From the IMG/VR virus record IMGVR_UViG_3300038327_000267, positions 1-47,212 of that record: a DNA stretch of 47,212 bases. One strand, given 5' to 3'. Positions 1 to 47,212 of the stretch are shown in pieces (the stretch's first letter is position 1; the number at the start of each line of letters is the position of its first letter). The notes under the pieces were generated by a model that saw only the letters and a list, made by a program, of their open reading frames with translations, did no database searches and was not told where the DNA came from. This DNA comes from a virus. A program made the position numbers and the translations under genes.

Positions 1-1843
1 TATATAAATCATAAAAATAAGTTTTGAGCTTACTGATTCTGTCGAACGCAATTACTCCGCTTTCGAGCTCTAGTCTTTCGTGAACACCATGTTGCTGGCT
101 ATTCTCAACGAATGAGATAGTAAGGTGGTATAGTTCAGGATTATCGGGATTAGATTCTACCGAGATAGATTGTGGACTAACTTGATAAACACCTAGGTCG
201 TTTAAAAATTTGTTCTTTATAATTGCAGAAGAATTCTGAATGGTTCCTTTTCTTTCATAGTCTAGCATTCTTGCTTTTAATGCCATTAAATCAGATATCG
301 CTTTTTTACTTTTAGTTATAAACATTAATTGAAAACCGTTATTGTGCATTCCCATATACTGTACATTGGGGAACTTAGAATTCATTATTGGTATTTCAAT
401 AGATTTCGAATTAAATGTGCCTGAAATCTTTTCTAAGATAACTCCAATTTCTTTCCTAGCACCCCAGTCTTCTAAAAGGTCGTATTCTGAGCTATCGTAT
501 TTGAGTAATCCTTCTATAAAATCGCTATAATATAGGCTGAAGTAGTTTGGATTAGTCAAATACTGGGCCAGCTCGTCTACACCAGCCAGCTGCTTTTCAC
601 TTTGCTCCTTTTGCTTTTTACTAGCTAATGAGACATAGTATTTGCCCCAATTGCAATCAGATGCGTCGAAGGAAGGCTTGGCAGCATCGTCTCTATACAT
701 TACATTGCCGTAAGGGAAAGCCGGCGAGTTCACTATCGAGAAGGCAAACCGGGCTAAAATAGCACCTGGCATATCTTGAAGTGTTTGAACACTTGCGCTT
801 TTAAAAGATACAGGGATAGGAAATATCGGCAATTGCTTAGCTATTTTATCGACTAGGTCCACCCCTGGTACATTGTTGAAAGCTTTTACAGATAAGCTTT
901 CGACAATGGCGCTAAGTCCAATGTCTATATCTGGATCACTGTTTATCACCAACTGCTGAATCTCTTCATAGCTAAGTGCATTGAGTCGATCTTCCACGTA
1001 CTGTCTTTTGGATTGCTTCGCATTTAATGAGGGCGTCTCAATTTCCTGATTGACACTGGCTGTTCTAAGCAGGGAGTACAGTCCGGGAAAAGTATACTCT
1101 GATAAAAAATAACTAGAGAGCACGGGGGAGAGTATTGTATTTATAGGCAGATATTTAAACATATTAAGCAAGTTGATAAAACTGGGGTATCCAGCTGCAT
1201 CTGAAGCGAAAGCCTCATATGTGGGGTATAGAATGTCTAAATGAACGATATGTTTAGATCTGTGGTCAGGAGAAAGCCCTACGGATTTTGATCGTACGGT
1301 CGGTATTGATTTATTTAGCAATTGTTCTTGAATTTTAATAGAAGAGGGTATTACCCTGGGATATGTAGCTGGGTCACCAGCCTTGATTTCTACCTCTTCG
1401 TTAATAGAATAAAATCCTATTTTTGTTAAGTCCTCAATCTCGTTAGTTCCTTTCGACAATTCTGCTAGCTCTGTATATTTTTTACCGATTCTCCCGATAT
1501 CTGCTGCTAGAGCCTTATAGTCCTGATTGTCTACTCCGGTCATATCAATTAGTTCTCCCCAGCTACCTTGAGTGGAGGGATCAGCGCGTCTTTGGGCCCT
1601 GCTATTTGAGTTAAGTGCGTAGGCTACAAAAGACTTTTGGTATTGTTCGCCTTGATCACCAGTCAATGTATTCCCGGTGTCCTGGATGATGTCGACGCCG
1701 TAAAGGATAGAATTAATGTCACCGGCCAATAGATACTGAGTCATATCAGATCTAGTGAACGTACGTGGTGTCCCATTTATCCCAGTATCGGATAAAAAGT
1801 TCATGACCGTATCTATAGTTGGCGAATCCCCAGTGTTTGGCAT
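1..1843 (-). CDS. Large tail/baseplate-like structural protein, 5' part (runs off left edge)
   Basis: An open frame of 614 codons with no stop continues past the left edge; I translated it by hand in the frame of the ATG at 1843-1841. That ATG overlaps the stop of the giant RNA-polymerase-like gene by one base (TAATG), so the two are probably translationally coupled. The product begins MPNTGDSPTIDT and is soluble-looking, with no signal peptide or obvious membrane helix. Near the left edge the segment around PNVQYMGMHNNGFQL, then a long helix and a beta-rich stretch ending SFVENSQQHG, resembles tail hub or baseplate proteins of large phages as I remember them. Its position after the giant tail-region genes fits a baseplate or hub role. 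The function is inferred mainly from position, and no enzymatic motif was seen. Confidence 0.6.
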   Translation of the reverse strand, partial: MPNTGDSPTIDTVMNFLSDTGINGTPRTFTRSDMTQYLLAGDINSILYGVDIIQDTGNTLTGDQGEQYQKSFVAYALNSNSRAQRRADPSTQGSWGELIDMTGVDNQDYKALAADIGRIGKKYTELAELSKGTNEIEDLTKIGFYSINEEVEIKAGDPATYPRVIPSSIKIQEQLLNKSIPTVRSKSVGLSPDHRSKHIVHLDILYPTYEAFASDAAGYPSFINLLNMFKYLPINTILSPVLSSYFLSEYTFPGLYSLLRTASVNQEIETPSLNAKQSKRQYVEDRLNALSYEEIQQLVINSDPDIDIGLSAIVESLSVKAFNNVPGVDLVDKIAKQLPIFPIPVSFKSASVQTLQDMPGAILARFAFSIVNSPAFPYGNVMYRDDAAKPSFDASDCNWGKYYVSLASKKQKEQSEKQLAGVDELAQYLTNPNYFSLYYSDFIEGLLKYDSSEYDLLEDWGARKEIGVILEKISGTFNSKSIEIPIMNSKFPNVQYMGMHNNGFQLMFITKSKKAISDLMALKARMLDYERKGTIQNSSAIIKNKFLNDLGVYQVSPQSISVESNPDNPELYHLTISFVENSQQHGVHERLELESGVIAFDRISKLKTYFYDLY

Positions 1844-4800
1844 TAAAAACTGGATCCCATCTTATTGGCTAGGATTTGTTCGTAGTTATTAGATGACATT
1901 ATATCATTATTCGTATAATTGAAAGAACCTTGAATATTGGAAACATACCCATTATTTAAGCCAACCTCGTTGGCTATTCCCCTGAAGTCTATCGCATTAT
2001 CCATTTTGCCCGATACATTAAGTCTAGTTTTTTGACCATAATTTCTTGATAATCTGATTACATTCGTATTTTGTATTGCATCTGAGTTAAAGCTGGGGTC
2101 CTGAGGACTAGACATTATAGGCGGAGGAGGCATAGTATTCGCACTAGCGTAACCCATTGCAGGTACGCTGTAGGGTGACACAGAGCTAATACTGGACCGA
2201 ATAGTCTCTACTGCTGCAAGTCCGCCAGCTATAGCTGCCGCAGGCTTAAAAAATCTGCTCTGACTAAATTTACGGAAAAATTCTCCACTTATAAGGGCAT
2301 TTGTATAAGCGGATTTTGAGGTGCTAGCGCCACCAATTCCTTTTGATCCATGGACTATTGAGTCTGCAGCACCATCTTCAGCTACCGCTGCCGCCATGGC
2401 TCGTGTAGCTACATTTTGGCGCGCCCTAGCTGCTTCTACACTTCTCGGTTGATCGTCAATTTCTTCGATCAGCGTGGGATCCATGGTTAATGCTTGAATA
2501 AATCCTCTGGCAGTAGCACTTTGGAGTCCACTAAGTTCGCCAGCAGCGCTACCACCTGTCCGCCTCATTATGGTATCAAAATCTTTAAGTATATTTTCTC
2601 CCGGCATTCCTCCGGGATCATTTACATATAGGCTACCGACGGCATTACTGAATAGCATCTGCCTGGCTAGTTCTCGTGAGGCTACCGTAAGATTCTCCTG
2701 TTGCCCTGCATATCTTTGCAGAAGACTTAGCGATACCGGATCTATATCGCTGAGTTCATCAGTGCCAATCATACCTGCGGCTTTTATAAGCTTCTCGGCT
2801 AGATCGTTGACCAGGTCGGTACCACTCTGTCTCGACCCTTCCCCGTGATGGATAATCGAATTGACCATCGCATATTGGCTCTCGGCGCTTGCTCCCCCAA
2901 AATCATCCGAATGTTTTATTAATAGATCGGCGATCTCAATTCCTACGCTTGAATCTCTCCCATGTCCGGCTTTCTTCAAGAACATGTACTTTATCAAGTT
3001 TCTTGCATCTGTATAGTTATATGTTGCCAATCGAGTTATCTCATCACCTTCTTGACGAATGAATAAGGATGAAGCCTCGTGTATGAATTTTGTAAGTCTT
3101 TCCCCCTTCTCTACCCCAAGAGCCCTTACCATATTATTCTGCAGTACCTGTCTTCCTTTGCTGTCTTGAGACATGTCCATGGTCATCCCGATCATATGAT
3201 CTACATATGATCTGCCCGCCAAATAAGATTCAATGATAGGTGTACCATGACCATGTGCTGATAACTTCATCATAGCGTCGAAGCTATGTACTCTTATTCT
3301 ATCTCTGCTGGCTCCTCCCGCCGCCATACTGTCTAGCAGTTCATTCACATTGCCGGTATTTATTTGGTCAACACCAAAGGCCTCTTTGATTAATGTTTCA
3401 TCTGCACCCGCCAGGCCAGTTAATATGTCCTCCATCAGTTTTTCTTGTCCCCGATATATCCCTTTCATATTTTCTTGGCTCAGAGAGTTTAATCTAAATA
3501 CAGTAACCGAATCTTTATCGTAGTCACCATCCATGGCATGTTTAGTCATTGACTTATGTAGGAATGCACTAAATCCAAAATCAAATTCGTCTAGGCCTTC
3601 CTCCAGATAGTCATCTACAAGCTTTATTTTCATGGCCATCATTTGGCGGCCACTAGATATGGGCTCTCTGTATACATGCGTATAATAATCATCCCCGGCT
3701 TTGAGCTTCTCAATAATGGCGTCTATACCAAACCCGGTGGTTTGCAAGGCTTCCTGCTGGCCCAATCGACCTCCATCGGCCATACGCCTCAAGGCAGCTT
3801 CAGTCAAACCAACTTCAAATACTTCTAGTCCGGGGAGTGTTTGAAGTCTAAACCTGCCTGCAAAATCTACATATTTAGAGCTAAGCTCGGCGTTATAATA
3901 AGTTCCTGCCTTAGACAGGGTATTTTGCGCCATATAGCCATAGAGCTTATTTAGTCTCCCGCTAATTCTATCTGCATCCTCTGTAACATCCATACCCCCT
4001 GCTCGATTAGCTTCCATCTCTTCGATTTCAACAAGTAACTTCAAGTAATATGCTTTAGTTTTCTCCGTAGTGCTTATGCCTTCCCCAAGAGATTCAGATA
4101 TTTGCTTCTCCAGCACACTGACGTCTTCCTTCATCGACCTGCTGATTCTTAAAAATCCCTTTTCAGACTTAAGATCCATACCCTTTGCCGAAGGAACAAG
4201 CATGGGTCCATCCGGCCCCATCATTAGCATTGCCTGATCAGATAGAACAGCAACGCTTCCTTCGGCATTTGTTTTAACAAGACCTAGAATTGTCTCCGAC
4301 AATTGACCAATAGATACCTTCTGTCCGCTCGACGGAGAAGAAAGCAGTGCTGAAAGTGTACCTTTGTTGACTTTGCTAGTTAGTGTTTTATCAACATTAA
4401 CGCCTCGCCTCTTTTGCGCTCTTTCTGATTTTGTCAGATTATCTTCGTTAACAGTTATTATTTGCTCATCAAAGAGTCCAACCATCTTATCGGTCTTTGG
4501 ATCTTTACCTAAATATCTTCCGGAGATACGTTTTACCGTACCTATTTCTTCTCCTTCAAAGGACTCTATAATCTTTTTATATGCACTACCTTTCGCCAAG
4601 ACAGGTCTTGCCTCCTCGTGTGGCTGTGTGGCCATTTGTTTTATCAGACTATGTTCATTGCCTGGCATAAACATGGCCTTATTACTGCGCATATAATCTA
4701 GACCCACACGTTTTTTGGCCTTTCTGATCCTTTTCGCGCGCTCCTCAGCTGACCGGGGTTCTCCACTGACAGGATCTGCGAAGTGCGACATGTCGAGGGA

Positions 4801-7698
4801 TTCGGATAAGAGCATTAACTCTCTTACCCTTATTTTTGCGGTAGAAGTGCCTAACTTTGCTAAAGGCTCTTCTTGTCTTATCATTGTTTGGCCACCGAAA
4901 GAAACAATGGCGGCAGTTGTTAGGTCTATTGCTACATTGGAAAAACCTAGGGCCCTGAGGAGTTGCTTTTGTTTCTTTAACGCGTCTATGCTTTTCTTTT
5001 CGGCTCCTGTAATGTTGGGTGTATCTAGCTCGATACTTCTACCGTCTTCTATTACCTTATTGAACGATTTTGTGTGCTTTAGCAGTGTTTTGGGATCAGG
5101 TAACTCGACAAGAGTTCGCTTTCTGAAGTCAGAGACTATCTCTTGATGACTCTGCTCGAGCTCGGCTAGAAGGTTCTGAAAGTTTGTCGTGAACACTTTG
5201 TCGTCTATCATATTGTCAAATTTAGAACCTAAGCCCGCGAATTGATAAGTACTGTCGCCGCCCTCTAGGGTAACCATTCTGTAGTGGCCACCAAAGTGCT
5301 TAATGAGTTTCTCGGCAGCATCCCGATTAAATCTGCTGGCTTGAGTCGATGTATCAATCGGGGAATAGGGCGCAGTTGAGGTGCCCCCCCTAATCACTTC
5401 AGCTAAATTATTTAACAGAGTAGTGTTAAGTCCATGAGAAGGTCTTTTGGGATCAGGGCTTAAACCGAGGTCTCCCATGACAACACCTAATTTAGTTAAC
5501 TTCTCTAGCTCCTCTCCACTGAAGCCGAGATTTGACAAGATGCTTCTAGTCTGATCTTTAGTTATAATATTTTGCGCGCTAAATCGTTGCCCCTCAAATA
5601 TATATCCACTATCCATTCTGACTTTTGATCCATCATTGACAATTAGTTGAAGTTCACCTGTCGAACTGTTGATTCTAACTCCATGAATTTGGGTAGTCTT
5701 TGGATCCATACCCCGCTGCTTAACTGATCTCAATATATCATTCGCATGCGTTAAATCTCGGTGCTTTGCGGCAGTCGTGGAGACTGATTTTTGCCCGCTC
5801 TGGAATTTGAGTTCCTGGTCCACGGGAAGTGCAGCAGCATCATCTGTGATAATCTTATGTGCTACGCCATCCTTGTCCGTTAGCTCTATGTGCTTGAATA
5901 AAGCAAAGGGAGTATCAAAGTTTAGTGTTTGGGTAACACTTGCAGTGGATCTTGCCTCTTTTATGGCGTCATATAATTCCTGAGACAGGATAGTTCGCAT
6001 GTTCCCGTCTGCTCCATACGTACCCATTGATATATTTACTGTTGCAGATGTTCTACCTTTTCCAGTCGAGGGATCAATATCAAGTCTTTTGGCAAGTTCT
6101 CCAGACATCATAGCGCTGGCGTCCCCGAAAATAGATTTGTTTAATCTATCATCGAGAAACTGTATGCCGACAGATCTAGTTCCTAGGCCAACTTCACCTT
6201 CACCACCTAGGGCTTCGACATTTGCTTTAATGCCCGGTATGATACTTGTCTCGCCTTCGCTCAGATCTGGGGCATGGCCCATAATGGCAGCTACGGATCC
6301 CGGTAATTCATAGACATTATTTATTTTTACCGGGGCAGCAGATAGATAGAACTGTCTTCCTTTTTCGTAGTTGACTTGCGCCGGTAGAATAGAAAGCTGT
6401 TTTATATCTGCGTTTGTTAGTTTTATAAAAGTTCTTTTTGCATCCTCTGTGACTATGGCATTATTAAATACCCATTCTGCGCTTTGTGAAGCAAACATAA
6501 GATTAAGTTCTTTAATAAGATCTTTTTCTTTTTTCGGCGCTGTCGGGTCGGCTATAACTCTTTGTAAGTGGGCTAGAACAGCGTTCTTCGCACTATCGTG
6601 TGCACTCATAAGAGTTGCAACCGACTGACGATCTCCTCCGGATACTGAGGCTCTTGTCTGACTCGCTCTTCTTGCCCTGGCTTCATTGTGTAATAGATTG
6701 AAAAGTTCGGTCCCCTCAGGGACGTCCACTAGGACTTGATTAGCAAATCCTAATTGATGCCTAGTCAAAGGATTTTTGCCAGAGTATTGCATTGGATTAC
6801 TAAACTCTACGGAATCGGTAACCCTGACAGCCTTAGTATCTTCTCCAGGCATTCGTGATTTTTGTAGATTTAATAATGTTCGCACTTCCGTCTCTAATCT
6901 CCCGCGTAATTCTGTCTCGGGGAGATTCTTAATCTTCTCGCTCTTCATTATCTTATTTAATTCATCATAAAAATATTCATTGAATTGTTTTATATCTTTG
7001 AGGTGAAAGCCTGTTGCTGTTTCCTCTGCTGCTCCTGTCTCAAAATATTTAGCAATAGTTGGGACATGGGTGTATACTGATCCGCGGCGGAACATTAATA
7101 GGCCACCAACTCCTTCCTCGGCCAATTGAGTAGCAGTTTTAGCGCCCGCTCTGCCCGCGTCTAAGCTTTTACCAAATAGAGGTATATGGACGGGGTGACT
7201 CATCTCCATCCCGGAGATCTCTAGTCCACCACCAGACAGATTTATCGTCGCGCCCTTTTGTCGCAACGTAGTGAATAGATTCTCTAGTCCTTCTGTTGCA
7301 TATCCAAGCTTTTTAAGCTCACCCGGAGCACCTATGAGGGTGCTTTTTGTGTTAAGCGTTGTGCTTATATACTCATGTGGTCCAGATATTGGTAGATTGA
7401 GATTGTTAACTTTGTTAGCAGGTCCCCGTGAAGCAGTTACTACGTCTTGGTCCGCATGGATGTTAAGTTTTTCGTTCAAAACTTCTTGTAGTTGACCCTG
7501 CTTCAATTGGCTTTTGACACTTTCCGGGCCGATAGTCACTCTCTTCTTCAGCCATCCTTTGTCATCTGCGCTTAAGCTGGCATATTCCTCCTTGGTTATT
7601 CGACCCTGTTCAATTAAGTCATTTATAAGTAGTTGATATGCTCTTGTTGCTGGATTCTTTGTATCGTCAGCACCTGTGTACGGGGGGGTCTGTGGCAT
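1843..7698 (-). CDS. Giant single-chain DNA-dependent RNA polymerase-like protein (beta/beta-prime type), probably virion-associated
   Basis: The product has 1951 residues; the ATG at 7698 follows an AAGGAA ribosome site and lies one base after the upstream stop. Residues 1094-1118 read AQKRRGVNVDK-TLTSKVNKG-TLS. This matches the catalytic beta-subunit segment (DKxxGRxGNKG), with K1104 and K1112 spaced by eight as in bacterial beta. About 230 residues later comes VYREPISSGRQMM (R1344, P1346), like the NRxPTLH element of beta-prime, then DGDYDKDSVTVFRL with D1392, D1394 and D1396 at the place of NADFDGD. Having both barrels in one chain, beta part first, matches YonO-like and crAss-like phage polymerases. 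The first 900 residues and last 400 show no motif I recognise; residues 1818-1832 are a short hydrophobic Ala/Gly segment before a Pro/Ser-rich tail. The gene lies in the tail module, so early transcription after injection is the likely role (inference). Oddly, the Gly of DFDGD is Lys1395. Confidence 0.85.
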   Translation of the reverse strand: MPQTPPYTGADDTKNPATRAYQLLINDLIEQGRITKEEYASLSADDKGWLKKRVTIGPESVKSQLKQGQLQEVLNEKLNIHADQDVVTASRGPANKVNNLNLPISGPHEYISTTLNTKSTLIGAPGELKKLGYATEGLENLFTTLRQKGATINLSGGGLEISGMEMSHPVHIPLFGKSLDAGRAGAKTATQLAEEGVGGLLMFRRGSVYTHVPTIAKYFETGAAEETATGFHLKDIKQFNEYFYDELNKIMKSEKIKNLPETELRGRLETEVRTLLNLQKSRMPGEDTKAVRVTDSVEFSNPMQYSGKNPLTRHQLGFANQVLVDVPEGTELFNLLHNEARARRASQTRASVSGGDRQSVATLMSAHDSAKNAVLAHLQRVIADPTAPKKEKDLIKELNLMFASQSAEWVFNNAIVTEDAKRTFIKLTNADIKQLSILPAQVNYEKGRQFYLSAAPVKINNVYELPGSVAAIMGHAPDLSEGETSIIPGIKANVEALGGEGEVGLGTRSVGIQFLDDRLNKSIFGDASAMMSGELAKRLDIDPSTGKGRTSATVNISMGTYGADGNMRTILSQELYDAIKEARSTASVTQTLNFDTPFALFKHIELTDKDGVAHKIITDDAAALPVDQELKFQSGQKSVSTTAAKHRDLTHANDILRSVKQRGMDPKTTQIHGVRINSSTGELQLIVNDGSKVRMDSGYIFEGQRFSAQNIITKDQTRSILSNLGFSGEELEKLTKLGVVMGDLGLSPDPKRPSHGLNTTLLNNLAEVIRGGTSTAPYSPIDTSTQASRFNRDAAEKLIKHFGGHYRMVTLEGGDSTYQFAGLGSKFDNMIDDKVFTTNFQNLLAELEQSHQEIVSDFRKRTLVELPDPKTLLKHTKSFNKVIEDGRSIELDTPNITGAEKKSIDALKKQKQLLRALGFSNVAIDLTTAAIVSFGGQTMIRQEEPLAKLGTSTAKIRVRELMLLSESLDMSHFADPVSGEPRSAEERAKRIRKAKKRVGLDYMRSNKAMFMPGNEHSLIKQMATQPHEEARPVLAKGSAYKKIIESFEGEEIGTVKRISGRYLGKDPKTDKMVGLFDEQIITVNEDNLTKSERAQKRRGVNVDKTLTSKVNKGTLSALLSSPSSGQKVSIGQLSETILGLVKTNAEGSVAVLSDQAMLMMGPDGPMLVPSAKGMDLKSEKGFLRISRSMKEDVSVLEKQISESLGEGISTTEKTKAYYLKLLVEIEEMEANRAGGMDVTEDADRISGRLNKLYGYMAQNTLSKAGTYYNAELSSKYVDFAGRFRLQTLPGLEVFEVGLTEAALRRMADGGRLGQQEALQTTGFGIDAIIEKLKAGDDYYTHVYREPISSGRQMMAMKIKLVDDYLEEGLDEFDFGFSAFLHKSMTKHAMDGDYDKDSVTVFRLNSLSQENMKGIYRGQEKLMEDILTGLAGADETLIKEAFGVDQINTGNVNELLDSMAAGGASRDRIRVHSFDAMMKLSAHGHGTPIIESYLAGRSYVDHMIGMTMDMSQDSKGRQVLQNNMVRALGVEKGERLTKFIHEASSLFIRQEGDEITRLATYNYTDARNLIKYMFLKKAGHGRDSSVGIEIADLLIKHSDDFGGASAESQYAMVNSIIHHGEGSRQSGTDLVNDLAEKLIKAAGMIGTDELSDIDPVSLSLLQRYAGQQENLTVASRELARQMLFSNAVGSLYVNDPGGMPGENILKDFDTIMRRTGGSAAGELSGLQSATARGFIQALTMDPTLIEEIDDQPRSVEAARARQNVATRAMAAAVAEDGAADSIVHGSKGIGGASTSKSAYTNALISGEFFRKFSQSRFFKPAAAIAGGLAAVETIRSSISSVSPYSVPAMGYASANTMPPPPIMSSPQDPSFNSDAIQNTNVIRLSRNYGQKTRLNVSGKMDNAIDFRGIANEVGLNNGYVSNIQGSFNYTNNDIMSSNNYEQILANKMGSSF

Positions 7699-7699
7699 C

Positions 7700-10600
7700 T
7701 TAGTTCCTTAAAACATTAATTGATTCAGAAAAGAAACTCGACAAAGAATTAACTTTTGTCATATCAAAATTAATGATATTTTCTAGTCCATAAGAAAGGT
7801 CTTCTTCTATTTGAAAATCAGTTAGCCCAGCGTTAAAGAGCTCGGCTTCAAGTTGTTGTTGGGCTGCAGCGCTATAGCCCGATGGACTATAGAAATTATA
7901 TACGCTTAAATCGGGAGAAGGAAATTCAACCCTATACTGATCTCCAATTGATGCGAATATACCCATCCGATGTAAGTCTTGACTGGGAGAGCCCCAGACA
8001 GAGTCCATCGTCTTGACTTTGACTGCATTCATGGGAACGTCGGGATTAAATCCAGCCCAGTTTCTATCGGGTAAGGAGTGGGCGGAGAAGTACTCAGCCA
8101 TCCTAGCATCCGGAGATTGTCTCATATTCGTATAATTGAACTGATTATCTCCCTGCTTAGCCCAAGCCGCCTGATATACTGGTTTTAAATACTCAGGTAT
8201 ATAATTGAGTATCTGTTCTTTTTTATCTATTGACGCAGTTAGGGATTCAGTAAATAACTGCTTCTCTCTACCCGGCAAGGCTATGACGGCGTCCCTTACG
8301 AATTGTTTAGCCCCCAAAGAGTAGTCAAGTGATGCTATTGTGCGTCTCTTTAGATCAGTAAAATGCCTAGATATTTGACCAAGATCTTTTTCTCTAGCTT
8401 CTTTTTCTAATCGTCTGTATTTTAAATACTCTAGATTATCAAAATATTCCTCTATCTTGCGTCTATCGGTTACATAGTTTGGTACATATCCGCCTTCTAT
8501 TTTGCCTGTTTGGATAGCTCGCATAGAAGATGTTCCGCCGAAATACATAGCTCCCGCAGCAGAGAATGCTAGCCTGGCGATAGGATTCGCACCCACAAGT
8601 TGACCTGTGACGTATCCCCCAATCGTAGCAGTGAGGGGATCGGTCGCTTTCAACTGTTCATGCATAGGTCTAATCATCGTAGTATATGGCTGGGTCCAAT
8701 CATACTCATCTGTATCATAAACTTCTCTTTTGACATAAGCTTCAAGCTCATCTCTGGCTGGGAGCAGTTTATTTGATAGCATTGGACCAAGTATTGGAAC
8801 TGTAATTCCAGCCCTAGCTACTATGTCGTGTGTAAATACTTCCCAAGCACTTCCAACTGCTTGCTCAGGCAGAGTATAATAAGTTCTTATTCCTACTTCA
8901 CTTTTTTCTGCTTCAGTTCTATCAAGGAACTTACCAATCTGGGGTTTAACCCCATCAAACTTCCTTGTTATCGTTTCATAACGTTCTAGCTTTTGTTTTA
9001 CATGTTCTTGCGTTTTTACTATTTTGCCGGTCCAGTAATTGTCAACAGTTCCAGAAGCTAGTTGCGCTTCAACTAGAGTTTTATAATGTCGATACGATTC
9101 GGAGTTTGGTGCGATATCCGCTAGGACTAGAAATCTATCAACGGAGTCATATATTCCGGGACTTCCGCTATGCAACCTAAATGCACGTTCTCTAGCAGCA
9201 CCTGGTAATCTAAATTCTCCGTGAGGTATTTTCGCATAGGGATCTCCAGTGGAAAAATCTATATGAAAATTACGATCTCCAGGATATGTCGAACCACCAG
9301 TATTGCCTTTAAAGCTAGATCGTGAACCGGGTAGCCAAACAGGCATAGTGTTTGATACTGTATTTACTGCTTGCCTCTGAGCTGAATTATAATCGGATAA
9401 TACAAATCTTCTAAGAAGCTCTGTATGCCCAATGAGTCCGCCAACACTCTCATCATAAAACGCCCTAGTCACGGAGCTCATATATCCGGGATCAGCCATT
9501 TCTGTTGAGGGCGGAGAACCTGACTTGAAAGGAACATCCCATAATCCAAATTTATATATGCCCGACAATTCAGTTAGTTGCTGAATAGATCTGTGCGCTG
9601 AATTTGGCTTCATTACTGGTTGGCTACTAGCCACACCCGGATAGGCTTGTTTCCCCATTTCTGTAGAAACTTCACCAGGTGTTTGGTAGGCCCTAAGTCT
9701 AGAGGTGCTGGCTCCTGGATTTGCAAGATTTCCGATAGAGTGATTAGAAACTTGTTCTATGGCAAAAGCCGTGGGATACGGCCTATTAAGTCGATGTTTT
9801 TCAGCAAGATATTCTGATCCGCTAGGCTCGAACATTGACCCTATCAAAGGCGCATGTTCCATCATAGAACCTAAAAGTGGTATTTCTTTGATAGGAGCAA
9901 GTATATTCCCGAGGAGATCAGGAATCTTAAAAAGATTGCTCGGTGTAGGCAGGGCACTTACGTTTTTAAAATACTCTGCTTGTGAGCCATATAGTGTATC
10001 GGTGTATTTATACTCAGATCGCATCCTGGCAAACATACTTGGAGCAAAATATTGAACTCTCCCGCCCTTAAATGGCTGCTTCCCAAGCATCCAGTATCTG
10101 CCAGAACGCATGGGGACAAGTTCTTCACCACTTAGTTTGTCTATTGTTTCTTTTGGTTTCTCCGATAGTCCGGGAAAAGGTAGCTCCCCAATAAGGGAAG
10201 ACACTAAAGCGCCTGCCAATACGCCACCTTTAGACGGTGCCATCTTTAATGCTATAGCAAAGGGAGCTATGGTTCTAACAAAATCCGAAGCGCTACTCTC
10301 TATAGATCCTGGCATCAAGTCTTCCATGTATCTTGCTGCAGGAGATAACATAGAAAATTCTCTTAGATACTGAGCAGATATTCTGGCTGCGCCATATAGA
10401 TCGAGAAGTAGACTGGATGCCTTATACCCACCCGTAGGTATACCTGTTAAATAATCAGTATACTTTAAGGCCTCATATCCGACAGCTGTCGCAGCCGCCA
10501 TACCATATATCCTAGCAGCATTTTTGACAAAGCCGAGAGGTCCTTCTCCGGGCTTGAATCCTATACCTGCAGTTGCACCAATAAGGTCGTTGAGCCGAGT

Positions 10601-12367
10601 TGTCATAAAATTAAGAACGTCTAGTACTCTTCCGGCTGCCCCCGGTTCATATCCGTAACTATCTAAAGGAACCATTTTTCTCAGCGGGGTAATGGAGGTA
10701 CCTACGCCGGCAATTTCCTCATATTCACTTGTTCTTCTGAGCCCGATATCACTTTCCGATGCGCCCCGTACTTGCTTGACTACTGGAGAGGAGGCGCCGG
10801 AGTCGGGGTCTACTTTTAAATATCTTATCTCGCTTTCGTCACCCAGCGTGGCAAATATCTCTCTCTTATAATCTGCGGAACGAGTTCTGTTTCTATCATC
10901 TTCCCTAGATACTTTTTTAAGCCTTTGAAAAGCTCGCTGTACTATATCTAGGCTTTCCCCAGTCTCTTTTGAAACACCTGCTTCTCTGGATACCTCCTCT
11001 GTTATGTCGTCATATAAGGTAGTTTTACTATATACTTTTGTTCCTTCGATTCTTCTCTTGGCTGCATCTAAGGAAATTCTTTTTACAACTGCTTCTTGAG
11101 TAGCGAATCTTCTACCTACTCCTGTGTCTTCTGATACGGCAGAAATGAATTCCATAAATGTTCTAAGATAGGGATTTTTTATCCGACCTGTTTCATCCTC
11201 CCTTCTAATTTCTTCTATGCTCCGTACTCTTTGGGAAGATAGCTGGCCTCTCTTCGCCAATACGGCTTCACCTAGCTTACTCTTTGAAGCTACTCTCATT
11301 TGTACAGGTAGTACCTTGTCGCCATCTTTCGTAACAACCTTTTCAAATTGTTTACTTTTTTTATTTACTCGGTATAGCTCGCCACCAATAACAACTCGTC
11401 TTCTGGTGGGCTCCTTAGAGAATGGATCTCTAATTACTCCAGAAAATTCACCCTTACCATAAAGGTGTCTTATCGGAGCACCGAAAATATCCTGTAGTGT
11501 TATATTCGCGAAAGGTATTTGAAATTTGGATAAAGCAGACTCAACATTGCGTGTCAGATATTTACCGCTAAGTATCCTAGTGTCCAATATTTTATCGTTA
11601 TCGCGGTCTAAAAATATTCTTTTATCTATTCTTTGTTTAGCATCTATGAGCCCGATAGCGTGAGCTTTCTCAAGATCTTTTATCTGCTTTTCGCCGAATA
11701 GGTCAATGACTCCTGCTCTTTGAACATTGTCTTTAGACATTTGAATAAGTTTGTCGACTGTCAGTTCTTCGACACCATCGGCATGAGTTGAATGCCCTCT
11801 GTGCCACTCCAGCAGTTTACGTTTAAAAGTATTAACGTAATTTTGAAGTTCGGGATTTAATGCGCTACCGTTCGTTCCGCTGTAAGTATTTTTAGATAAA
11901 TTTAATTTACCCAAAGTATCTAGCGCATTACCTAAATCGTCGAATATTTCTAAATGATTCAATAAAGGGATGTCGTCTGCTAAGGTGGATAATGAACTTA
12001 TATCCTGGCGAGGTATAATAGAGTCATCATCAATAAAGTCTCCTACGTTGGCAGCAAACCGATTATATGTTTTTGATGCTACTTGCCTGCCACGGTTCAT
12101 GGCCATAGTCAGCTTATCGGCTAAAGCTAGACCGAATCTGCCGAGAGGTCTCTTAGATAGTATGTTCGCTGCAGAAGCGATTAATGTGAATGCGGCAGCC
12201 TTGTTGCTTGCAGAATAATTTTGTCGGTATGATTGTTCTTTTACGAAGGATTCTTCATCATCTCTTGACGCAGATACTCTGTCTCTGAGACGTTCGGGAT
12301 CCTGTATAAGCTCCTTATGAAATCTATATTCTCTTGGCTTATCGAAAGAGTTTCTTTCTGAAGGCAT
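7700..12367 (-). CDS. Giant tail-region protein of unknown function (tape measure or ejected polymerase partner)
   Basis: The product has 1555 residues, starting at an ATG preceded by CGGAG, and lies directly between the chaperone-like genes and the polymerase-like gene. I see no catalytic motif. The N-terminal third is charged and helical, with a short Ala-rich hydrophobic stretch near residues 57-70. Hydrophobic Gly/Ala segments occur near residues 618-665 and 700-728, and another around TATIGGYVTGQLVGA in the last third. A segment near 755-790 (SGRYWMLGKQPFKGG) and a later one (FDNLEYLKYRRLEKEA) look like conserved blocks of giant virion proteins in other large phages, from memory only. 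Position just after the chaperones is where myoviruses place the tape measure gene. The long hydrophilic loops and lack of heptad monotony also suit an ejected internal protein working with the polymerase. Confidence 0.7.
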   Translation of the reverse strand: MPSERNSFDKPREYRFHKELIQDPERLRDRVSASRDDEESFVKEQSYRQNYSASNKAAAFTLIASAANILSKRPLGRFGLALADKLTMAMNRGRQVASKTYNRFAANVGDFIDDDSIIPRQDISSLSTLADDIPLLNHLEIFDDLGNALDTLGKLNLSKNTYSGTNGSALNPELQNYVNTFKRKLLEWHRGHSTHADGVEELTVDKLIQMSKDNVQRAGVIDLFGEKQIKDLEKAHAIGLIDAKQRIDKRIFLDRDNDKILDTRILSGKYLTRNVESALSKFQIPFANITLQDIFGAPIRHLYGKGEFSGVIRDPFSKEPTRRRVVIGGELYRVNKKSKQFEKVVTKDGDKVLPVQMRVASKSKLGEAVLAKRGQLSSQRVRSIEEIRREDETGRIKNPYLRTFMEFISAVSEDTGVGRRFATQEAVVKRISLDAAKRRIEGTKVYSKTTLYDDITEEVSREAGVSKETGESLDIVQRAFQRLKKVSREDDRNRTRSADYKREIFATLGDESEIRYLKVDPDSGASSPVVKQVRGASESDIGLRRTSEYEEIAGVGTSITPLRKMVPLDSYGYEPGAAGRVLDVLNFMTTRLNDLIGATAGIGFKPGEGPLGFVKNAARIYGMAAATAVGYEALKYTDYLTGIPTGGYKASSLLLDLYGAARISAQYLREFSMLSPAARYMEDLMPGSIESSASDFVRTIAPFAIALKMAPSKGGVLAGALVSSLIGELPFPGLSEKPKETIDKLSGEELVPMRSGRYWMLGKQPFKGGRVQYFAPSMFARMRSEYKYTDTLYGSQAEYFKNVSALPTPSNLFKIPDLLGNILAPIKEIPLLGSMMEHAPLIGSMFEPSGSEYLAEKHRLNRPYPTAFAIEQVSNHSIGNLANPGASTSRLRAYQTPGEVSTEMGKQAYPGVASSQPVMKPNSAHRSIQQLTELSGIYKFGLWDVPFKSGSPPSTEMADPGYMSSVTRAFYDESVGGLIGHTELLRRFVLSDYNSAQRQAVNTVSNTMPVWLPGSRSSFKGNTGGSTYPGDRNFHIDFSTGDPYAKIPHGEFRLPGAARERAFRLHSGSPGIYDSVDRFLVLADIAPNSESYRHYKTLVEAQLASGTVDNYWTGKIVKTQEHVKQKLERYETITRKFDGVKPQIGKFLDRTEAEKSEVGIRTYYTLPEQAVGSAWEVFTHDIVARAGITVPILGPMLSNKLLPARDELEAYVKREVYDTDEYDWTQPYTTMIRPMHEQLKATDPLTATIGGYVTGQLVGANPIARLAFSAAGAMYFGGTSSMRAIQTGKIEGGYVPNYVTDRRKIEEYFDNLEYLKYRRLEKEAREKDLGQISRHFTDLKRRTIASLDYSLGAKQFVRDAVIALPGREKQLFTESLTASIDKKEQILNYIPEYLKPVYQAAWAKQGDNQFNYTNMRQSPDARMAEYFSAHSLPDRNWAGFNPDVPMNAVKVKTMDSVWGSPSQDLHRMGIFASIGDQYRVEFPSPDLSVYNFYSPSGYSAAAQQQLEAELFNAGLTDFQIEEDLSYGLENIINFDMTKVNSLSSFFSESINVLRN

Positions 12368-12371
12368 TTAA

Positions 12372-13034
12372 CTACTCCGTAGATTCTACTGAATCCCATC
12401 CGCTGGGTACGGATAATGAATTCAATGTATTCGGTAGTTGCCTCCTGATATTCCTCTCTTCAGATCTCTTTGCAACCCTCATCTGTTTTTCTGCGTATTC
12501 AGTGTCTAAAAATAGTCTTAGGTCAATAGGCTGCTGAAGAAAAGTTTCCGCTATAGCGAATAACTTGGCTACTTCCGTAAGACTCATTGAGTCAAATTCC
12601 TGAGGAGTTATTCCGCTGAAATGCCCCATAACTACCGCCTGAAGCACTGAATCTAATGAGTTGACATTTATCCTGGCTAGAGAAAAGGCTTCTGCGATAT
12701 CTTCATTAGAAGAAAATCCCGATATGTCTATTATACATTTAGATAGCTGGTCAAAACACATGCAAGGCAGGTCGAATAGGCTATTTTTCTCTTCATTAGA
12801 CCAGTCTATCTCTGGCCAGATGATACATGATCTAAGCAGCTCCTCTGTCGGGTCACAGCCTAATTCTATGTCGCTTTGTAAAAATAAAAATTCCTGACGA
12901 GTTAAAGGCCTAATTAGCACATTGGGACTAACCTTTAGCTCGTCAGGCTGACCAGAGAGATCAATTAAATAAATTTCTTTATATTTTCTCCTAAGCTCAG
13001 GTATTTTTTGTTTAAGTCTGGGATCAAGAAACAC
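12372..13034 (-). CDS. Tail assembly chaperone-like protein, second of pair
   Basis: The product has 220 residues. The start is a GTG at 13034 with AAGGTG upstream, placed one codon after the TAA of the preceding gene and in the same reading frame; an ATG two bases earlier is out of frame. The segment VLIRPLTRQEFLFL near residue 40 parallels FIIKSLNRREYRNL of the preceding protein, a pattern of small pre-tape-measure chaperone proteins. The rest is helical and acidic, with a basic C-terminal region. It sits between tube genes and the giant tail genes, as chaperones do. In many phages the pair is joined by ribosomal frameshifting; here the two frames coincide, so only reinitiation or stop readthrough could link them. 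The chaperone role is inferred from position and the shared motif. Confidence 0.65.
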   Translation of the reverse strand: MFLDPRLKQKIPELRRKYKEIYLIDLSGQPDELKVSPNVLIRPLTRQEFLFLQSDIELGCDPTEELLRSCIIWPEIDWSNEEKNSLFDLPCMCFDQLSKCIIDISGFSSNEDIAEAFSLARINVNSLDSVLQAVVMGHFSGITPQEFDSMSLTEVAKLFAIAETFLQQPIDLRLFLDTEYAEKQMRVAKRSEERNIRRQLPNTLNSLSVPSGWDSVESTE

Positions 13035-13037
13035 ATC

Positions 13038-13511
13038 TTACACCTTAATAGGCGCAGGTGCGTTTTGGTAGCCAGAAATTGCCAGTATGGAGTCGTGAAG
13101 TGTCGTTGCTACCCCGGAAGCTTTATTCCTAAGCTGATCAAGATCTAGCGGGGGATAGACAACACCTTGTACTGCAACAGCTTCTTCGCTCATCATAGAG
13201 AGAGTTGCTCTGACTCCATCTGGGTTTGCGGAGTCTGTTGCCGCCTCAACTTCTTTAGCCATAGCTTCTGCCTGTGTCTGAACAAGATTTCTGTATTCTC
13301 TCCTGTTTAGGCTTTTGATAATAAACCATTCATCTGCAGAGTTAATAACATTCACGTTATTAAATTGCTGCTTAGCAGACTGAACCATAGAAATAAATTC
13401 ATCACTCCATTCAAGATCCTTAGTCTGTTGCCAAGTAACCTCAAGTCCAGGAATCTTGTCTTCCATATTTTTAAAAGCTGGTTCGACTTTTGTCTCAGTA
13501 GTTTCTTGCAA
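13038..13511 (-). CDS. Tail assembly chaperone-like protein, first of pair
   Basis: The product has 157 residues. The start is a TTG at 13511 supported by a strong AAGGAG five to six bases upstream; the next in-frame ATG, 16 codons later, has no ribosome site. The protein is small, acidic and helical, without membrane segments. FIIKSLNRREYRNLV in the middle resembles the I+xLxRxE block of the following 220-residue protein, suggesting related folds. The location between tube-fold genes and giant tail proteins is that of the first tail assembly chaperone (G-like) in many phages. I saw no slippery heptamer near its end. Confidence 0.65.
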   Translation of the reverse strand: MQETTETKVEPAFKNMEDKIPGLEVTWQQTKDLEWSDEFISMVQSAKQQFNNVNVINSADEWFIIKSLNRREYRNLVQTQAEAMAKEVEAATDSANPDGVRATLSMMSEEAVAVQGVVYPPLDLDQLRNKASGVATTLHDSILAISGYQNAPAPIKV

Positions 13512-13565
13512 ATTAGCTCCTTAGCTATTGAGTATCACTCTGTGTTTGAGGCCGGCGAACTAGAC

Positions 13566-14255
13566 CTATTGTACTCGTGCTACCCGGCGTTCTGCAACGA
13601 TTTCTTTTGCAAAAAAGCTATATACTTCGTATATAGGTGAGCCGGAAGAAGAGATATCTCCGCCGCCAGTAGCGGAAGCGGATATCACTTGGGACTGCCC
13701 GACTATATATGCATCTTTGATAGTAGTTTCTATATGATCTTCATTTGACATGTCACCATAAGAGATTACAATATCGAAAGTGTTTTTCATCTGATAAGGC
13801 TGCATAGGTGGCACCTTAGAACCACCGCCACTACGTACTCGTATCGTGTTTCCGAAAAGAGTTGGATCATACTGTTCTAGGTTTGGAATACTATTCACCA
13901 GATCAGTAAAATTTTTAGCGGCTAAATCTGCTACAAATGCGACCCTATCCGTACCAGTTTTTGAGAAAAACGCAGCTAGCTCCGGGTTGTGAATGCCCGC
14001 TTCTTGGTCCGTACTAGTCATTTCAGCAATTAGTTTGGTCAGGTATTGAGGATGTGTATAATTAAGTATAATTCTTCCTGTAACTACTTTTCTCCCATTT
14101 GATATACCGGAGAAGGTTTCATCCGCCCATCCATACAGCGGCGTTTTAGAATCTCTTGCATCCCAATCGACCCTAAACGCATCTGATACCTTAAGTCCTC
14201 CTATGTAAATGCCTACGTTACATGGAGTATAGTATCTCTTTTGGGATTTCGCCAT
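13566..14255 (-). CDS. Tail tube-fold protein, third copy
   Basis: The product has 229 residues with an ATG start; GAGGTA lies upstream. Near residues 40-65 the order YGWADETFSG-NGRKVVTGRIIL matches the equivalent blocks of the two upstream proteins (small residues, G-R/K, then a beta strand with G), the signature I use to group all three. The rest is beta-rich, with a stretch (IVISYGDMSNEDH, then IKDAYIVGQSQVIS) typical of tube or baseplate-tube proteins that list partner strands late in the chain. It probably forms a tube or tube-initiator/terminator ring rather than the main tube. Which of the three is the main tube cannot be told from sequence alone. Confidence 0.7.
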   Translation of the reverse strand: MAKSQKRYYTPCNVGIYIGGLKVSDAFRVDWDARDSKTPLYGWADETFSGISNGRKVVTGRIILNYTHPQYLTKLIAEMTSTDQEAGIHNPELAAFFSKTGTDRVAFVADLAAKNFTDLVNSIPNLEQYDPTLFGNTIRVRSGGGSKVPPMQPYQMKNTFDIVISYGDMSNEDHIETTIKDAYIVGQSQVISASATGGGDISSSGSPIYEVYSFFAKEIVAERRVARVQ

Positions 14256-14318
14256 TCTGATTACCTCAATTTCATAAAAATACTTAAAGATTAGAAACTG
14301 ACTACTTAATTTATTTTA

Positions 14319-14924
14319 TTATATATAGAGGTCGTGATCTACGCTTTGTTCTGGGGCATTCCGTGCTCTATGACGTGCGATAGCAGCTGAATTACCCCCG
14401 GGGTTCTGCTTATTGGACAATGACCCCTTCTCTACCGATAGAGGAAAATATTGCTCGGCGACATAGGTAAAAGTGGATTCGGTATATATATCGTCTATAG
14501 AAAGCGTGGTTCCAAAGTTAGTCAGGGTAATTCCAATCAGAATAGCGTGAGCAATTACGCCTTGTACTTCGTTATGGCCTTCAAAAATCATATCGAATTT
14601 AGCTATTTGGTCAACGAATAAAGTTGGCTCCCTCATTGGTTCACCATCCTTTACTGACTTATCCGCGAAGTACGCTACGAAGGCGTCTCTTAGCCCCGTA
14701 GTAAATACCATAGACCCGGCAATTGTTCTAGACCCTCTAGCATACTCGATCGGGTTTGTTTCACCAATCCGTCTTATGGGCATCACGCTTCTCGCCGAAG
14801 TTACTGTAATTGTTTGAAGTCGGTCTTCTATTTCTACTATCTGATTCGAGCTATCCCCTCTTAAGCTTATCAAGCATAATATATCTGAGCCAGCAAAGGA
14901 GATAGGTTGATCTATTAAAGGCAT
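14319..14924 (-). CDS. Tail tube-fold protein, second copy
   Basis: The product has 201 residues with an ATG at 14924. RRIGETNPIEYARGSRTIAGSMVF near residues 51-74 closely parallels YTMGSANPRSFSRGKRGIAGSLIF in the upstream gene product, so the two are paralogues. Later strands (ILIGITLTNFGTTLSIDDIYTESTFTYVA) also align with the upstream protein (MNAGSGMSIDDITTDESCTFVA). This is the fold used for tubes and baseplate-proximal tube rings. Unusually, no ribosome site lies at normal distance from the ATG; a purine run (AAGGAGGGG) sits some 41 bases upstream, separated by a stable hairpin (entered separately). Confidence 0.72.
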   Translation of the reverse strand: MPLIDQPISFAGSDILCLISLRGDSSNQIVEIEDRLQTITVTSARSVMPIRRIGETNPIEYARGSRTIAGSMVFTTGLRDAFVAYFADKSVKDGEPMREPTLFVDQIAKFDMIFEGHNEVQGVIAHAILIGITLTNFGTTLSIDDIYTESTFTYVAEQYFPLSVEKGSLSNKQNPGGNSAAIARHRARNAPEQSVDHDLYI

Positions 14925-14933
14925 TTAAAGCTA

Positions 14934-14974
14934 GCAGGAAGAAGAAAATTAATTCCTCTTCCTGCCCCTCCTTT
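14934..14974 (-). promoter_or_regulatory. Split ribosome binding site: Shine-Dalgarno, hairpin, then start codon
   Basis: On the transcribed strand AAGGAGGGG (14974-14966) is followed at once by a hairpin with a nine-base outer stem (14934-14942 with 14957-14965), one mismatch, three more pairs and a six-base loop. Nine bases then separate the hairpin from the ATG at 14924. Folding would bring an otherwise distant Shine-Dalgarno site to normal spacing, as described for some phage T4 genes such as gene 25. Read on the plus strand, the hairpin followed by a T run resembles a terminator, but no plus-strand gene exists to end here. Confidence 0.5.
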
Positions 14975-15018
14975 TTTTATTTACAACTAAAATCACTAAA
15001 TTACAATTCTAAAACTGA

Positions 15019-15696
15019 TTATGTGGTAGATGGCGCAGGTGCTACTTTGATTTGATTTTGATGATCTACTTGACCTTGGGCGTACCAGGGAACGATCTGG
15101 GTAGCAACAAATGTACAGCTTTCATCAGTAGTAATATCATCAATTGACATCCCACTACCGGCATTCATTATTTCAACATTCCTGATTTGCATCCTGCAGA
15201 CATGACCATATTCATTAGCTGCAGAAATTGTTATGTCGAATGGAGGTAGCTGGTCATGATATTCAGGTTTTGTACTAGTAAGACCAAGCGAGAGACTGAC
15301 CTGCGCATTTGTGCTGGTAGTGGCCACCCCGGCCGCCGTGATTGCCTTAGAAGCTTGAACGCTGTTGCTGCCATTGTTCTGACTATTCAACAGAGAGCCT
15401 TTTGAGGAATCTTTTGTCTTCAGGAAGACTCCATCGGAAGTCCCTGCGCCTCCATGAATGCTCAATAATGCAGATCTGTCAAAAACTAGAAAGATTAGAG
15501 ATCCGGCAATACCTCGCTTGCCCCTAGAGAAAGATCTGGGGTTAGCGGAGCCCATAGTGTACAGGGGGGCCTTTTCTCTAGTCACGGTGTAAGAAACACC
15601 CTGGACTTCTCCAACAGTATTCGGACCAAACGTCACTATCATGTCGACGCCACTAAAAGAATTGTAAGTTTGTGTTACGGCTGTCTGGGTGCTCAT
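15019..15696 (-). CDS. Tail tube-fold protein, first copy (candidate main tail tube)
   Basis: The product has 225 residues. The ATG at 15696 overlaps the last base of the sheath stop, so it is coupled to the sheath gene. It shares the block YTMGSANPRSFSRGKRGIAG (about residues 46-65) and the strand MSIDDITTDESCTFVATQ with the next gene product. A Ser/Gly/Asn-rich loop of about 50 residues in the middle distinguishes it. In contractile phages the tube gene directly follows the sheath gene, which makes this the best candidate for the main tube. The remaining 94 bases before the next gene hold a split ribosome site but no gene. Confidence 0.72.
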   Translation of the reverse strand: MSTQTAVTQTYNSFSGVDMIVTFGPNTVGEVQGVSYTVTREKAPLYTMGSANPRSFSRGKRGIAGSLIFLVFDRSALLSIHGGAGTSDGVFLKTKDSSKGSLLNSQNNGSNSVQASKAITAAGVATTSTNAQVSLSLGLTSTKPEYHDQLPPFDITISAANEYGHVCRMQIRNVEIMNAGSGMSIDDITTDESCTFVATQIVPWYAQGQVDHQNQIKVAPAPSTT

Positions 15697-17282
15697 TATC
15701 CTAACCCTTCACCTTTGCTGAGAGAAACAGTAGTATTGATTGTCACCATCTCGAAGGCCGGAATCATGCTGAGATCGATAGTTACTTCCCCAAGAACTTG
15801 TTGATCTGGGGTAGCCACTACTGAAAAGTCGTAGCCATTAATTGCGCCCCGCCTGAGAGCTTTTTGTAGATCAGTGTCTATTGAACTCTCTAGAGCTGCG
15901 AGAAACGGTCCGCTAATAGGCTTACCGATAAAGGCCTCTCCGGCATCTCTGACGACTTCTGCCATTGCCTGAGTCGTTCTTATTGTAGTGATTCGGACAT
16001 AGTCGGATCTGGCGCCAATTCCTGCATTGAACGCTCCAGTAATCCCGGAAGTAACTACGTATCCCGCAGGTTTCCCAACCATGGAGACAAGCCTATGTTG
16101 TAAAAGCTTTTTGGCCTGTGTCGAGCTAGTTGCTCTAAGTGGAGCTATGCTATTCACTGGAGCGTTAGTAACACCGATATATGGAGCAGTGCTTGCGACA
16201 AGGCCGGCAAATCCAGCTGAGCCATTACTGTTGATATATGTTAAAGAATCCGCACCCTTCAGGTTAGCAAATTTAGTGGCTTCAGAACCAAAAGCCCTAG
16301 AAACTCCTGCTACAACGCTGACATAGGATCCGAGATCTACTTTGTTTCCATCCGAGTCCACGGCGAGAGCATTGTCTATGTCCGCTGCTTGGAAATCGGC
16401 GAGATAGGTGGCATGAGGCGCAGTCTTGTCTGAGACATTTTGAACAGATCCGTGAAGATAGGCGTCCCACTTGGCATACATCGCGCCAGCGACAGCAGTA
16501 TAGGTCCCAGTAGCACTGCTGCTTGTTCCATTAAAGATGCCAGTGTCGCCCGCTGATTCAGTAAGGTAATTTACGTATTCATCGACTAATGCAAGGCTAG
16601 GCGTGTCAAAGAATGCACCTTCGGCTCCACTGAATGCAGTTACGGAAGTAGCACTATTTTCTTGCCACATGAGTTGTTTTGCAACTTTACCTATTGGAGT
16701 TACTCCAATAACGCCAAAGGCGGCGTTAGATTCTTTAGTTTGCTGGTAACAAAAATTACCTAATTGTTTAGTAAAGTTGAGGTCGGATCCAACATGATCT
16801 GTAAGACCAGTATGCTTTGAATTTCCCGTATCGTATCCACTGACTGTGGAAAAACCATCCGCGTAAGCAGAAGCTAAATAGATGACATCGACCTGATGAT
16901 TTGCGAGAATACTATACGTGGCAGCAAGCTCCGTATGTAGATTTGAAACGTAAGTAGAATCAATAGTTCCCTCGAATGGTGTATTTCTGCCTGTCGAAGA
17001 AACTACGACTTCGACATTTTGCGCACCTGCTCCAATTACTTCTTCAATTGCAAGAGTAAGTTCAGAAGGTGTGCCGTCATCGTTTCTAAGGTTGCGCATT
17101 GCAACACCTATATTGAGTATTGCCAGGGGCTCATTCAAGGGGACTACTACGCCGCTATGATTAAACCCTCCGATAATAGTTACCTTAGGCCCTAAATCGG
17201 GCGGGGCAATCCTGAGTCCAAAATCATTGATAGTAACATCTACTCTTGGTAAGTTGTCACTATTTCCAAGATTAGCAACCAT
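15696..17282 (-). CDS. Contractile tail sheath protein
   Basis: The product has 528 residues with an ATG start. The C-terminal part is characteristic of sheath proteins: a strand/helix block around YVRITTIRTTQAMAEVV, then FIGKPISGPFLAALESSI, then a run ending in GYDFSVV, a GEVTIDL strand and a final beta hairpin INTTVSLSKG. The N-terminal region (PKVTIIGGFNHSG, then PLAILNIG) fits the part that contacts the tube. The middle 250 residues are a variable Ser/Thr/Ala-rich domain that should face outward. The next gene encodes a tube-fold protein, the usual sheath-tube order. This gene is the clearest evidence for a contractile tail. Confidence 0.88.
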   Translation of the reverse strand: MVANLGNSDNLPRVDVTINDFGLRIAPPDLGPKVTIIGGFNHSGVVVPLNEPLAILNIGVAMRNLRNDDGTPSELTLAIEEVIGAGAQNVEVVVSSTGRNTPFEGTIDSTYVSNLHTELAATYSILANHQVDVIYLASAYADGFSTVSGYDTGNSKHTGLTDHVGSDLNFTKQLGNFCYQQTKESNAAFGVIGVTPIGKVAKQLMWQENSATSVTAFSGAEGAFFDTPSLALVDEYVNYLTESAGDTGIFNGTSSSATGTYTAVAGAMYAKWDAYLHGSVQNVSDKTAPHATYLADFQAADIDNALAVDSDGNKVDLGSYVSVVAGVSRAFGSEATKFANLKGADSLTYINSNGSAGFAGLVASTAPYIGVTNAPVNSIAPLRATSSTQAKKLLQHRLVSMVGKPAGYVVTSGITGAFNAGIGARSDYVRITTIRTTQAMAEVVRDAGEAFIGKPISGPFLAALESSIDTDLQKALRRGAINGYDFSVVATPDQQVLGEVTIDLSMIPAFEMVTINTTVSLSKGEGLG

Positions 17283-17297
17283 TTTAATTCACCTCAC

Positions 17298-18464
17298 TTA
17301 ACCTGTGTCTTTATTTCTCTGGTCTATTTGATTATAGCTACCGTATTTGTAATTTCCGCTCACGTCATGAAACACATCATAAAGCGAGGCAAATCTATTT
17401 CCGAAAGGTCCCAATAACCCATCTTCGCCTGGATTTTTCCCGCTTGGCGGGGTGACAGCCATTTCGTTCCATGCGACCCTACCACTAATGTCTATCTTAG
17501 TAATGTTATGTATCACTTCTATTGTATGCTCTTCTGTTCTAAAATACCACTCCACCGGATAACCAACTATGTCGTTTCTCCAAACCTGGATATTTTGATC
17601 TGCCCTTCTTTGCCAGTAAAGCATCTCTTGAATACCGTTTATCTTAATTACCCATGCGTATTTATATAAAAAATTATTAAACCAGGAGATTAGTCGTTCT
17701 GCACCAAAGCTTGTCTTATCAAAACAAGTAAATCTGAGTATATTATCATACCATTGTCCACGTACCTGGATGGAGTAGTTGACGGGGTCATCTGGATGCT
17801 TATACGTTTCTCTGATCCTGGGCTTAGCTTCTTTTACCATGTCAAACGGTCTTTTACCTACGGTGCCTGGCTCCTGCCGGCGCAGCTCAACAACGACGGT
17901 AGGTACAAACGGTTCAGCCTGAGATACGCCCCTATCTCCGGAGTTATCTTCTAGCGGACTGGCAGCAGATAGCGGATAGGCATGATAAAAATCTACAAGT
18001 TTCTTCTCAGTATCTCCGATACCATCCGCATTTATAAATCTGAGATCATGTGATTCCAGCGGTTTAGTCTTGCCGATTTCAAGTAATACTGAACCATAAA
18101 ATCTGTTGTCTTTACCTTTTGGTATATATTTTACTATATATATGTCATCGGTAGTAAGGTTACGTATTTTATCGCCTATCTTTGGCGCTACTAGCATAAA
18201 TGGGAAAACTAGCAAGAAAGGATTTTTTGCCGATGGAATAAAATACATCTGATACTTTTCCAATAGTACAGATATCATATCGTATAGATCTTGTATGTTA
18301 GCCGACCTATCGGCTTTCAATCTGTTCGAAGAAAGGTACTGTTTTTTATCCGTTGTGTTAAATATTATATTTTGCGCTATTGGGGAAGTATTAAAGTACT
18401 TTAGCGTAAGCTCATCAAAGTCCTCTAATATTGGATTGCCTAAGTTGTCATTTCTAATCGACAT
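17298..18464 (-). CDS. Neck or tail-completion protein
   Basis: I place the start at the ATG at 18464 because AAAGGAG lies eight bases upstream; an in-frame GTG at 18482 would put that ribosome site inside the gene. The product has 388 residues from this start and overlaps the upstream gene by 11 bases. The second half has the block GQWYDNILRFTCFDKTS, then AERLISWFNNFLYKYAWV, WQRRADQ and PVEWYFRTEEHTI. I recall this combination from head-tail joining or tail-terminator proteins of large Gram-positive and marine myophages. Its place between a small connector-like gene and the sheath supports a role at the neck. The family name is uncertain. Confidence 0.65.
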   Translation of the reverse strand: MSIRNDNLGNPILEDFDELTLKYFNTSPIAQNIIFNTTDKKQYLSSNRLKADRSANIQDLYDMISVLLEKYQMYFIPSAKNPFLLVFPFMLVAPKIGDKIRNLTTDDIYIVKYIPKGKDNRFYGSVLLEIGKTKPLESHDLRFINADGIGDTEKKLVDFYHAYPLSAASPLEDNSGDRGVSQAEPFVPTVVVELRRQEPGTVGKRPFDMVKEAKPRIRETYKHPDDPVNYSIQVRGQWYDNILRFTCFDKTSFGAERLISWFNNFLYKYAWVIKINGIQEMLYWQRRADQNIQVWRNDIVGYPVEWYFRTEEHTIEVIHNITKIDISGRVAWNEMAVTPPSGKNPGEDGLLGPFGNRFASLYDVFHDVSGNYKYGSYNQIDQRNKDTG

Positions 18465-18909
18465 TCCATATACTCCTTTCACAAAGGCATTTATAATATA
18501 CTATTTTACCATTATCTTCGCGCATTTCATGTACGTCCTTAACGTTATAGTAGTTAATAGCTTTAAAGGGTTTCACTGGTTCTCTCGTGGTAGGGCTTAG
18601 TTCTAACTCAACAATCCAATCTAAAGTCGTTGGATTCATACTGTGTCTGAGGTAAAAAACAAATGAAGTGGGAGATGCGACCCCCAAGGGACTTGTCAGC
18701 TCATCTTTTAATCCAAAAGAAGCTCTCCTGGCCAGTGTTAAATTGTCTGTGTATGTGTGGCCACTAGTTGTTGTATCGGGCATTCTAGAATCGCCCTCTG
18801 AGCTAGAATCAATAACGTTCTGGTCTCTAGGATTTAATATCATTTTACGTAAGGATAGCCAGTGTCCATTGTTTTTTAAAAACTTTTCAAACTCAAGTCT
18901 TAGGTTCAT
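18454..18909 (-). CDS. Small head-tail connector/neck-like protein
   Basis: The product has 151 residues, starting at an ATG that overlaps the end of the 1130-residue repeat protein gene by four bases (ATGA type). It ends with NYYNVKDVHEMREDNGKIVYYKC, a beta-rich C-terminus like that of small neck proteins found beside tail-completion genes in large phages (recollection). The N-terminus is a basic helix (LRLEFEKFLKNNGHWLSLRKM). There is no membrane segment. The neighbours on the downstream side are a tail-completion-like gene and the sheath. Confidence 0.55.
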   Translation of the reverse strand: MNLRLEFEKFLKNNGHWLSLRKMILNPRDQNVIDSSSEGDSRMPDTTTSGHTYTDNLTLARRASFGLKDELTSPLGVASPTSFVFYLRHSMNPTTLDWIVELELSPTTREPVKPFKAINYYNVKDVHEMREDNGKIVYYKCLCERSIWNVD

Positions 18910-21900
18910 TGCTGGCCCCAGATTCCATCTGATGGATGTACATCAGTTATTGTATCAGATGCTGCACCTGCGACATCTGGATCAGACGCAGATATGATGC
19001 GTTTTTTATCTGTAATTACGCCTTGAGGTATAGAATCTTTAATTCTTGGTACTTTCCTAATAATCATGTCAAGAACAGACTGGATACTGCATAGGCCTAT
19101 GATCTCAACCGCTTGTTTGATGCTTAAGCCGATAGCACTTTCTATCTCTGCGTCACCAATAAACTCGACCAGTAGGGAGTTATCTATTCCTAAATCTGCT
19201 ATAGATTCAGATAGGCTAGATATCTCAGAGGACATCTCTATTATTCCGACTATATCTAATGAGCAAATCACTTCTGAAAGAGATTGAATACTTGAGGCTA
19301 GGCCGATACTGAGTGCGCTATTAGACTCGGAAGTACTGTAAGATATAGCTTCCGATATAAGTTCTGTGGAAGCAATTGCGTTGGCATTGGACTCAGAAAC
19401 ACCGATTAATTCTATTCTTACAAAAGCGTCTAAGCCTAGTTGCGATTCTGTCACTGCTTCGCTGGTGACTACGCTACTCAGGGGTTCTATTTCTCTTATA
19501 ACAGAATTGGATTCAGAAGTACCCTGTACTTCAGAATTGAATTGTAGTGCCCGCTCTAAATAAGAACTTGATTCAGAAACTCCTTCGCAGGATCCTGATA
19601 GCTCAATTACTTCCTTAGTAAGAACTGATGTTATCTCGGAAATACCAATTATATTCTGTGCAACATCATACTGTGCAATTATCTTTGCGACAGACTCAGA
19701 ACTACCTTCGGAATCGACTACTACGTCTACAGTGGTCCTAACGGTTAAGGATGCTATACGCTCTGCTACACCAATGATTTCAGACTTAACCAGATATGTA
19801 GCTTCGCTATCAGAAACAGAAATGCTTTCAGATAAAGTATTCACGGAGATATTATGTTGTATTGCGGCGATTAAGCTAGATATACCCTGCGAAAAAACTT
19901 CAGTTACTGCGCTAAAAGCTAAGCTAACTCTGGGCGCGGATATTTCTGAGTTACTCGCGGATTCACCTACAAGATTGTAGCCAATAGAAATGGCAGACTG
20001 TGTTATGGCCTGAGATTCTATTTCTGCGCTAGATGATATAAGTCCTATAACCGTTTGCGCCGATTGAGTTAATGCGAGTCCTTCAGAATCTGCAATGCCG
20101 GCAAACTCTGCAACTAAAATACTTTCTGACTCTGATATAGATTCTATATCAGAAGCAAAACTTTTACTCAATTCTATTCTTGAGCTAGAAGTAGTTTCAC
20201 CTAACACTATATTATCAAATGTCAACTCAAGTCTAACAGTCGCTTCAGAAGTAGATTCTCCAACAACAACAACTTCATTGGAAACTGAGAGAGACGCGTT
20301 AGCAGAAGATACTTCATCTCCAGCTATTTCGCCAACAACGGAATAATTTACTGAAAATGGAAACTCAGCTGTGGCAACTGACTGGATATCGGATGTCAAG
20401 GCTGTTTGATTTGCTATCAAAGCATTTGATTCGGAACTACCGCTACTAACAATCTCACCGCTACCTAGAATAGTTATGACTGATTCAGATATTGCTAATC
20501 CGTCAGAAATAGCTTGGATTACATCTATTTCTGTTATAGAGCCCGTAGATATAGATAGCCCCTGGGAGGAGGCAATGACACTTCTTGTTCTAGATAACAA
20601 TGATTCATAATCTGCAATACCGTCGACGCGAGTAGTTACACTAGATATGTTTACTAATCTAGTATCTATCGAAGATACACCTATCGCATCAGTGCGAGAA
20701 AACGTAAGCAGCCCTATCTGGGCGGCAGATACTGCATGACCCTCGACAGTAGAAGAGTACTGTTTCGAGCTTTCAATCTCAGCATCTACTTCTGCTATTC
20801 CGATGACTTCTGCATGGATGGAATCAAGTTCCCGAACGATACTTTCCGATACTGCAAATCCGATACTTTGGGCAGAAGAGCTTACCTGTAACGCGATAGA
20901 AGCGATAGACTGCGCTTCTCCGAGGGATACGGCATCGGAAGCGATACTTAAGGAGGCAACGGATTCGGAAGCAACTTCCGCGGATATAGATCCGGATAGT
21001 CCGAACGAAAGGGATCCTCGAGACTCTGCTTGGGCAACTCCCAGACTTTCCACAACTACTGTGTCTAACTCAGATATTGTCGAAGAACTTTCAGATACCC
21101 CAATAGATTCTGCCACGCCAAATACGCTGATACTTACTGCCGAAAAACTTTCTGATATTCCGATAGATTCTGTTTTCTGAGATAATCCTACACTGAGAGT
21201 AGTTTCAATCGATCCTACCCCAAGGATCTCCGAGGTAACTGCCTTGGACATCCCCAATATTGTTGCAGTTTCAGAGACACCCAATATCTCCGAGGTAACT
21301 GCCTTGGACATCCCCAATATTGTTGCAGTTTCAGAGACACCCAATATCTCCGAGGTAACTGCCTTGGACATCTCCAATATTGTTGCAGTCTCAGAGACAC
21401 CCAATATCTCCGAGGTAACTGCCTTGGACAAAGCGATTTGCGTATTAAGCTCAGCTTGTCCTAATATGTCGCTAGATACCGCCTTAGATAATCCATTTTG
21501 AGCAGTACTTTCTGCTATCCCCTTGGACTCTGCTGCAAAAGATATGCTAATCTCTATAGTGCTATCCGATATTGCTTCATTTTCAGTTATGGCTTTTACG
21601 CCATAACTATTCGCGAGATATCCTATCGATTCCGATATACCAATAGATTCTGATGAAAATTGCTTTGCAATACTCATTAAAGAGTTTGATACCGAATCCC
21701 CTAGTATATCTCCCGTAAACTCCTTTGCGGCCGCAGGAGTCTTCTGAAACTGTATCGAGGACAGGGCGTTCCAGTTACCGTTCTTCCCTTCCGCGATTAT
21801 TCTAAACTGATATGTTTTACCTGCAGTCGCGTTAGATACATTTATAGACCATGCACCCTCCGAATAATCATTTTTAATCTCCTGGCTTACATCTAAGATG

Positions 21901-22298
21901 CCATCCACTTGAGTGTCAAACTGTTTTAATCCTGGTAAATAACTGCCGCCATTAGGATCGTTCGTGGAGGGGTATGTCCTATTTGCTGCGGATACATTAT
22001 TGTTATTTGTGAGTATATCACTTGCAGACAGATATAATCCATCGTTACTATTGGCTCTTAAGGTAGCGAACCCACCGGCGGCGCCTACCTCACGCCATTC
22101 AAGTCTATGGTCGCCCTCTCCTCCGGGCTTAAGTCTTTCTCCTTCATCTAAAAAATCTGCAAAAAGTATAAAATTTTCATCGGTGATATATGTAAACGCA
22201 GCCTCGGTCGCAGTAGATCCTGGGCCAATACCTATACTAGATACTATATTTGCAGTGCCGAAGCCCGTTGCAACTACAGAACCTATTTCGGAAGCCAC
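18906..22298 (-). CDS. Long repeat-rich virion protein (fibre- or whisker-like)
   Basis: The product has 1130 residues. The start is a GTG at 22298 with AGGAG seven bases upstream. Residues 1-190 form a separate domain; residues 148-187 (WSINVSNATAGKTYQFRI) look like a fibronectin type III or related beta sandwich. From about residue 200 to 1075 the chain is a long series of degenerate repeats of roughly 20-30 residues built on SES/GxSES and alternating small and aliphatic residues, with almost no aromatics, Cys, Trp or Pro. Near residues 280-370 four copies of a 20-residue unit (VTSEILGVSETATILGMSKA) are almost identical. A basic 50-residue tail ends it. Such low-complexity periodicity suits an elongated fibrous rod. 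It precedes the neck genes, so a collar whisker, side fibre or head fibre are all possible. Confidence 0.65.
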   Translation of the reverse strand: MASEIGSVVATGFGTANIVSSIGIGPGSTATEAAFTYITDENFILFADFLDEGERLKPGGEGDHRLEWREVGAAGGFATLRANSNDGLYLSASDILTNNNNVSAANRTYPSTNDPNGGSYLPGLKQFDTQVDGILDVSQEIKNDYSEGAWSINVSNATAGKTYQFRIIAEGKNGNWNALSSIQFQKTPAAAKEFTGDILGDSVSNSLMSIAKQFSSESIGISESIGYLANSYGVKAITENEAISDSTIEISISFAAESKGIAESTAQNGLSKAVSSDILGQAELNTQIALSKAVTSEILGVSETATILEMSKAVTSEILGVSETATILGMSKAVTSEILGVSETATILGMSKAVTSEILGVGSIETTLSVGLSQKTESIGISESFSAVSISVFGVAESIGVSESSSTISELDTVVVESLGVAQAESRGSLSFGLSGSISAEVASESVASLSIASDAVSLGEAQSIASIALQVSSSAQSIGFAVSESIVRELDSIHAEVIGIAEVDAEIESSKQYSSTVEGHAVSAAQIGLLTFSRTDAIGVSSIDTRLVNISSVTTRVDGIADYESLLSRTRSVIASSQGLSISTGSITEIDVIQAISDGLAISESVITILGSGEIVSSGSSESNALIANQTALTSDIQSVATAEFPFSVNYSVVGEIAGDEVSSANASLSVSNEVVVVGESTSEATVRLELTFDNIVLGETTSSSRIELSKSFASDIESISESESILVAEFAGIADSEGLALTQSAQTVIGLISSSAEIESQAITQSAISIGYNLVGESASNSEISAPRVSLAFSAVTEVFSQGISSLIAAIQHNISVNTLSESISVSDSEATYLVKSEIIGVAERIASLTVRTTVDVVVDSEGSSESVAKIIAQYDVAQNIIGISEITSVLTKEVIELSGSCEGVSESSSYLERALQFNSEVQGTSESNSVIREIEPLSSVVTSEAVTESQLGLDAFVRIELIGVSESNANAIASTELISEAISYSTSESNSALSIGLASSIQSLSEVICSLDIVGIIEMSSEISSLSESIADLGIDNSLLVEFIGDAEIESAIGLSIKQAVEIIGLCSIQSVLDMIIRKVPRIKDSIPQGVITDKKRIISASDPDVAGAASDTITDVHPSDGIWGQQ
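21223..21430. repeat. 60-bp tandem repeats inside the 1130-residue repeat protein gene
   Basis: Three full units occupy 21241-21300, 21301-21360 and 21361-21420. The first two are identical over 60 of 60 bases and the third differs at two positions. About 18 bases of a partial unit precede them and 10 bases follow. The period is exactly 20 codons, so copy-number change keeps the frame. Identity at synonymous positions shows recent duplication or gene conversion, in contrast to the diverged repeats elsewhere in the gene. Confidence 0.97.
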
Positions 22299-22316
22299 CT
22301 TAACTCTCCTAACCTA

Positions 22317-23921
22317 TTACAGTAAATCTCTAGAATCTCCAAAAAAAGCTCGACCGGTGTCATTCACTACATATATGAAAGGACCGTGAGAAGGATTAGC
22401 ATAATAATTAATAAAATCTCCGCCACCTATTAGTGAATTATTTTCAATTATATAGAATTTCGAATATACTACGTCTCTTCCAGCTAGAGGATAAAAGGGA
22501 ACAGTCTGCAAATAATAAGCGTTTGTTTCATCATCTTGCAGAACTTGCCCTGTTCCAGGCAGCAAATATCTTAGGCCATTATAATAGTCGTCTATCGCGA
22601 TTCTAACGGGGATCTGATCACTAGCAAGTTCGTTAAAATCTGCTATCCCAGGAATAGCGTTAAGCTCTTTGTCGGGTAAGGCTTCTCGATAATAAGGCTG
22701 ACCCGCAGCACCTGTGGCAAACTGCTGCCCTAAAAAATCTAGGGCGGTGGCAGACCCAATAGCTTCGGCAGTAACAAACCGTATCTCCCCCGTAGCACCC
22801 ACATGGGGTGATATGTCATATGGATATCCTGTTTCATACGGTAAATAAGATGGCTCAGATAAAGCCAGAGAAGATCCAGCATCAGTAAATATCGCGTTAT
22901 ACTCTCCTAGATCTGTATAGTCTGTTGCAGTTGTGACTCCTGTTTGATTTAGTCTAAAACAATGTGCAAGATTTTGGTAATCACCAGTTTGATCATATAC
23001 AACGGGCAAAAATTTGTCTTGTTGTAACGCAGAATATGCCCTTGCATCTCTGCGCTTAGATTTCCAAAGCCTGAATTCTGCGAGTCCTCCTATGAAGTTT
23101 CTTGCTAATTTATTGCCGACACTACTTTGGCTTGCTTGAGTACCTAAAGCAAACCTAAGTGTACACTCTCCATGGGCGGGACTATTCCTTCCCATAAACA
23201 TATCGATACAGGTCAATTGATTACCATCTTCTAGCAATGCAACAAACCGTATATAGAATCCGGCATTGACCGAGCTATTGCCAAGCCCAAAGGGATTTTG
23301 TAGGATGGATTCGGTTACTCCAGAAGAAGTACCGTCCTTACTTTTACCTGTATTGCCAATCAATATTTCAGCTTCAAATCTGTCGCCAGTTGGATTGTGA
23401 AGCCTAATAACTAAATGATACCATTGATGTAAATTAAGGAAATCCTGGATATTATTAATGATAAATTTAGCTGTCTTTGTTTGGTTATTGGTCGTGCCGC
23501 TCGGGCTAGGGGCTTTTACATTTATAGACAGACTAGTGGTACCATCGTTAAGCTCGGTAAACCATATCTGCGTTGTTGTTCTTGCATTGGAGCCATCAGT
23601 AAAGAGTATTTTGCTAAACATTAAATACGATTTTAGAGCGCTATTGGTACCACTCCATGCAGGGTTAACCACAGTGTAAGTATCTAGATAAAAGGATATT
23701 TCCATGCAAGTAACACCTATGGCATTCTCATAATCCATAGTGTTGCTGTCATGGCCATACGCCAAATCCTTTTCTGTGTCATTTGTTGGAAACCAACCCA
23801 AGCTGCTTAAACTTTCTTGAATAGTCCCTAAATAAATTCCAGCCTGACTAGCCTGATTCCCACCTCCAGTATTAACACTGTCGGCAAAATGATAGTTATC
23901 GTAAGATCCTGATAAAACCAT
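22317..23921 (-). CDS. LamG/concanavalin-like virion protein
   Basis: The product has 534 residues, with an ATG that overlaps the preceding stop by one base. The region of about residues 60-300 contains strands typical of a jelly-roll lectin-like (LamG/concanavalin A) domain: CMEISFYLDTY, LHQWYHLVIRLHN, AEILIGNTG and the closing FIGGLAEFRLWKSKRRDAR. The last of these resembles the strand-loop that ends many LamG domains (hxGxhxxhRhW). Such domains bind carbohydrates or proteins, so an accessory head or tail surface protein that binds host or environmental glycans is likely. It sits in a run of beta-rich accessory genes between connector and neck genes. Confidence 0.65.
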   Translation of the reverse strand: MVLSGSYDNYHFADSVNTGGGNQASQAGIYLGTIQESLSSLGWFPTNDTEKDLAYGHDSNTMDYENAIGVTCMEISFYLDTYTVVNPAWSGTNSALKSYLMFSKILFTDGSNARTTTQIWFTELNDGTTSLSINVKAPSPSGTTNNQTKTAKFIINNIQDFLNLHQWYHLVIRLHNPTGDRFEAEILIGNTGKSKDGTSSGVTESILQNPFGLGNSSVNAGFYIRFVALLEDGNQLTCIDMFMGRNSPAHGECTLRFALGTQASQSSVGNKLARNFIGGLAEFRLWKSKRRDARAYSALQQDKFLPVVYDQTGDYQNLAHCFRLNQTGVTTATDYTDLGEYNAIFTDAGSSLALSEPSYLPYETGYPYDISPHVGATGEIRFVTAEAIGSATALDFLGQQFATGAAGQPYYREALPDKELNAIPGIADFNELASDQIPVRIAIDDYYNGLRYLLPGTGQVLQDDETNAYYLQTVPFYPLAGRDVVYSKFYIIENNSLIGGGDFINYYANPSHGPFIYVVNDTGRAFFGDSRDLL

Positions 23922-25459
23922 TACGCAAACCTATCTTCTTTTATTTTTATTCGCTTACTCGGTAGCTCCAACGAAAGCCCTGCGCCATTCTGTTCTCCAT
24001 ATGGGTTAGAGTCGGCTTCAACGCTATGGGCATTTGCCCAGAACTCTACCTTTATGGTGTCTCCCCCAGCTAATGTATGTCCCGTCTCTAATACGTATTT
24101 TACTCTTAGGAGGTATGGACCATCTCCAGGAACTCCTCTTATCCGAGTATCATCCTTGATGTAGTAGATATGTATACCACCTGTGATTTCAGCCTGAGAA
24201 GCGACCTCTGTTCCATCCGTAATCCATCCAGCATTAAATGTAGAGCTCTCGGCATCGTCTATGTCGTCATTATTTTCACCTAAAGGTCGTACATCTTGTG
24301 TCCATTCCAGGCTAACATTAAATGCATTCAGTCCATCTTTTGCAGCTGTTGTATTATATACTCTGTAGAGCATGCCTTCAAAAAACTCTGCGGCAATCAG
24401 GTCTGTACCCCCGGTAAAAGGCAAAGACATTCCTGAGTTAAATATAAATAGGGTAGACGATATAGGTTCTTTAAAAGTGTTATACCTGATCATAGGAGGT
24501 GGCATACCTCCACCAGAAGACGATACACCATTGACGGATATACCAGTTAACATTTTTCTTTTGAACTCGTTAGCAGTTTTAATAATTGACACGAAAATTG
24601 CTGAAGCAATTGCGCTAAGTCCAGTAGATGTCGCAGAAATTCTAACTGCGGACATACCTAATTTTATAACATACATGGCCTTATTCTCATTCACTTCATC
24701 GGTGCCCCCCGAAGCACCATACGATATAGATACAGATGAAGCTTCGCTTGTAGCCAAAAGATAATAAGATTCTGATCGTAAGGTATCAGGCAAATTTCCT
24801 GCTGCAGTAACGGAGGTAGAATGTATTTTTGTTGCAGAAGAACCTGCTATTGTTACAGTACTGTCGTCGTCACTGTCATCATCAATCGCATGATTTACTA
24901 GTATAAGATCATCAGGTTCTACATAGACCGTCTCGGTTTCTGAAAAGTCTGATGCTATATCTGTTTCCGTATAGCTGCTTAAAAAGCTTATATTGTCGCT
25001 ATCGACACCAGACCATTCTGTCAAACTTATAACGATCTTGCCGCCGTAGAAAAGTCCAGCGGCGGGCCCATAGAATTGAACGTCTATGGTCTTGCTGAAG
25101 CTACCCCATAGTTGATCAGTCCAAAATGCGTAGGATGTATGTCTGTCTCCAAGACCACTTTCTGCATTATTAAATGTGAATAACGAGTTCATTCCATTTG
25201 TTGCATTTGAACCTAGATTGTTCCATGTAGAACTGTTTAACGTAGTATTGTAGTTACCGCTTGTAGGCATATAGTCAGGATATGAGACTTGGTTGCTATC
25301 TGTCTTTTGAGTTCTTATGTCGACAGTAAGCAAAAGCATATTGCCCGATGTAATCGCAGCTCCAGAACGAATCGATCTGCTAATAGTATGGTTACCTACA
25401 GAAAAATCAAAACTTAGACTTGCAGTGACTTCCTTGCTTTGGACAAGAGCGATAGCCAT
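23921..25459 (-). CDS. Beta-rich virion accessory protein
   Basis: The product has 512 residues, with an ATG start and a stop overlapping the next start (TAATG-type junction). It is rich in Ser, Thr and Gly and predicted to be beta throughout, without Cys clusters or membrane helices. The first 270 residues look like one jelly-roll domain (KTIDVQFYGPAAGLFYGG, KIVISLTEWSG, then YVIKLGMSAV). This pattern recurs in phage surface proteins. Residues from about 340 onward form a second domain with YLLRVKYVLETGH and KVEFWANAHS strands. A glycan-binding or decoration role is plausible from composition and neighbours, but I do not recognise a family. Confidence 0.6.
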   Translation of the reverse strand: MAIALVQSKEVTASLSFDFSVGNHTISRSIRSGAAITSGNMLLLTVDIRTQKTDSNQVSYPDYMPTSGNYNTTLNSSTWNNLGSNATNGMNSLFTFNNAESGLGDRHTSYAFWTDQLWGSFSKTIDVQFYGPAAGLFYGGKIVISLTEWSGVDSDNISFLSSYTETDIASDFSETETVYVEPDDLILVNHAIDDDSDDDSTVTIAGSSATKIHSTSVTAAGNLPDTLRSESYYLLATSEASSVSISYGASGGTDEVNENKAMYVIKLGMSAVRISATSTGLSAIASAIFVSIIKTANEFKRKMLTGISVNGVSSSGGGMPPPMIRYNTFKEPISSTLFIFNSGMSLPFTGGTDLIAAEFFEGMLYRVYNTTAAKDGLNAFNVSLEWTQDVRPLGENNDDIDDAESSTFNAGWITDGTEVASQAEITGGIHIYYIKDDTRIRGVPGDGPYLLRVKYVLETGHTLAGGDTIKVEFWANAHSVEADSNPYGEQNGAGLSLELPSKRIKIKEDRFA

Positions 25460-25477
25460 TAGATGCTTCTCCTGCCA

Positions 25478-26074
25478 TTATAAAATGAAAAACTCTTGAC
25501 CACTTGCGCATGTGGTATGGACTTGACTTATAGCTAGATAGCTGTCGTTACCCGTACTATAAGTATAGTCTTCTATAAATGCCACACGTTTATCTAAAGT
25601 TCCATCCTTAAATATGATTGCCCTATCTATATAAACATCGCTTGTGATTCCTAAAGCATCGCATACAACTGTCGTGGTACTCCCTACTGCAGTACTAGTA
25701 AAATTGAGTGCTAGGGTGGGAAAATCCATATCCATTCTATGCTGCGCAGAATCATGGCCATAGGTCTCTATAAAAATACAAGTATCTTTGTATGCTTGAG
25801 GAGTACTTCCATCTACTATTCTAATGTCTATGTGCTTGCCAGTCATTTCAGAAGCCTCTAGCGTCATTTTATAGATACCGTTAATTCCATTTGAATACTT
25901 TTGTGCTGTATTAATAGAATTTGCTACTGTCGCCGAAATGCCATCTATCCCTATTACCATATCTCCCGTATCGATAGTAGTTGTTTTGTAAAAAGTATCA
26001 TTTCCGCTCTGAGTATACAGGGCAAAATAGATATCAGTTTGCTCGCCATATTTCCTTTGTATTGGATTAAACAA
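25478..26074 (-). CDS. Small beta-rich virion accessory protein
   Basis: I place the start at the TTG at 26074, with AGAGGAT six bases upstream; the product has 198 residues. The frame is open back to an ATG at 26110, but that stretch is the 3' arm and U tract of a strong terminator and has no ribosome site, so it is unlikely to be coding. The chain starts LFNPIQRKYGEQTDIYFALYT. It continues as a mostly beta protein with the segment IDIRIVDGSTPQAYKDTCIFIETYG, a style seen in phage baseplate or fibre accessory proteins that resemble Ig-like or BppU-type domains. No enzymatic motif is visible. Function unknown; position suggests a virion component. Confidence 0.6.
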   Translation of the reverse strand: MFNPIQRKYGEQTDIYFALYTQSGNDTFYKTTTIDTGDMVIGIDGISATVANSINTAQKYSNGINGIYKMTLEASEMTGKHIDIRIVDGSTPQAYKDTCIFIETYGHDSAQHRMDMDFPTLALNFTSTAVGSTTTVVCDALGITSDVYIDRAIIFKDGTLDKRVAFIEDYTYSTGNDSYLAISQVHTTCASGQEFFIL

Positions 26075-26091
26075 TTCTATCCTCTTTTGCC

Positions 26092-26144
26092 AAAAAAAAT
26101 GACGGAGCATTTAGAGGATCATATGATCCCAAATGATCCGTCAT
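26092..26144 (-). terminator. Rho-independent terminator before the 198-residue gene
   Basis: On the minus strand ATGACGGA (26144-26137) pairs with TCCGTCAT (26106-26099) over eight bases and is followed by a run of Us (26099-26092). Inside the loop a second palindrome, GGATCATATGATCC, can form its own stem. It lies 20 bases after the stop of the 159-residue gene. It marks a transcript end or partial stop and rules against the upstream ATG of the following gene. Confidence 0.8.
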
Positions 26145-26163
26145 AAAGTCTAGTTATCTGGAA

Positions 26164-26643
26164 TTACTTTTCTTTAATCGTTAAATTCGTGGTATTAATT
26201 CTTACTGAATCGCCAGTCGAAACAATCCTTGGAGTATCAAATGTACCATAGTACATCATGGCATCATTGCCTACTCCATTGGCTTGTGCGTTAGCTCCAG
26301 TTGTGATGAAAAAGCCAGTAACGCTACCCCAGCCAGCTGAATTAGTGGAGGTTCCAAAATCCATCAAAGCATCATTCGATATTGATGCCGGAAGATCTCC
26401 AGCTCCATTTGCTGCAACAGTGCTAAACGCGGCACTGACCTGTACTCTTTGGTAGCCGTTGGCAGAGTCTGGCTCATGAGCGGCATATTGGGCAGCATCT
26501 GCTATCGCCGGTACTCCAGCATTACTTGTGAACAAACCTACCCAAAGATTAGTACCTGTGTGCACGTTGGTGGTAGTGCCTAGGAAGATATAGTTGAGTA
26601 AGCCAGTCTCAAAATTATCAGCTTTTGCTCCAGTTAATGCCAT
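26164..26643 (-). CDS. Conserved phage virion protein (accessory head/fibre type)
   Basis: The product has 159 residues with an ATG start at 26643. It begins with a helix (FETGLLNYIFLGT), then LWVGLFTSNAG, a YQRVQVSAAF strand, NDALMDFGTSTNSAGWGSVTGF, and ends with MYYGTFDTPRIVSTGDSVRI. I know this architecture (VGLFT..G, Y.R..v, N...hdFg.at..Gwg.vt, GD..rh) from many tailed phages, where such genes are labelled tail fibre or structural proteins; the exact function is not known to me. It is the last gene before a strong terminator. Confidence 0.7.
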   Translation of the reverse strand: MALTGAKADNFETGLLNYIFLGTTTNVHTGTNLWVGLFTSNAGVPAIADAAQYAAHEPDSANGYQRVQVSAAFSTVAANGAGDLPASISNDALMDFGTSTNSAGWGSVTGFFITTGANAQANGVGNDAMMYYGTFDTPRIVSTGDSVRINTTNLTIKEK

Positions 26644-26646
26644 TAC

Positions 26647-26853
26647 TTAGTCCCCTTTTTTTGATTCTTTGCCGAAATCAGCTAGGCCCTGGCCTCCGAG
26701 ATAAGCAATTGTGAGATAGAGGGTATCCTTCATGGCTTCTTCTGATAAACCAAAAAGCTTACCCGTTACAATGAGTATCGCGGCTAAGACAAACGCCTGT
26801 GATTTTTTAGATTCAGATCCGCTAAACGGAAGTAACGAAGTTAAAAATTTCAT
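26647..26853 (-). CDS. Small membrane protein, holin-like
   Basis: The product has 68 residues; its ATG overlaps the preceding stop (TAATG). A hydrophobic helix spans about residues 19-36 (AFVLAAILIVTGKLFGL). A second, weaker one follows (TLYLTIAYLGGQGLADFG), and the end is charged (KESKKGD). Small phage proteins with this GGQGLADFGKE ending sit near lysis or tail genes and are often called putative holins, without proof that I know of. Neighbouring genes encode a lipoprotein and a membrane-anchored coiled coil, which makes a lysis cluster possible. Confidence 0.55.
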   Translation of the reverse strand: MKFLTSLLPFSGSESKKSQAFVLAAILIVTGKLFGLSEEAMKDTLYLTIAYLGGQGLADFGKESKKGD

Positions 26854-27161
26854 TATTCAGATCCCTTCAAAGAAGCTTCAAGCTCTTCTTTTCTCTTTCT
26901 AGTATACCAGCCAGCTAAAATACCTGCCACCCCAACGACTAGAGTCCCCCACTGAGCAAGGAATGGGGCAGCCAGTGGAGCCATTCTTTCAGCAGTTGCT
27001 AACTCTCCAGTTTCCATGACTATGGCATCTGTGCCCTCACCAACGATGTCCAGTGGCCTGACAAATGCATCTGTTTCAAGCTGCGATGCTTCCTTGCCAA
27101 AAATTGCACAACCAGACAGAAGCGATACACAAAGAAATAAAAGTATGCTATTCGTCTTCAT
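26853..27161 (-). CDS. Phage-encoded lipoprotein with C-terminal membrane segment
   Basis: I choose the ATG at 27161 because GAGGAG lies five bases upstream; an earlier in-frame ATG at 27173 would place that site inside the gene. The product has 102 residues. The N-terminus MKTNSILLFLCVSLLSGC is a lipoprotein signal peptide with an LSGC lipobox, so Cys18 of the precursor would be lipidated. A second hydrophobic stretch near residues 70-86 (WGTLVVGVAGILAGWY) is followed by a basic/acidic tail. The double attachment is odd for an outer-membrane spanin lipoprotein. It may help lysis or superinfection exclusion; function unknown. Confidence 0.6.
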   Translation of the reverse strand: MKTNSILLFLCVSLLSGCAIFGKEASQLETDAFVRPLDIVGEGTDAIVMETGELATAERMAPLAAPFLAQWGTLVVGVAGILAGWYTRKRKEELEASLKGSE

Positions 27162-27285
27162 TATTCTCCTCAAATGGCGGATAACCGGGAAAAAACCAAT
27201 GAATCCAATGATTCATGACGCTTCTGGCATCGATGCATGCCACTAAACAGATTATACTAACTGTTAGTATCCCGATAAACATCAT
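27148..27285 (-). CDS. Short 45-residue lipoprotein/membrane peptide overlapping both neighbours
   Basis: The frame ATG ATG TTT runs from 27285 to a TAG at 27148 and encodes 45 residues. Its ATG overlaps the TGA of the upstream gene (ATGA), and its last 14 bases overlap the start of the lipoprotein gene. The peptide starts MMFIGILTVSIICLVACIDA, a hydrophobic helix ending in LVAC, which fits a lipobox. An aromatic- and Pro-rich part (NHWIHWFFPGYPP) and an acidic end follow. The tight coupling behind a membrane-anchored coiled-coil gene resembles inner/outer spanin pairs. Against this, the N-terminus lacks positive charge. It fills the gap that would otherwise be empty. Confidence 0.5.
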   Translation of the reverse strand: MMFIGILTVSIICLVACIDARSVMNHWIHWFFPGYPPFEENNEDE

Positions 27286-27605
27286 TTTTTAGTTTTTCCG
27301 TGAAGTTCAGCCAAAGTTACTTGAAGCGTAATAATCGCTTGCCTAATTTGTGTTAAGTCCTTTATCTCACTTCTGAATAGCATATTGAATGAATCAGGGT
27401 GACCATCGTTAATATGCTTTTGAAATTTGTTTTCTAGTTCCCTTAAATCATTAAGTATATTCTCTTGGTTAATTCTAATGGGTGCAATTTGTCTATTTAG
27501 CGTCAACTCCTGTTGATTCATCATTCCCCAGATTCCACCGACAAGTGCTATCACGGCAGCTAAGCTGCCAAATGCCCTTGCGGCACCTTCCGGATTATTC
27601 GCCAT
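27282..27605 (-). CDS. N-terminally anchored coiled-coil protein (possible inner spanin)
   Basis: The product has 107 residues; the ATG at 27605 follows GGAG. Residues 12-29 (GSLAAVIALVGGIWGMM) form one membrane helix; the remainder is hydrophilic and helical with heptad-like spacing (ILNDLRELENKFQKHI, then LTQIRQAIITLQVTLAEL), as in inner-membrane spanins or other membrane-anchored coiled coils. The next frame encodes a short lipobox peptide that overlaps its stop. No endolysin is present in the window, so the lysis assignment rests on topology and neighbours only. Confidence 0.55.
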   Translation of the reverse strand: MANNPEGAARAFGSLAAVIALVGGIWGMMNQQELTLNRQIAPIRINQENILNDLRELENKFQKHINDGHPDSFNMLFRSEIKDLTQIRQAIITLQVTLAELHGKTKK

Positions 27606-27607
27606 TT

Positions 27608-28975
27608 TTACTCCTGATCAGAAAGGCCAGCGATAAGTCGGTCTCGTTCCCTAGATGTATTCGCGGCAGGTATTGGGTCTGAAACGTAGACATTTCTTAA
27701 TGGATTAAACAAGAATGGTCCCCTGATCTGTCTAGAGCCTCTGATTATGGCTGACCCCCGGTCTATTACAGTAATTCTTGGGCTATTCATATAGCCTATC
27801 ATGGACTCTCTGGCAGTATCCATGCGCTTATGCAACATCTTCTCTTTTTGACCTACTGAGTCCGCTCCAGCAGGGAAGAAGGAAATCCTTAAGTCGTTTA
27901 ATTGTTTACTGACGCCAGCGTTTGTATCCTTTTCTCCACGCATGTCTTGGATTATATCTAAGCATGTCTTATACTTTATATATTCCCTAAATGCCCTATT
28001 TTTTGAAAAAGGGCCTATGTCTATTTTAGAACCTAAAGTTTCATACTCTTCTATTGTGTTTAGCCATATACGTAAACCAAGGTAATCGTCGAGGTAAGTA
28101 TTTGGGATAAGAGTGCCGAGCTCATTTCTAATCATACGTATCCCTACAAGATTAGGGTAGGGCTCTATATGGAGAGTTATTTTCTGTGCCGTGCCAAGAG
28201 TATCACCCGACGTGTCTGCGATAGTAGACGCTAAATAGACTTCTATCGTTGAATTGTTCATCCAATCTCTAGTACTATCTCGAGTTATAGTAATAGTTTT
28301 ATCTAATACACTTCTAGTCACTGAAAGATCGGAATAATCTGCGTCAGTAGCATTTATGTAAAATACTTTATCTTTTGCCAATAGCTGCTTTTCGTCCAAA
28401 AATGCATATTGTTCTAACTGAACCGTTTCCGTAGTCACGGTCGCAGCATCTATCGTATTAGAAAATTTTATTTGTATGGTGTTTTCCGTAGTTGAAACGC
28501 CAAACTTGTGGTTAGTCGGCAAGGAAGAGACTATTTTCATTCCAGAAGAGGCTATCGCAATATCCGACGGTAAGTTTAGATCCCCAGCCAGCACTATCTC
28601 TTCTGCTGTCTTAGCTACAGATGTGGTATCAAGCTGTTCTCCTGTTTGAAAAGAGATAGTTTGAGTAGTCGCAAAATTATTGCCCCCAGATTGTATCGCC
28701 CCAGTAGGAAGAGAGAGGTCTGCACCAATAAAAGTTAGCCTGTATATAGAATTACCTAAAAGCACGGTATAGGGGATTATCGTTATGATAGCCCCGGATA
28801 CACTTATCTCAGCATCTATCACGGTATCTAAAGCTACGGATCTTAAAATGACCGTAGATCCAGATACGGAAGCAGTATCTAAACTTTCGCTAAAGGTAGC
28901 AGTTACTTTTTTATTTAAGTAAACGTTTGTGGCGCCATGTATGGGATCCGACGATGAAAACGTTGGGGCTGGCAT
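27608..28975 (-). CDS. Structural protein with Ig-like (Big_5-type) domains and connector-like C-terminus
   Basis: I choose the ATG at 28975, which lies at good spacing from AAGGAT; a GTG one codon upstream is also possible. The product has 455 residues. The N-terminus starts PTFSSSDPIHGATNVYLNKK, the classic opening of bacterial Ig-like SbsA/Big_5 domains, and a related unit follows near residues 155-270 (NHKFGVSTTENTIQIKFSNTID). The C-terminal 180 residues are helical and basic (LRIWLNTIEEYETLG, FREYIKYKTCLDIIQDM). Ig-like domains commonly decorate phage head or tail proteins and bind surfaces weakly. The gene is two genes after the capsid, so a connector or head-surface role is likely. Confidence 0.6.
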   Translation of the reverse strand: MPAPTFSSSDPIHGATNVYLNKKVTATFSESLDTASVSGSTVILRSVALDTVIDAEISVSGAIITIIPYTVLLGNSIYRLTFIGADLSLPTGAIQSGGNNFATTQTISFQTGEQLDTTSVAKTAEEIVLAGDLNLPSDIAIASSGMKIVSSLPTNHKFGVSTTENTIQIKFSNTIDAATVTTETVQLEQYAFLDEKQLLAKDKVFYINATDADYSDLSVTRSVLDKTITITRDSTRDWMNNSTIEVYLASTIADTSGDTLGTAQKITLHIEPYPNLVGIRMIRNELGTLIPNTYLDDYLGLRIWLNTIEEYETLGSKIDIGPFSKNRAFREYIKYKTCLDIIQDMRGEKDTNAGVSKQLNDLRISFFPAGADSVGQKEKMLHKRMDTARESMIGYMNSPRITVIDRGSAIIRGSRQIRGPFLFNPLRNVYVSDPIPAANTSRERDRLIAGLSDQE

Positions 28976-28988
28976 CACACATCCTTAG

Positions 28989-29570
28989 TTAAATTAAATC
29001 TTTATTGGGGGGAGTTTCTACGCCTACACGCATTCCTATTTCGGCTGTACGCATTCCAACATCGATTTTCTTTTTGTAAAGCGTTGTATCAACAATTTTT
29101 CCGGGTCCCGGAATATTGCTTAAGGCAAACTCGAAGTACTCTAGGATTCTAGATCTGTCTTGTTTCGCTTGTTCGTATTCGACAAGCTCTTCGATTATGG
29201 CTCTTGCCCCATAGTCCTTAGCAAGTTTGCCAGAAATTATGGGAACAATTTTAGGATGCAGATCTTTTACACTTTTACAAGTGTCTAAGCACGTCTTAAG
29301 ATCTTGCATTAAATCGGTAGGTTTGTCTATAAATGGGATATGGGACTTAGATTTAACTAAAAAACCCATATCTATAGATTTTTGTATTGAACGTCTATCC
29401 TCGGCAGAAACATCGGTTGTAACTTTTGCGGTAGGTTTATCCGGAGATAAAACAAAAGTATCTAACGCGTAAAATTGTCTACGCTTCATGTTTAACGAGA
29501 CGTAGGTATTAACTTTGATAGGCTTATCCCCGGGGAGAGAAGCAGAAGTATTGGAAATTTTTATCGACAA
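28989..29570 (-). CDS. Conserved structural-region protein of unknown function
   Basis: The product has 193 residues. The start is a TTG at 29570 with AGAGG about seven bases upstream, between the capsid terminator and the gene. The N-terminal 50 residues are beta-like (IKVNTYVSLNMKRRQFYALDTFV), the middle is helical (DLKTCLDTCKSVKDL; IIEELVEYEQAKQDRSRILEY) and the C-terminus is basic (KKKIDVGMRTAEIGMR). No membrane segment, no catalytic motif. The first gene after the capsid is often a head-completion or connector protein; that is inference from position only. Confidence 0.5.
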   Translation of the reverse strand: MSIKISNTSASLPGDKPIKVNTYVSLNMKRRQFYALDTFVLSPDKPTAKVTTDVSAEDRRSIQKSIDMGFLVKSKSHIPFIDKPTDLMQDLKTCLDTCKSVKDLHPKIVPIISGKLAKDYGARAIIEELVEYEQAKQDRSRILEYFEFALSNIPGPGKIVDTTLYKKKIDVGMRTAEIGMRVGVETPPNKDLI

Positions 29571-29582
29571 ATTAAACCTCTT

Positions 29583-29614
29583 AAAAAATGCCCGGGAGTG
29601 TATTACTCCCGGGC
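29583..29614 (-). terminator. Rho-independent terminator after the major capsid gene
   Basis: On the minus strand a ten-base stem, GCCCGGGAGT (plus-strand 29590-29599) against ACTCCCGGGC (29605-29614), has a five-base loop and is followed by a run of six Us (29588-29583). It lies about 20 bases after the capsid stop. Such a site lets the capsid message accumulate above the downstream genes. Confidence 0.9.
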
Positions 29615-29636
29615 CAACCCTATGTCAAATTACTGT

Positions 29637-31094
29637 TTAAGGATTGTACGAGTTACCAGCGTAGTCGCTCGTAGTTACCTGGCCAGTACCGAACTGAAGC
29701 ACCGGAGCAGACTCAGGATCGATGGACTTATCGATGACAATTCCTTTGGCAGTTCTAATCGCCTTACCGTTGTTGATATTTTCAACAGCGTAACGCTCGC
29801 GAAGTTTGATCTTGCGGATGTCACGTGCGGGATCATCAAACTCTTCAGTGACTACCTCTTCGTCAACAACAAGAACTCCAAGCTCGTTAGTATCAACCAT
29901 CCAGAACTCAGTCATGTTTAGGTTGGCATCGTAAGGAACAAATGGAGAAACAATGATGTTGAGTCCAGACGGGAATCCAGCAGGAAGTCTACTGGAGGTT
30001 GTCGCAATCGCTGCAGGATCCGTGAGCTGCGTCTCTTGGTTTAATCCGCCAACTCGGAAAAGGTCCCCAGATCCAGGTTTCCCCTGGTAGTTTTGGAACA
30101 TTTCTCCATTGTTAGCAAAACCAAAGGCGCGAAGCTGGGGGTTAAGGGCAAAGGTGAGCCATCCGAAGGGATGCATGACGATTGCATTCGGAACGTATCC
30201 GTCATCAACCATACTAGCGTACATCCGGAAAACATCTTCGATAGTGATGGTTCCATTTTTTATACCATCAATACCTCGACCATTACTCATTACAGACCCA
30301 GCAGCAGCACCAGTGTTATCGATGTAGGAAATTCCAGAAGTGGTGATCATGTCAGCCACCTTCTGCTCCTTATGACGAATCAAAGCACGACCTGCTGCAC
30401 GCAGATGCATACTCATTACGTCAAACAAAGAATAACGAAGCATCTCTTCGGTAAATTTAACAGCAACACCCGACTTTCCGATGGTCGCAGTAACTTGTCC
30501 TGCGAATTCCATCGTCTGTTCTGGGTATTCCCCACCCTCTGGGATATCGGCAGCAGTGAATGCGCCCATAGCCGGGAAGGTAAGAGTCGTGCCAACCTGG
30601 AAATTAATTCTCTGAAGAAGGGGAGTAAGAGCAATTGTTGGTTCAATTGCATCCCTAACAGTCTGAGAAATCACCTTTGGGATAAGCATCGGCTGCTCAA
30701 ACGCAAATTGTGTATCGTAAAATTCTTCCTTCTTGGTTTCACCAGAATCGAAAGAAGCTTTACGCTTACTATCGGCTTGAATCATGTCATCAAGAGTAAA
30801 CTTATGGCCGGGGGCACTTGGGAGAGAACCATTATTTTTCCAAATGCTATACATTCGGTCAAACTTTTGATCAAACTCTCTCTTGGGTAAAGTATCGTCA
30901 GCAAAAGCCTTAAGTCTGTTAAGCGCTTTTGCGTCGAATCCTTTATCTTCAAGATTATCGGCTATGGCGTTGTCGACTGCATGGGTGATACCATTCTCGG
31001 TATCTTCGACAAGGCGAAGGATGGTATCCTTCTGATCCTCATCAAAGCACCGTTCAATGGCGCCCTCGTCGACTCCAATCAATCTATCACTCAT
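29637..31094 (-). CDS. Major capsid protein (HK97 fold)
   Basis: The product has 485 residues with an ATG start. About 120 charged, helical N-terminal residues are followed by a classic HK97-type core. FAFEQPMLIPKVISQTVRDAI leads in; TLTFPAMGAFTAADIPEGGEY resembles the E-loop/N-arm region; KFTEEMLRYSLFDVMSMHLR is the spine-like helix; and TIEDVFRMYASMVDDGYVPNAIVMHPFGW matches the A-domain of large-phage capsids. The N-terminal extension may be a delta domain removed by the upstream protease (inference). The gene is flanked by a capsid-associated gene and a strong terminator, as for highly expressed capsid genes. Confidence 0.88.
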   Translation of the reverse strand: MSDRLIGVDEGAIERCFDEDQKDTILRLVEDTENGITHAVDNAIADNLEDKGFDAKALNRLKAFADDTLPKREFDQKFDRMYSIWKNNGSLPSAPGHKFTLDDMIQADSKRKASFDSGETKKEEFYDTQFAFEQPMLIPKVISQTVRDAIEPTIALTPLLQRINFQVGTTLTFPAMGAFTAADIPEGGEYPEQTMEFAGQVTATIGKSGVAVKFTEEMLRYSLFDVMSMHLRAAGRALIRHKEQKVADMITTSGISYIDNTGAAAGSVMSNGRGIDGIKNGTITIEDVFRMYASMVDDGYVPNAIVMHPFGWLTFALNPQLRAFGFANNGEMFQNYQGKPGSGDLFRVGGLNQETQLTDPAAIATTSSRLPAGFPSGLNIIVSPFVPYDANLNMTEFWMVDTNELGVLVVDEEVVTEEFDDPARDIRKIKLRERYAVENINNGKAIRTAKGIVIDKSIDPESAPVLQFGTGQVTTSDYAGNSYNP

Positions 31095-31105
31095 TTGTTA
31101 TCTCC

Positions 31106-32056
31106 TTACAGATCAACTTTGATCACGAGAGCAAAATAGTCTCCAGCAGAATCAGAGACTGCATGCTCGAACATTGCGGGGATACCCTGAGTACCGGAGC
31201 CACTAAGGCCAAGGCCAGGAACAGTCTGAACCTTTTTCAGGGTGTTGAATTGATGGTCACTATTAAGATTAGTAAGAGTAGTTCCTGCGGCAAGTTTAGC
31301 AGAAAGTCTAGTTCCACTGCCTCCGCCGCCAGCAATTTTGTACTTATCGATACAACGGCCAACAACGTAATTGGCAGAAGCTGTCGCACCATCCCAAGTA
31401 GTAAGGCGGCCAGGAGTAATCGCGGCAACGTTGTATGCCTTATTGGTGGCTTTGTGGTTTCCAGTACTAGTACCGTCTCCAGCGACTCTAACAATGTCAC
31501 CGGGCTCAATGTCAAGCTCAGCAGTAGTTATGGCGGGCATTACGATAGAGTAATTACCCATCAAGATTGAAGGCATTAAGTCGCGTTTGTAATTTGTGTA
31601 TTTAGACTTAAGGACTTCAGAGTAAACAGGGGCAGTCAAGACACCGATGGGCTTAATGTTTTGTACAAGCATCGTACTAGCGCCCTCATCGGTTCCGTCA
31701 GCATTTACCGCAGCGCCTGCAGCAGTGGCATCATCAATGTTATGGGTTCCAAAATCACTATCCTTAGAAGTGTACTGGACAGTGTATTTTCCCCAACAGG
31801 CTGGAGTTAATGCTCTTGCGCCTACTTCGGCGGTAGTGAAGAGGTTAGTAGCGTCAAACTGACCAGTGTCATTTAGTCTACCAACAAAAGTACCTGGTAA
31901 CAAAACAATGGGGTCATCGTCATGAAGCTTGTCTAGCATTGAAATTGGAAGAAATTTTGCGGCTCTAAGACCCTGGATAGAAGGTCTTACACCTTCGTAA
32001 AGCTCCTGGTAAGGATGATGGATCTTTTCGTAGCCTCGTGCAATTCGGATTGCCAT
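31106..32056 (-). CDS. Capsid-associated structural protein (decoration-like)
   Basis: The product has 316 residues with an ATG start, eleven bases upstream of the capsid gene. It is rich in Gly, Ala and Thr and beta-like: PIVLLPGTFVGRLNDTG, ELDIEPGDIVRVAGDGTSTG and NYVVGRCIDKYKI resemble beta-tulip or SH3-like folds found in decoration and head-vertex proteins. The region NIKPIGVLTAPVYSEVL and the closing DYFALVIKVDL support a compact beta protein. The location between protease and capsid is typical for a decoration or head-stabilising protein. I do not recognise the family by name. Confidence 0.6.
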   Translation of the reverse strand: MAIRIARGYEKIHHPYQELYEGVRPSIQGLRAAKFLPISMLDKLHDDDPIVLLPGTFVGRLNDTGQFDATNLFTTAEVGARALTPACWGKYTVQYTSKDSDFGTHNIDDATAAGAAVNADGTDEGASTMLVQNIKPIGVLTAPVYSEVLKSKYTNYKRDLMPSILMGNYSIVMPAITTAELDIEPGDIVRVAGDGTSTGNHKATNKAYNVAAITPGRLTTWDGATASANYVVGRCIDKYKIAGGGGSGTRLSAKLAAGTTLTNLNSDHQFNTLKKVQTVPGLGLSGSGTQGIPAMFEHAVSDSAGDYFALVIKVDL

Positions 32057-32070
32057 TTAAGGTCTCCTTA

Positions 32071-33735
32071 TTAAATTTGATCTCTAGGATCAATTTGTTC
32101 TTGTTTGTGATTAACGACAAGTTCTTCTTTCATAGAACGCACAATTGGAGGTTTTTCCTCTGTACGGTCTTTTATAAAAGAAGGAAGTCCTTTGGTCTTA
32201 AAGCTACTTGCCAGCTCAGGCACAAGATCCTCGATGCTGTCTCTTAGGCTTTCGACACTTCTAGTCGCGACCTTTTCAATTGCTTCAGCAAAAGTCTCAC
32301 TGTCTTTAATCGATTTGACGTGAGGTTTCTGCAATTGCAATTGGATAGTCACAAGCTGAGAAGAAAGCTGCTTCTTAAATTGTTCATTAAGACTAGCATT
32401 CTGGTCCATTAAAGCATTATACTCACCAATTTTGGTATCATATAATTGCTTTGCTTTCGCTAACTCTGCTTCAAGTTCCGCAGTCCTGATCTGGCTATCT
32501 GCCAAAGCAGTTTCTAAAATGTTTAAAGTTCTGTCGGAGCCATCAGGGGATTTGACATGCTGGGTGTCCTCAGCAACTACCTCGGGCTCATTATTTTTAG
32601 TTTGGTCGCTCATGGCTTCCTCTGATTCCCTTCCGTCATTTTTAAATTTATCTAAAAGCTGATTAAAGTGTTTTTCTACAGTTTCTTTTACTTTATCGAC
32701 ATCGATATTCTTGATGGCATTTTCTGTTAAAAAAGCAAATTTGATCTTGTCTCTGTCGGAATCTTCCTCCAGTTCATACTTTTTATTGGAAATTCCTTCA
32801 ATGGCTTCAAGTCTTTTAGTTAAAGATTGTGCTGTCTTAGCCTCTTTAAACGTTTCTGGGACTGAGACTCTTACGGAATTTCTGATGTTGTCTGCTCCGT
32901 AAGGTAGTTCATCTTTTTTATCTTCTGATCTAATCAATTCAGTGATTCTCCCATCAGAGTCCGTTAAGGCAATAGAGCAAAGCCCTCCCATGGAATCTGC
33001 CGTGACAACCTCAACATTCTCTTCTCTAGACTCAGGAACAAGTGAGCTATCAAAGTCTGCACTGAGTATTCCGGCAAGTTCGTTGGCGGGATGGTTAACA
33101 AAAGAGCATTCTAGGTACTTCATTTTACCAGTGACTAGATAAGCTCTATACTTAATTCCATCTACGTCATAAACACTTCCAGGTCTATGCTCGCAAATTT
33201 CTTCTTCTTTAGAATCATTTAACCAATCGTATCCGCATATAGAGCATCTAGCTTTATTACTGGTTTGACCAGTAGAAACAGTTTTATATCTGCCATCCAA
33301 TATTTTTTGTTGAGCATCTCTATCGGATATGCTACCTCCGATAAGTATATACCCCGAACCCATACTTGTTCCATGATCAGGATGTTTCCAGTCATTGCTG
33401 AATTTATCATCGTCCCATAGCTGAACAAACTTTTGGGCGTCTACTCTACCTATTGGTTCTGATTTAGACTCGTGATGCTTAAGAAAAGGTTTATCATATC
33501 CGGCTGTTCCGCCATTGTCTTTTGAAACCCAGGTGGGAGCTCCAGCCTTTACCCCCTTACCGGGGTAGACACGATTATTTAGCAGATATCCCGCGTGGGT
33601 AGCTCTGATGGCAACTCTAAAAGTGGGCGAGTTGCTTGAACCATATAAATCCTCTAAGAGATTGGCGGCATCTGAGAACACGTTAGATCTGTCTGGCATA
33701 CCAAATAAATCAGTGAATCGGATTTGCCTATTCAT
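32071..33735 (-). CDS. Prohead protease fused to scaffold-like coiled coil
   Basis: The product has 554 residues; the ATG overlaps the portal stop by eight bases. Residues 36-225 have the layout of phage prohead proteases: an N-terminal strand (FRVAIRATHAGYLLNNRVYP), His87/His88 in LKHHESK, Ser154 in VSTGQ, and the later strand LECSFVNHPANELAG that usually closes the fold. After the Ser comes a C-x2-C (C164, C167) with C181 and H183, a possible zinc site. From about residue 390 to 470 a long coiled coil (LNILETALADSQIRTAEL, then QLYDTKIGEY) fits an internal scaffold. It would cleave scaffold and capsid N-terminal extensions in the prohead. Catalytic residues are assigned by pattern and not aligned. 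Confidence 0.72.
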   Translation of the reverse strand: MNRQIRFTDLFGMPDRSNVFSDAANLLEDLYGSSNSPTFRVAIRATHAGYLLNNRVYPGKGVKAGAPTWVSKDNGGTAGYDKPFLKHHESKSEPIGRVDAQKFVQLWDDDKFSNDWKHPDHGTSMGSGYILIGGSISDRDAQQKILDGRYKTVSTGQTSNKARCSICGYDWLNDSKEEEICEHRPGSVYDVDGIKYRAYLVTGKMKYLECSFVNHPANELAGILSADFDSSLVPESREENVEVVTADSMGGLCSIALTDSDGRITELIRSEDKKDELPYGADNIRNSVRVSVPETFKEAKTAQSLTKRLEAIEGISNKKYELEEDSDRDKIKFAFLTENAIKNIDVDKVKETVEKHFNQLLDKFKNDGRESEEAMSDQTKNNEPEVVAEDTQHVKSPDGSDRTLNILETALADSQIRTAELEAELAKAKQLYDTKIGEYNALMDQNASLNEQFKKQLSSQLVTIQLQLQKPHVKSIKDSETFAEAIEKVATRSVESLRDSIEDLVPELASSFKTKGLPSFIKDRTEEKPPIVRSMKEELVVNHKQEQIDPRDQI

Positions 33736-35872
33736 TCGCTACATCCTCTCGACTTAAACCTATCGATATGTTATTTAAAAAATAATTTGAGACGTCTCTT
33801 TTTTTAATCTCATTTATTTTTTTTATTTCAATTTTTTCAATATTTTCATCATCTGTAGTCATGATTTTTACTTTATCTATCCCATTCTTTTCTAAAATCA
33901 TTAGGTAACCATACTTGTATGAAAAGTCCGTATTCTGTACAGCAATTCCCTCTAGCTCCGTTTTTAGCACATCAAATATGCTACTAATTCTCGATAGATC
34001 GATATCTATCTTCGAGTCCCTTTCGAGATCTATCTTTAACATTATCATAGCCTTACGGTTGAGTTTTATCAACGGTATACGTATATGCTTAGATATGAAG
34101 CCAGATATATCATCTTTTGTCAATAACTTATTGGAGTTAATATCAAGATTTGCTTTCTTACATCCGCGTTCTATCTCAGAAAGTAAATATTTTTTCGCGT
34201 CTGCAACCATCATCTCTGTTTTAGCGATTAGGCATCTTTTGATATCTTCGGATTTAACTATCTTATTATACTTAACGCTATTATTGGTAAGATCGCATAT
34301 CCCATCGCACATTTCTCCCCAAGAATATCCGAACTCATCATATAACTTCTTAGATACTTCACTATTCTGAGCGACTGCCTTTTTAGTGCTGGCGGTACCA
34401 TGCTGATTAGTTGGACGAGATTTATTAGCAGTCGCGTTAGATGATCCTTCTGAACGACTCTTGTTCTGTGCGCTAAGTTCAGTCAACGGCTTGGTATACA
34501 ACTCATGGAAAGTATTCTTTCGATCTTTATCGAGGTATGATTCTTTGTTCAGATATTCAGTTCTAAGCTCGTCTTGCGTTATGGCATTTTGTAAAAATAG
34601 TTGTATCCCATGATTTTGATGCGCACGCATTTCCTCACGATCAATATCGGGGAATTTTAGGACAACTCTGGTCTCTTTGTTAAGATCAAACCCGCCCTCT
34701 AACAGCAATATGTCAATAACTTTAGCCGTAAATATTTCTGCAAATACATTCTGTATTTCAGAACATGCGTCGACTAAGCTCTTTGTGACTGTCTGGGCAG
34801 TAGCTCTGTTGGCAGTATCTCCTCGACCTAGATCGATACCGGATAACCTTAACCCACCTAAAACCCTGGCTTCGAAGTGAGCTAAATATGGCTGGAGGTC
34901 TAACACTTGCCCCTCAGTCCCAAGCATATTTATTTCCACTCGCTCCGTAGTAACAAGGCCGCCTTCCGGAGGAAGTGCATCGACTTGTGATCCGATCATA
35001 TCTACTTCTGAATAACTGGATCCATCCGGCGCAGTAACATACCCCGCGGGCTTATCCTTAGTCCCAACCTTGGCATGAAACAGAGGAAAAGTGTGCTTGT
35101 GTGTTACGAGTTCTGCTAGCTCTTCAAGTCTTCTGAGAGCCCTAATATCTTCGAGCACGGGAATTATATAGGGTGTGCCAAATGTAAATCCGGATTTTCT
35201 GTCGAGTGTGAAGTGCACTACATCTGATGAACTAAACTTTTTTTCCTTTTGGGCATCCCAAAGTTTTTGCTTCCACTGCATCGGTCTACCGAACTCATTC
35301 TTTTTAACAGCCATACTCGTGGGATCTGAAGGATACAGCCCGGATATAGGCTGCATTGTTTTACCAAACATTCTTATAGATGAGCCACTAGATCTTAACG
35401 GATCTCTTTTGAGTATCAGCATTGAGTTGCCATATGCAATGAGATTAGTTAAAAGCTCTCTGACTATTGCGGAGATAGGTTCACCAGTTATAAGTTCTAT
35501 TTCTGCAAGCCTGTCTTTTACGTAAGAGATGGTCTCGTTGTCTTTACCCTGCAGATACCATCCCTCCTTCATTACTAGTTCTCTATGCCTTCTGATCGAG
35601 GCAGCAAAATAAGATTCAATATCTAAAGTTTTACCTATTTCGCCTAAGTTATACATCGGAGAAATGAAGCCATTTTCAGATCCCGAAGATAAACCCGGAT
35701 ACCCTCTTGCGGATAAGCTTGTTTTATAATAAAGTGTAGATACTGCTTGTCTCGGAGAGGTCTTTATCGCCTCCCCTATCGACTCAGATTTCTTGCCCTG
35801 AGCAAGCTTAATATCTTCATGCTCTACCTTTGTTGCAGAAAAAAGCGCGGCAACTCTACCTAGAAGTCCCAT
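33728..35872 (-). CDS. Portal protein
   Basis: The product has 714 residues; the ATG at 35872 overlaps the end of the preceding gene. The first 480 residues follow the portal layout: an N-terminal basic part, an ESYFAASIRRHRELVMKEGW helix, INA/LIAYGNSMLILKRDP and the wing region, then HFTLDRKSGFTFGTPYIIP and a C-terminal helix with AHFEARVLGGLRLSGIDLG. The portal is the dodecameric ring for DNA passage and docks terminase. About 230 extra residues follow, rich in Lys, Ile and Asp, which could be a crown or an appended domain. Terminase lies two genes upstream and the protease immediately downstream, as expected. Confidence 0.85.
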   Translation of the reverse strand: MGLLGRVAALFSATKVEHEDIKLAQGKKSESIGEAIKTSPRQAVSTLYYKTSLSARGYPGLSSGSENGFISPMYNLGEIGKTLDIESYFAASIRRHRELVMKEGWYLQGKDNETISYVKDRLAEIELITGEPISAIVRELLTNLIAYGNSMLILKRDPLRSSGSSIRMFGKTMQPISGLYPSDPTSMAVKKNEFGRPMQWKQKLWDAQKEKKFSSSDVVHFTLDRKSGFTFGTPYIIPVLEDIRALRRLEELAELVTHKHTFPLFHAKVGTKDKPAGYVTAPDGSSYSEVDMIGSQVDALPPEGGLVTTERVEINMLGTEGQVLDLQPYLAHFEARVLGGLRLSGIDLGRGDTANRATAQTVTKSLVDACSEIQNVFAEIFTAKVIDILLLEGGFDLNKETRVVLKFPDIDREEMRAHQNHGIQLFLQNAITQDELRTEYLNKESYLDKDRKNTFHELYTKPLTELSAQNKSRSEGSSNATANKSRPTNQHGTASTKKAVAQNSEVSKKLYDEFGYSWGEMCDGICDLTNNSVKYNKIVKSEDIKRCLIAKTEMMVADAKKYLLSEIERGCKKANLDINSNKLLTKDDISGFISKHIRIPLIKLNRKAMIMLKIDLERDSKIDIDLSRISSIFDVLKTELEGIAVQNTDFSYKYGYLMILEKNGIDKVKIMTTDDENIEKIEIKKINEIKKRDVSNYFLNNISIGLSREDVANE

Positions 35873-37781
35873 CTGTATCCTTTAACATCCGTTTTATTTC
35901 TTCTGTGCTAAGTTCTATTTTACAAGTTCTTAGTATATTTCTAATAACTTCCTCGGAAGTTTCTAAGCCACCCACCCTATCTATCGCAGGTATAAAGAGC
36001 TTCGAACGATCCTCGAATAGGCTAGACTTTGTGTTCAGCTGTATCGGCTGACTATCCGAGAAGTATTCATCTAGCACATCTTCTGGAATATCAATTGTAT
36101 ACTGTTCTGAGGGTAATTCCAAACCGCTTACTGTGGCATTGATGTTCTCATCAGCGATATCATCGGATATATCACTGCATTCATATAGGGCTTCATCCAA
36201 TATCCTAGAGAGAATATATTGGGTGTCATTCAGCAATCGCAGCCTATATCTTTCTTTTATGGTATTGTCAGAATTCAAATACCTTCTGTACTCATCTCCA
36301 AAAACCATATTGGACTCATTGTTAAACTTCGACACGAGGGCTTCTGCTTCTTCAATAAATAACTGCTGTAAATTGAAGAATGCTAAACACTTTACTCCGA
36401 TACTTCGTTCCACATTATCATTTATATTGTTATATATATTATTCCCTAGTTGACCTAATAGCGAGGCAAATACCGATCTAGCATATGTGACTGCATAATT
36501 TATACCGTCAAAAGCCTTTAGATCTGCTATAGTAATGCCTGCCTTCTCACTTTCGGTTATTGTTATTGATGATGACGCACATCTCAAAAGACTCCGCATT
36601 ATCTTGATATCTCTTTTTGTAATTTGTGTAGAGAGAGTGAGAATCCGGACTAGGCAGCAAGTCTGGCTCTTTTTCATACGGTAACTAGCGCTTTGGCCTG
36701 CGGTTAACAAGAATGCATTGTTTCTGGCGGCGGACTTCTGCAATGTCTGACTAAGCCCGATTAGTCCATTAGTATTATATCTAAACCTTTCTGCGAATCT
36801 CTGATCGAATTCTTCACTTAATGCTGATTGGACATAGTCTGTATCGTGATCGTCTTTATCAGAAAAAGAATTTATCTTTAAAAAAATCTCTTTTGAATAC
36901 GCAGGATAATATTTATACGCATCTATAGACGCGTTTCTGGTTTGTCTTGTTGTTAGATAATTTATCCAAGGATCATATTTTTGATCTCCAGATGAATATA
37001 TGTATCGCACGGCGAAATTAAGTATCGTCTCGTAGTCGCCTTCAGATACTTTTTTAAGCGCAAGCTGATCTAATCTGTTGCCCTCCAAAATTGGAGTTTC
37101 ATCGGTATGGACATTTGTGCGCCTTAAATTATATAAATCATTTAAATTTTCATATATCGTATCAACGGCTGTAGCAAAAGCAGTGGCGGATATTAGAATA
37201 GCTACGCCCTGAGCTGTGGCCCCAGCTCCTTCAGAGTGCTTATTCGCGATACTCGTGGCCATCGGGACATTAAATATTTGCTGGTACTTAGAAGCTGAAT
37301 AGTTCAGTAACCAAAGAGATACAAATAGCAGATAATCCTCTTCCGAGATACCTGCAATTACTCTAGATTTTAATCTAGTTACAGATCTCGCGGCCATTTC
37401 TGGGTTGTCGGAAATACTATCTTGTATAGTTAATGCGTACTCTATCTTTAGCTCTTCGTATTTTTTGATGCAGGTTAAAAATAGCGCAAAACTAATTTTA
37501 TCACCCAGTATGTTTGAACTATCTTTTCTTTTGACTGCCGATCTAACTTCAGTCATAATTTCAGGAACAAAGATATGAGTGGCTCTACATTTTTCTTCGA
37601 ATAATGGTAGGAGCTTATTGGCAAGATCTATATTTCTTTTGATAGGTCCGAAAGTATTTTTAGCAAGCTCTTCGGCAAGATCCTCTTGATTCGTATTTTC
37701 TCTTCTAACCGGCTTGTTAAAATTATCCTGAAGGACCCTTTCCTTCTTATACTTGCCTGGTTTTTTAGCGAATAAACCCAT
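35856..37781 (-). CDS. Large head-region protein of unknown function
   Basis: The product has 641 residues. The ATG at 37781 sits beside the terminase stop; AGGAG lies upstream. The chain is mostly helical and starts with a basic segment (GLFAKKPGKYKKERV). A mildly hydrophobic helix near residues 190-210 (GVAILISATAFATAVDTIY) is the only possible membrane contact. The last 90 residues are acidic and disordered (SDDIADENINATVSG). It lies between terminase and portal, where most phages have nothing or a small gene. I do not recognise it. A portal-associated, head-filling or scaffold role would fit. Confidence 0.6.
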   Translation of the reverse strand: MGLFAKKPGKYKKERVLQDNFNKPVRRENTNQEDLAEELAKNTFGPIKRNIDLANKLLPLFEEKCRATHIFVPEIMTEVRSAVKRKDSSNILGDKISFALFLTCIKKYEELKIEYALTIQDSISDNPEMAARSVTRLKSRVIAGISEEDYLLFVSLWLLNYSASKYQQIFNVPMATSIANKHSEGAGATAQGVAILISATAFATAVDTIYENLNDLYNLRRTNVHTDETPILEGNRLDQLALKKVSEGDYETILNFAVRYIYSSGDQKYDPWINYLTTRQTRNASIDAYKYYPAYSKEIFLKINSFSDKDDHDTDYVQSALSEEFDQRFAERFRYNTNGLIGLSQTLQKSAARNNAFLLTAGQSASYRMKKSQTCCLVRILTLSTQITKRDIKIMRSLLRCASSSITITESEKAGITIADLKAFDGINYAVTYARSVFASLLGQLGNNIYNNINDNVERSIGVKCLAFFNLQQLFIEEAEALVSKFNNESNMVFGDEYRRYLNSDNTIKERYRLRLLNDTQYILSRILDEALYECSDISDDIADENINATVSGLELPSEQYTIDIPEDVLDEYFSDSQPIQLNTKSSLFEDRSKLFIPAIDRVGGLETSEEVIRNILRTCKIELSTEEIKRMLKDTDGTSR

Positions 37782-39826
37782 TATATATTTCTCCTGCCCC
37801 GATAATTACTTCTAGGGCTTTTCCCATAATAGCCGGTTCTAGGCTTTATCGACTCGCCCTTAGTTCTGACAATAGTTTGACGTCTGGAAACATATAGCCC
37901 TATATCTGAACCAGCTATCAAATTTTCTCCCTGATCTTCATCGGACCTTTTTTGTGGCTTCAAATCTTTTTGCATTTTCTTTTGGAATAATTTAGCTTCG
38001 TCTAATCCAACCTCTTTATCTAGCTTGGCAAGTTCTGGGAATTGCTGATCCTGATCAGAATCACTACTGAATCCAACAGAATACGCAACATCCATAATGT
38101 ACTCTATTTTTTTCATATCACTAAACTCAAGTATATGACCCATAATCGCAAGCATCCACGCCGTGAGTGTATGTTCATAGTCTTGAGAATAGGTGGGCAC
38201 GCCTGTGGGGCTATATTTTACAATCTTAAAGTTCCTCATTTGTTGCAAAATCCCAATATTTGCGAAAGGAATTTCGCTAGGAACTATCCGCGTTGTTGTA
38301 TCTTCGGAGGCAGGAAATATAATCTGTCTCATTTCTACTGACCTAGACGAGGCATCAACCATGAATTGCTTCACGGGTTTTTTAATGGGAAGCCCACTAA
38401 TGGGATCTGATATTTCTATGTTCTTATTCATTGTTATGGGCTTAACGCGCTCTTTATATCTAGTTCTTTCCTGCGGATAGTCTACATCATATTTCCACAT
38501 CATTTCAACTTGGACATGTCCATACCCGGCATCCACATAAATAAATGCAGTTTGATTACCCCATTTTTTATCTAGATCCATTATCTTTTTTATAGCTTCT
38601 ATTTGCTGAAATTCCTGAGTTCTTATTATATGCTTTTCAACAGACTTATATATTATCTTGCCATCAAGATTCATAGACTCTACCACGACGATATGCGTAC
38701 CCGTAGTTTTACCCCAATCGACTCCAATAACATATTTAGACTCAGCATGCGGAATACAATCCTCATAGGTATAGTCGGCAAGAGTCCTGTTCACATCCTC
38801 ACTTCGGAACACACCCTCTGCTTCGTCACCAAATTCGGCTAGAAATTCTCGATTATATCCAGTTTGTGAATAGTTCTGCTTAAACATATGATCTACTTTT
38901 GGAGTCCAACTAGGAGACTCAGCAGATATAAACCAAAATTCTTTAAATCCCTGGCTTTTGTCATAGCACCAGTTATAAAGTTTTTTTCGTATTCCGGTAG
39001 GTGTGGACGAGACAATGAGTTCGCAAGTCGGGTGAGAAGCCATTATCGCCATGATTACTTCGATGTCGCTGTCATTGATATAATCAACTTCGTCCATGAT
39101 GATAAAGTCTGCGTCTTGGCCGCGAACCTTATCGGATTTTGCGCCCGAATGTGCGCCAGAAGACCAGCCTCGGATAACTCCACCTGAGCTGAATTCAATC
39201 ATTTGTGGATTAAGGACATTCCTCTTGATCATGCCTGGCATGTTTAGTGTAGAGGACCGACGTATAAAATCACGCATAGTGTCAAAAATCTTTGCGACCT
39301 GTGGCTGATACGGGGCGAGTACTAATATCTCAAATTGTCTATCAATTAATCCACCATTAGTAAATAATTTCCAAAGAGCAAGAACGCTCATCGCTTCAGT
39401 TTTGCCGACACGACGTCCTGCGCGTATCGCCTTAAACTGAGATGAACATCGCATAATCTCTTCCTGATACCATCTGGCTTCCCAATCGAACTCGAACTTA
39501 GCCCAAGCGACTGGGTCTTGTAGTATCTTGTAGCTCTGTAACTCTTCGTCAGATAAGCCTTGATCTTTCATCTTCTTGGCTAGCAGTCGATAGTCGCCTT
39601 CACAGGCAGGCATGAATGGCTCAGAGGTTATTCCGTTATCGTGCATTTCTTTATAGTAGCTTACGCATTTTTTACAGAAATGACAATCCCTTTTGATTAT
39701 AGGTTTATAGTTATTGTCCTTGTAGTTATCCATAGGTATATAGTTTTCGCTATGATCAATACCTATTTTAATAGGTTTTTCACCCGCGATCCTGATTTCG
39801 CGAGACTCTTCCTTTTCTTTAGACAT
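37781..39826 (-). CDS. terL: Terminase large subunit (DNA packaging ATPase/nuclease)
   Basis: The product has 681 residues; its ATG overlaps the previous stop by eight bases. The N-terminal ATPase has Walker A GRRVGKT at residues 137-143, Walker B FIIMDEVDY with D245/E246 and a coupling SSTPTG near 273-278. The C-terminal RNase H-fold nuclease has D370 in YVIGVDWGKT, D432 in IYVDAGYGH and a later acidic pair in DYEHTLTAW (about 549-552). Ahead of the ATPase is a cysteine group, C48-x2-C51-x2-C54 with C75, which may bind zinc and is not standard. The protein packages DNA into the prohead through the portal. The C-terminal tail is basic (RSNYRGRRN). Confidence 0.93.
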   Translation of the reverse strand: MSKEKEESREIRIAGEKPIKIGIDHSENYIPMDNYKDNNYKPIIKRDCHFCKKCVSYYKEMHDNGITSEPFMPACEGDYRLLAKKMKDQGLSDEELQSYKILQDPVAWAKFEFDWEARWYQEEIMRCSSQFKAIRAGRRVGKTEAMSVLALWKLFTNGGLIDRQFEILVLAPYQPQVAKIFDTMRDFIRRSSTLNMPGMIKRNVLNPQMIEFSSGGVIRGWSSGAHSGAKSDKVRGQDADFIIMDEVDYINDSDIEVIMAIMASHPTCELIVSSTPTGIRKKLYNWCYDKSQGFKEFWFISAESPSWTPKVDHMFKQNYSQTGYNREFLAEFGDEAEGVFRSEDVNRTLADYTYEDCIPHAESKYVIGVDWGKTTGTHIVVVESMNLDGKIIYKSVEKHIIRTQEFQQIEAIKKIMDLDKKWGNQTAFIYVDAGYGHVQVEMMWKYDVDYPQERTRYKERVKPITMNKNIEISDPISGLPIKKPVKQFMVDASSRSVEMRQIIFPASEDTTTRIVPSEIPFANIGILQQMRNFKIVKYSPTGVPTYSQDYEHTLTAWMLAIMGHILEFSDMKKIEYIMDVAYSVGFSSDSDQDQQFPELAKLDKEVGLDEAKLFQKKMQKDLKPQKRSDEDQGENLIAGSDIGLYVSRRQTIVRTKGESIKPRTGYYGKSPRSNYRGRRNI

Positions 39827-40616
39827 GCATGAATGTCGCTTCGTTGCCCATTGCGGCCCTTGTATTCATTTGCGAGTTATGTATGGCTTGCATGGCTCGC
39901 TGCCTTTGAGTAAAACTACTTTTTGTCTCTGCGAAGCCAGCTCCTAGATCTATGTCTGTTCCCCAGGCTGAAGGCTCTTCGGCAGCTCTATTATATTGAA
40001 ACGTCTCCAACCCCTGGGTTACCGCCATTGCGCCTCCAAGCGCCATAGAAAATAAGTCGTTAGCTACCCAAGCGCGACTAAGTGTCCTTAAAGCTACCCC
40101 TATGCTTATTTTACCAAGTGTAGTACCTAGAGCTTTTGCTCTTCCATGGAGTTTACCGCCATGTTTATATTTTCCGGCTTTTGCATGCCCCGGCTCATAT
40201 TTCTCGCTTGCTTTCTCCCGAAGACGCTGGATTCGTTCAAACATCTGCTTCCGGTCCATAGTCTTATAGGTATTATCATGTAAATCATCAAAAGCGTCCC
40301 AATTGCCTCTGCGTGGTGGCGCATTGCCTTGGAGGATTGCATCCACTGAAGCCGCTTGTCTTCTTAGTACTTCGATGCCGGATCGATGGACACCATCTGA
40401 TGTGAATCTACCTGTCCAAAATGGTTTTATCATCCCCATTAAAGGTTTACCACCACCAAATCCGCCTTGATACCCAGCTAGTCCTGCACCAAGACTTTCT
40501 AGGCCAATAGCTATCCCTATGTCGGCAGCCATATGGCCGAAGCCCATATTCTCAGTACTTGACGCCGAAGTTAAGGGCTGGAAGCCAGCAGTCGAAATTA
40601 TTCTATCGTAAGACAT
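39819..40616 (-). CDS. Gly/Ala-rich head-region protein (possible internal/ejected protein)
   Basis: The product has 265 residues. The ATG lies 14 bases inside the preceding gene's end, and its own end overlaps the terminase start. It is basic and Gly/Ala-rich with amphipathic, weakly hydrophobic stretches (MAADIGIAIGLESLGAGLAG; LGKISIGVALRTLSRA). The C-terminus is hydrophilic and helical (FTQRQRAMQAIHNSQMN). No catalytic motif was found. It belongs to a run of three similar small proteins between the nuclease-fusion gene and terminase, suggesting proteins packaged in the head or made for assembly. The function is unknown. Confidence 0.55.
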   Translation of the reverse strand: MSYDRIISTAGFQPLTSASSTENMGFGHMAADIGIAIGLESLGAGLAGYQGGFGGGKPLMGMIKPFWTGRFTSDGVHRSGIEVLRRQAASVDAILQGNAPPRRGNWDAFDDLHDNTYKTMDRKQMFERIQRLREKASEKYEPGHAKAGKYKHGGKLHGRAKALGTTLGKISIGVALRTLSRAWVANDLFSMALGGAMAVTQGLETFQYNRAAEEPSAWGTDIDLGAGFAETKSSFTQRQRAMQAIHNSQMNTRAAMGNEATFMHV

Positions 40617-41628
40617 TTGAATTCATTCCATGTGCACTAAGGGTTGCGTTATGATTTATGTTTGAAAAACTTCTACTCTGTCTACTCCTGGGTCCAGCGA
40701 CGGGGCCCAAACCGTTTCCACGGTTGCGACTCCAGATACCTCCACCGATGCCGGCAAGAGCTCCTCCATATATTGATAATGGCATGGATTTTCCAATGAA
40801 GCTCATTACCGGGTCTTTCACCTTACCCAATGTACCTTTACCTAGCATGGGACCTAGTAACATTCCGGGAAGTGCGAAGCCTTTCGCCAGAATACCCAGA
40901 GAGCTAAATTTTTGGGCCCGCTCTACAGCAAGTACATTTTTCACCTTTTCCATATTACTTTTTTGCTTTACGCCATCGACTTTGACGGGTTTTTCACGTA
41001 ATAGTGTTCCGCCCTTTTGGGTACGATTGAGCCTATCGACAGTCTTACGTGTAGCCCTTGGCATGCCCCTATGTCTTGTAAGAGTAGTCCCGTAGGCGCC
41101 ACCATGTTGCCATGCGACTACACGCTCGGTTGGTCTAAGGCCGATTCTCAGGGCTTCCCCAGTTGCGTGGAAGTCTTGATCTAAGTCGTCTTGTATCCTT
41201 GCGGCCTTTTGGGCCCTTCGCTTAGCTTTGTCCAGTTTCTTTCTACCGGGTAGATCTTTCTTTAGCGTCCTTAATTCATTCCCACCTCCGAATTTTGCCA
41301 TACCGGCTCTGCCAAAATGAGTAAAACCCCTCATTGCAGCCGCAGTGGTTAAGGCCTTTGTCGCTCCACCCACCAGAAAGTTCTGCATAGGTGAGAGTTG
41401 ATCACCGAATGCATCTTGAAAAGATGTGCCGGCGACATGTGCTCCGGCGCCAAAGCCTAGCATCCCAATACCGGAATCGAAGTTTCTAGCAGAATAGCCC
41501 GTATATTTCCCGGGTGAAGCCTTGTAACTGTCTAGCGACTTCGATACTCTTTTAGCGGCCTCTGCTCCCCTATTAGCAACACCTATGGTATTTTTGAGGA
41601 GGGCTTTTATTGTTGCGACTCTACCCAT
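40603..41628 (-). CDS. Basic Gly/Ala-rich head-region protein
   Basis: The product has 341 residues with an ATG preceded by AAGGAG. It is strongly basic, with Lys/Arg-rich helices (KLDKAKRRAQKAARIQDDL) in the middle. Hydrophobic Gly/Ala segments (LVGGATKALTTAAAM; LSIYGGALAGIGGGIW) flank these, and the tail is Asn/Ser-rich (FSNINHNATLSAHG). DNA or membrane contact is plausible. It shares its general build with the flanking 265- and 175-residue proteins and with the end of the nuclease-fusion protein. Function not recognised. Confidence 0.55.
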   Translation of the reverse strand: MGRVATIKALLKNTIGVANRGAEAAKRVSKSLDSYKASPGKYTGYSARNFDSGIGMLGFGAGAHVAGTSFQDAFGDQLSPMQNFLVGGATKALTTAAAMRGFTHFGRAGMAKFGGGNELRTLKKDLPGRKKLDKAKRRAQKAARIQDDLDQDFHATGEALRIGLRPTERVVAWQHGGAYGTTLTRHRGMPRATRKTVDRLNRTQKGGTLLREKPVKVDGVKQKSNMEKVKNVLAVERAQKFSSLGILAKGFALPGMLLGPMLGKGTLGKVKDPVMSFIGKSMPLSIYGGALAGIGGGIWSRNRGNGLGPVAGPRSRQSRSFSNINHNATLSAHGMNSNVLR

Positions 41629-41640
41629 GTTTATTACTCC

Positions 41641-42168
41641 TTAGAATGGTCCAAAATTATTACCCTGACGTATAGCGTTAACTGCTGCAAACCCCGCATA
41701 GCCAACACCGAACATTGGTCCAGATCCACCAGATCTTATTGAAGCCGCAATTATTCCTGCGTGCATACCAATAGCTGCTCCACCTTCTATTGTCCTACTT
41801 ACTATATTATCCTCGCCGAGTAGTACCGGGGCAGCTCCGTAAGCAGCTATCGTACCCGCGGCCACCGCCCTTACGGATGCTCTAGCATCATCGCTTCCAT
41901 CGCTTATTATTCGGCCGAATCTAGCTTTATTGCCGGACTGCATGTCTGTGTGTATCCTTTTACCGGAAAAAAAATCAGATAGCGACATGCCCTTCCCCTT
42001 CTTGGTTAGCATCAGGTCTTTGATAGCTTTCACATTTCCAGTAATACTATTCTTTGATGCTTGTTGTCCCCTAGCTACCGATATGGGATTTAAATCTCCT
42101 ATCACGCCGGATAAAAAGTCACCCATCTTCTTACCCATGTAGTCCTGTATTATGGTATGTCTGGCCAT
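41641..42168 (-). CDS. Small Gly/Ala-rich head-region protein
   Basis: The product has 175 residues with an ATG preceded by AGGAG. The first 70 residues are basic (KNSITGNVKAIKDLMLTKKG). The second half has three short, weakly hydrophobic Ala/Gly segments (VRAVAAGTIAAYGAAPVLL; GGAAIGMHAGIIAASI; FGVGYAGFAAVNAI), which could be membrane-inserting hairpins. The gene lies nine bases after the nuclease-fusion gene. Function not recognised; a role as an internal or ejected protein is possible. Confidence 0.5.
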   Translation of the reverse strand: MARHTIIQDYMGKKMGDFLSGVIGDLNPISVARGQQASKNSITGNVKAIKDLMLTKKGKGMSLSDFFSGKRIHTDMQSGNKARFGRIISDGSDDARASVRAVAAGTIAAYGAAPVLLGEDNIVSRTIEGGAAIGMHAGIIAASIRSGGSGPMFGVGYAGFAAVNAIRQGNNFGPF

Positions 42169-42176
42169 CTTATCTC

Positions 42177-45176
42177 CTACGTGGTAGCTGTCGCTGTACG
42201 TTCTGCCCTAGATCCTGGATGGTATCCGCTTTCTCTGGGGCTACTTCTTATTATACCAGCAAACAGATGATTTGTTTTATTACCCGAAGGCCCCCTGCCC
42301 TCAGAGCTACGATTTCTGAACTTCTTTTGAGCTACCCTGGGGTCAGTGCCTCTAAATACATTTGTGTTTTTATTTCTTTTCTTATAGTCGCCCAGTCCCT
42401 TTATGGCAGAATACTGATTCTCTCGTTCAGTTGAATGCACTAGCCCATTTTGCATAGAAGTATATACACCTGGATTTCTTGAATACTTATTCTGAGTCAT
42501 ATTTCTAATCATATCTTGAGACTGCTGATATACAGGATATGTGCTAATCTGATATCCCTGCGTCTTAAGATTAGTTGCGACGTTTCTAACTATCGCCACC
42601 TCGTCCATAAGTCTTTTGATATTAACGTCAATTTTAAAATATTTTATTTTGCTAGGATCATTTCTCGCAGCATAACCTATCAGTGCGTATGGTTGGTTTA
42701 ATGCATACGCGTAAAAGTTCGCTTGAGATACGTGCTTGTCTTTAGGGTATGATAATTCCTTCAACGCATCGAAGTCGGCTACAGTCTTAATTTCTAGCGG
42801 AACACCGGAATTTAATATTATGTCAACGTGTCCTGCGACATCTAACTCAGAAGAATAGATATAGTGTTCAGTATTTTGTGCAAGTTTTTTCTGCAGATAC
42901 TCTTGCTCAATAATACCGTGGACTATACTTCCTCTTTCTGAGGAATTTGTATAATCATCAAATAATTCCCTACCAATAAGCTGATTGGCTAATTGGTCTC
43001 CCTTATATCCCAGCATGGAAGACCTAAGCGTATCTGAGCCTATATCGAAGTTATATATCAAATTATTTATAGCCATGTTATTCATATGGCTATTTCCTGA
43101 ACCAAAAGAGTGCAAGAGCGGATCTCCAGAAGGAGACATGCCCTCCAACGTATTGTACTTCGACCCCTGGTCCTTTATATCTCCAGTCCTGTTTGCTATT
43201 AAAACGATCCCCGAAAGAACAAATGCAGACTTTGCAAAAATACTTGCTTTACCTCGAAATCCCGGATCCACGCTCCCCACTATGCCTGATTTTCCAGAGT
43301 GATTCTTTGCCGAAGGATCCATGACTTCTTCTGGTGTTCTTCCAACGAGAGATGCTAGTTTTCCCTGAACTATTGGATCGAGCTCACCCCATGTTCCATA
43401 TTTCTGAGCAAGGCGATCCTCGCTGCTTTTAATTACATTTTCATGAAATACATCGCTCATAAAGGATTGAACATCAGGATCCGCTATATTTTTATATCCC
43501 TGATCTAACACATTTCTTAATATTCTAGCCATATTGTCAACATCAATACTTGCTGAGTGTCCTCCTGTTGTTTCTAACGTATTTAATTGAACTGCTAGAT
43601 TGTCATCGATCAAACCAAATATCTCTTGCAAAGGTCCACTTGGCCCACCAGCATTTATAGTCTCGAGATAGTTGTCCTTGGCGGTCATTATACTTCCGAG
43701 AAGACCAGTATTCCCCGAGCTTAAGGTAGCTCCGCCCATGAAGTCGGGTAAAGTTCCGCCCAACGCATTCCCTAGATGCTTGTGAACAAGATGTAGTGCG
43801 GTGCCTTCGGGGGCAGGGGGAGGAGAGCCAAAGTCTAATAGAAGGCCGGGAACTATCCTGCCTGGGCTGGATGGCATTACGGCTCTTTGCATAATTTCAT
43901 TTGCCAGGTCTGCTTGATCAAGAGCACGTATCTCAAGCATACTTCTTCTGAGAGTTTCTGTGGGACCAAGTTCCTCTAATGGATTAATTAAATTATGTAA
44001 TAACTCAGCAACAGCATCAACTATTTTTCCTTCGTTGCTCTGGACATTGCCAAGATGCCCGCCGAAATCTCTAAAGCCCTGTTCTTGATTTTGTCCAGTT
44101 ATCCTGCCTATAATTTCAGCTTTTATATCTGCGACTGTTTGACTAGAACGTCCCTCACCCTCTTTGACTCTCTCGGCTAAGTTGCCAAGGAGCGTACTCT
44201 CCTTAATATATTGCGAAGGTAAACCGTCAGTGACTTGCCCACTTAGAGTGCCGTATACCCGGTCGGCGATTTCTCTTAACTCAGTACTATTGCCTAAACT
44301 TCTCTGAATCGCTCCGTGGTCCAAATTCATAAAATGGTTTTTGTCACTTCTTTTAGTCAGCTCAAACATAATATCTCTAAATTTATCTGAAGCTTCAACC
44401 AATCTAATCGATCCAGACTCATCAAATAATCTCGTAAATTTTCGGAGTAAGTCCTCATCTCCCGTTTCATCTATGGTTTGTGCAAAAACACGCATATCGA
44501 ATGGCGCATTCCATGCCCGCATAGCCAGCGTCTTACCTTCGCTCGCGGCTTTCTCTTTGGCCCCCGATATATAATCAACAAAACTATGTAGCGCTGCCGC
44601 CCTATCTGGTCCTTTTCCTATCGCCTCAGATTGTGATTCTATATCAAATAGATTTTCGGCTAGATTTCTATTTAGCGTACTACCCCTAATGGTTATCCCG
44701 GTATCCCACTGTGCCCGGTTTGGCTCAGAAGGACCAAAAGACCACAATCCATGCAAGGCATCCCTGGTTTTAGCCGTGTCGCTAGTTTGGAATCTTCCTT
44801 CCCTGCTAGCCAATTGAGGATGAACTTCTTCTCCCGAAATATGTTTTTTAATTTGTTCATGGCTTAAAGTTTTCCATTTAACTTCGCCGGATTCCAGGTC
44901 GGCAGTAGTATCTTTATATTGAAACTCGTATCTGATCTCTTCTGCTAATTTTTTTGCTTGCTCGTTACCGTCATAAAACGGTGTTTTTATATGAATAGAA
45001 TCTTCTTCTGTTTGCCCAAATATCTCTATAATATTTGGAGTATTTGGTCTCGTGAGCGACGCCCCTTTGTTGCGGGTAAGCCGACGAGAGCCCATCCAAA
45101 TGTCTAGGACTTCTCCTTTTTCAAAACCTACAGTTTCAAAATCGAAATCTAGAAAGGTATACTTTAAATCATCCAT
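42177..45176 (-). CDS. Nuclease fusion: DEDD exonuclease-like N-terminus and PD-(D/E)XK C-terminal domain
   Basis: The product has 999 residues; the ATG overlaps the last base of the preceding stop. Residues 9-15 (LDFDFET) give a D-x-E motif as in DnaQ-type exonucleases, and RAWNAPFDMRVF (N223, D227) matches the second motif; the third is not clear. Residues about 740-860 form a Cas4/RecB-like nuclease: H753 and E757 in SIVHGIIEQEY, D785 in AGHVDIIL, E795-x-K797 in LEIKT and Q818 in SQANFYAYAL. Between them are about 400 residues without motifs and one hydrophobic stretch (SAFVLSGIVLIA, near 650). It sits among head genes rather than replication genes, so a virion-linked role such as DNA processing at packaging or entry is likely (inference). 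The long basic tail looks disordered. Confidence 0.75.
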   Translation of the reverse strand: MDDLKYTFLDFDFETVGFEKGEVLDIWMGSRRLTRNKGASLTRPNTPNIIEIFGQTEEDSIHIKTPFYDGNEQAKKLAEEIRYEFQYKDTTADLESGEVKWKTLSHEQIKKHISGEEVHPQLASREGRFQTSDTAKTRDALHGLWSFGPSEPNRAQWDTGITIRGSTLNRNLAENLFDIESQSEAIGKGPDRAAALHSFVDYISGAKEKAASEGKTLAMRAWNAPFDMRVFAQTIDETGDEDLLRKFTRLFDESGSIRLVEASDKFRDIMFELTKRSDKNHFMNLDHGAIQRSLGNSTELREIADRVYGTLSGQVTDGLPSQYIKESTLLGNLAERVKEGEGRSSQTVADIKAEIIGRITGQNQEQGFRDFGGHLGNVQSNEGKIVDAVAELLHNLINPLEELGPTETLRRSMLEIRALDQADLANEIMQRAVMPSSPGRIVPGLLLDFGSPPPAPEGTALHLVHKHLGNALGGTLPDFMGGATLSSGNTGLLGSIMTAKDNYLETINAGGPSGPLQEIFGLIDDNLAVQLNTLETTGGHSASIDVDNMARILRNVLDQGYKNIADPDVQSFMSDVFHENVIKSSEDRLAQKYGTWGELDPIVQGKLASLVGRTPEEVMDPSAKNHSGKSGIVGSVDPGFRGKASIFAKSAFVLSGIVLIANRTGDIKDQGSKYNTLEGMSPSGDPLLHSFGSGNSHMNNMAINNLIYNFDIGSDTLRSSMLGYKGDQLANQLIGRELFDDYTNSSERGSIVHGIIEQEYLQKKLAQNTEHYIYSSELDVAGHVDIILNSGVPLEIKTVADFDALKELSYPKDKHVSQANFYAYALNQPYALIGYAARNDPSKIKYFKIDVNIKRLMDEVAIVRNVATNLKTQGYQISTYPVYQQSQDMIRNMTQNKYSRNPGVYTSMQNGLVHSTERENQYSAIKGLGDYKKRNKNTNVFRGTDPRVAQKKFRNRSSEGRGPSGNKTNHLFAGIIRSSPRESGYHPGSRAERTATATT

Positions 45177-45937
45177 TATTCACCAAATACTTCTGGGGCT
45201 TTGGGGCTAGACTCATGCATTTCTATTTCTGTCGCGCTGACGCTGCCATCAGAATGTTGCGAAGCAAGACGTATTTTCTTTGCCTTCTCCATAAGGTGCG
45301 CAGCGACTTTTGAGGGATCGGCATATCCCTTGGAAGCTGCATCCGCTTTAGATTTTCTTGTAGTTAGTAGCTCGCGCATAATCCTAAGTTTTGTTTTAAC
45401 TAATTTTTCATAAAATTCTGCAGCCTTTGAATTTTCTGTAGCGTAAAAAGGCTGGCCAGTAGGACTATATCCACTAACTGCTTTTCTTTCTATTCTTGGG
45501 TCAAGAGCAAGCTGCATAGCAGCTCTTGCCTCAAGCGTCATTTGGAATACTATTTGATCCACTAACATTCTGTCATATGCGGAAGATGGATCATCTGGAT
45601 CTATGGCCGCAGCCGCACTAAATTGTTCAGTCCATTGTTTTATTTGAAAAGCCTCTACGGGGCAGTCCTCGCCCATAGGTCTATCTATACTATTCCTCAC
45701 TAATGGGCATTTGTCGAAGTATGGGCATTTATCATCCCTACACACCATAGGTCCAGCCATAGGAGTAAAACCATATTTAACTGATTCTTCGTATTTAGCT
45801 ATATTGTTTTTTTGTACTTCGGTTAATGCTTTGTTGCCTGAGATAGCTATGCTGTTGGGTTCAGGAAGGGGCGCAGGAAGATTGTTAGGCTCATCAGGAA
45901 CAGTAACCCCAGGACCGAAGTGATTTATCGAAGACAT
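45176..45937 (-). CDS. Four-cysteine protein upstream of the nuclease fusion (small terminase candidate)
   Basis: The product has 253 residues with an ATG preceded by a weak AAAGAG. Residues 66-92 hold C66-x4-C71-x5-C77-x14-C92 in CRDDKCPYFDKCPL...EDCPVE, a likely zinc (or iron-sulphur) site. The rest is helical and charged, with a central part (VFQMTLEARAAMQLALDPRI) and a basic helix (FYEKLVKTKLRIMREL) of the kind found in DNA-binding packaging proteins. I recall similar CP...CPL...CPxE proteins beside terminase genes in other phages, which would make it a small terminase. That is memory-based and unproven. It overlaps the preceding gene by 44 bases. Confidence 0.55.
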   Translation of the reverse strand: MSSINHFGPGVTVPDEPNNLPAPLPEPNSIAISGNKALTEVQKNNIAKYEESVKYGFTPMAGPMVCRDDKCPYFDKCPLVRNSIDRPMGEDCPVEAFQIKQWTEQFSAAAAIDPDDPSSAYDRMLVDQIVFQMTLEARAAMQLALDPRIERKAVSGYSPTGQPFYATENSKAAEFYEKLVKTKLRIMRELLTTRKSKADAASKGYADPSKVAAHLMEKAKKIRLASQHSDGSVSATEIEMHESSPKAPEVFGE

Positions 45938-46139
45938 CTTTATTCTCTTTCATCTCATTCGCAAATGCCAGCCTTAAGCAAATCCTAGCATTTGGACACC
46001 CCCGACCCCTTTGCGCCACTAGAGCAAAATAGTGATTCATAAGTGATTGCTGGTTCTTATACATGTATTTAACGGCGGCATCCTCATTATGTATAAGTTT
46101 CGCAAATGCGTTAGACATATATTTTACACTACGACTCAT
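45894..46139 (-). CDS. Small hypothetical protein
   Basis: The product has 81 residues. The ATG at 46139 has GGAGAAG upstream and follows directly after the terminator of the ribonucleotide reductase gene, so this gene may be the first or an early gene of the structural transcription unit. The protein is helical and basic, rich in Asn, Lys and Tyr (VKYMYKNQQSLMNHYFALV), and has three Cys (48, 54, 80), two of them in GCPNARIC. It has no membrane helix. Its 3' end overlaps the next start by 44 bases. Function unknown. Confidence 0.55.
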   Translation of the reverse strand: MSRSVKYMSNAFAKLIHNEDAAVKYMYKNQQSLMNHYFALVAQRGRGCPNARICLRLAFANEMKENKDVFDKSLRSWGYCS

Positions 46140-46153
46140 TTATCTTCTCCTAT

Positions 46154-46186
46154 AAAAAGGCCCCGCCAGTGGGGACTAGCGGGGCC
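46154..46186 (-). terminator. Rho-independent terminator after the ribonucleotide reductase gene
   Basis: On the minus strand GGCCCCGC (46186-46179) pairs with GCGGGGCC (46166-46159), with a 12-base loop, and is followed by UUUUU (46158-46154). The stop codon of the reductase gene lies 26 bases upstream. It separates the metabolic genes on the right from the structural genes on the left. Confidence 0.92.
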
Positions 46187-46211
46187 CTAGGAAGAAGGAG
46201 AACGGTGAAGC

Positions 46212-47212
46212 CTAAATTAACTCGCATTTATCTCCGCTGCATGCCCAAGTTTTGGCACCTTCGGTGCCATCTTCTTTTTCATACATGCTAAGTTTACCAT
46301 AATTTATTCTTGGCAAGTTTGCAAGTAGTTCTTTATATTCTTTTTCTGTGCATTCCTCGTAAGGGGCCTGCTCATATCTACCTCCATCGTATGGAAGAAA
46401 CGATACTCCATTGATTAGATCCCAATTACCATACACCCAATTGCCTACTTCAAACCATTCATTGTCTTGAACATAAATAGTACAACTAGCGTTATGCTCA
46501 CACCAGTTTCTTTGTAGCCTCTTGTACTGTTCTAGCTGATCGACGGCAGTCATGTCAGACCGCATTATAGAATCTTTGGGTGACTCGATAGGGAACGTAG
46601 CCACCCAGGTCATTACTTTGTCATTACTCCAGCTCATATTTTCTTCGTATATGCTGCAGGCAGCAGGATCTCCTCCTGCAGCCTTTTCCCAGTCAGACTC
46701 TCTTTGTCCATTTTCGGGGGACATTTTAAGTCCTTGGTCCCACAGCATTCTGAATAAAGGATCTGTACTAGATATCCTATATCTCCTTCTATAGTATTTT
46801 GCAAATCTAGTATGTATTCCGGAGGCAGAGTTAACAAGCTGAGATACAGTGCCGGAGGGTTTTACACAAGTAATAGCTGCTGGAGTATTAATGTTAAGTT
46901 TTTCGGCAGCATGCTTAGCTACCTTAATAGCTTTACGCTTCATAGCCCTTAACGCATCATCGGACAAAAGCGAATGGTTATCCATAATTCCAGTAAACGA
47001 TACACCTAGGAGACGTTCTTCATCACAGTTTGTTTTCCAGCTTTCGTTCAAATACGGAAAATGCGTAAAACAGGACTGTATAGCTCCTATCCATACAGCT
47101 GTTTCTATCTTTTTAAACAGATTATCTAAATCATCACCTGCTCGTACCACAACTTCCGACAAATTACAGAACTCTTGATTTCTGAGACTTATTTCTGCAC
47201 AGGGATTCGTTC
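46212..47212 (-). CDS. nrdJ: Class II (B12-dependent) ribonucleoside-triphosphate reductase, 3' part (runs off right edge)
   Basis: The frame is open to the right edge, so the N-terminus lies outside the window; a TTG at 47162 is internal and not the start. The first visible codons read NPCAEIS (47207 onward), the class II/III active-site motif with catalytic Cys and Glu. CNLSEVVV follows. The conserved CVKPSGTVSQLVNSASGIH is present, and the C-terminus ends in CSGDKCELI, the Cys pair that re-reduces the active site. The monomeric adenosylcobalamin-dependent family (as in Lactobacillus) matches this layout. It makes dNTPs for phage replication. Its gene is followed by a terminator and is not part of the structural unit. 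Confidence 0.9.
   Translation of the reverse strand, partial: TNPCAEISLRNQEFCNLSEVVVRAGDDLDNLFKKIETAVWIGAIQSCFTHFPYLNESWKTNCDEERLLGVSFTGIMDNHSLLSDDALRAMKRKAIKVAKHAAEKLNINTPAAITCVKPSGTVSQLVNSASGIHTRFAKYYRRRYRISSTDPLFRMLWDQGLKMSPENGQRESDWEKAAGGDPAACSIYEENMSWSNDKVMTWVATFPIESPKDSIMRSDMTAVDQLEQYKRLQRNWCEHNASCTIYVQDNEWFEVGNWVYGNWDLINGVSFLPYDGGRYEQAPYEECTEKEYKELLANLPRINYGKLSMYEKEDGTEGAKTWACSGDKCELI

Follow-up and report, generated by a model that had tools for sequence, protein, structure and literature searches.

Giant tail-slot proteins with an RNA polymerase-like catalytic core in a lineage of contractile-tailed phages

The giant gene and its tail module

A 47,212-base stretch of viral DNA (IMG/VR virus record IMGVR_UViG_3300038327_000267, referred to here as the window) encodes a 1951-residue protein among tail genes. 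The question raised by this locus is whether the protein is an RNA polymerase (RNAP) that has both catalytic barrels in one chain and is carried in the virion, as a preliminary description had proposed. When the open reading frame (ORF) was checked, its coordinates (1843..7698) and residue numbers were found to be correct; the strand, which had been left unstated, is minus, with the frame real when read from 7698 to 1843 and the plus strand over this interval crowded with stop codons. Kin of the gene were detected in three near contigs and about 50 syntenic loci. In reading order the window carries terminase, portal, protease-like, major capsid protein and sheath genes, followed by three tube-like genes, two small genes, the P0005 gene, the RNAP-like gene and a last gene that runs off the window edge. 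The tail sheath (15696..17282, minus strand) matched phrog_16991 at an E-value of 3e-46 and, together with the tail-tube-like, portal, TerL and major capsid protein genes, bore out the proposed sheath-bearing phage context. Three tail-tube-like paralogues (13566..15696, minus strand; phrog_9206, with a counterpart named tail tube in Bacillus phage KLEB27-3) stand in tandem in this single tail module, and KLEB27-3 likewise has three. Two small genes (12372..13511, minus strand) take, by position, the place of the two-gene tail chaperone of phage 0305phi8-36 (PMC2147016). Immediately upstream of the RNAP-like gene lies P0005 (7700..12367, minus strand), which encodes a conserved giant structural protein of 1555 aa and served as the synteny anchor; at the other side, a gene truncated at the window edge (2..1843, minus strand) appears hub- or baseplate-like, judging from its place in the gene order and a weak match to a PHROG (E = 2e-4). 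Farther away, a 999-aa protein (42177-45176, minus strand) matched a PHROG annotated 'CRISPR/Cas system associated' / exonuclease at residues 747-865 (E 1e-13).

The gene order of the window agrees with the published description of the structural arm of 0305phi8-36 (PMC2147016), and distant relatives of the sheath and P0005 were found in Moorella phage MTATph1, KLEB27-3 and Acinetobacter phage ME3. The slot of the RNAP-like gene was constant in about 50 loci, flanked by the same structural gene on one side and by the next large gene on the other.

A family found by synteny and its beta'-type core

Single-sequence searches with the window protein gave no match in Pfam, PHROGs or PDB, no homologue in IMG/VR and phage records, and no tblastn match in 50,697 phage records; a search of the genome collection likewise turned up no close kin of the window group. 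Synteny was the productive route, with 74 loci obtained by searching with an alignment of the neighbouring P0005. In 51 of 54 IMG/VR loci, the next giant gene after the P0005-type gene had a DxDxD motif at 60-86% of its length, compared with 6.3 expected from shuffles, while the neighbouring giant gene, taken as a control, had this motif in 0 of 67 cases against 7.0 expected. Chains encoded in the slot range from about 1,470 to 3,260 aa. Three family members (L100, L101 and L102, from Paenibacillus sp. TCA20, Alicyclobacillus shizuokensis and Oceanobacillus profundus) were each found on a contig of its own, 195-206 kb long, in a bacterial genome assembly; certain jumbo phages of this kind may thus be maintained as extrachromosomal prophages.

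The aspartate triad and RxP element of the preliminary description were found where they had been placed. The putative aspartate triad D1392-Y-D1394-K-D1396 (3511..3525, minus strand), the presumed equivalent of beta' NADFDGD, reads DYDKD within DGDYDKD, and is preceded by R1344-E-P1346 (3661..3669, minus strand), the RxP element of a beta'-type barrel. Both elements were invariant in the three nearest relatives, which are 32-33% identical to the window protein. All three aspartates were also invariant across 50 sequences, which had been chosen for having DxDxD (the unselected test being the 54 syntenic loci). Among 21 divergent family members the R, P and three D were the sole invariant columns, and in a second set of 11 members RHP and the three D were among ten invariant columns.

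Profile analysis related this region to the largest subunit of RNAP. The 21-member profile, when compared with PDB, matched the beta' of the phiKZ non-virion RNAP first (E 0.0034), followed mostly by archaeal and eukaryotic largest subunits. With a 50-member profile that included the window protein as a row (A9), all 41 PDB chains matched were RNAP largest subunits, the best again being phiKZ β' (E = 3e-6). Because the rows of A9 were centred on DxDxD, a decoy profile was built from 44 DxDxD-centred stretches of other ORFs; it matched calmodulin, and RNAP was absent among its 60 best matches. In Pfam, RNA_pol_Rpb1_2 was the family matched by the most members of the A4 set (4/21, best E 5e-4), and KLEB27-3 gp034, the orthologue in that phage, matched it at RxP-DYDGD under the curated cut-off. 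The compact G2/G7 subgroup profile had no PDB match, and the full-length profile of subgroup G4 matched only through an N-terminal DEDD-type 3'-5' exonuclease, which in this subgroup (L034:12251-19033 and kin) is fused before the RNAP core, with invariant D113/E115 and a YNG..FD block; this domain was not detected in the window protein.

The window protein was tied to the larger family by iterated profile search. Starting from the 21-member profile and searching 2,035 ORFs, the search gained residues 1207-1455 of the window protein (3334..4080, minus strand; the putative beta'-type double-psi barrel region) in the third round at E 7e-5, once the relative L005 was in, and non-family ORFs were never picked up. 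A9 matched the window at 3397-3765 with an E-value of 9e-19, the window itself being one A9 row. Profile-profile comparison of the four-member window group with the larger group was weak alone (E 0.008-0.07); the alignment with E 0.07 was in register over 133 columns, from a pre-barrel helix through RxP to the triad.

Structure prediction was informative for a relative. The AlphaFold model of the window protein, built from four sequences, had a pLDDT of 36 and was set aside as uninformative. The model of L034, from a 206-kb Paenibacillus contig and 13 sequences, reached a pLDDT of 75 and a pTM of 0.68, and all 50 PDB matches listed for it were beta'/RPB1-type chains of RNAP (E from 3.7e-5). 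As the alignments mostly covered about 250-300 columns, TM-scores were low, and the predicted fold speaks for the beta' barrel and the parts around it rather than for the entire enzyme. Overall, a DxDxD metal site with RxP upstream, its invariance, the 41 of 41 RNAP profile matches and the fold of the relative agree, and at the family level these comparisons establish a beta'-type catalytic barrel; for the window protein itself, the barrel was assigned from conserved motifs, synteny and iterated profiles.

A possible beta-type half and the C-terminal module

The lysine argument for a second barrel failed. K1104 and K1112 (4363..4389, minus strand), put forward as a beta-type pair in DK-x7-KG, are present as numbered and fall in a gapped, variable stretch; since all three nearest relatives lack the pattern, the two residues were discarded as catalytic, and their beta-type appearance is most likely a chance resemblance. 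Other lysines, K1127 and K1172, were invariant, in four sequences only. The latter lies in an invariant block at residues 1153-1172 (SDQA...GPM..PSAK; 4183..4242, minus strand), which by conservation is our best guess for part of a beta-type barrel. In the L034 model a strand-rich region with invariant lysines was predicted upstream, and a beta match was absent among the 50 PDB matches listed. Against a library of viral structures the best match of this model, extending across 1,164 columns, was to a siphovirus 'minor tail protein'. From the strand-rich upstream region with its invariant lysines and from such long viral matches, we infer that a beta-type barrel may be included in the chain. 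Of the claim of two catalytic barrels in one protein, the beta'-type half appears homologous to multisubunit RNAP by profiles and by the fold of a relative, and the lysine pair offered for the other half was not conserved; a single long chain does surround the beta'-type barrel, and a second subunit may yet be encoded beyond the 47-kb window.

Two ME3 proteins also matched the L034 model in the viral library. One of them is 798 aa, the same length as an ORF at 224453-226849 (minus strand) of NC_041884.1 (P0009, L125:14453-16849), which encodes a separate protein; the other, as judged from length, probably corresponds to the latter half of ME3 gp036. The 798-aa protein has a stretch, KAVTKGKPYLG...PDMAFGMNSFKAKQNG, that looks like a beta-type barrel, which raises the possibility that ME3 has a second polymerase in split form.

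A hydrophobic segment about 107-141 residues ahead of the C-terminus, followed by a terminal domain, was detected in nearly all family members. A profile of this C-terminal module tied many members to the same-slot protein of L058 (E 9.7e-6, second round), and the module appears to be common to most of the family. L058 is taken to be 0305phi8-36, judged by its gene order and its separate PF05183 gene; the slot protein of that phage, gp146 (orf146), was assigned as tape measure mainly from tail length (PMC2147016). In the window protein the putative module (1846..2244, minus strand), with a hydrophobic G/A-rich segment about 130 residues before the end, is placed as in gp146, the match being weak (E about 0.1) and its position right. 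Gene order and the C-terminal module together place the RNAP-like core in the tape-measure gene slot, where the ruler role of the slot is itself an assignment.

In MTATph1 the counterpart gene (L002:30494-37868) was found to be interrupted by an IS21-type insertion with IstA/IstB-like CDS0028/CDS0029; CDS0027 corresponds to the exonuclease-like part and CDS0031 to the C-terminal module, with no DxDxD left in the pieces. CDS0026, whose size had suggested orthology, was rejected because it corresponds to the upstream gene; the true counterpart is the split one.

Alternative explanations and a candidate virion polymerase

We consider it probable, with some confidence, that the window protein is a single-chain, two-barrel virion RNAP that is housed in a contractile tail and leaves it together with the DNA. 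The alternative that survives best, though unlikely, is a tape-measure or other structural tail protein whose polymerase barrel has decayed and is an enzyme no more. The gene does occupy the tape-measure slot and shares its C-terminal module with an assigned tape measure, and its DYDKD deviates from the usual DxDGD. In addition, three relatives, 0305phi8-36 (L058:14029-21642), L025:13714-20382 and L059:13894-21996, keep the slot and the C-terminal module without DxDxD, the polymerase core being missing or replaced, which means that the slot can serve its role without a polymerase. Contrary to decay, however, the RxP and three aspartates are retained in very divergent relatives, and the DxDKD variant recurs in an independent subgroup (L056, L061, L062 and L078).

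Less probable still is a late-made, intracellular, non-virion polymerase that lies in the tail operon by chance. The location of such enzymes can vary, as several relatives have two-barrel polymerases elsewhere in the genome: PF05183 (RdRP/YonO-like) matched above cut-off in 9 of 27 related records, at genes outside the tail slot, eight of these records having DxDxD in the slot and the ninth being L058. These additional enzymes are, however, better candidates for the non-virion role. The fixed slot in about 50 loci, the module held in common with an assigned tape-measure protein and the annotation of KLEB27-3 gp034 as 'structural protein' also argue against a chance location. As a separate observation, a relative (G002, the record of L009) has at 153984-154289 (minus strand) a 571-aa frame above the PF00623 cut-off, apparently a separate beta'-like polymerase. 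Last, a chance or calcium-binding DxDxD in an unrelated tail protein is very improbable for the window protein and practically excluded at the family level, for although the motif is short and occurs 0.35 times per shuffled copy of the window protein, its conserved position, its RxP partner, the RNAP-only PDB matches, the decoy control and the fold of the relative all speak against it.

A working, single-chain, virion-borne polymerase is thus our best inference, backed by the precedent of Thermus phage P23-45. In this siphovirus, gp96 is a virion RNAP of known activity and structure that is fused to the tail tape measure and was discovered by a DxDxD scan of virion proteins (PMC10770324). As is proposed for the candidate described here, gp96 is a single-chain two-barrel RNAP within a giant tail protein at the tape-measure position (PMC10770324); unlike the candidate, gp96 serves a non-contractile tail and is a 5,002-aa chain with an N-terminal RNAP, whereas in the window family tails are contractile, chains are about 1,470-3,260 residues long, and the core falls in the C-terminal half, with a short module at the C-terminus. 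Sequence similarity between the window protein and the P23-45 protein was undetectable by tblastn in the phage collection. P23-45 also has a non-virion RNAP, for which a candidate occurs in 8 of the 27 related records that were searched, and a tail-slot gene with a separate PF05183 polymerase resembles, by analogy, the virion/non-virion pair of that phage. The arrangement had been put forward as new; a tape-measure-fused virion RNAP was already known from P23-45 (PMC10770324), and the novelty lies in the contractile tail and in a widespread family that stands apart.

Other systems share part of this organization. Phage 0305phi8-36 has the same order of two-gene chaperone, structural protein, slot gene and hub, and the same C-terminal module in gp146 (PMC2147016), but gp146 is devoid of DxDxD and the phage has a separate YonO/RdRP-like gp99. 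The gp66 of crAss-like phage phi14:2 is a single-chain two-barrel RNAP and virion component (PMC7886860, PMC10770324); its gene, however, lies within a transcription block, outside a tape-measure slot. YonO of SPbeta and PF05183 (QDE-1-like) proteins have both barrels in a single chain and a DxDGD-type motif, yet the window protein, which had no Pfam match, and its tail-slot family went undetected by PF05183, whose matches fall at other genes. The RNAPs of jumbo phages phiKZ/AR9 were the best sequence-profile matches in PDB, but are split across several polypeptides, unlike the apparently single chain of the window family.

Based on these comparisons, the RNAP would occupy the tape-measure position in a lineage of jumbo phages with contractile tails and be built into the tail, where the C-terminal hydrophobic and terminal module may dock it beside the hub. 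It would then be ejected along with the phage DNA and transcribe the earliest phage genes ahead of the host polymerase or in its place, with a Mg site at D1392/D1394/D1396. Catalytic activity, virion presence, ejection and early transcription are each predicted for the window protein from this reading. Since an RNAP-like catalytic core occupies the tail-ruler gene slot, phages of this family probably inject their own transcription enzyme together with their DNA. We see about an even chance that a virion polymerase in this slot is a general strategy of contractile-tailed jumbo phages of the 0305phi8-36/ME3 lineage, with ruler and enzyme in one chain and an ancient, very divergent clade of single-chain RNAPs passing down the tail tube to initiate phage transcription.

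The assignment of gp146 of 0305phi8-36 as tape measure deserves a second look in this light, and the passage of a polymerase through the tail tube becomes a question in its own right. These results point to a large, previously unrecognised family with the catalytic core of cellular RNAP in the tail-ruler slot, extend the two-barrel RNA polymerases by a deep branch, and suggest that the link between polymerase and tape measure in P23-45 is general. Candidate virion RNAPs are thereby available across numerous jumbo myophages, among them the isolated Bacillus phage KLEB27-3 and, with less secure evidence, Acinetobacter phage ME3, so that host-independent early transcription can be put to a direct test.
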